Source of the DNA: Ilumatobacteraceae bacterium
GTDB taxonomy: Bacteria > Actinomycetota > Acidimicrobiia > Acidimicrobiales > Iamiaceae
Assembly: GCA_025463265.1 (NCBI GenBank)
Contig: JAOBWH010000158.1
Location: forward strand, 1-35,471
Direction of reading: 5' to 3'
DNA length: 35,471 nt
The position numbers and the translations under genes are program-made. Of the stretch, positions 1 through 35,471 are shown piece after piece; the stretch's first letter is position 1, and every line of letters starts with the position of its first letter. Under the pieces are notes generated by a model that saw only the letters and a program-made list of their open reading frames with translations, searched no databases and was not told the origin of the DNA.

Positions 1-382
1 CGAACTCGATGGAGAGCAGGTGGGGCCAGACGTGCACCTTGTCCTGCGGGCTGGCCTTGACGTCCTGGATCGAACCGGACTTGACCACGGTCAGGAGGCG
101 CTGGGTGTGGCCCCCCGGGCCGGCAGCCACGGGCGGCGCCGCGGTGGCGACGGCGGTGCCCCCGCTGGGGGCGGCGGTCACGGCCGCCTCCGCGCCGGAG
201 TCGGCGCCCGCCGCCTTGGAACGGGCCGCCTTGGCCCGCTCCAGCAGGTGCGCGGGGATCTTGCTCTCGGCCTCGCTGGGCGCGGCGTCGGCGGCAGGCG
301 CCTCGGGCTCGGCCTTGGCGGCCGCCGCCTTGGCGCGTGCTTCTTCGGCCCGCTTGCGGAGGTGCTCGGGGATCTCGGTCAT
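1..382 (-). CDS. Cytochrome b/b6 complex subunit IV-like protein, 5' part only
   Basis: Runs off the left edge; only the first 127 residues are visible. ATG at 382 follows the cytochrome b stop by 15 nt and has a GGAG Shine-Dalgarno. The N-terminus is a long Ala/Lys/Pro-rich cytoplasmic tail. It carries two copies of a short motif: residues 3-20 begin EIPEHLRKRA, and residues 41-59 begin KIPAHLLERA. Near the edge the sequence becomes HVWPHLLSIEF, resembling the segment before the first membrane helix of the C-terminal half of cytochrome b (subunit IV/PetD type). Its position directly after a b6-length cytochrome b fits a split bc complex in which this subunit completes the quinol sites. The subunit IV assignment is inferred from position and the short WPHLL segment. 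The membrane helices themselves are not visible. Confidence 0.6.
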   Translation of the reverse strand, partial: MTEIPEHLRKRAEEARAKAAAAKAEPEAPAADAAPSEAESKIPAHLLERAKAARSKAAGADSGAEAAVTAAPSGGTAVATAAPPVAAGPGGHTQRLLTVVKSGSIQDVKASPQDKVHVWPHLLSIEF

Positions 383-397
383 GCCGCTGCTCCAGTC

Positions 398-1171
398 CTA
401 CAGGGGGCCACTGATGCCGCCGTCCTTGCGGACACGCCAGAAGTGGATGGCCATGAAGATCACGATGACGAACGGGAGCATGAGCACGTGCAGCACGTAC
501 CAGCGCAGCAGCGTGTCCGTGCCGATCTCGGAGCCACCGAGGAGCACGAAGCGCACCTGGTTCCCGAAGACGGGCGTGTACCCCATCATGTTCGTGCCCA
601 CGGTCACGGCCCAGAGGGCCAGCTGGTCCCACGGCAGCAGGTAGCCGGTGAAGGACAGCAGCAGGGTCAACAGCAGCAGGACGACGCCGATGACCCAGTT
701 GAACTCACGGGGCGGCTTGTAGGCGCCGTGGTAGAAGACCCGCGCCATGTGGAGGAACACCGACAGCACCATGAGGTGGGCGGACCACCGGTGCATGTTG
801 CGCACCAGCAGCCCGAAGGTCACCGAGGTCTGCAGGGCGTAGATGTCGTTCCAGGCCTGGGCGGCGGTGGGCCGGTAGAAGAACATCAAGAAGATGCCCG
901 TCACCGTGAGCAGGATGAACAAGAAGAAGGAGAGGCCGCCGAGGCAGAGCGTGTAGCTCACCTTCACGGCGTGGCGCTTCACCTTCACCGGGTGCAGGTG
1001 GTACAGCACCGAGTTCATGATCACGTAGGACCGGTTCCGAGGGCTGTCGGTGTAGCCCTTCCGGAAGATCGAGCCGGGACGGAAGATCGAGTTCCAAGCC
1101 TGGCTGGACTGGGTCTTGTCCATCAGCTCGGCGACCTTCGACGGGCCCTTGTTCTGCATGGTCTTGGCCAT
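398..1171 (-). CDS. Cytochrome b6-type N-terminal cytochrome b subunit
   Basis: A 257-residue four-helix cytochrome b that binds two b hemes in a quinol:electron-acceptor oxidoreductase in the cytoplasmic membrane. Its length and its C-terminus GISGPL match cytochrome b6 rather than full-length mitochondrial-type cytochrome b. The presumed heme ligands are His127/His141 (14 apart) and His228/His243 (15 apart), the b6 spacing. PWDQ is at 180-183. Cys76 in LCLGG aligns with the b6 cysteine that covalently holds the extra heme ci, suggesting a third heme. The ATG at 1171 is preceded by GGGAG; M5 is a possible alternative start. It lies between the ferredoxin gene (48 nt upstream) and the subunit IV-like gene. 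The family call is secure. The extra heme is an inference from one cysteine in a conserved context. Confidence 0.93.
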   Translation of the reverse strand: MAKTMQNKGPSKVAELMDKTQSSQAWNSIFRPGSIFRKGYTDSPRNRSYVIMNSVLYHLHPVKVKRHAVKVSYTLCLGGLSFFLFILLTVTGIFLMFFYRPTAAQAWNDIYALQTSVTFGLLVRNMHRWSAHLMVLSVFLHMARVFYHGAYKPPREFNWVIGVVLLLLTLLLSFTGYLLPWDQLALWAVTVGTNMMGYTPVFGNQVRFVLLGGSEIGTDTLLRWYVLHVLMLPFVIVIFMAIHFWRVRKDGGISGPL

Positions 1172-1219
1172 CGGACTACTGCTCCCGATTCTGTGGGCCG
1201 GTGGAGGGAAGGGTGGTGA

Positions 1220-1636
1220 TCATCCGAGGCGCATCCCGTAGCCGTAGCCGTGGGTGTTGGTGCGCTGGTGCCCGTCCCCGTTGGCGGCGGGGTCGCCCAC
1301 CTTCCCCAAGATGATGACACCGGTGGGGCAGCGGTCGACGCAGAGCGCGCAGCGGGTGCACACGTCGTCGTCGATCAGGAACACCACGTTGTCGCTGGGG
1401 TCGATGCCCGGGAGCTCCGTGCCCTCCGCCTCGGCGATGGACTGCGGCTGCACCATGTGGATGCACTTCCACGGGCAGATGTCGACGCAGCCTTCGCACA
1501 TGATGCACTCGGACTGGTCGATGTGGATGAACTGCTTGGGCTTGACCGCCTTGGCCAGGTAGTCCGCATCGACCTGCACGAGGGCGTAGTCGGTGCGGAA
1601 CTCCGGCATCGGGGGGTTGGCGTCGGTCTTGGCCAT
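1220..1636 (-). CDS. 2x[4Fe-4S] ferredoxin subunit of the cytochrome b operon
   Basis: A 138-residue soluble ferredoxin with two complete cluster motifs: C44-x2-C47-x2-C50-x3-C54-P and C93-x2-C96-x2-C99-x3-C103-P. Cys58 is an additional cysteine. The first half is followed by an acidic insertion (residues 66-90), and the tail from about 113 is Gly/His/Asn-rich. It has no twin-arginine or Sec signal, so it should face the cytoplasm. It starts 3 nt after the stop of the preceding membrane-protein gene and precedes cytochrome b6, so it is probably a peripheral electron-transfer subunit of the same complex. No Rieske [2Fe-2S] motif (CTHLGC/CPCHGS) is present in the visible operon. The ferredoxin assignment is certain; its exact partner is inferred from gene order. 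Confidence 0.92.
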   Translation of the reverse strand: MAKTDANPPMPEFRTDYALVQVDADYLAKAVKPKQFIHIDQSECIMCEGCVDICPWKCIHMVQPQSIAEAEGTELPGIDPSDNVVFLIDDDVCTRCALCVDRCPTGVIILGKVGDPAANGDGHQRTNTHGYGYGMRLG

Positions 1637-1639
1637 GGC

Positions 1640-2134
1640 TCAGGCCTTCACCAGGGGGCGGCCGTAGCTGGACTTCTCGACCTCTTCGGTCTTCTTCTGG
1701 CCCCGCTTCTGCCACATCGACCAGAGGACGACGGTGAGGGTGAAGGACATGCCGTAGATGCCCACGGCGATGAGGTCGGCGAGGGTCTGCTTCGAGATCA
1801 CGATGGGCGACCACTCCATGAGCCCGGTGGAGCCCGGCCCGGCGAGGATCGCGTCGGAGCGCATCGCGAGCTCCGAGCCGGAGTAGGTCAGCCACTGGTG
1901 CGGGACGACGCCGAAGGCCCAGAAGAGGCCGAAGGTGCAGAACACCGATGCGGCCATGGCCTCGCCCCAGGAGAGGTAGGCGTCCTTGGGCCGCTTCTTG
2001 GAGGCGAGCACGACGATCCCGGCGAGGATGAACATCACGATGAGCGAACCGGTGAAGGCCACGTTGGCGAGGCCCTTGAGGGCGCTCGTCACGATGGTCC
2101 CGAGCTGCGACAGAAGCGATTCAGCGGCGATCAC
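1640..2134 (-). CDS. Three-helix membrane protein, first gene of the cytochrome b operon
   Basis: A 164-residue protein with three predicted membrane segments (about residues 22-45, 58-80 and 117-140) and a Lys/Glu-rich cytoplasmic tail. I do not recognise the family. It has no CxxCH, iron-sulfur or flavin motif. The loop VPHQWL after the second helix may be a conserved feature. The start is GTG at 2134, set by a strong GAGGAGGAG Shine-Dalgarno; no ATG fits. It is translated immediately before the ferredoxin (3-nt gap), so it is a candidate membrane anchor or accessory subunit of the ferredoxin/cytochrome b6 complex. A Rex-type palindrome lies 15 nt upstream of the start codon. Confidence 0.8.
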   Translation of the reverse strand: MIAAESLLSQLGTIVTSALKGLANVAFTGSLIVMFILAGIVVLASKKRPKDAYLSWGEAMAASVFCTFGLFWAFGVVPHQWLTYSGSELAMRSDAILAGPGSTGLMEWSPIVISKQTLADLIAVGIYGMSFTLTVVLWSMWQKRGQKKTEEVEKSSYGRPLVKA

Positions 2135-2474
2135 AGTGACGGCTCCTCCTCGTGAACGGGTTCACAATCCAATGGGACGACCGTGGCCAGACACACGACC
2201 CGGTTCAGGTGTTGGTCTAGCACGCGACCCCCGGGACCACACATTCGGAGCCTCCCTCGTTCTCCACCCCATCTGGTGCCCTCCGGAACGGTCGTCGAAC
2301 CCTCAGATCGGCGGGTCAGCGACCCCGTCTGGAGCTGCGACGACGGGCGTCCGGCGGCGCGCGATGCGAGGCGCTCCGCGGCTTGGCCCCGGGACGCGGA
2401 GCGGGCCTAGAGTGGCCGCGTCTGCCCGGTGAGCGTGTCGTCGCCGGGTGCCGAGCCGCCTGCGGAGGAATGCG
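2135..2474. other. Divergent intergenic region between the cytochrome b and cytochrome c operons
   Basis: 340 nt without a convincing gene. It contains the Rex-type palindrome at 2150-2167 near the minus-strand start. At the other end is a possible plus-strand promoter: TTGGCC (2383-2388), a 19-nt spacer and TAGAGT (2408-2413). That would give a leader of about 55 nt with a GGAGGA Shine-Dalgarno. A 36-codon minus-strand reading frame in the middle is not supported. I see nothing else. Confidence 0.5.
2150..2167. promoter_or_regulatory. Candidate Rex operator of the cytochrome b operon
   Basis: The sequence TCGTGAACGGGTTCACAA has perfect 6-nt arms GTGAAC/GTTCAC around GG. It differs from the Rex operator core reported for Streptomyces (TGTGAACG, two free bases, TTCACA) only at the first base. 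It sits just upstream of the Shine-Dalgarno of the operon's first gene and overlaps a possible -10 (GATTGT on the minus strand). A Rex repressor gene is in the same window at 25150-25794. Confidence 0.75.
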
Positions 2475-3278
2475 TTGACCGAGATCCCCGAGCACCTGCT
2501 GAAGAAGGCGGCTGCTGCACGCGCCGCCAAGGCCGGTGGCGAAGCGCCTGCAGATGACGCCGCCCCCGCCGCAGGTGACGCACCCGCTGCCGCCGCGGCG
2601 GCCCCCGCCGCCGTCGAGAAGAAGAAGGCCGCACCGGCCCCGCTCCCCACCCTCGACGAGGCCGTGGCCAAGCCGGTGGTCGACATCCCCGTCGTCGCCG
2701 CGGCCAAGGCCCGCAAGCGCGTGCCGTACTGGGCCGCCACCGTCCTCGCCCTGCTGCCCCTCTGGGGCGTCATCTACGTCTTCTCCGTGCAGCCCCCGCC
2801 CGCCGGCGAGACCGACCCCTTCGTGATCGGCAAGGAGGTGTACACCGCCAACTGCGCCGGCTGCCACCTTCCGTCCGGCGCCGGTTCCTCCGCCGGTGGC
2901 ACCGGTCAGCAGCTCAACGAGGGTCATGCGCTCGAGACCTTCAAGGATCCGCTCGCCCAGGTCTACTGGGAGCACTTCGGCTCGGAGGGCGGCGCCCGGC
3001 CCGACGGCACGTACGGCGACGGCACGCCGCGCAACGTCAACGACCTCACCGCCAACATGGGCGCCTTCGACACCCTCAGCCCGGAGGAGATGGCCGCCGT
3101 GGTCATCTACATCCGGGAGGAGATGAACGACGCCACGCCCGAGGACGACCCGAACTTCAACTCGGAGCTGTTCGCGGCCGACCCGAAGGCCATGGCCGCC
3201 CTGGTCGAAGAGGTCGCGGCGCTCAAGCCCAACGATCCGGACTCCGTGTCGACGGTCGAAGGGGCCGAGTCGAACTGA
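2475..3278 (+). CDS. Membrane-anchored monoheme cytochrome c
   Basis: A 267-residue protein starting at TTG 2475, chosen because GGAGGA ends 5 nt upstream and the N-terminus then reads as the motif EIPEHLLKKA shared with the subunit IV-like protein; an in-frame GTG at 2448 lacks this. Layout: a cytoplasmic Ala/Pro/Lys-rich tail of about 83 residues, one membrane helix (about 85-104), then a class I cytochrome c domain outside. It has a single heme site C127-A-G-C130-H131. Met195 in NMGAF is the likely axial ligand, though Met206 is possible. Such a domain passes electrons from the quinol oxidoreductase toward a terminal oxidase. It is divergent from the cytochrome b operon across a shared regulatory region. 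The C-terminus is acidic and lacks further motifs. Confidence 0.9.
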   Translation: MTEIPEHLLKKAAAARAAKAGGEAPADDAAPAAGDAPAAAAAAPAAVEKKKAAPAPLPTLDEAVAKPVVDIPVVAAAKARKRVPYWAATVLALLPLWGVIYVFSVQPPPAGETDPFVIGKEVYTANCAGCHLPSGAGSSAGGTGQQLNEGHALETFKDPLAQVYWEHFGSEGGARPDGTYGDGTPRNVNDLTANMGAFDTLSPEEMAAVVIYIREEMNDATPEDDPNFNSELFAADPKAMAALVEEVAALKPNDPDSVSTVEGAESN

Positions 3279-3313
3279 GCCCGGCGCCGGGGCCTCCTCG
3301 GCACGGCACTCCG

Positions 3314-3319
3314 TACACT
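3314..3319 (+). promoter_or_regulatory. Leaderless -10 (TACACT) for the flavoprotein gene
   Basis: TACACT ends exactly 6 nt before the ATG at 3326 and no Shine-Dalgarno is present, so transcription would begin at the A of the start codon. Confidence 0.6.
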
Positions 3320-3325
3320 CACGCC

Positions 3326-4591
3326 ATGGCTGCCTCCTCTGCTGACCGTGCCGATGTGCTGGTGGTCGGAGGTGGGCCGGCGGGTGCGTCCACGTCGTAC
3401 TGGCTGGCGAAGGCCGGGGTGCGGGTGGTGTGCGTCGAGCGCAAGACGTTCCCCCGCGACAAGACCTGCGGCGACGGGCTCACGCCGCGCGCCGTCAAGC
3501 AGCTCGACGACATGGGGCTGTACTCCACGCTCGAGGAGTACCACCGCTACACGGGGCTGCGGGCCGTCGCCCACGGCGTCACTCTCGAGCTGAACTGGCC
3601 CGACCACCCCATCTACCCGGACCACGGGTTCGTGGTGAAGCGCCGCCACCTGGACCAGGTCGTGTTCGACCACGCCACCGAGGCCGGCGCCGAGACCCAC
3701 CAGGGCACCGAGGCCGTCGCCCCCATCGTGGAGGGCGGCCTGGTCACCGGCGCGGTCGTGAAGGACAAGGCCACCGGCGAGACCCGGGAGATCCGGGCCC
3801 GCTACATCGTGATCGCCGACGGAGCGAACTCCCGCTTCGGCCGGGCGCTCGGCACCGCCCGGAACCGTAGCTACCCCCTCGGCATGGCGATCCGCACGTA
3901 CTACGAGAGCCCGCTGCACGACGAGCCGTGGATCGAGAGCTGCCTCGACGTGCGGGACCGCAACGGCAACTCGATGCCGGGCTACGGCTGGATCTTCCCG
4001 GTCGGCGACGGGACCATCAACGTCGGCATCGGCCTGCTGTCCACGTTCCGCGACTGGCGCGACGTCAACACGTCGCACCTCATGCGGGAGTGGGCGGCCA
4101 CCGCCCCCGACTACTGGAAGATCGACCCGGAGAACCCGGTGTGCGCCCCCACCGGCGGCCGGATCCCGATGGCCGGCTCGGTGAACCCGAAGGTCGGCCC
4201 CACGTGGGCCGTGGTGGGCGACGCCGGCGGCTCGGTCAACCCGTTCAACGGCGAGGGCATCGACTACGCCTACGAGACCGGCCGCCACGTGGCCGAACTG
4301 CTGGCCGAGGCCGTCGCCACGGGCGACGGGATGATCCTGCAGCAGTACCCCAAGTGGCTCGAGGCCGAGTACGGCCTCTACTTCAAGGTGGCCCGGCTGT
4401 TCGCCCAGGTCATCGGCCAGCCCGCCCTCATGCGGGAGCTCACCCGGGTCGGCATGCGCAGCCGCAGCCTCATGGACTGGGTGCTGCGCATCATGGCCAA
4501 CCTGCTCCAGCCCGACGAGATCGGCCCTGCCGAAGCCGCCTACGCCATGGCCGCCGCCATCGTGAAGCGGGTCCCCGAACCGCTCCCCTAG
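3326..4591 (+). CDS. Geranylgeranyl reductase family FAD flavoprotein, probable menaquinone reductase (MenJ-like)
   Basis: A 421-residue FAD-dependent oxidoreductase. The Rossmann dinucleotide motif is VVGGGPAGAS (residues 13-22), followed by the family signature CGDGLTPRAV (48-57). The second FAD motif VVGDAGGSVNPFNGEGID is near 297-314. The family saturates isoprenoid double bonds. The mycobacterial member MenJ reduces one isoprene unit of menaquinone and has a similar length. Proximity to a quinol-oxidising complex supports a quinone-modifying role, but reduction of geranylgeranyl lipids cannot be excluded. It has its own leaderless-type promoter 48 nt after the cytochrome c gene, so it may be transcribed alone as well as by read-through. 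Confidence 0.82.
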   Translation: MAASSADRADVLVVGGGPAGASTSYWLAKAGVRVVCVERKTFPRDKTCGDGLTPRAVKQLDDMGLYSTLEEYHRYTGLRAVAHGVTLELNWPDHPIYPDHGFVVKRRHLDQVVFDHATEAGAETHQGTEAVAPIVEGGLVTGAVVKDKATGETREIRARYIVIADGANSRFGRALGTARNRSYPLGMAIRTYYESPLHDEPWIESCLDVRDRNGNSMPGYGWIFPVGDGTINVGIGLLSTFRDWRDVNTSHLMREWAATAPDYWKIDPENPVCAPTGGRIPMAGSVNPKVGPTWAVVGDAGGSVNPFNGEGIDYAYETGRHVAELLAEAVATGDGMILQQYPKWLEAEYGLYFKVARLFAQVIGQPALMRELTRVGMRSRSLMDWVLRIMANLLQPDEIGPAEAAYAMAAAIVKRVPEPLP

Positions 4592-4666
4592 CGACCAGGC
4601 ACGGTCGCCGACCGAACGTCCTGTGCCCGTGGGCGCCGGGCAGCCGCCGTCACGGGAGGTCCGTGC

Positions 4667-5485
4667 TCAGGAGGCGGCTCGGGCGGCTTGGACGAGGGCG
4701 ACGCTGGCCGATCGGATCTCGGCGGGGGTGGAGACCTCATCGGGCCAGGGGACGCGGACGCGCCCGGCGCCCGTCGGGCCGGTCGCGAGCAGGTCCAGGC
4801 CGTAGCGGTCGAGGCCCAGGGCGGTGGCCGTGGTGGCATCGGTGCGGCCGCCGGTGACCTGAGCGATGAGCAGGAGCGAATCGGCGTGATCGGCGTTGAG
4901 GTGCTCGATCGCGCCGCCGGCCGAGCCGCTGACCGGATCGGGGTGCGACGAGCCCCACAGCTCGGGGGTCACCCAGGACATGCGGCCGTATCCGCCCACG
5001 AAGCGGATCGAGTCCACGGTGATGCGCCACAGGTGGAAGTCGCCGAAGTCGACGTAGTACGAGGCGTGGGGGTTGCCGGCGAGGTGGGCGGCCTTGGCCG
5101 CCTCCCGCTCGTCATCGCCCACGACGGCCGCGGTTCCGAGCAGGGTGACCCGGCCGGCGGCCAGGGGGTCGGCGCCCTCGTCCACGACCTCGCTGATCAG
5201 CAGGGAGCAGCGCGGGTCGAGCCGCAGGTTCATGGTGTGCTCGGCCATCTCCGAGATGCACAGGATCGGGGCGCCGTCATCGCCGATGCCGAACGGCGCC
5301 ACCGAGACGAACGGCGTGCCCTGCGGCTCTCGGGCGACCGTGCCCAGGGTGCCCTGGACCCGTCCGGCGGCGAGGGTGCGAGCCCGTTCGGCGTCGGACG
5401 GCTCGGTCCCGATGATCACCGGGTCCGGCGAGGTGCGCGGCTCGGCCGCGGTGCCCACCGGCTGGTGGCCCTGCGGTGTGCTCAC
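4667..5485 (-). CDS. Split-barrel FMN-binding protein with C-terminal DUF2470 (HugZ-like)
   Basis: A 272-residue protein. The N-terminal two thirds is a pyridoxamine-5'-phosphate-oxidase-like split barrel ([41 protein letters not shown]). The C-terminal part contains [18 protein letters not shown], the DUF2470 signature. This architecture is shared with HugZ-type heme-degrading enzymes and related proteins of unknown activity, so heme binding or breakdown is possible but unproven. The start is GTG at 5485, which overlaps the zwf stop as GTGA, indicating translational coupling. Longer upstream extensions would run antiparallel through zwf and are rejected. It is the last gene of the pgi-gnd-zwf operon and converges with the flavoprotein gene across 75 nt. 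Confidence 0.8.
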
Positions 5486-6902
5486 GACGTTCCCGCCGAA
5501 GCGACCGGATCGATCCAGCCGCCGACGTCGGCGGCGAGGCGGCCGGCCTCCTTGGGCCCCATGGAGCCGGAGGCGTAGAGGTGGACCTCCTCGTGGTGAT
5601 CGAGGATCTCCTCCACGATCCGCCACTGCTCGGTGAGGGAGTCCTCTCGGCCGAAGCGGCGGGCGTCCCCGTCCATGGCGTCGTCCAGGAGGCGCTGGTA
5701 GGCGTCCTCGCGGTGGCCCAGGGCCTCCGCGTAGGAGACCTCCAGGTCGATGGGCTCGGGGATCAGGTCCTCGCCCGGCTTCTTGGCGTGGAGGTGCAGC
5801 TTGACCCCGTCGCCCTTGCCGAGCTGGAAGCGCAGGTAGTTCGGGCCCGGCTCGGGCGCACCGTCGGGGGTGAAGAGCAGACGGGGCGGGGCGTTGAACG
5901 TGATGATGGCCTCGGTGCCGGTCATCGCCAGGTCCTTGCCGGTGCGGATCAGCCACGGGACGCCGGCCCAGCGCCACGAGTCGATCTCGAAGCGGACCGC
6001 GGCGTAGGTCTCCACGTCCGACCCGGCCTCGACGCCCTCCTCGTCGGCGTAGCCGCGGTACTGGCCTCGGACGTAGGAGTCGGCGGAGATGGTGCGGACC
6101 TGGCGCAGCAGCTTGACCTTCTCGTCGCGGAGCGACGCCGCGTCGGCGCCGGCCGGCGGCTCCATGCCGAGGATGGCCACGACCTGGAGGAGGTGGTTCT
6201 GGAGGACGTCGCGGAGCGCACCGACGCTCTCGTAGAACTTGCCCCGGCTCCCCACGCCGAAGTCCTCGGCCATGGTGATCTGCACGCTCGAGATGAAGTT
6301 GCGGTTCCACACCGGCTCGAGCAGCGAGTTGGCGAACCGGAACACGAGCAGGTTCTCGACCGACTCCTTGCCGAGGTAGTGGTCGATGCGGAAGATGCGC
6401 TCCTCGGGGAACACGCCGTGGATGCAGTCGTTGAGGGCGGCCGCGCTGGCTGCGTCGCGTCCGAACGGCTTCTCCACCACCACCCGTCCGGCCTCAGCGA
6501 TGCCGACGCGGCCGATGCCCTGCACCACATCGTCGAAGAGGACCGGTGGGATGGCCAGGTAGAAGAGGGCGTTGCTCGTGCCCTCGAGCAGCCGTGCGAG
6601 GTCGTCGTAGACCTGGGGCTCGCGGTAGTCGCCCGAGACGTACGACACGCGGCCGATGAGCCCCTCGACCACCTCCGGGTCGGCGTCGGGCACCAGCTCG
6701 GCGATCGAGGCCCGGACCTTGTCGCGGATGAACTCGTCATCGCCGACCGACGAGGCCACGCCGATCACCGGCACCTCGAGGCGGCCCTGGGCCGCCATGG
6801 CGTAGAGCGACGGGAAGATCTTCTTGTGCGCGAGATCGCCGGTGGCCCCGAACAGGACGAGGGCGTCGGACCGTTCGGTGGTGGCGGTGGTGGTGGCGGC
6901 CA

Positions 6903-6903
<1 letters not shown>
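5482..6903 (-). CDS. zwf: Glucose-6-phosphate 1-dehydrogenase
   Basis: A 473-residue enzyme oxidising glucose 6-phosphate to 6-phosphogluconolactone, the NADPH-generating entry step of the oxidative pentose phosphate pathway. The nucleotide-binding motif is [11 protein letters not shown] (18-28). EKPFG is at 154-158. The substrate/catalytic motif RIDHYLGKE is at 172-180, containing the active-site His. Its length is usual for the family. ATG at 6903 shares one base with the gnd stop (TGATG), so the gene is translationally coupled to gnd; an upstream extension within gnd is a shadow. No opcA or 6-phosphogluconolactonase gene is present in the window, so the lactonase step must be encoded elsewhere. 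Confidence 0.97.
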
Positions 6904-7807
<904 letters not shown>

Positions 7808-7811
<4 letters not shown>

Positions 7812-9376
7812 CGCCGGTCTCCTTCGTTCACGTGGTCGGTGAGCTCCGCCAGGGTCGTGCGACAGGCGCGCAGGCCGTGGCGGTCCAGCGTCAGCAGGTC
7901 CCCGTCCGCCTGGGCGTGCTTGAGCTGCGAGAAGGTGAACGCCTGGTCCGGGATGGCCGCATCGGACGCATCGGCCCCCACCACCTGGAGGAAGACCCCC
8001 GTCGGTGGGCCGCCCTTGTGGAGCTGGCCCGTGGAGTGCAAGAAGCGCGGACCGAGGCCGAAGGTGGTGGCCACCTTGTGCTCGTCGCGCAGCAGGAGGC
8101 GGATCTCCTCGAGCCGGGGGACGTCGTCGTCGCCGGGTTCGACGTAGGCCTGGACGGCGAGGTAGTCGCCGGGCTGCACCTGGGCCAGCACCTCGGCGAG
8201 CGAGGCGGACGGCAGGTCACCGGCGCCGTCGGCGAGCACCTTGCTGGTGGCCTCCTTGGCCTCGGCCACGTTGGGCTGGTCGAAGGCGTTGATGCCCAGC
8301 ACGGCGCCGCACAGCGCCGTGGCCACCTCCCAGACGAGCACGTGAGCGCCGAGGTCCAGCGGGTCGTCGAGGTCGAGCTCGATCACGGGGTGGCCCTCGG
8401 CGGCGAGCACGTCGAGGCCGATGGGGTGCTCGACCGTGCCGATCGAGACGAAGATGCGGTCGGTCCCGTACACGCCCACCGGACCCAGGGCCTCCCCGGC
8501 CACCGGGACCACCCCGGTGCCGGCCTTGCCGGTGGACTCGGCGAGCAGCTGCTCGAGCCAGAGGCCGAAGGTGGCGATGCGGGGATCGATCACGAGGGTG
8601 GCCTTGTCCCGTCCGGCCTGGACGCCGGCGGCGAGGGCGGCGCCGAGCCGGAGGCCGACGTTGACGTCGGGATCCGCCGACTGCAGCGAGGGCGTGACCC
8701 CTTGGGCGGCGGCGACGAGCGCCTTCCAGTCGGCACCGGCGAGGGCGGCGGGAACCAGGCCGAAGAAGCTGAGCGCCGAGTAGCGGCCTCCGATGTCGGG
8801 GCGGTTCTCGAAGACCTGGCGGAACCCGCGCTCGCGGGCGAGCGCGGCGAGGGCGGAACCGGGATCGGTGACGACGGCGAAGCGGTCGCCTCGACCCACC
8901 CGCTCCCAGAAGAAGTCGAGGTGGCTGCGGGTCTCGATGGTCGACCCGGACTTCGACGACGCCAGGTACAGCGTGGTCTCCGGGTCGAGGTGGGCGGCGA
9001 TGTGGGCCACCGCGGCGGGATCGGTGCTGTCGAGCACGTGGAGGGTCAGCCCCCGCTCACCCGTGGGGAACGAGCGGGCGATCACCTCGGGGAACAGGCT
9101 CGAGCCGCCCATGCCCATGACCACCGCATCGGTGAGCCCATCCGCCCGGCACCCGGCCACGAACCCGTCGATCAGCTCCACTGCGCCGGCCATCTCCGCC
9201 GGGACGTCCAGCCAGCCCAGTCGGTCGCTGATCTCGGTGGGATCGGGCGCCCAGAGGGTGTGGTCCCTGGCCCACAGACGAGCGACGGCGTCGCGCTCGG
9301 CGAGCGTCCCCAGCACCTCCCCCACCTGGTCCGAGATGGCTCCGAGGCGTTCGCTGCGGATTCCGGCACTGCTCAT
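7808..9376 (-). CDS. pgi: Glucose-6-phosphate isomerase (Tal-Pgi fusion type, standalone)
   Basis: A 522-residue sugar isomerase interconverting glucose 6-phosphate and fructose 6-phosphate. The SIS-type motifs are [11 protein letters not shown] near 93, [10 protein letters not shown] near 140 and [13 protein letters not shown] near 190. The C-terminal motif [15 protein letters not shown] near 450 is typical of the isomerase half of transaldolase-isomerase fusions, but no transaldolase domain or gene is present here. The start is ATG at 9376, with AGGAG 8 nt upstream; an in-frame extension of 60 codons is Arg/Pro-rich shadow sequence. It is the first gene of the pgi-gnd-zwf-HugZ-like operon. 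All junctions overlap, so subunits are probably made in fixed proportion. Confidence 0.93.
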
Positions 9377-9506
9377 CGGGAAGGCTCCTGGCGTCGCGGT
9401 CGGCGTCGCGGGACGCCGGATGGGTCGTCCGAGCATGGCACGGTCCCGGCCGAACGCGTCGCGGTCCCGCCGGCCCTTCCGGGGAGCCGACGCGACGGGC
9501 CGCTGA

Positions 9507-12056
9507 TCAGCGGGTGCGGTCGGCGGCGAAGCTGGCGCCGGAGGCCAGCAGCGCATCGATCTCGTCGGCGGTGATCGAGGGGCTGAACAGGTGACCCTGG
9601 GCCAGTTCGCACCCGAGGCGCTCGAGCACCTCGGCCTGGGCTGCGGTCTCCACGCCCTCGGCGACGGTGTCGAAGCCCAGGTTGTCGGCCAGCACGAGGG
9701 CCGCCGACACGATGGCCAGGTCGTGCGACGACGGGTCGTTGAGCCCGGCGACGAAGGAGGCGTCGACCTTCAAGATGTCGGCGGCGGAGAAGCGACGCAG
9801 GTAGTCCAGCGTGGCGAAGCCGGTCCCGAAGTCGTCGATGGCGAGCCGGACGCCCAGCTCCTTGAACCGGCGCAGCTGGTCCACGATGGTGTCGGGATCG
9901 GTGACGAGGTCGGCCTCGGTGACCTCCAGGCAGAGCTGCCGCGGCGGCACCTTGTGGCGGGCCAAGCAGTCCGCCACGAAGTCGACCAGGTCGGCGTCGG
10001 TGAGCTGCCGGGCCGACAGGTTGGCCGCCACCTCGAGCGTCGGCCAGCGAGCCGCGTGGCGCGACGCCTGCTCGATGACCCAGCGGCCCAACGGCAGGAT
10101 CAGACCGGTGTCGGTGGCGACGGGCACGAACGCGCTGGGCTTCACCAGTCCGATGCCGGGACGCTCCCAGCGCAGCAGCGCCTCGACGCCGACCACCGCC
10201 CGGTCCTCGAGACGGACGACCGGCTGGAAGTGCAGGACCATCTCGTCGGCGCGGAGGGCGTCGCGCAGCGCGTTCTCGACCTCCAGGCGGGCCATGGCCC
10301 GGTCGCGCAGGCCGACGTGGAACAGGGCGGTGCGGTTCCGGCCCCGCTCCTTGGCGTCGTACATGGCCAGGTCGGCGTCCTGGAGGACCTCGGCCGGATC
10401 GGCCGGGCCGACGGCGTGGACGACGCCGATGCTGGCCGAGACCACGACGCGCCCGCCGGGCAGGTCGATGGGCGCGGCCAGGGCGTCGGTGAGACGGCCC
10501 GCCAGCGCAGCCACGGCGTCGGCGCTGTCGAGGTCCGGGCAGAGCGCCACGAACTCATCGCCGCCCACCCGAGCCACCAGGTCGGCGGGGCGCAAGGCGC
10601 GGCGGAACCGGTAGCTCACCTCTTGGAGCAGCTGGTCCCCGGCGTCGTGACCCAGGCTGTCGTTGATGAGCTTGAACCGGTCGAGGTCGATGAAGAGCAG
10701 CCCCGCCTGCACGCCGTCGACGCCGAACGTCTCGCGCAGCCGGCCGAGGAGGAAGCGGCGGTTGGGCAGGCCGGTGAACTCGTCGTGGAGGGCGCCGTGG
10801 GCGAGGCGGGCCTGGAGGTGGTGGCGGTCGACGGCGATGGTGGCCAGATCCACCGCCAGCGCGATGACGTCGTTCTCGTCCGGGGTGAGGTCCCCGTCGT
10901 GGTGGCGCAGCAGCACCAGGCGGCCGACGAGCCCCTCGGATCCGGTCAGGTCCACGGCGAACGCCCGGACGGAGCGACCGCCCGAGGCCGCCTTCACGAC
11001 CGAGTCCCAGCCGTCGCTGGTGCGGACGGCGTCGGTCGGCGACGTGAGCGGCTGGAGCGGCGGTCGGCTGATGCCGGTGCGCTCGAGGACCGAGAGCAGC
11101 TCGTCGTCGAGCGTGGGCGACTCCGCCAGGTAGCGCGGGCCGTCGTAGTAGCCGATGACCACGTCGCCCTCGCCGACGCGCCGGGCGGCCAGGTCGGCCA
11201 CGGCGCGGAGCGACTCCCCCACCGGTGCCCCTCGGGCGATGCGCTCCAGCAGCAGCGTCTGGTCGTTGAGCAGGTCGACCGCGTTGCCCTCGCCCTGGAC
11301 CTCCCGGCCGGCGAGGAGCAGCAGGTGGTCTCCGAGCTCCTCGCTCGAGGAGCGTTCCAGGCGCAGACGCCGCCACGAGCCGTCGCTGGCCTGCATGCGC
11401 AGGACCCGCTGCCGCCCGGGACCGGTGCCGAGGACCCGGTCCAGGTGGACCCCGTCCTCCGGTCCGGCGAGGAGGTCGTCGGGGTGGACCACCGAGGTGA
11501 CGAGCACGCCGGTCAGCTCGACCGCGGAGCGGCCGAGGATCCGCTCGACCGACGGGCTGGCGTAGGCGATGGTGCCGCTCCGGTCGGTGACCAGGATCAG
11601 GTCGCTGGCGCCGCGCAGCAGGGTCGACGCCCACGCGTCGCGCTGGCGGTACACCTCAGACTCGCTGGACCGGTCGGTGATGTCCCGGCCGACCGCGATG
11701 ATCTGGCCGACGCCGGGCGTGGCGAGCGCGTTCGTGAGCATGAACTCGGCCTCGCGCAGGCGCCCGTCGGGCGTGACGATCGTGACCTCGATGGGCCCGT
11801 GGACGCCGGGCGATGACGCGGCGAAGGCCAGCGCCTTCACGTGCAGGTCGTGGTTCGCGGCCTTGGCGAACAGCTCGAAGACCGGGTGTCCGAGCAGGTC
11901 CCGGGGGCTCCAGCCGAACGTGTCGCCGCCGGTGGGCCCGAACCCGACGATGGTCCCCTCGGCGTCCAGGAGGATCACCGAGTCCGGGAGGGCGGCGAGC
12001 AGCTCCGCCGCCACCACCCCTTCCGGCAGCCCCATCGGTTCCGGCGCCGCGGTCAT
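9507..12056 (-). CDS. PAS-PAS-GAF-GGDEF-EAL c-di-GMP synthase/phosphodiesterase
   Basis: An 849-residue cytoplasmic sensor enzyme with no predicted membrane segment. The domains in order are PAS (about 18-128), PAS (about 140-252), GAF-like (about 268-412), GGDEF (about 420-580) and EAL (about 588-838). The cyclase motif GGDEF is intact at 498-502. An inhibitory-site RxxD (R489-D492) lies exactly five residues before it, so product inhibition is expected. The phosphodiesterase residues also look intact: EALLRW (625-630), NLSARQL, EVTEADL, DDFGTG (741-746), LKVD and QGHLF. Both activities are therefore possible and the net direction cannot be read from sequence. ATG at 12056 overlaps the hemL stop (ATGA), placing this signalling enzyme in the hemB-hemL operon. 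Confidence 0.94.
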   Translation of the reverse strand: MTAAPEPMGLPEGVVAAELLAALPDSVILLDAEGTIVGFGPTGGDTFGWSPRDLLGHPVFELFAKAANHDLHVKALAFAASSPGVHGPIEVTIVTPDGRLREAEFMLTNALATPGVGQIIAVGRDITDRSSESEVYRQRDAWASTLLRGASDLILVTDRSGTIAYASPSVERILGRSAVELTGVLVTSVVHPDDLLAGPEDGVHLDRVLGTGPGRQRVLRMQASDGSWRRLRLERSSSEELGDHLLLLAGREVQGEGNAVDLLNDQTLLLERIARGAPVGESLRAVADLAARRVGEGDVVIGYYDGPRYLAESPTLDDELLSVLERTGISRPPLQPLTSPTDAVRTSDGWDSVVKAASGGRSVRAFAVDLTGSEGLVGRLVLLRHHDGDLTPDENDVIALAVDLATIAVDRHHLQARLAHGALHDEFTGLPNRRFLLGRLRETFGVDGVQAGLLFIDLDRFKLINDSLGHDAGDQLLQEVSYRFRRALRPADLVARVGGDEFVALCPDLDSADAVAALAGRLTDALAAPIDLPGGRVVVSASIGVVHAVGPADPAEVLQDADLAMYDAKERGRNRTALFHVGLRDRAMARLEVENALRDALRADEMVLHFQPVVRLEDRAVVGVEALLRWERPGIGLVKPSAFVPVATDTGLILPLGRWVIEQASRHAARWPTLEVAANLSARQLTDADLVDFVADCLARHKVPPRQLCLEVTEADLVTDPDTIVDQLRRFKELGVRLAIDDFGTGFATLDYLRRFSAADILKVDASFVAGLNDPSSHDLAIVSAALVLADNLGFDTVAEGVETAAQAEVLERLGCELAQGHLFSPSITADEIDALLASGASFAADRTR

Positions 12057-13348
12057 GGGGAGCCGATCGCGGCCGCAGCCTCGTGGGCGGTCTCGATGAT
12101 GCGGTCGATGACCGCATCATCGTGGGCCAGTCCCGGGAACATGACCTCGTAGGCGCCGGGGGCCAGGGCCACGCCCCGCTGGAGCAGCGCGTGGAAGAGC
12201 GCGGCGTACCGAGCTTCGTCGGTGGTGCGGGCGTCGGCGTAGGTGCGGGGCGCGGTGGCACCGAGGTGGATCCCGATCAGCGGTCCGGCCGTGGCGACGA
12301 CCGCCGGGATGCCGGCACCGTGGAGCGCGGCCTGGAAGCCGGCGGCGAGCCGTCCGGCCTGGCCGATGAGGGAGCGGTAGGCGTCGTGGTCGCAGAGGTC
12401 GAGCGCGGCCAGCCCGGCCGCGGTGGCGAGCGGGTTCCCCGACAGCGTGCCGGCCTGGTACACCGGTCCGAGCGGGGCGAGGTGGTCCATGAGGTCGGCT
12501 CGGCCGCCGAACGCGCCGACGTTGAGCCCGCCGCCGATCACCTTCCCGAAGCAGGAGAGATCGGGCCGGATGGCGAACGCCTCCTGGGCCCCGCCCCAGC
12601 CCAGCCGGAACCCGGTGATGACCTCGTCGAAGATCAGCAGGGCGCCGACCCGGTCGCACTCGGCGCGCAGCCCGGCGAGGAAGCCGTCGGCCGGCTGCAC
12701 CAAGCCCATGTTGGCGGCGACGGGCTCGACGATCACGCACGCGACGGTGTCGTCGAGCTCGGGGACGTCGTTGTACGGGGCGATGACCGTGTCGGTCACG
12801 GCCGCAGCGGGGACGCCGGCCGAGCCGGGCACGCCGCCCGGGCTGTGCGCCGGGTCGAGGTGGGCGACCGCGGAGCCGGACTCCGCCAAGAGCGCGTCGC
12901 CGTGGCCGTGGTAGTTGCCGGCGAACTTCACGACCCGGTTGCGCCCGGTGGCGCCGCGCGCCAGGCGCAGCGCCGTCATGGTGGCCTCGGTGCCGCTGGA
13001 GACCATCCGGACTTTCTGGCACGACGGGACCCGGCGGCGGATCTCCTCGGCGAGCAGGACCTCGCGCTCGGTGGGGGCGCCGTAGGAGGTGCCGTCGCCC
13101 GCGGCGGCGCGGATGGCCTCGATCACCTTCGGGTGGGCATGGCCACCGATGATGGCGCCGTATGACTGCACGAGGTCGAGGTACTCGTTGCCCTCGACGT
13201 CCCACACGCGCGCACCCTCGCCGCGTGCCACGAAGTACGGGGTGCCGCCCACCGAGTTGAAGGCCCGCACCGGGGAGTTCACCCCGCCGGGGATGACGTC
13301 CCGGGCCCGGTCGAACAGCGCCTGGTTGGTGGTGCGGCTCGCCGTCAC
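12053..13348 (-). CDS. hemL: Glutamate-1-semialdehyde 2,1-aminomutase
   Basis: A 431-residue PLP-dependent aminotransferase fold enzyme making 5-aminolevulinate from glutamate-1-semialdehyde, the second step of the C5 heme pathway begun by HemA (also in this window). The family signature GGVNSPVRAF is at 21-30. SSGTEA (117-122) binds the cofactor phosphate. DEVITGFR is at 241-248, and the PLP Schiff-base lysine is K269 in FGKVIGGG. The start is GTG at 13348, overlapping the hemB stop as GTGA. The length is standard. It is the middle gene of hemB-hemL-GGDEF/EAL. Confidence 0.97.
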   Translation of the reverse strand: MTASRTTNQALFDRARDVIPGGVNSPVRAFNSVGGTPYFVARGEGARVWDVEGNEYLDLVQSYGAIIGGHAHPKVIEAIRAAAGDGTSYGAPTEREVLLAEEIRRRVPSCQKVRMVSSGTEATMTALRLARGATGRNRVVKFAGNYHGHGDALLAESGSAVAHLDPAHSPGGVPGSAGVPAAAVTDTVIAPYNDVPELDDTVACVIVEPVAANMGLVQPADGFLAGLRAECDRVGALLIFDEVITGFRLGWGGAQEAFAIRPDLSCFGKVIGGGLNVGAFGGRADLMDHLAPLGPVYQAGTLSGNPLATAAGLAALDLCDHDAYRSLIGQAGRLAAGFQAALHGAGIPAVVATAGPLIGIHLGATAPRTYADARTTDEARYAALFHALLQRGVALAPGAYEVMFPGLAHDDAVIDRIIETAHEAAAAIGSP

Positions 13349-14331
13349 CGGCCGACCGCCAGCGCCTCAGCGGCCTCGCGAGCGAGGTAGGTGAGGATCA
13401 GATCGGCGCCGGCCCGCTTGATCGACGTGAGGTGCTCCATGGCGACGAGGTGGCCATCGATCCAGCCGTTGGCCGCCGCCGCCTTGATCATGGCGTACTC
13501 CCCGGACACGTGGTACGCCGCCACCGGGATGTCGTGCTCGGCCCGGACCTTGGCGATGACGTCGAGGTAGGCGAGCGCCGGCTTCACCATGATGAGGTCC
13601 GCGCCCTCCATCACGTCGGCGCGCACCTCCTCGAGCGACTCGCGGACGTTGGCCGGGTCCTGCTGGTACGCCTTGCGGTCCCCGCCGCCGGCGATCTCCA
13701 CATCGACCGCCTCGCGGAACGGTCCGTAGAGGGCCGAGGCGTACTTGGCGGCGTAGGCGAGGATCGCCACGTCGGCGAACTCGTCCTCGTCGAGGGCGTC
13801 GCGGATGGCGGCGACCTGGCCGTCCATCATCCCCGAGGGGGCGACGATGTCGACGCCGGCTGCGGCCTGGGCCGCCGCCACCTCGGCGTAGCGGTCGAGC
13901 GTCGCATCGTTGTCGACTTGGCCGTCGGCCGTGAGCAGGCCGCAGTGGCCGTGGTCGGTGTACTCGTCAAGGCACAGGTCGGCGATCACCACGAGGTCGT
14001 CGCCGAACGCGTCCTTGAGGTCGCGGATGGCGAGCTGGACGATGCCGTCGGGATCGCTGGCGCCCGTGCCCTCGGCGTCTTTGTGCTCGGGCACGCCGAA
14101 CAGGACCACCGACGGGATCCCGAGGGCGACCAGCTCCTTCGCCTCCTGCACCAGCGACGCACGGGTGTGCTGCACCACACCGGGCAGCGACGAGATCGGG
14201 CGCGGTTCGGCGATCCCCTCGCGCACGAACAGCGGCGCGATCAGATCGTTGGGGGTGAGCTGCGTCTCCGCCACCATCCTGCGAAGCGCAGGGGTGCGGC
14301 GCAGACGCCGGAGCCGGCGCTGGGGGAACAC
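13345..14331 (-). CDS. hemB: Delta-aminolevulinic acid dehydratase (porphobilinogen synthase)
   Basis: A 328-residue enzyme condensing two 5-aminolevulinates to porphobilinogen. The active-site lysines are K196 (YAAKYASALYGPFREA) and K250 (MVKPALAYLD), the Schiff-base residue. The metal-site segment reads C120-L-D122-E-Y-T-D-H-G-H-C130. Positions 120, 122 and 130 correspond to the three zinc cysteines of zinc-type enzymes, but the middle one is Asp, a mixed site. The start is GTG at 14331. It is first in the hemB-hemL-GGDEF/EAL operon, with a -10 ending 6 nt before the start and no Shine-Dalgarno, so the message is probably leaderless. Confidence 0.97.
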   Translation of the reverse strand: MFPQRRLRRLRRTPALRRMVAETQLTPNDLIAPLFVREGIAEPRPISSLPGVVQHTRASLVQEAKELVALGIPSVVLFGVPEHKDAEGTGASDPDGIVQLAIRDLKDAFGDDLVVIADLCLDEYTDHGHCGLLTADGQVDNDATLDRYAEVAAAQAAAGVDIVAPSGMMDGQVAAIRDALDEDEFADVAILAYAAKYASALYGPFREAVDVEIAGGGDRKAYQQDPANVRESLEEVRADVMEGADLIMVKPALAYLDVIAKVRAEHDIPVAAYHVSGEYAMIKAAAANGWIDGHLVAMEHLTSIKRAGADLILTYLAREAAEALAVGR

Positions 14332-14337
14332 CGGCCC

Positions 14338-14343
14338 AGCCTA
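14338..14343 (-). promoter_or_regulatory. Leaderless -10 (TAGGCT) of the hemB operon
   Basis: On the minus strand TAGGCT is followed by 6 nt (GGGCCG) and then the GTG start of hemB. No clear -35 is seen. Confidence 0.6.
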
Positions 14344-14540
14344 CGGGGCGGGCCGCCCCACCTGCCCGGCGACGGGGCGCGCCGCGTCGAGAACCTGCAG
14401 GTCGTACGCACTGCGGGGCGCACTACGTAGGCGCGGCACGGCGAAATACGCATCGTGACCGATGTGCCCGCCCGCTTCAGTGGCGCACGATCAACCACGA
14501 ACCGATGCCGCCCCGGCCCGGACGAGACAGGAGGATCGCG

Positions 14541-14711
14541 ATGAACCGCAAGATGCTGAACCGGATCCGCATGATCCACCCGAACCCGGACCGGACCTCG
14601 TGGGGCCGGCGCAGCGCCGTGGCGGGAGACCCGGGGTTCCGCTCGAGCACCGGCCACGGGAGCCGCATGCCGAGCCAGCGGGCCACGACCCACACCCAGC
14701 GCCCCTACTAG
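14541..14711 (+). CDS. Small basic protein of unknown function
   Basis: A 56-residue reading frame rich in Arg, Ser, Pro and Met, beginning [18 protein letters not shown] and ending QRPY. It has no membrane segment, cysteine or recognisable motif. I do not recognise a family. Support for a real gene is the ideal Shine-Dalgarno AGGAGG (14529-14534) six bases before the ATG, and its placement in an otherwise unexplained gap between the hemB promoter and the LuxR regulator. An upstream candidate -10 is TACGCAT near 14448. The codon bias in so short an Arg-rich frame is not decisive, and an intergenic chance frame remains possible. Confidence 0.45.
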
Positions 14712-14808
14712 TGGCGCCCCCGGGCGGCACGCCGCCCGCCGACGCCGTCGGCACGGTCTCGTAAGGGTGGCCGTGCCGACGGCCGGTGAGGCGTCCGAGG
14801 ATCATCGG

Positions 14809-14814
14809 TACGCT
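14809..14814 (+). promoter_or_regulatory. Leaderless -10 (TACGCT) of the LuxR regulator gene
   Basis: TACGCT, 6 nt (CAAGCC), then ATG at 14821; there is no Shine-Dalgarno. This supports choosing 14821 over the in-frame GTG at 14767. Confidence 0.6.
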
Positions 14815-14820
14815 CAAGCC

Positions 14821-17604
14821 ATGCAGGTGGGGCGCCGGGGGCTGAGTCCCGTGATGGTCGGTCGGGCCGATCAGCTCGATCGGCTCCTCGCTGCCCTCGG
14901 CGGGTCCGAGCCCGGCGTCGTGCTCATCGGCGGCGAAGCCGGCATCGGCAAGTCCCGGCTCGTCGGGGAGCTCCGCGAGCAGCTCGATGACGCCATCGTG
15001 GTGGTCGCCGGCCAGGCCGAGCCCGGCGGCCTCGGCCACCCGTTCGGCCTGTTCCTCGATGCCCTGGGCGCCCGACTCCCCGGTGACGAGCGCATCGCCC
15101 GCCTCCGCTCGGCCGAGGACCGACCCGATCCCGGTGACGGTTCCCTCGCCGACCGCACGCGCCAGGCGCTCGACGTCCTCGGGGAGGTGATCGATGGCCG
15201 GCCCGCCGTGCTGGTGTTCGAGGACCTGCACTGGGCCGACTCCGAGAGCATCGCGCTGTTCGAGCAGGTGGCCGCGGCCGCCGCCACGTGCTCGGTCGTG
15301 GGCACCTACCGTCCCAGCGAGCTGACCCGGCGCCACCCGCTGACCGATGCCCTCCCCCGCCTCGAGCGCCGGCCCAACGCCGTGCACCTCCGGATCGGGC
15401 GCTTCACCGAGTCCGACGTCAGCGCCTTCCTCACCGCTGTCTACGGCAACCGGCCCGCGCACCGGGTGGTCGAGGCGCTCACCACCCGCAGCGGCGGCAA
15501 CCCGTTCTTCCTCGAGGAGATCCTCCTCGCGTCCGGCGGCGTCGCCCTCGAGGACCTCGGTTCCGCCCCGCTGCCGTGGAACCTGGCCGAAGCGGTGCAC
15601 AGCCAGGTCGACGAGCTCGACAGCGGGGCGCGCCGGGTGATCGAGACGGCCGCCGTCCTCGGGCGACGCGTCACCTTCGACGTGCTCGCTGCGGTCACCG
15701 GGCTCGACGAGGGGGAGCTGATCGCCGTGCTGCGCGACCTGATCGCCCGCGCCCTGCTCGCCGAGGTGGAGCCGGACGTGTTCGGGTTCCGCCACGACCT
15801 CACCCGCGAGGCGATCCAGCAACGGCTGCTCGGGCGCGAGCACCGGCGCATCCACCAGGCCGCGCTCGATGCGCTCGTGGCGGCCGACAGCCACAGCTTC
15901 GCCACCATGGCCCGCCATGCCCAGGGCGCGGGTCGCACCGATCAGATGGTGGACCTCGCGCGGCGCGGCGCCGAGCGCTACCTGGCCATCGGGTCCACCT
16001 ACCAGGCGCTCCAGCTGGCCGAGCTCGGGCTGACCGAGGCCTGCGACGACGTCGTCCTGCGGGCCTCGGCGGCGCGCGCCGCGTGGCTCGCCAGCCTCTA
16101 CACCGACGCCATCGAGCACGGCGAACGGCTCCGCGCCCTGGCCGTGGCGGCCGAGGACATCGAGCTCTGCTCGCGGGCCGACCGCGGCCTCGCCCGCCTC
16201 TACTGGGAGTGCGGCCACGACCAGGACCTGGCTCGCACCCGTACTGCGCTGGTCGAGAGCCTCGACATCTTGCCCGACGGTCCCGAGCGCACCGAGGTCC
16301 TCGGCGTCCTGGCCCAGCAGGCCATGCTCGCCAACGACCTCGACGCCGTGCTCGACTGGGCGGCCCAGGCCATCGCCGCCGCCGAGCGCAACGACGTGCC
16401 GAGCGTCCGGCGCGCCGCTCTCGTCGAGCAGGGCAGCGTCATGATCAACCGCCGGCGTGAGCCGCTGGCCACCGTCCGCTCGCTGCTCGCCGTGGCCCAG
16501 GAGGCCGCCGATGCCGGCGAGGACTTCATGGCGGCGCGATCGTGGGGCAACGCCGCCCACTCCGCAGCCGGGCTGCTCTCGTCCGACGAGCGGGCCGCCG
16601 CCCTGGACCAGATGCTCGCCGCCGCCGAGCGGGCCGGGTGGATGCCCGAGGGCCGGCTCTCCTACCTGCACGGCCGCTTCGACATGGCGCTCTTCGCAGG
16701 CGACCGGGAGGAGGCCGACCGGTGGATGCTCGACGAACCCGAGCTCGAAGGCGACCGGCCCACCGGGCTCTCCGGCTGGACGGACATGTACCTGGCGCTG
16801 CTCCACCTCGAGAGCGGCGACACCAGCTCCGCCGCCGCGGTGCTGGCCGGCCTGGGCGAGGTCACGTGGGAGAAGACCGAGATGCTCGCCGCGGTGAAGC
16901 TCGCCCTCGCCGTGGTCGCAGGCGATCGGGCCGGCGCGGCCGAGCACCTGAGGTGGCTCGAGGACAAGGCCGAGGCCGACGGCCTCGACGCTGACTCGTT
17001 CGGGGCGGTCATGACGCTCGTCGGCGAGCCCGGCTTCCCGCCCGATGACGGCCGGATCCTCGCCGACGGCCTCCGTCGCATCTGGGGGTTCGAGGCGCCG
17101 GCGGTGGAGGTGGCCCGCACCCGCTTCCTCGGCCACGTCGACCTCGCCGCCGGTGACACCGAGGCCGGGCTCGACCGGATCCTCGCGGTGATCGCCACCA
17201 CCGACGACCACTACCCGCTCCCCGCCCCCTACCGCGCGACCGACCACCTCGCTGCCGCTCGGGCCCTGCTGCTGCTCGGCCGCACCGGCGAAGCCGCCGA
17301 GCACGCCGCCGCGGCCGATCGCCTCCTCGCCCGGTGGCCCGGCCGGCGCCAGGACGCGTCGGCCGCGCTCCAGCGGCGCTTCGCCACCCGCAGCGACCCG
17401 TCAGCCGCCGGTGCCGACGGCCTGACGCCGAGGGAGCGGGAGGTGCTGGACCTCGTGGCCGAAGGCCTGAGCAACGCCGAGGTCGCCGAGCGCCTCTACA
17501 TCTCGCCGCGCACGGCGGCGGTCCACGTGTCCAACATCCTCGCCAAGCTCGGCGCCTCGACTCGGACCGAGGCCGCGGCGTGGGCCATGCGCCAGGCTCG
17601 CTGA
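14821..17604 (+). CDS. Large ATP-binding LuxR-family (LAL) transcriptional regulator
   Basis: A 927-residue regulator of the STAND/LAL type. The N-terminal AAA ATPase has Walker [10 protein letters not shown] (37-45) and Walker [12 protein letters not shown] near 134-144, followed by a winged region. A long alpha-helical TPR-like middle (about 370-850) probably senses a ligand or partner. The C-terminal LuxR helix-turn-helix is at about 867-927 ([35 protein letters not shown]). ATP and effector binding usually control oligomerisation and DNA binding in this family; the target genes are unknown. It is a single-gene unit on the plus strand, converging with the HAD gene across 48 nt. A long open frame on its opposite strand is a GC-driven shadow. 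Confidence 0.93.
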
Positions 17605-17652
17605 CCACCACGCCCGCCCGCCCGGCCCGGCCCGGGCACCGGATCGGTCGAT

Positions 17653-18321
17653 CTACTCGGGGAGGAGGGCGATCAGGGACGCCAGGTCGAGGTGCTCGAG
17701 CGTGGCAACAGCGTGGTGGGCGGCGCTGAGGTCGGTGTGGCGGGTGATCTCGCTGGGGACGGCCACCACCGTCAGACCGGCAGCGACCGCAGCGGTGACG
17801 CCCGGGTTGGAGTCCTCCACGGCCACCGTCCGGGCGGGGTCGGCGCCGAGGGCCCGGGTGGCGTACCGGTACGACGCGGGGTCGGGCTTCCCCCGGCCCC
17901 CGACCTGGTCGCGCGACGCGATGACGGCGAAGCGGTCCCGCAGGCCCAGCCGCACCAGGTGCATCTCGACCCAGCTCTCGGGCGAGCTCGACGCGATCCC
18001 GAGCGGCACGCCTGCGGCGGTGAGCTCGTCGATCAGGGCCTCGACGCCGGGGAGCGCGGGCAGGGTGTCACGCCACGCCCGGTCCTGGCGGGCGTAGCGC
18101 GCCTCCAGGTCGTCACGGTCCAGGTCCGCACCCACTGCGGCGCAGAGCGCGGCGTGGGACTCGTCCTCGGCGTGGCCCACCACCGTGGCCCACCCCGGGA
18201 TGGTGAGCGTGTGGCCCAGTTCGGCCAGGGCGCCTGCGTACGCCTGGTAGATCGGCGTCTCGCTGTCGGAGATGGTGCCGTCGAAGTCGAAGATGACCGC
18301 GTCGGGCAGGCGCCGGGTCAC
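17653..18321 (-). CDS. HAD-superfamily phosphatase/phosphomutase in the psu operon
   Basis: A 222-residue HAD hydrolase with all four motifs: D12-F-D14-G-T (nucleophile and acid/base), S111 in IASSSPES, K145 in GKPDP, and E169-D170 in AVEDSNPG. The alpha-helical cap (about 20-90) is like that of beta-phosphoglucomutase or pseudouridine-5'-phosphatase relatives. The start is GTG at 18321, overlapping the PfkB gene stop as GTGA; longer frames reach back into that gene and are shadows. Its place after psuG and a PfkB kinase suggests a phosphorylated nucleoside or sugar-phosphate substrate. A phosphatase beside a kinase could limit accumulation of pseudouridine 5'-phosphate, or act on the ribose 5-phosphate product side. 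The exact substrate is unknown. Confidence 0.88.
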   Translation of the reverse strand: MTRRLPDAVIFDFDGTISDSETPIYQAYAGALAELGHTLTIPGWATVVGHAEDESHAALCAAVGADLDRDDLEARYARQDRAWRDTLPALPGVEALIDELTAAGVPLGIASSSPESWVEMHLVRLGLRDRFAVIASRDQVGGRGKPDPASYRYATRALGADPARTVAVEDSNPGVTAAVAAGLTVVAVPSEITRHTDLSAAHHAVATLEHLDLASLIALLPE

Positions 18322-19199
18322 GAGCCCGCCGGCACCGGGCGCGCCCCCGGCTGGGTGACGGCGGTGGCGCCGGCGCGGACCGCGTCGGCCAGCGCCACCT
18401 GCGGACCCTGGCCCGTGCGCACGGCGGCGATCCAGCCGGCGGCGAACGCATCGCCCGCTCCGGTGGTGTCCACGGCGTCGACGGGGAAGCCTTCGGCCGA
18501 CTCGGTGTCGCGGCCGTCGGTCCACGTCGCCCCCGCGGCACCGTGCTTCACCGCCACCGCACCCACGTGGTCCAGCACGGCCCGCACCCCGCCGAGGGCG
18601 TCGATCTCCTCGTCGTTGGCGAACACCAGCGATGCGCCGTCGATCCAGTTGAGGAACGCCTCGGCGCCCACCGCCTTGATGGGTGCGGTGCTGGCGGCGT
18701 CGACCGACACGACCGCACCCCCGGCGATGCCCGCGGAGAGCGCAGCGCGCCCTGCGTTGCGGGAGCCCTCGTGGAGGATGGCGTACCCGGACAGGTGCAC
18801 CCACCCCGGCATGGGGTCCAGACCGCCGATGATGGCCGCCATCGGCAGCCGGTCGTTGGCCCCGCGGTCGGGCAGCATCGAGCGCTCGCCGTCGGCGTCC
18901 ACCAGCACGACGCAGGTCCCCGTGGGCGCATCGTCGAGGACGGGGCCGACGAACCGCACGCCCGCCGCCTCCAGCCCGGCGGCGGCCATCGCCCCGAGGT
19001 CGTCGGCGCCGCGGGCGGCCATGAGGTGGGCGTCGTCGCCGAGCGACGCCAGCCAGCAGGCGGTGTTGGCGGCCGAGCCGCCCCCGGCGAGGCGGACCCG
19101 GGCGGGCGTGTCGCTGCCGACGGCGATCGGGTCCCGGTGGGCGACGACCACGTCGACCATCAGGTCGCCCACCACCAGCACGTGGCTCGCCGGGCTCAT
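18318..19199 (-). CDS. PfkB-family sugar kinase, probable pseudouridine kinase
   Basis: A 293-residue ribokinase/PfkB kinase. PfkB signature 1 is GGGSAANTACWLASLG (39-54), and signature 2 is DTTGAGDAFAAG (244-255) with D250 the catalytic base. ATG at 19199 overlaps the psuG stop (ATGA). In known pseudouridine breakdown a PfkB kinase (PsuK) phosphorylates pseudouridine, and PsuG then splits the C-C bond. The direct coupling to psuG makes that the best guess. Ribokinase- or nucleoside-kinase-type specificity is the alternative, because PfkB substrate choice is hard to read from sequence. Confidence 0.85.
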   Translation of the reverse strand: MSPASHVLVVGDLMVDVVVAHRDPIAVGSDTPARVRLAGGGSAANTACWLASLGDDAHLMAARGADDLGAMAAAGLEAAGVRFVGPVLDDAPTGTCVVLVDADGERSMLPDRGANDRLPMAAIIGGLDPMPGWVHLSGYAILHEGSRNAGRAALSAGIAGGAVVSVDAASTAPIKAVGAEAFLNWIDGASLVFANDEEIDALGGVRAVLDHVGAVAVKHGAAGATWTDGRDTESAEGFPVDAVDTTGAGDAFAAGWIAAVRTGQGPQVALADAVRAGATAVTQPGARPVPAGS

Positions 19200-20140
19200 G
19201 CGGCAGCCGCGGCAGCAGATGCGGATGCGATGCGCCCGGCGAGGGCGGCGTTGGCGAGGATGATCTCGGTGTTGGCCCGGAGGCTCTCGCCGCCGGACGC
19301 CTCGTGGAAGTGAGCCAACAGGAACGGGGTGACGTCCTTGCCCCGGACCCCCGCGGCGGTGGCGGCGTCGAGACCGGCGGTGAGGACCCGGTCGTGGAGG
19401 GCCGGGTCGACCTGGCGGCTGACCGGCAGCGGGTTGGCGACGAGCAGCGCCGCCGTGGAGCCGATGGCCGCCCGGGCGGCGATGACGGCCGCCACCTCCT
19501 CGGGCGTGTCGACCCGGTGCGGGACCCCGTGGCCGGAGTCCGCCAGGTAGAAGCCGGGGAACCGGTCGGTCCCGTACCCGAGGACGGTGACGTTCAGCGT
19601 CTCGAGCCGTTCGAGCGTGGCGGGCACGTCCAGGATCGACTTCACGCCCGCCGACACGACCGTGATGGGTGTCGAGCCGAGCGTGGTGAGGTCGGCGGAC
19701 TCGTCGAAGGTGTCCGACGCGCCGCGGTGGACGCCGCCGAGACCGCCGGTGGCGAACACGCCGATGCCGACCCGAGCCGCCAGCTCGGCGGTGGACGCGA
19801 CGGTGGTGGCGCCGTGGCCGCTGCGGGCCACGATCACGGCGACGTCGCGGACGCTCGCCTTCACCACGTCGTCGGAACCGGCGACGATCGCCAGGGCCGC
19901 CTCGTCGAGGCCGATGCGGATGGTGCCGTCGACGATGGCGATCGTGGCCGGAACGGCGCCGTGGGCGCGCACCGCGCCCTCGATCTGCCGGGCCACATCG
20001 AGGTTGCTGGGTCGGGGCAGGCCGTGCGAGATGATCGTCGACTCCAGCGCCACCACCGGTCCCCCGGAGCGCAGCGCATCGGCCACCTCAGGGGCCACCT
20101 CGATGCGGTCGGGCAGGTCGTCGAGCGTCGCGCCGGGCAT
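19196..20140 (-). CDS. psuG: Pseudouridine-5'-phosphate glycosidase
   Basis: A 314-residue enzyme that reversibly cleaves pseudouridine 5'-phosphate to uracil and ribose 5-phosphate. The family motifs are all present: ALESTIISHG (31-40, with E33), FATGGLGGVHRG (129-140), SADL with D150, VSAGVKSILD (162-171, with catalytic Lys K167), and ANPLPVSRQVD further on. It is full length, with an Ala-rich tail. It is first in a three-gene overlapping operon with a PfkB kinase and a HAD phosphatase. ATG at 20140 has no Shine-Dalgarno and is preceded by CAGACT at leaderless spacing. Confidence 0.95.
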   Translation of the reverse strand: MPGATLDDLPDRIEVAPEVADALRSGGPVVALESTIISHGLPRPSNLDVARQIEGAVRAHGAVPATIAIVDGTIRIGLDEAALAIVAGSDDVVKASVRDVAVIVARSGHGATTVASTAELAARVGIGVFATGGLGGVHRGASDTFDESADLTTLGSTPITVVSAGVKSILDVPATLERLETLNVTVLGYGTDRFPGFYLADSGHGVPHRVDTPEEVAAVIAARAAIGSTAALLVANPLPVSRQVDPALHDRVLTAGLDAATAAGVRGKDVTPFLLAHFHEASGGESLRANTEIILANAALAGRIASASAAAAAA

Positions 20141-20146
20141 GGGCCG

Positions 20147-20152
20147 AGTCTG
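20147..20152 (-). promoter_or_regulatory. Leaderless -10-like hexamer (CAGACT) of the psuG operon
   Basis: On the minus strand CAGACT, then 6 nt (CGGCCC), then the ATG. The first base departs from TANNNT, so it is weaker than the others. Confidence 0.4.
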
Positions 20153-20170
20153 GCAGAGACCCGGGCCGGC

Positions 20171-21640
20171 TCATCCCGGCGTCGCCCCCAGGACGCCCAG
20201 CGCCGCCGCGACCAGCCCGTCGATGGTGTGGGGGTCCGCCTCGGCGGTGACGGCCAGCCCGTGCTGGCGGATCGTGTCCGAGGTGACCGGCCCGATCGAG
20301 ATGGTGGTGGCGGGCACCCGGTGGGCGCCCACGGCGTCGCACAGGTTGGTGACGCTGGAGGAGGAGGCGAAGGTCACCGCATCGGCACCGGCCACGGCCT
20401 CGATCTGCTCGGCGGTGAGCGGGACCGGCCGGCTGCGGTAGGCGTCGACGACGTCGACCTCCCACCCCGCGGCGCGCAGGCCGTCGGGGAGGACGGCGCG
20501 GGCCGCCGCAGCACGCGAGACGAGGACCCGGCCCCCCGTCGCAGGGGGCGAGGGGAAGGCGTCGAGGAGGGCTTCGCCCACGAACGCACCCGGGACCAGG
20601 TCGGCCACGATCCGGTGACGAGCCAGCGCCGCGGCGGTGCCCGAGCCGACCGCAGCGACCCGCACGGCGCCCAGCGCCCGGGCGTCGGGGATGTGGGCGA
20701 AGGTCCGCTCGACGCCGTTGGGCGAGGTGAGCACCAGCCAGTCGTACTCGCCGATGCGCCCGATCGCTGCCGCCAACGCCGCGCCACCGTCGTCGGGATC
20801 CGTGATCTCGATGGCGGGGGCGGCGATGACCTCCGCCCCGAGCGTGCGCAGCGCCTCGGCGAGCGCTGAGGCCTGGGCGCGGGCCCGGGTGACCACGATG
20901 CGCCGGCCGAACAGCGGGCGCCCGGTGAACCAGTCGAGCTCCTCGGCGGCGACCCCGCCCACGACGATGACCGACGGGGCGGCCAGCTCGTGGTCGGCGA
21001 GCGTGGCGAGCGTGGCCCGCACGGTGTGCTGCTCGGGCCGGGTGCCCCAGCGGACCGCGGCGGCCGGCGTGTCCGGCGACCGACCCGCCGCCTGGAGGCG
21101 GGCGGCGATCTGCGGCCACCGGCCGACGCCCATCAGGATGACGATGGTCCCCCCGACGTTGGCCACCGCGTCCCAGTCGACCGTGCCGTCACCGCTCGAC
21201 GGGTCCTCGTGGCCGGTGACCACCGTGAACGAGGTCGAGGAGAACCGCTGCGTGACCGGGATCCCGGCGTAGGCCGGGACGGCAAGCGCCGAGGTGATGC
21301 CGGGGACCACCTCGTAGGGCACCCCGGCGTCGGCGAGCGCCGCCGCCTCCTCGCTGCCGCGGGCGAACACGAACGGATCGCCCCCCTTGAGCCGCACCAC
21401 CGTCTGGCCGGCCAGGCCCCGCTCGACGAGCAGGGCGGTGATCTGTTCCTGGGTCATGCGGTGCGCCTTGGGCGCCTTGCCGACGTCGATGCGCTCGGCA
21501 CCCGCCGGCGCCAGGTCGAGCAGCTCGCCAGCCGACAGCCGGTCGTGGACCACCACGTCCGCCCGAGCCAGCAGCTCCGCGCCCCGCACGGTCAGCAGGC
21601 CAGGATCGCCGGGGCCAGCGCCCACCAGGTACACGGTCAC
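20171..21640 (-). CDS. Fused uroporphyrinogen-III C-methyltransferase / uroporphyrinogen-III synthase
   Basis: A 489-residue bifunctional enzyme. The N-terminal half (about 1-240) is a SAM-dependent CobA/SUMT domain: VGAGPGDPGLLT, GDPFVFARG and VPGITSALAVPAYAGIPVT. It makes precorrin-2 from uroporphyrinogen III. The C-terminal half (about 245-489) is a HemD domain with the expected two lobes (GRRIVVTRARAQ; LTSPNGVERTF; GRVLVSRAAAAR; FASSSSVTNL), closing hydroxymethylbilane to uroporphyrinogen III. Such CobA-HemD fusions are common in actinobacteria. It follows hemC by 67 nt but has its own leaderless-type promoter. The start is GTG at 21640; a longer frame upstream runs antisense-style through hemC and is rejected. 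It feeds both heme and siroheme/cobalamin branches. Confidence 0.94.
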   Translation of the reverse strand: MTVYLVGAGPGDPGLLTVRGAELLARADVVVHDRLSAGELLDLAPAGAERIDVGKAPKAHRMTQEQITALLVERGLAGQTVVRLKGGDPFVFARGSEEAAALADAGVPYEVVPGITSALAVPAYAGIPVTQRFSSTSFTVVTGHEDPSSGDGTVDWDAVANVGGTIVILMGVGRWPQIAARLQAAGRSPDTPAAAVRWGTRPEQHTVRATLATLADHELAAPSVIVVGGVAAEELDWFTGRPLFGRRIVVTRARAQASALAEALRTLGAEVIAAPAIEITDPDDGGAALAAAIGRIGEYDWLVLTSPNGVERTFAHIPDARALGAVRVAAVGSGTAAALARHRIVADLVPGAFVGEALLDAFPSPPATGGRVLVSRAAAARAVLPDGLRAAGWEVDVVDAYRSRPVPLTAEQIEAVAGADAVTFASSSSVTNLCDAVGAHRVPATTISIGPVTSDTIRQHGLAVTAEADPHTIDGLVAAALGVLGATPG

Positions 21641-21646
21641 CCGGCG

Positions 21647-21652
21647 ATCGTA
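21647..21652 (-). promoter_or_regulatory. Leaderless -10 (TACGAT) of the cobA-hemD gene
   Basis: On the minus strand TACGAT, 6 nt (CGCCGG), then GTG at 21640. It supports both the start choice and independent transcription from hemC. Confidence 0.55.
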
Positions 21653-21707
21653 CGGGAGCGGGGCCGCGGTCTCCTGCGGCGCCCGACGCCGGATCGCTGC
21701 GAGCGGG

Positions 21708-22610
21708 CTAGGAGAGGGCTCGTCGGAGATCCCGCGCGACCTGGGTGCCCAGGGCGATGGGGTCGTCGTCGATGGAGCGCATGCGGACCAGCTGGGCCGA
21801 AGCGGTGCCGTCGGTGGCGAGGACGGCCGACAGGCGCAGCCGGCCGGTCGCGGCCACGTCGCCCACGCCGTCGACGAACACTGCGTGGGCGCCGGCCGGC
21901 AGGTCGCAGTCGCCGCCGAGCTCCACGAGGAATGCCCGCTCGGCGTCGACCCGGCGCCGAGAAGGCGCGTGCTCGATGGACTGCAGCATGCCGATGACGA
22001 CGTCGTCTCCTTCACGGCACTCCACGCCCAGCGCCCCTTGGCCGACCTGCGGGACGAGCTCGTCCTCGGAGATGATCTCGGCGAGGTGCTCGGCCAGGTG
22101 GAGGCGCTGGAGGGCGACAGCGGCCACGACGATGGCACCGCCTTCGGGCACCTTCGAGAGCCGCGTGGCCATGTTGCCGCGGAGCTCGGTGAACACGAGG
22201 TCCGGGCGGATCTGCGCCAGCTGCACTCGCCGGCGCATCGACCCGGTGGCCACGGTGGCACCGAGGGGCAGGTCACCCAGGCGCCCGCCGACGAGCGCGT
22301 CGCGCGGGTCGCCGCGCTCGGGCACGGCGGCCAGGGTCAGACCGGCGACGGTGGTCGACGGGAGGTCCTTGGCCGAGTGGACGGCGAAGTCCGCCCGGCC
22401 TTCGAGGACCGCGGTCTGCACCTCCTTGGCGAAGACGCCCTTGCCCCCGAACTCCGAGATGGGGACGTCGAGGCGGCGGTCGCCCTCGGTGTCGACGACG
22501 ACGAACTCGACCTCGAGCCCCGGGTACGCAGCTTCCAGCCGACGGGCCACGTGCGTGGCCTGCCAGAGGGCGAGGGAACTGCCGCGCGTGGCGGCCCGCA
22601 CGACCGGCAC
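21708..22610 (-). CDS. hemC: Porphobilinogen deaminase (hydroxymethylbilane synthase)
   Basis: A 300-residue enzyme polymerising four porphobilinogens into hydroxymethylbilane. The catalytic Asp is D82 in HSAKDLPS. The dipyrromethane-cofactor cysteine is C235 in LGGDCDLPAGAHA, and ATGSMRRRVQL and ELRGNMATRL are the arginine-rich substrate-binding strands. GTG at 22610 lies 6 nt after the hemA stop, so hemA and hemC are co-transcribed. The length is standard. Confidence 0.96.
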   Translation of the reverse strand: MPVVRAATRGSSLALWQATHVARRLEAAYPGLEVEFVVVDTEGDRRLDVPISEFGGKGVFAKEVQTAVLEGRADFAVHSAKDLPSTTVAGLTLAAVPERGDPRDALVGGRLGDLPLGATVATGSMRRRVQLAQIRPDLVFTELRGNMATRLSKVPEGGAIVVAAVALQRLHLAEHLAEIISEDELVPQVGQGALGVECREGDDVVIGMLQSIEHAPSRRRVDAERAFLVELGGDCDLPAGAHAVFVDGVGDVAATGRLRLSAVLATDGTASAQLVRMRSIDDDPIALGTQVARDLRRALS

Positions 22611-22616
22611 GCCGGT

Positions 22617-23888
22617 CTAAGCGGGGCCGTCGAGGTCGAACAGCTGCCGGGTGGCGTCGGCGAGGCGCTCCCCGGTGGTGGACCCGGCGGTGTCCTTGAG
22701 CTGGACCGTGGGCTGGTGCAGCAGCTTGGCGACGAGGCCCTTGGTCAGCGCCTCGACGGCGTCGCGCTGGCGGTCGTCGAGCCCGTCGAGCTTGGCTTCG
22801 AACCGGGCGAGCTCGGCGGAGCGCACGTCGTCGGCCCAGCCCCGCAGCGAAGCGATGACCGGCGCCGCCGAACGGGCGGAGGCTGCAGACCGGAACCGCC
22901 CGAGCTCCTCGTCGATGATGGTCTCGACCGCAGCCAGCTCGTGCGAGCGGCGCTCGATCCCGGCCTGGGCGAAGCGGCGGAGGTCGTCGATGTTGAGCAG
23001 CGTCACGCCGTCGAGGTCGGCGACGGTGGGGTCGACGTCGCGCGGGACGGCGATGTCGACGATGAGGAGCTCCCGCCCGGCCCGTTCGGCCATCACCGGG
23101 GCGAAGTCGTCGCGCTCGACCACCGGGACCGTGGCGCCGGTGGAGGTGAGCAGCAGATCGACCTCGAGCAGCGCGAGGGGGAGATCCGAGAGGCGCACGG
23201 CCTGGCCGCCGATGCGGTCGGCGAGCGTCCGGGCCTTGCGCCAGGTGCGGTTGGCGACGAACACGTCGGCGACGCCCGCACCCTGGAGGGCGGTGGCCAT
23301 GCCCTCGGCCATCTCGCCCGCGCCCATGATCAGGACCCGCCGGCCCTGGAGGTCGCCCAGGCGCTCGGCGGCCATCTCGACGGCGGCGTGGGACACCGAT
23401 GCGGTGCCGCGGGCGATGTCGGTGTCGGTCCGGGCCCGCTTGCCGGTCTCGAGCGCGTGGCGGAACAGCAGGTTCAGGACCGGCCCGGCGGTGTTCTCCT
23501 GGCCGGCCCGCTCCCAGGCGCTGCGGACCTGGCCCAGGATCTCGGCCTCGCCGATGACCGACGAGTCCAGACCGGCCGAGACCGAGAAGAGGTGGCGGAT
23601 GGCCTCGGCGTCGTAGTGGACGTAGAGGTGGTCGGCGAACTCGTCGGGCGGGACGAAGGCCAGCTCCGAGAGGAAGTTCCGCACGTCGGCGTAGGCGCCG
23701 TGGAACCGCTCGGCGATCGCGTAGACCTCGGTGCGGTTGCACGTGGACAGCACCACGACCTCGCCGATGTGCTCGCGCGCACCCAGATCGTGCAGCGCCT
23801 TGGGCAGGCGGGCACCATCGATGGTCATCCGCTCGAAGAGATCGAGCGGCATGGTTCGGTGGTTCAGTCCGATGACGACGACAGACAC
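22617..23888 (-). CDS. hemA: Glutamyl-tRNA reductase
   Basis: A 423-residue NADPH-dependent enzyme that reduces glutamyl-tRNA to glutamate-1-semialdehyde, the committed step of C5 tetrapyrrole synthesis. The catalytic nucleophile is C50 in STCNRTEVY. The active-site stretch GLDSSVIGEAEILGQVR and the NADPH Rossmann motif IMGAGEMAEG are present, followed by a helical dimerisation domain. GTG at 23888 lies inside the end of the precorrin-2 dehydrogenase gene (25-nt overlap), so translation is probably coupled. In Streptomyces hemA-hemC-hemD follow rex; here two other genes sit between rex and hemA. Confidence 0.97.
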   Translation of the reverse strand: MSVVVIGLNHRTMPLDLFERMTIDGARLPKALHDLGAREHIGEVVVLSTCNRTEVYAIAERFHGAYADVRNFLSELAFVPPDEFADHLYVHYDAEAIRHLFSVSAGLDSSVIGEAEILGQVRSAWERAGQENTAGPVLNLLFRHALETGKRARTDTDIARGTASVSHAAVEMAAERLGDLQGRRVLIMGAGEMAEGMATALQGAGVADVFVANRTWRKARTLADRIGGQAVRLSDLPLALLEVDLLLTSTGATVPVVERDDFAPVMAERAGRELLIVDIAVPRDVDPTVADLDGVTLLNIDDLRRFAQAGIERRSHELAAVETIIDEELGRFRSAASARSAAPVIASLRGWADDVRSAELARFEAKLDGLDDRQRDAVEALTKGLVAKLLHQPTVQLKDTAGSTTGERLADATRQLFDLDGPA

Positions 23889-24511
23889 GCCTGCAGGCGC
23901 TCCTTGGCTTCGGCCAGATGGCCTTCACGAATGAGATCAAGTGTTCCCGACTCGACGGCCAACCGCCAATCGGGCCGGCGGCCGAGGCCACCACCTGCGA
24001 CGTCGGCGAGCCGGATCTCGTCGATCAGCTCCAGGGCTCGGAGCGCCTCGGGGGTGACCGCCAGCGCCGCCTGGTCGCACAGCCACCGGGCCGCCCCGGG
24101 GTGGACGCCGTCGGTGGACACCGCGACGGTGACCGGATCGGCGCGCCAGCTGGCCGGGATGGCGGCCGGTCCGCCCGTAGGGTCCGACGCGTCGTTGGCC
24201 CAGATGCCCCGCGCCTCGGCATCGGCGATGACCCGCTGGTTCACGGCGACGTCGTCGGTGGCGGCGAGCACGAAGCACCAGGAGCGGCCGCCGGGGGCGA
24301 CGCCGAGCGCACCGAACGCCTCCTCCTCCCAGCGGATCCGCCCGGCCGAGGCCAGCTCGGCCAGGGCCGCGCTGAGGCCCGGGGCGCGCACGGTGACCCG
24401 AGCCTCCGCCGCGAGCAGGCCGAGGACCTTGCGGGTGGCGACCGCTCCCCCGCCGACCACGAGGCACGGTCGCCCGGCCAGGTCGACCATCACGGGGTAG
24501 CGGGTGCCCAC
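23864..24511 (-). CDS. Precorrin-2 dehydrogenase (siroheme synthase N-terminal, Met8/CysG-B type)
   Basis: A 215-residue NAD-dependent dehydrogenase oxidising precorrin-2 to sirohydrochlorin. It starts RYPVMVDLAGRPCLVVGGGAVATRK, where the GGGAVA fold (20-25) is the dinucleotide site. FVLAATDD and ANDASDP are conserved family segments. It has no SUMT domain; that activity is supplied by the CobA-HemD fusion. Whether it also inserts iron is unclear. The start is GTG at 24511, giving the usual YPV-DL opening; ATG at 24490 is an alternative that would trim it. It begins 1 nt after the DUF1269 gene stop and overlaps hemA by 25 nt. Confidence 0.9.
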   Translation of the reverse strand: MGTRYPVMVDLAGRPCLVVGGGAVATRKVLGLLAAEARVTVRAPGLSAALAELASAGRIRWEEEAFGALGVAPGGRSWCFVLAATDDVAVNQRVIADAEARGIWANDASDPTGGPAAIPASWRADPVTVAVSTDGVHPGAARWLCDQAALAVTPEALRALELIDEIRLADVAGGGLGRRPDWRLAVESGTLDLIREGHLAEAKERLQACLSSSSD

Positions 24512-24512
24512 G

Positions 24513-25097
24513 TCAGGCCCCGTCGCCGGGGGTGGCAGGGGCGGCGGCGCTCAGGGCGCGCTCGAGCTCGTCGCGCACGGCCCCGGGGAACGTGCAGTAC
24601 AGGACCTCGCCCTCGTACCGGCCCAGTTCGGCCAGCACGGCCGGGCGCACCTCGGCGGCCACGAGGGTCAGCAGGGCGGAGGTGCCGGGGTCGAGCCAGC
24701 GGCCGACGTCTCGCACCCAGTCGTCGTCGAGGCCGAGATCGATCAGCTTGGCGAGCAGGGCGCCGCCACCGGCACCGGCCGCCGCGGCGGCGAGGAAGAC
24801 CGGGCCGCCGAAGAGGGCGCCGATCAGCATCCCCCAGATCGACCCGGTGAGCGCGCTGCGGCCCGGGGTCGGGTCGATGGTCTGGTGGATGTGGACCTTG
24901 CCGTCGTCGTCCTTGACCACCACGACCGCATCGGACAGGGCGATCTCGCCCTCCTGCTGGAGGTGCACCAGGGCGAGCAGGACTTCTTCCGCCCGGGTCT
25001 GCTTGGCGAAGGAGACTCCGATGATGTGGTCGACGTCGCCGTCGTCGGGGACCGGCACCTCGGAGGCGGCGGCGTCGGTGGCGGGAAGATCGCTCAT
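24513..25097 (-). CDS. DUF1269-like membrane protein
   Basis: A 194-residue protein. A soluble N-terminal region (about 22-75, DHIIGVSFAKQTRAEEVLLAL) is followed by a Gly/Ala-rich hydrophobic stretch (about 83-115, glycine-zipper style) and a second soluble region with a beta-alpha pattern. This matches DUF1269-type proteins of unknown biochemical role. It has no enzymatic motif. It is placed directly before precorrin-2 dehydrogenase (1-nt gap) and after rex, so it heads the hem operon. ATG at 25097 has a TAGGCT -10 seven bases upstream. Confidence 0.8.
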   Translation of the reverse strand: MSDLPATDAAASEVPVPDDGDVDHIIGVSFAKQTRAEEVLLALVHLQQEGEIALSDAVVVVKDDDGKVHIHQTIDPTPGRSALTGSIWGMLIGALFGGPVFLAAAAAGAGGGALLAKLIDLGLDDDWVRDVGRWLDPGTSALLTLVAAEVRPAVLAELGRYEGEVLYCTFPGAVRDELERALSAAAPATPGDGA

Positions 25098-25104
25098 CGT
25101 GGCG

Positions 25105-25110
25105 AGCCTA
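25105..25110 (-). promoter_or_regulatory. -10 (TAGGCT) of the DUF1269-hem operon
   Basis: On the minus strand TAGGCT ends 7 nt before ATG 25097, within the 52-nt gap after rex. The hem operon may therefore be transcribed both from here and by read-through from rex. Confidence 0.5.
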
Positions 25111-25149
25111 CCGAGGGGGTCGCCCGCCCCGTCGGGCGGCGGACGGGCC

Positions 25150-25794
25150 TCACCCGTCGGCGTCGCGGTGCTCCTGGTAGAAGCTCAGGATCTGCAGCTC
25201 GAGCGCCAGGTCCACCTTGCGCAGCGAGACGCCCTCGGGCACCGAGATCACGGTGGGGGCGAAGTTGAGGATCGACCCCACGCCGGCGGCCACCAGCTTG
25301 TCGGCGGCGTCCTGGGCGGCCGACGCCGGGGTGGCGATGACCCCGATGCCCACCCCGAGCTTCTTGGCGAGCGGGGCGATGTCGTCGGTGTGGTGGACCT
25401 CGACCCCGTGGATCTCCTGGCCGACCTTGGCCCGGTCCGAGTCGAACAAGGCGGCGACGGGGAACCCGCGTTGGGTGAACCCGCCGTAGTTGGCCAGGGC
25501 GCTGCCGAGGTTGCCGGCGCCGACGATGGCGACGGGCCAGTCGTGGGTGAGGCCCAGCTCGCGGCTCATCTGGAACAGCAGGTACTCGACGTCGTAGCCG
25601 ACGCCGCGGGTGCCGTAGGAGCCGAGGTAGCTCAGGTCCTTGCGGACCTTGGCAGCGTTGACCCCGGCCATCTCCGCCAGCCGCTCGGACGAGACCGTGG
25701 GGATCTTGTCGTCGACGAGTTCGGCCAGGCTCCGGAGGTACACCGGCAGCCGGGCGACGGTGGCCTCGGGGATGTGACGAGCGCGGTCGGACAT
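25150..25794 (-). CDS. rex: Redox-sensing transcriptional repressor Rex
   Basis: A 214-residue NADH-responsive repressor. The N-terminal winged helix is at about 13-75 (SSERLAEMAGVNAAKVRKDL, YLGSYGTRGVGYDV). The Rossmann domain has GAGNLGSAL (92-100), followed by a C-terminal domain-swap helix (ELQILSFYQEH). In Gram-positive bacteria Rex binds palindromes containing TTGTGAA/TTCACAA when NADH is low and releases them when NADH rises. In Streptomyces it controls its own rex-hemACD operon and respiratory genes. Here it precedes the hem cluster, and candidate operators lie at its own promoter and at the cytochrome b operon. Confidence 0.97.
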   Translation of the reverse strand: MSDRARHIPEATVARLPVYLRSLAELVDDKIPTVSSERLAEMAGVNAAKVRKDLSYLGSYGTRGVGYDVEYLLFQMSRELGLTHDWPVAIVGAGNLGSALANYGGFTQRGFPVAALFDSDRAKVGQEIHGVEVHHTDDIAPLAKKLGVGIGVIATPASAAQDAADKLVAAGVGSILNFAPTVISVPEGVSLRKVDLALELQILSFYQEHRDADG

Positions 25795-25803
25795 GCGGTC
25801 CGA

Positions 25804-25809
25804 ACGCTA
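25804..25809 (-). promoter_or_regulatory. -10 (TAGCGT) of rex
   Basis: On the minus strand TAGCGT lies 9 nt before ATG 25794, directly adjoining the candidate Rex site at 25809-25824. There is no Shine-Dalgarno. Confidence 0.4.
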
Positions 25810-25824
25810 GTGCGCAAGTTCACA
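25809..25824. promoter_or_regulatory. Imperfect Rex operator at the rex promoter
   Basis: On the minus strand TGTGAACTTGCGCACT: the left half TGTGAAC is perfect and the right half is degenerate (keeps CAC). It lies in the 62-nt gap between the acyl-CoA ligase stop and rex, touching the rex -10, as expected for autoregulation. Confidence 0.45.
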
Positions 25825-25856
25825 AGCGCACCAAGCAGGGTCACCCCCGGATCGGA

Positions 25857-27347
25857 TCAGCGCAGGGCCCGGCGGAGGACCTTGCCGCTGAGGTTCTGCG
25901 GGAGCTCGTCGACGAAGTTCACCTTCTGGGGGCACTTGTAGCGAGCGAGGCGCTGGGCGGCGAACTCGATCACGGAGTCCTCCTCCAGGGAGTGCCCCGG
26001 CTCGACCACGACGAACGCCTTGACCGCCTCCCCGGTGTGCGGGTGGGGCACGCCCACGACGGCGACCTCGGCGACGCCGTCCATCTCGAGGAGCACCTCT
26101 TCGACCTCGGCCGGGAAGACGTTGAAGCCCGACACGATGATGAGGTCCTTGGCCCGGTCGACCAGGAACAAGAAGCCCTCGTCGTCGACCATGGCGATGT
26201 CGCCGGTGCGGAGCCAGCCGTCCTCGTCGATGCAGGCCCGGGTGGCCTCGGCATCGTTCCAGTAGCCCTGGAACACGTTGGGGCCCTGCACCCAGATCTC
26301 GCCCGGGTCGCCGACGAGCACGTCTTCGCCCTCGGCGTCGACCAGGCGGACCTCGACCCCGTCGACCGGGGCGCCCACCGATCCGGGCCGCCACGGCAGC
26401 CCGATCGACGCGGTGACCACCGGTGAGGCCTCGGTCAGTCCGTAGCCCTCACCGACCTCCAGGCCGAACCGGGCCCGGATGGTCTCGGCCACGTGCGGAT
26501 CCAGGTGCGCGGCACCGGAGGTGGCCACCTTCACGGTGGCGAAGGAGTCCTCGGGCAGACCGGGCATCGCCGCCCAGGCCGCCCACATCTGGGGGGCGCC
26601 GGGCAGCACGGTCACGCCGTGCTTGTGGATCGCCTCGAGCGCCGACATCGGGTCGAAGCGCTCGACGAGCAGCACGGAGGCCCCGGCGTGCAACGCCGTG
26701 CCGAGCACCACGTTGAGCCCGAAGATGTGGAACATCGGCAGCACGCCGAAGCCGACGTCGGTGGCGTCGCCCTCGCCCCGCAGCGCGATCGTCTGCTCCA
26801 GGTTGGCGAGCAGGTTGCCGTGGGAGAGCATGGCCGCCTTGGGCGAACCGGCGGTGCCGCTGGTGAAGATCAGCACGGCGAGGTCGTCGGGCTCGCGCTC
26901 CACCACCGGCAGCGGCGCAGCGGTGAGCAGATCGTCGAGGAGGATGGCCCCTTCGCCGTGCACGCCCTCGGAGTGGATGACGAACTCCAGGACCGGGAGC
27001 TTGCTCCGGTCGATGCCGTCGGCGGTGGCGCGGCCGGCGGGCCCGACGAGCATCGCCCGGGCTCCGACGGCGGCCAGCTCGCGCTCGAGCTCGCGGGGCG
27101 GGCTCAGCGGGTTGAGGGGCACCGCCACGGCGCCGGCGCCGAGCACCGCGAGGTAGGCGGTGACGAAGTACCAGTTGTTGGCGCAGATGATCCCGATGCG
27201 GTCACCGGGGTCGATGCCGAGCCCGATCAGACCGCCACGCAGACGGCCGACCTGCTCGCGCAGCTCGCCGTAGGTGGTGGCCCGGCCCCGGCTGATCAGC
27301 GCGGTGGCGTCGTCGGGATGGGGATCGATGATCGAGGCGAGATTCAC
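25857..27347 (-). CDS. AMP-forming acyl-CoA synthetase (fatty-acid-CoA ligase type)
   Basis: A 496-residue member of the ANL adenylating superfamily that activates a carboxylic acid as acyl-AMP and then acyl-CoA. The phosphate loop is LIFTSGTAGSPKAAM near 170. YGLTEASPV near 300, TGDIAMVDDEGFLFLVDRAK near 385 and the catalytic lysine motif LPQNLSGKVLRR at the C-terminus are all intact. GTG at 27347 with GAGG five bases upstream is preferred; GTG at 27368 would add seven residues. Substrate length is not evident. It is a single gene, divergent from the ABC transporter across about 110 nt. Confidence 0.9.
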   Translation of the reverse strand: MNLASIIDPHPDDATALISRGRATTYGELREQVGRLRGGLIGLGIDPGDRIGIICANNWYFVTAYLAVLGAGAVAVPLNPLSPPRELERELAAVGARAMLVGPAGRATADGIDRSKLPVLEFVIHSEGVHGEGAILLDDLLTAAPLPVVEREPDDLAVLIFTSGTAGSPKAAMLSHGNLLANLEQTIALRGEGDATDVGFGVLPMFHIFGLNVVLGTALHAGASVLLVERFDPMSALEAIHKHGVTVLPGAPQMWAAWAAMPGLPEDSFATVKVATSGAAHLDPHVAETIRARFGLEVGEGYGLTEASPVVTASIGLPWRPGSVGAPVDGVEVRLVDAEGEDVLVGDPGEIWVQGPNVFQGYWNDAEATRACIDEDGWLRTGDIAMVDDEGFLFLVDRAKDLIIVSGFNVFPAEVEEVLLEMDGVAEVAVVGVPHPHTGEAVKAFVVVEPGHSLEEDSVIEFAAQRLARYKCPQKVNFVDELPQNLSGKVLRRALR

Positions 27348-27445
27348 AGGGACCTCAGGTAGGGGCACTCGGACCGAAGCGGCCGCCTACCAGTGGAGCA
27401 CACCCGGGGGGTCCGCGTCCGATCCGCACCACCCCCATCCGGTGG

Positions 27446-27451
27446 CACACT
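27446..27451 (+). promoter_or_regulatory. Leaderless -10-like hexamer (CACACT) of the ABC transporter operon
   Basis: CACACT, 6 nt (GGGCCG), then ATG 27458; no Shine-Dalgarno. The first base departs from TANNNT. Confidence 0.4.
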
Positions 27452-27457
27452 GGGCCG

Positions 27458-28462
27458 ATGGGGGAACGCGATCTGGTGATCGACTGCGAAGCGCTGACCC
27501 GATCGTTCCCGGCAGGGGTCGCCCTCGATGCCCTCACGCTCGACGCCCGGCCGGGCGAGGTGCTGGCCCTCCTCGGACCCAACGGTGCCGGCAAGACCAC
27601 CACGATGCGCCTGCTCAACGGCGTCCTCCTCCCGGACTCCGGGCGGGCGTCGGTGCTCGGCCTGGACCCGTGGACGCAGGGCGAGGAGCTCCGTCGGCGC
27701 ACGGGGGTCCTCACCGAGAACGCCGGCCTCGACGAGCGGTTCACGGCGCTGGAGAACCTGGAGTTCGTGGGACGCCTGCGCGGCATGACCGAGCAGGCCG
27801 CCCGCAAGCGGGGCATGGACCTCCTCGAGCGGTTCGACATGGGCCACCGCGCCGACGTGCGGGTCCAGGGCTTCTCCACCGGCCAGCGCAAGCGCATCGC
27901 CCTCGCCCGGGCCCTGCTCCACGACCCCGAGCTGCTGTTCCTCGACGAGCCGACGTCGGGCCTGGATCCTGCTGCGACCCGCGACGTGGTCGACCTGATC
28001 GGGTCGCTGGCGGCGGACCACGGCCGCACGGTCGTGCTCTGCACCCACTTCCTCGGCGAGGCCGGGAAGCTCGCCTCCCGCATGGCGGTGCTGTTCCGCG
28101 GGGTGCTCCACGCGTTCGGCACCCCCGGTGACCTGGCGGCCGAGCTCTGGTCCCGCTTCGAGGTGCGGCTGGACCTCGGCGCCCCGGCGGCACCGCCGCT
28201 GATCGCGGCGCTGACCTCGCTCCCCCACGTCCACGAGGCCGTCGCCACCGAGCGGGGCGCCATCGTCTTCACCTCCGCCCGCGACGACGTCCCGTCGGTG
28301 GTGGCCGCCTGCGTCCGCGAGCGCTCCACCGTGTTCGGGGTGGATCCCCGGGACCCGAACCTCGAGGACGTCTACTTCGCCCTCGAGGCCCAGGCGGCCC
28401 GGTCCCGCTCCACGCCGGCACCCGACCTCGTCGGTGCCTTCTCGGCCGAGGTGCCGTCGTGA
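27458..28462 (+). CDS. ABC transporter ATP-binding protein (NatA/drug-exporter type)
   Basis: A 334-residue ATPase subunit. Walker A is GPNGAGKTT (40-48). The signature motif is altered to FSTGQRKR instead of LSGGQ. Walker B is LLFLDEPTSGLDP near 165-177, and the switch His is in CTHFLGEA. The C-terminal extension ending in LEDVYFALEA is typical of the DrrA/NatA exporter subfamily. It powers the permease encoded next, whose GTG start overlaps its stop as GTGA. The exported substrate is unknown. Confidence 0.92.
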   Translation: MGERDLVIDCEALTRSFPAGVALDALTLDARPGEVLALLGPNGAGKTTTMRLLNGVLLPDSGRASVLGLDPWTQGEELRRRTGVLTENAGLDERFTALENLEFVGRLRGMTEQAARKRGMDLLERFDMGHRADVRVQGFSTGQRKRIALARALLHDPELLFLDEPTSGLDPAATRDVVDLIGSLAADHGRTVVLCTHFLGEAGKLASRMAVLFRGVLHAFGTPGDLAAELWSRFEVRLDLGAPAAPPLIAALTSLPHVHEAVATERGAIVFTSARDDVPSVVAACVRERSTVFGVDPRDPNLEDVYFALEAQAARSRSTPAPDLVGAFSAEVPS

Positions 28463-29307
28463 CCGCGCTCGACCCGGTCCGCGACGTCGCCGCCCCGAAG
28501 CAGCGCACCGACTGGGGGGCGGTGCGGGCGATCATGCGCCGGGACCTCGCCGCCGTGACGCGATCGAAGGCGGTGATGCTGCCGATGCTGCTGGTGCCGC
28601 TCCTGATGCTGGTGCTGCTGCCCATGTCGGTGGCGCTCGCTGCGAACGGCAGCGCCCTCGACGTCACCAAGATCCTCAACATGCTCCCCGGGCGCCTCGC
28701 CGAGCCCATCAGCCTCGTCCCCAACAACGAGCAGCTGATCATCCTCGTGCTCGGCTACCTGGTGGCCCCGCTGTTCCTGATCGTCCCGCTGATGGTGTCG
28801 GCCGTGCTCGCCGGCGACGCCTTCGCCGGCGAGAAGGAGCGCAAGACGCTCGAGTCCCTGCTGCACCTGCCCATCCGCGACCGCGACCTCTACATCGGCA
28901 AGCTGCTGGTGAGCTTCATCCCGTCGGTGGCGGTGTCGTGGCTGGGGTACCTGCTGTTCTGCGTCGTCGCCAACGCGTCGGCCTGGCCGGTGATGCACCG
29001 CGCCTTCATGCCCACCCGCCTGTGGGCGGTGGTGATCCTCTGGATCGCGCCGGCGGTGGCCGCCGTCGGCCTCGGGATCATGGTGCGGGTGTCGATCCGG
29101 GCCAACAACACCCAGGAGGCGCAGCAGCTCGGCGGAGCGGTCGTCCTGCCGCTGGTCGTCCTCGCTGTGGCCCAGACCACCGCGCTGATGCTGTCGGGCA
29201 TCCGGCTCACGTTCCTGGCGGGCTGTGCGATCTGGGTCGTGGCCATCTGGCTCAACGTCCGGGGCGCCCGCGCCTTCACCCGCGACCGCATGGCCGCCCG
29301 CCTCTGA
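28459..29307 (+). CDS. ABC transporter permease (NatB-like, ABC-2 type)
   Basis: A 282-residue membrane protein with about six predicted helices (near 45-62, 95-120, 150-175, 195-215, 230-250 and 252-270). The cytoplasmic segment GEKERKTLESLLHLPIRDR is characteristic of NatB-type ABC-2 permeases. The start is GTG at 28459 inside the ATPase stop (GTGA), giving translational coupling. NatAB systems export sodium in Bacillus, but relatives export drugs or peptides, so the substrate remains open. The stop codon is followed immediately by six tandem CCGG units. Confidence 0.9.
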   Translation: MTALDPVRDVAAPKQRTDWGAVRAIMRRDLAAVTRSKAVMLPMLLVPLLMLVLLPMSVALAANGSALDVTKILNMLPGRLAEPISLVPNNEQLIILVLGYLVAPLFLIVPLMVSAVLAGDAFAGEKERKTLESLLHLPIRDRDLYIGKLLVSFIPSVAVSWLGYLLFCVVANASAWPVMHRAFMPTRLWAVVILWIAPAVAAVGLGIMVRVSIRANNTQEAQQLGGAVVLPLVVLAVAQTTALMLSGIRLTFLAGCAIWVVAIWLNVRGARAFTRDRMAARL

Positions 29308-29331
29308 CCGGCCGGCCGGCCGGCCGGCCGG
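29308..29331. repeat. (CCGG)6 tandem repeat between convergent genes
   Basis: Six perfect CCGG units begin on the base after the permease stop codon. The array is self-complementary and could fold into a hairpin in RNA from either strand. It sits in a 49-nt gap between convergent genes, so a bidirectional terminator role is possible. There is no T-tract. Confidence 0.7.
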
Positions 29332-29356
29332 GCCGACCGCCCGCCCGCTGCGGGAG

Positions 29357-29443
29357 CTAGGTCATCACCACCAGCTGGATGGTGGCCGCCAGGAGGATCA
29401 GGCCGAGCAGGACGGCGAGCACGATGGTGGTGGCGGGCCTCAT
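29357..29443 (-). CDS. 28-residue single-pass membrane microprotein
   Basis: A very short gene with a clear translational signal: its ATG overlaps the stop of the DUF62 gene as ATGA, the same junction type used by most operons here. The protein starts MRPATT and is then almost entirely hydrophobic (about residues 7-27), ending VVMT before TAG, so it is one transmembrane helix with a tiny tail. I know of no homolog. It could be a regulatory microprotein for a membrane partner, or a non-functional extension of the operon. It is the last gene before the convergent ABC permease. Confidence 0.55.
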   Translation of the reverse strand: MRPATTIVLAVLLGLILLAATIQLVVMT

Positions 29444-30300
29444 GGCTTCTCCTGGAGGGTGACCGGGGTGATGGTGCCGGCGCGGGCCGGCTCGTCGCCG
29501 ATGGCGGCCAGCACGACCTCGTCACCGGTGCCGATGCGCAGCTCGTCGGCGGCCGACGTGCGGTTGGCAGCGATGGAGACGAGGCCGTAGGAGTCCACCA
29601 CTAGGCCGATCTCGCCGGTGGGCACATCGGCGTAGGTGGTGTGGCGGACGCCGGTGCGGACCTTGCCGTCGAAGCGGAGCTCCACCCGTGGTCCGAAGTC
29701 CTCGATCTCGACCGGGTCCACGTTGAGCTGGAGGTTGCCGAACCCGTCGGTCCAGAGGACCTCGGCCACCACGGCGCCGTCCTCGACCCGGGTGATGGGG
29801 ATCATGCCGGGCATGAGCCCGTTGACGTCGACCTCGGCGCCGAGCTCGAGCAGGTCGACGCCGTTGCAGAGGTGGGCCGCAGCCGGACCGAAGATGTCGC
29901 GGCCGGCGAAGGTGGGACCCGGGGCGGGCAGCTGGTAGTCGAGGTTGGTCAGCTCCACCGCACGGGTGGCCCCGCCGACCATGGACACGGCCGGGGCGAG
30001 AAGCCCGTTGTCCGGTCCCACGAGGACCGATGCGCCATCGCCGACCTCGATGGCCACCGCCCGGCGGGAGGTGGCCACGCCGGGATCGACCACGGCGAGC
30101 ACGACGCCCGGCGCCAGGTACTGGGCCGATCGCGCCAGGGTGAGCCCGCCGGCGCGCACGTCGTGGGCCGGCACGTGGTGCGAGATGTCGATGACCCGCA
30201 CGTCGGGTGCCACCTGGCGGATGACCGAGTGGACCACCCCGACGAACTCATCGGTGGTGCCGTAGTCGGTCAGGAAGGAGATGGTGTCGAAGCAGGCCAC
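29440..30300 (-). CDS. DUF62 / SAM hydroxide adenosyltransferase-like protein
   Basis: A 286-residue member of the DUF62 family, which includes SAM hydrolases that split SAM to adenosine and methionine and, more distantly, the fluorinase and chlorinase. The N-terminal motif is FLTDYGTTDEFVGVV (9-23). D72 and R79 (VDPGVATSRR) fit the Asp and Arg of the family's Asp-Arg-His triad, and GPDNGLL is present. In the segment usually written TFHGRDxFAP this protein has TFAGRDIFGP, with Ala132 where the triad His is expected, so activity may differ. The start is GTG at 30300. It is coupled to the downstream microprotein. Confidence 0.85.
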   Translation of the reverse strand: MACFDTISFLTDYGTTDEFVGVVHSVIRQVAPDVRVIDISHHVPAHDVRAGGLTLARSAQYLAPGVVLAVVDPGVATSRRAVAIEVGDGASVLVGPDNGLLAPAVSMVGGATRAVELTNLDYQLPAPGPTFAGRDIFGPAAAHLCNGVDLLELGAEVDVNGLMPGMIPITRVEDGAVVAEVLWTDGFGNLQLNVDPVEIEDFGPRVELRFDGKVRTGVRHTTYADVPTGEIGLVVDSYGLVSIAANRTSAADELRIGTGDEVVLAAIGDEPARAGTITPVTLQEKP

Positions 30301-30309
30301 AGGGCTCCG

Positions 30310-30315
30310 ACCCTA
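30310..30315 (-). promoter_or_regulatory. -10 (TAGGGT) of the DUF62 operon
   Basis: On the minus strand TAGGGT ends 9 nt before the GTG at 30300; no Shine-Dalgarno is visible. Confidence 0.4.
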
Positions 30316-30353
30316 CGGCGTCGCCCGAGCGCCGCAACAGGTGGGCGGTGCGA

Positions 30354-31136
30354 TCAGCCCATCTCGTCGGCACGGGTCTTGGCCGCCACGACCGCATCGA
30401 TGATGGCCGCTCGGACCCGCCCGTCCTCCAGCGCCCGGAGCCCCGCTGCGGTGGTCCCGCCCGGCGACGTGACGTTGGCGCGGGCTTCGGCGGGCGGGGT
30501 GCCGGCAGCCAGCAGCTCGGCCGATCCCCGCAGCGTCTGGATCGCCAGGTCCGACGCCACGTCACGGGGGAGGCCGACCAGCACGCCGGCGTCGATGAGC
30601 GCCTCGGCGATGAGGAACACGTAGGCCGGACCCGATCCTGACAGCCCGGTGACCATGTTGATCTGGGCCTCGGTGACGCGGGTGACAGTGCCCACCGCCC
30701 CGAGGATCTCCTCGGCCCAGACCAGGTCGTCCTCCCCTGCGGCGGCGCCGCCCACGATGGCCGCGGCGCCCATGCGGACGAGCGACGGGGTGTTGGGCAT
30801 GGCCCGGATGACCGCGGTGGAGGCGGGCACGACGGCCTCCATCGTCTCGAGGCGCACCCCGGCGGCGATGGACAGGAGCCGCCCGATGCCGAGCTCGCCG
30901 AGCTCGGAGCAGACCTGCGGGATCATCGCGGGTTTCACCGCCAGCACGGCCCCGTCGGCCACCACGGGAGCGCCGACGACCGAGATCCCCGGGAACCGGT
31001 CGGCGAGCACGTTCCGGCGCCCGGCATCGGGCTCGACCACGGCCACGTCGGCCGCCGCCGCCCAGCCGCTGGCCAGGAGGCCGCCGAGCAGCGCCTCGCC
31101 CATCTTCCCGCCGCCGACCACCAGGAGCTTCGTCAT
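30354..31136 (-). CDS. proC: Pyrroline-5-carboxylate reductase
   Basis: A 260-residue NAD(P)H-dependent enzyme making L-proline from pyrroline-5-carboxylate. The dinucleotide motif is VVGGGKMGEAL (6-16). AVKPAMIP, RAMPNTPSLV, LSGSGPAYVF and the C-terminal VTSPGGTTAAGL signature are all present. The length is standard. ATG at 31136 is preceded by TAGCCT eight bases upstream. It is a single gene. A strong inverted repeat (31184-31229) separates it from the YbjN gene upstream. Confidence 0.97.
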   Translation of the reverse strand: MTKLLVVGGGKMGEALLGGLLASGWAAAADVAVVEPDAGRRNVLADRFPGISVVGAPVVADGAVLAVKPAMIPQVCSELGELGIGRLLSIAAGVRLETMEAVVPASTAVIRAMPNTPSLVRMGAAAIVGGAAAGEDDLVWAEEILGAVGTVTRVTEAQINMVTGLSGSGPAYVFLIAEALIDAGVLVGLPRDVASDLAIQTLRGSAELLAAGTPPAEARANVTSPGGTTAAGLRALEDGRVRAAIIDAVVAAKTRADEMG

Positions 31137-31144
31137 GGGCCGTC

Positions 31145-31150
31145 AGGCTA
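31145..31150 (-). promoter_or_regulatory. -10 (TAGCCT) of proC
   Basis: On the minus strand TAGCCT ends 8 nt before ATG 31136. Confidence 0.5.
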
Positions 31151-31183
31151 GGGCACCGCTACCGCAGGCCCCGAGGAGAAGGA

Positions 31184-31229
31184 CGGGTTGCAGCCGATCC
31201 GGGGGGAGGGAGGGACCGGCTGCAACCCG
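31184..31229 (-). terminator. 13-bp perfect inverted repeat with G-rich loop, probable terminator
   Basis: CGGGTTGCAGCCG (31184-31196) and CGGCTGCAACCCG (31217-31229) pair perfectly around a 20-nt loop whose plus strand reads GGGGGGAGGGAGGG. On the minus strand the hairpin follows the YbjN gene and is succeeded by a pyrimidine-rich stretch TCCTTCTCCTC. It is probably an intrinsic-like terminator for the XRE-mshA-YbjN operon. A regulatory role upstream of proC is the alternative. Confidence 0.6.
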
Positions 31230-31339
31230 ACGAGACCAGCAGCGGGTGCACCTTCCCTCGATGCCACCCGTTCCGCCGGTGCCAGCACCTTAGCGAAAGG
31301 GGTGGAAAGGTGTCAAGAGACAAGCAGGTGACGCGTCCG

Positions 31340-31804
31340 TCAGCGGTCGAACCGGGAGGCGAACCCGATGCGCAAGGCAGGCCGGAAGCACTGCTCCACG
31401 TACGCGTAGAACGATCCGAGGATCCGATCGAGCTCGGCGTCGGTGATGGCGGACACGGGCAGCGAGCCCTGGAGGAACACCGCGTCTTCGATGCCGATGA
31501 CGAACGCCATGCCGGTGAGGCGCTGGTTGCGGCGCAGGAGGTGCTCGTAGAGCTGGCCGTGGTTCTCCTCGGGCGCCGGCATCACGTAGGTCTCGAAGTG
31601 GAGCGTCCGCTGCCGCAGCGTCAGCCACACGGTGTAGACGTCCTTCTCCTCGCCGCGCACCCGGATGAACCAACGGCGACCCTCGGAGGCTGGGGCCCGT
31701 TCCACCGCATCCACCACCGGGTTGTCGGCCAGCTCGTGCGCTGCCCACCGATCGATGCTCGCCTCGATGGCGACGAGCTCGTCCTCCGATGCCAGGTCGC
31801 TCAT
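31340..31804 (-). CDS. YbjN-domain protein
   Basis: A 154-residue soluble alpha/beta protein of the YbjN type, related to type III secretion chaperone folds (WFIRVRGEEKDVYTVWLTLRQRTLHFETYVM; YEHLLRRNQRL; AVFLQGSLPVSAIT). Its molecular role is unknown. ATG at 31804 overlaps the mshA stop as ATGA. As far as I recall, a YbjN-like gene also follows mshA in mycobacteria, so the pairing seems to be conserved. No metal or catalytic motif is evident. Confidence 0.82.
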   Translation of the reverse strand: MSDLASEDELVAIEASIDRWAAHELADNPVVDAVERAPASEGRRWFIRVRGEEKDVYTVWLTLRQRTLHFETYVMPAPEENHGQLYEHLLRRNQRLTGMAFVIGIEDAVFLQGSLPVSAITDAELDRILGSFYAYVEQCFRPALRIGFASRFDR

Positions 31805-33012
31805 GCGGCGCAGTCCACCAGGGCGCGCTGCGCCAGATCGGCGTAGACGCGGCGCAGGCGCGCCGCAGCGGTCGACCAGGTGTAGCCCTGAGCCCGACGG
31901 GCGGCGTCGGCGCCCATCTGCGCCGCCCGGGCCGGATCGGTCAGCAACGAGCGCACCGCAGCAGCGTAGGCACCGGGATCGCGGCGATCGATGAGGAAGC
32001 CCGTGCGGCCGTCGTCGATCAGCGTCCGGAGGCCGCCCACCGCCGCCGCGACCACGGGGATGCCGCAGGCCGCCGCTTCGAGGGCGACGAGGCCGAACGA
32101 CTCCGACCGGCTCGGCACCAGCACGACATCGGCCGCCCGGTAGTAGGTCGAGAGCAGGTGGTGCGGCTGCGGCGCCACGAAGCGGATCTGGTGGCGCACG
32201 CCGTGGTGGTCGGCGAGCTCCAGGACCCGCCGCAGCTCGGCGTCGCCCTCGGCGCCGCTGGGCCCCCCGACGACCACGAGCTCGGCATCGGGCCGGTGCA
32301 GCGCAGCCAGGGCGCCGACGGCGACCGGCAGGCCCTTGAGCGGCTGGATCCGACCGACGAACAGCAGCACCGGGTGGTCGCCGATGCCCAGGGCCTTGCG
32401 CGCCCCGGCCCGGTCACCCGGCGAGAAGAACGCGTGCTCGACACCGGGCGGGACGATCTCGATCCGGGCCGGATCGGCGCCGTAGAGCGTCTCGAGCTGG
32501 CCGACCTCCTCGATGGAGTTGGCCAGGATCACGTCGGAGCAGCCGACGACCTCGGCCTCGGCGTCCACGCGGCGCTGCGGCTCGGGGTCACCGGTCTCGG
32601 CCTTCACCCGGGCGAGCGTGTGGAACGTCGACACCAGCGGAAGGTCGAGCTGGTGCTTGAGCCGGTGGCCGGCCACCCCCGACAGCCAGTAGTTGGCGTG
32701 GATCACGTCGACCGGACGGCGGGTGAGCTCGTCGCGGACGCCGGCGGTGAACGCGTCGACGGTCTCGGGCAGCTGCTCCTTGGTGAGCTCGGGCGGACCG
32801 GCAGCGATGTGCACCACCCGGAACCCCGGCTCCACCGCCACCTCGTGCGGCAGGGCCGGATCCCAGCTCCGCACGTAGACCGTGGTGCCGACGCCGGACT
32901 GGGCCAGCGACGCGGCCAGCTCCCGCACGTAGACGTTCATGCCGCCGCTGTCGCCGGTTCCCGGTTGGGTGAGCGGCGAGGAGTGCAGCGAGAGGACGGC
33001 GAGCTCGGTCAC
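31801..33012 (-). CDS. mshA: MshA-like D-inositol-3-phosphate glycosyltransferase (GT4)
   Basis: A 403-residue GT-B fold glycosyltransferase. The N-terminal segment HSSPLTQPGTGDSGGMNVYV (10-29) is the MshA hallmark. ANYWLSG, FVGRIQPLKG for nucleotide-sugar binding and SRSESFGLVALEAAACG, containing the E-x7-E motif, are intact. MshA transfers N-acetylglucosamine from UDP-GlcNAc to inositol 3-phosphate in the first step of mycothiol synthesis. No other mycothiol gene is in the window. The start is GTG at 33012, 16 nt after the XRE gene stop; the frame is open further into that gene, but the family N-terminus begins here. It is coupled to the YbjN gene. Confidence 0.82.
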   Translation of the reverse strand: MTELAVLSLHSSPLTQPGTGDSGGMNVYVRELAASLAQSGVGTTVYVRSWDPALPHEVAVEPGFRVVHIAAGPPELTKEQLPETVDAFTAGVRDELTRRPVDVIHANYWLSGVAGHRLKHQLDLPLVSTFHTLARVKAETGDPEPQRRVDAEAEVVGCSDVILANSIEEVGQLETLYGADPARIEIVPPGVEHAFFSPGDRAGARKALGIGDHPVLLFVGRIQPLKGLPVAVGALAALHRPDAELVVVGGPSGAEGDAELRRVLELADHHGVRHQIRFVAPQPHHLLSTYYRAADVVLVPSRSESFGLVALEAAACGIPVVAAAVGGLRTLIDDGRTGFLIDRRDPGAYAAAVRSLLTDPARAAQMGADAARRAQGYTWSTAAARLRRVYADLAQRALVDCAA

Positions 33013-33028
33013 GGCAGGCACGCAGGGG

Positions 33029-33544
33029 TCAACGCCCGGCGAGCGCCTCGGATTCCGGATCGTCGAGGTCATCGGCCGCACCGGCGGCATCGGACCCGAC
33101 GGGCTCGTCCGGTTCGCCCCGTCCGCTCGAGCCGTTGACCGGTGCTGCCGCGCCGCCGGCCGGTCGAGGTGCCAGCAGCTCGGGCTCGAACCCGGCGGCG
33201 CGGCGCTCGGCGCAGAACGACTCGTAGATCTGGACGAGGGTCTTCTTCTGCTCCTCGTTGAGCCAGATGTCTCGCCGGATCTCCGTGACCAGGTCCGTGT
33301 CGCCTTCGCGGGGCTCGAGGATGCCGGCGCGGATGTAGAGCGTCTCCGAGCTGATCTCGAGGGCCCGGGCGATCTGCTGGAGGATCTCGGCCGACGGCTT
33401 GCGCAGTCCGCGCTCGATCTGGCTCAGGTACGGGTTCGAGATCCCCGCCATGTCCGAGAGCTTGCGCAGCGAGAGGTGCCCGACCTTGCGCTGCTCGCGG
33501 ATGAACTCACCCAGGTCATGCCAACGGGCTTCGAGTTCGGCCAT
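33029..33544 (-). CDS. XRE-family helix-turn-helix regulator
   Basis: A 171-residue cytoplasmic regulator. The Cro/C1-type HTH covers about residues 11-72 (LRKLSDMAGISNPYLSQIER, PSAEILQQIARAL). A short helical region ending IYESFCAER follows, and then a low-complexity Gly/Pro/acidic tail from about 125. It resembles the XRE regulator found a few genes before mshA in mycobacteria (Rv0474-like), as far as I recall. It is the first gene of XRE-mshA-YbjN. ATG at 33544 has a TAGCCT -10 at leaderless spacing. Target genes are unknown. Confidence 0.9.
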   Translation of the reverse strand: MAELEARWHDLGEFIREQRKVGHLSLRKLSDMAGISNPYLSQIERGLRKPSAEILQQIARALEISSETLYIRAGILEPREGDTDLVTEIRRDIWLNEEQKKTLVQIYESFCAERRAAGFEPELLAPRPAGGAAAPVNGSSGRGEPDEPVGSDAAGAADDLDDPESEALAGR

Positions 33545-33550
33545 GGCGCA

Positions 33551-33556
33551 AGGCTA
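33551..33556 (-). promoter_or_regulatory. Leaderless -10 (TAGCCT) of the XRE-mshA operon
   Basis: On the minus strand TAGCCT, 6 nt (TGCGCC), then ATG 33544; no Shine-Dalgarno. Confidence 0.6.
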
Positions 33557-33828
33557 CGGCCCGACCCAACCCATTCCCCAACCGACGCAAGCAAGAAGTA
33601 GCCCAGAGCAAGCACCTCCCCGGGCGGATGCAGGCCACGAAGGCGAGGGGGGGGTTCCGAGCGAAGCGAGCCCGGGGGGTGTGGGGGGCCGAGCTTGCGG
33701 AGCCCCCAACCCAGGGACGATCCGGCTTGCCGGTCGTCCCTGCGAAGGCGGCCGGGCGTCAGCCCGTCGACCAGTTCGAGGGAACGGAGAGAGCGGAGCG
33801 CAGCGGAGCGAGCGAGTAACCGAGACCC
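33557..33828. repeat. Hairpin- and repeat-rich intergenic block
   Basis: 272 nt between the RsiG-like gene and the XRE gene, unlike its surroundings. Hairpin 1: CAGGGACGA (33712-33720), a bulged T, CCGGC, TT, GCCGG, TCGTCCCTG (33734-33742). Hairpin 2: GGGGG-CCG (33684-33691) against CGG-AG-CCCCC (33698-33707). G-runs flank these (33649-33656; 33673-33688). At 33780-33817 there is an imperfect purine repeat of GGAGCG/GCAGCG units. Hairpin 1 probably terminates the cdsA-like/RsiG-like unit. The reading frame across it is low-complexity and not supported as coding. It looks like an intergenic repeat element. Confidence 0.55.
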
Positions 33829-34362
33829 CTAGCGGAGCGCGTCTTCGGGGCGGGCTTCGCCGGTGCGGTAGCGGCGGGTGATCTCGGCCTGGAGGGTGTC
33901 GATGCGGTCGAAGAGCTGGCGCCGGAAGCCCGACACCTCGTGCTCGAGCTCGCTCAGGTCAGTGGCGACCTGGGCCAGGGCCTCGTCGTCGGCCTCTCCG
34001 GGGGACTCGATCGGCACCCGGTCGGAGATCTCGGTGAGCCGGTCGGCGAGCCGACCGGTCAGGTCCCCGGGCTCCAGGTTGGGGGTGAGCCGGCCGGGGC
34101 CGGGGGCGTGGATGCGGTCGGCGAGGATCTCGGGCAGGCGCTCGACCAGGTCGGCGACGTCGTAGCGGTCGCCGCCGTGGCCGCGCCGGTCGATCTCGCC
34201 GGTGACGATGTCGTGGCGGCCCTGGACCATGCGCCGCAGGTAGGAGAGCTGGGTCTCGACGGCCTGGCACTCGGCTCGCAGCGCGCGCACCTCGGCCACG
34301 GGGCGATCCTCGAGCCCGACGAAGTAGTCGTCGGCGAGGATCCGATCCAGCTCGGTGTCCAT
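33829..34362 (-). CDS. RsiG-like c-di-GMP-binding anti-sigma factor candidate
   Basis: A 177-residue soluble, mostly helical protein. Residues 36-51 read ETQLSYLRRMVQGRHD, an exact match to the RsiG signature E(X)3S(X)2R(X)3Q(X)3D (E36, S40, R43, Q47, D51). Residues 140-155 read EHEVSGFRRQLFDRID, a second copy with Gln replaced by Phe (E140, S144, R147, F151, D155). In Streptomyces, RsiG carries two such motifs on an antiparallel coiled coil, binds a c-di-GMP dimer and sequesters the sigma factor WhiG. Both helices and their order are preserved here, separated by an acidic linker. ATG at 34362 follows GGAGG. No sigma gene is in the window. The homology call rests on the motif and architecture. 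Confidence 0.82.
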   Translation of the reverse strand: MDTELDRILADDYFVGLEDRPVAEVRALRAECQAVETQLSYLRRMVQGRHDIVTGEIDRRGHGGDRYDVADLVERLPEILADRIHAPGPGRLTPNLEPGDLTGRLADRLTEISDRVPIESPGEADDEALAQVATDLSELEHEVSGFRRQLFDRIDTLQAEITRRYRTGEARPEDALR

Positions 34363-34430
34363 CACGCCTCCAGGGTCGGCCGCCGATCGGCCGCTGCGAC
34401 CGACTGTACTGCGACCGCCTCGTCGCGTGG

Positions 34431-35471
34431 TCAGACGCCCCGGGCGAGGTAGAGCCCGATGAGGCCGGCCCACGCCGGGGCGACGACGAGCATGCTGTCG
34501 AGGCGCCGCAGGGCTGGGGCGTGCTCGTCCGCCTTCGGGAGCAGGGCCGAGGCCAGGATCTGGCCGGCGGGGCAGGCGATCATCGCCAGCACCGAGAAGC
34601 TCCAGATGTCGCTGCCGTGGTCGTTGAACGGCGGAGCGCTGAGCAGGGCGGCGATGGCCGACGCCGCTGCGATCATGATCATCCCGGCCAGCGGACCCTC
34701 GATGCCGTTGCTGGCTCCGGAGCCGACGATGAAGTCGCTGGCGTCGTAGACCATCACGAAGACCAGCAGGATGATGAGGGCGCCGATCTCGTACTCGGCC
34801 AGGAGCACGAGCGACGCGGCCGCTCCCCCGCAGATCCCGGCGGCGGCCACCGTGTGCCCGGCGCGCGGGATCGGCAGCCGCCCGCGCTCGGGGGTTCCCA
34901 GCGCAGCAGCGAGGGCGGCGCCGACGAGCAGGATGGCACCGACGCCGAGGGCCTGGGTGCCGAGGGTGGCGGCGACCGCCAGGCCCGAGGCGCCGAAGGC
35001 GGCGACGGCGCGGTCCGCGCTGGTGCGGTCGCCCCGGTGGGCGTCGATGATCTGGGCGGCGGCCGCGCCGGCGACCACGCCGTAGAGGACGGCCAGACCC
35101 CAGGGGCGCAGCTCCTGCGGGACGAGGACGGCGACGACGGCGAGGACCCACAGCACGCCCATGCGGACCTTCGGGCCCTGGGTGTCGTAGGGGATGCCGT
35201 AGCGGCGGCGGAACGGCGAGAGGTGGTCCTCCTGCTTGGGCAGCAGGTCTTCGACGGGCGGCTTCGCGGCCCGGATCCGGCGCAGGCGGCCGGTGTGGGT
35301 CTCCTCCGGATCGCCTTCGGGCCGTGCCGGCCCGCGGCGGCGGGCCTTCGGCTGCTGGGGCGACCGCTCCTCGGCGCGACCGGTCGGATCCGCCGTGGTG
35401 GGCGGGACGGTCGCGGCGGGGGCGGCCGCGGCGGCCTTGAACGTGACGCCGGTGGGCGGTGCCGTGGGCCG
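34431..35471 (-). CDS. CdsA-like (phosphatidate cytidylyltransferase family) membrane protein, N-terminus off the edge
   Basis: The frame is open without a stop from 34431 to the right edge, giving 346 visible residues. The first 103 (before the first in-frame ATG at 35162) form a Pro/Ala/Arg-rich cytoplasmic extension ending LSPFRRRYGIPYDTQGP. The rest has about eight hydrophobic segments. A CdsA-type pattern is present but degenerate: YDASDFIVGSGASNGIEGP, then LLPKADEHAPALRRLDSML where active enzymes have KR-KD-PGHGG-DR-D-S. The GHGG element is missing, so catalysis of CDP-diacylglycerol formation is doubtful. It lies 68 nt upstream of the RsiG-like gene and may be co-transcribed with it. 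Confidence 0.6.
   Translation of the reverse strand, partial: RPTAPPTGVTFKAAAAAPAATVPPTTADPTGRAEERSPQQPKARRRGPARPEGDPEETHTGRLRRIRAAKPPVEDLLPKQEDHLSPFRRRYGIPYDTQGPKVRMGVLWVLAVVAVLVPQELRPWGLAVLYGVVAGAAAAQIIDAHRGDRTSADRAVAAFGASGLAVAATLGTQALGVGAILLVGAALAAALGTPERGRLPIPRAGHTVAAAGICGGAAASLVLLAEYEIGALIILLVFVMVYDASDFIVGSGASNGIEGPLAGMIMIAAASAIAALLSAPPFNDHGSDIWSFSVLAMIACPAGQILASALLPKADEHAPALRRLDSMLVVAPAWAGLIGLYLARGV

Follow-up and report, generated by a model that had tools for sequence, protein, structure and literature searches.

The open reading frame at 33829-34362 of the window (the whole stretch of 35,471 nucleotides that was analysed) raises a question about a c-di-GMP switch. Its product resembles RsiG and carries one canonical signature motif and a second one in which phenylalanine stands in place of glutamine. 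Is this second motif a decayed site, or is it the normal form in this group of bacteria? The initial annotation had read the two motifs as E36-S40-R43-Q47-D51 and E140-S144-R147-F151-D155, and both are present exactly in the translation of the minus strand, a strand that it did not name; the frame (33829-34362, minus strand) encodes 177 residues followed by a stop codon. In the solved RsiG structures, Glu and Ser contact the ribose, Arg and Asp read the guanine, and Gln stacks on it (PMC8325347). Both motifs have been called 'strikingly well conserved', with one stated exception, His in place of Gln in motif 1 (PMC8325347). The protein described here fails the literal Gln/His rule of this published consensus at position 4 of motif 2, that is at Phe151 (codon TTC, 33910-33912, minus strand), the base-stacking position that is elsewhere Gln or His. 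We approached the question by computation, covering homology and predicted fold, the partner gene and its co-occurrence with rsiG, conservation, and the promoter footprint.

Homology and predicted fold of the rsiG product

The Pfam RsiG profile (PF22802) matched the 177-residue protein in two stretches with 86.7 bits and E=8e-25, against a cut-off of 27, and the sequence of S. venezuelae RsiG (6PFJ_T) matched residues 22-176 with E=3.9e-14. Rubrobacter RsiG aligned over the motif-1 helix with an E of about 1e-4, and a search of NCBIfam returned no RsiG match. Among 298 genomes from this order, 174 encoded a homologue. The closest named relatives were found in Aquihabitans and other Acidimicrobiales, Aquihabitans being the nearest named genus, so that the earlier impression of an acidimicrobial genome was correct.

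An AlphaFold2 model of the protein, built with 85 homologues, had a mean pLDDT of 90.5 and predicted an antiparallel coiled coil of two long helices, each carrying one motif, as the initial annotation had anticipated. The first helix (residues 22-61; 34180-34299, minus strand; pLDDT about 95) aligned to 6PFV and 6PFJ and carries motif 1 (34210-34257, minus strand); the second (residues 126-167; 33862-33987, minus strand; pLDDT 94-98) carries motif 2 (33898-33945, minus strand). In the linker that joins them (residues 62-125; 33988-34179, minus strand) the pLDDT went down to 64-66 at residues 81-100. The linker loop of S. venezuelae RsiG covers the bound c-di-GMP (PMC8325347). When the model was compared with known structures using Foldseek, E values below 0.001 were obtained solely for RsiG chains, the four in 6PFJ and 6PFV. 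VIA-align placed RsiG at Z scores of 14.0 and 13.6 and the next row at 7.6; its best row was 6PFV_B (Z 14.0 over 156 residues, 4.1 A). Smc, chemoreceptors and flagellins, which stood below RsiG in these searches with Z below 8, were set aside as common helical arrangements.

Profile and structural searches therefore agree with the original description of the protein as RsiG-like. With matches far beyond chance, the predicted product of 33829-34362 is a true twin-motif RsiG homologue, and we class it as RsiG by homology and architecture, variant at position 4 of motif 2. It is like S. venezuelae RsiG (6PFJ, 6PFV), a twin-motif monomer, in its length, in the placing of its motifs on two long helices and in its WhiG partner, with 34-37% identity and a predicted fold at Z 14; it differs in having Phe in place of Gln at motif-2 position 4. 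The motif-1 helix is also shared with RsiG of Rubrobacter radiotolerans (7LQ2-7LQ4), which, unlike the protein described here with its two motifs per chain, has one motif per chain and is a homodimer. This single-motif homodimer class was ruled out for the 177-residue protein, since both helices and both motifs are present.

Position 4 of the second motif

For comparison, 90 homologues were drawn from the order's 298 genomes, starting with those that matched this RsiG best and then spreading further down the list. In motif 1, Ser, Arg and Asp were present in 90/90 and Gln in 83/90. Glu, Ser and Arg of motif 2 were likewise invariant and Asp was found in 88/90, and position 4 was His in 53, Phe in 34, Leu in 2 and Gln in 1; because sampling began with the closest matches, this ratio of His to Phe is no census. 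Phe is the residue at this position in all six genomes of the genus, and within the order His and Phe have replaced one another at least 12 times.

Addition of 54 further sequences, the majority from other orders, gave a set of 144 twin-motif RsiGs. Position 4 of motif 1 was Gln in 122 of these, His in 20 and another residue in two, and position 4 of motif 2 was His in 63, Phe in 42, Gln in 19, Leu in 15, Ile in 4 and Met in 1. Hydrophobic residues (Phe, Leu, Ile or Met) at this place were thus found in 62/144 second motifs, 0/144 first motifs and 0/35 single-motif homologues, in which it was Gln or His in 35/35; the p-values for this contrast ignore relatedness. The remainder of motif 2 hardly varied, with Glu, Ser and Arg in 144/144 and Asp in 142/144. 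On a tree built without both position-4 columns, at least 17 changes were needed between the Gln/His and the hydrophobic state, 6 of them forced by starred branches. In one assembly (G080) there are two RsiG genes (L053, L073), a Phe-type and a His-type, unless this reflects 5% contamination. Elsewhere in the phylum, G358 and G403 gave five and six matches to the RsiG profile, perhaps several RsiG paralogues, and an acidimicrobial-type RsiG occurred in two metagenome assemblies labelled Acidobacteria (L146, L163), labels that are probably wrong.

Since 62 of the 144 twin-motif homologues carry Phe, Leu, Ile or Met, a literal Gln or His at motif-2 position 4 does not define the family. Judged from these alignments, Phe is normal in this lineage at position 151, which changes freely amid fixed neighbours, and the motif-2 half-site has diverged asymmetrically across the phylum, which the published logo does not show. 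The initial annotation had considered the protein a possible evolutionary intermediate, a view that does not sit with published records of twin-motif RsiG in 3/4 Acidimicrobiales species (PMC8325347), nor with the frequency of Phe in the order and the genus. An intermediate between single- and twin-motif forms was rejected, as both halves are complete and the homologues of the whole order are twin-motif.

It may be argued that Phe151 weakens the second half-site, lowering affinity or making c-di-GMP binding asymmetric, one site tight and one loose, and so raising the threshold of the switch. The guanine stacking of Gln in the known RsiG structures (PMC8325347) and the restriction of hydrophobic residues to motif 2, never motif 1, of the twin-motif proteins would favour this. 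However, Glu, Ser, Arg and Asp of motif 2, the residues that contact the ribose and the edges of the guanine, are nearly invariant; this argues that the site is under selection, and the term 'degenerate' previously applied to it does not fit. The repeated His/Phe exchange, moreover, is what near-equivalent residues would be expected to show. We consider the weakened half-site unlikely and prefer one that still works, at which c-di-GMP binding may be re-tuned. Strict planar stacking is seemingly not needed, as Leu, Ile and Met occupy the same place in other groups; since these residues cannot stack like Gln, His and Phe, the precise role of position 4 is uncertain.

The WhiG partner and the rsiG neighbourhood

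A genome search for a WhiG/FliA-type sigma factor, proposed as a check in the initial annotation, recovered two FliA/WhiG-family sigma factors above the curated cut-off (L033, L034). The first, L033, is WhiG: it matched the NCBIfam WhiG equivalog NF004935 with 350.7 bits (cut-off 343) and S. venezuelae WhiG (6PFJ chain A) with 308 bits, and its K34-G38-R39 correspond to K57-G61-R62, all three c-di-GMP contacts being kept. The gene is flanked by those for a tyrosine recombinase and an M23 peptidase, with an apparent rpsB after it; whiG of Streptomyces is similarly placed beside rpsB. The second, L034 (G000:C43:2736-3398), has R, F and Q at the K, G and R contacts. Its neighbour is FlgN-like with a score just below the FlgN cut-off, and no flagellin match was found in this genome.

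When WhiG was scored as present at an E of 1e-50 or better, 159 of the 298 genomes had both RsiG and WhiG, 15 RsiG only, 11 WhiG only and 113 neither (Fisher 2e-51). Draft assemblies may account for some of the 15 of 174 RsiG genomes that lack a clear WhiG. Within the family, both proteins were found in 6/6 genomes of the genus and neither in 6/6 sister-genus genomes; these RsiG-less sister genera have only sigma factors that are remote from WhiG, the best E being about 1e-42. L034 is a family member above the cut-off and might on that ground be proposed as the partner of RsiG, in place of or alongside WhiG. It lacks all three WhiG contacts for c-di-GMP, however, and the sister genera without RsiG retain only sigma factors distant from WhiG, and we regard L034 as a very unlikely partner.

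We then take WhiG (L033) as the preferred partner. The initial annotation had suggested that the altered motif might go with an altered sigma factor, a suggestion that loses ground with the retention of the K, G and R contacts in WhiG of 20/20 Phe-type genomes; in His-type genomes K and R were kept in 20/20 and G in 15/20. A search for columns of WhiG that co-vary with Phe or His in RsiG gave no convincing column in 857 tests (lowest p 9e-4, uncorrected). A literature search found no binding data for an acidimicrobial RsiG, and one could imagine drift of this RsiG towards another ligand or a function independent of c-di-GMP. Nine of its ten signature residues are kept, as is the partner, and RsiG is lost together with WhiG, all of which speak against such drift; we hold it to be less probable still than a partnership with L034.

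The surroundings of rsiG are also conserved. Across 80 related loci, a glycosyltransferase was a neighbour in 75, YbjN in 65, ProC in 62 and an XRE regulator in 54, which speaks for vertical inheritance of rsiG. The XRE-type regulator lies downstream of rsiG (33029-33544, minus strand; HTH_3, 51 bits) as part of this conserved neighbourhood. By eye it is not BldD-like. Upstream, 34431-35162 encodes a membrane protein, CdsA-like by eye, which stands beside rsiG in 29/80 related loci and had no match in Pfam or NCBIfam. A GGDEF domain is encoded in the same window at 10332-10793 (minus strand), and GGDEF matches number 32 genome-wide.

Predicted WhiG promoters and the proposed switch

The canonical flagellar promoter TAAA-N14-17-GCCGATAA had zero exact matches in the genome. 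With two mismatches allowed, TAAA-N15-GCCGATAA gave 20 genome sites versus 6 for the reversed pattern, and from this search the TCAA form was recognised: TCAA-N15-GCCGATA had 6 exact genome matches and the reversed pattern none. The -35 form TCAA was thus derived from this genome itself and differs from canonical TAAA. Six congeners with both RsiG and WhiG contained 18 TCAA-N15-GCCGATAG sites versus 2 in six relatives with neither, or 12 versus 2 after removal of the discovery genome.

In 5/6 congeners, Aquihabitans-like species, the site stands 6 nt upstream of the GTG of tadA/cpaF, which encodes the Tad-pilus ATPase (G000:C76:20272-20298, L108 and L333; L357, L359, L360 and L364 in the others); it was not found in congener G133. 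This position suggests a leaderless WhiG transcript of tadA. Over the five species the -35 and -10 elements are 100% identical, the spacer 47% and the 60 nt upstream 34%. The Tad locus is ordered cpaB, cpaE/tadZ-like, tadA, VWA-T2SSF (tadB-like) and T2SSF (tadC-like). A GGDEF-EAL gene lies downstream of another such site (G000:C131:45987-46013, L111 and L335), and a 75% identical ortholog is similarly placed in G250 (L358), making two species; a feedback loop on c-di-GMP is possible. Genes for a glucosaminidase and a lipoprotein-like protein, as well as an anti-sigma/sigma-B-like operon, also have such a site in front of them, in each case in a single genome. These TCAA promoters could also be read by L034, the other FliA-type sigma factor of the genome. 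The conserved sites suggest that the RsiG-WhiG switch probably controls Tad pili here.

Taking these observations together, we consider it likely that this Aquihabitans-like acidimicrobial has a c-di-GMP-armed RsiG-WhiG switch with a working Phe151 half-site and Tad and GGDEF-EAL targets; c-di-GMP binding, its stoichiometry, sigma capture, Phe stacking and the regulon are what we infer. At high c-di-GMP, a single RsiG chain would fold as an antiparallel coiled coil whose two motifs hold a c-di-GMP dimer. So armed, RsiG would bind WhiG at the K-x3-G-R patch conserved in sigma region 2 and hold it away from RNA polymerase, and a drop in c-di-GMP would release it. Both the binding of the c-di-GMP dimer and the c-di-GMP-dependent inhibition of WhiG are putative. 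Phe151, which replaces the stacking Gln of S. venezuelae RsiG, most likely packs on guanine, since the motif-2 place is His or hydrophobic in many lineages, and the site would still work. Free WhiG would most likely transcribe the Tad (Flp) operon tadA-tadB-tadC and the GGDEF-EAL enzyme from TCAA-N15-GCCGATAG promoters. In contrast to S. venezuelae, where the -35 element of WhiG is TAAA and RsiG governs sporulation genes, the element here is likely TCAA and the predicted targets are the Tad pilus operon and the GGDEF-EAL gene.

The RsiG described here is ordinary for its order, where its altered motif-2 residue, though real, counts as normal. Two modest points are new: the phylum-wide asymmetric divergence of the second half-site, and a footprinted, predicted Tad-pilus target. 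RsiG offers a worked example of an internal duplication that turned a symmetric homodimer into an asymmetric monomer. As a corollary, after the fusion many lineages saw one of the half-sites relax at just one contact; the homodimers, which cannot alter one copy alone, stayed as they were. Whether the full account holds, namely that after fusion the motif-2 stacking residue became free to diverge and changed many times to His, Phe, Leu, Ile or Met, with Gln or His retained in motif 1 and in the homodimers, giving an asymmetric and possibly re-tuned site in a switch that in this genus controls Tad pili and a GGDEF-EAL enzyme, seems to us evenly balanced. As far as we know, the promoter footprint is the first concrete target prediction for this switch in Acidimicrobiia. 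In Rubrobacter, WhiG sites lie upstream of type IV pilus and DGC/PDE genes (PMC8325347), so that the sigma switch predicted here, although directed at Tad rather than type IV pili, would be like that of R. radiotolerans in governing pili and c-di-GMP enzymes. Streptomyces has put the RsiG-WhiG switch to sporulation; with the parallel between the predicted targets and those of Rubrobacter, the view that pilus control would be the older role would gain support.
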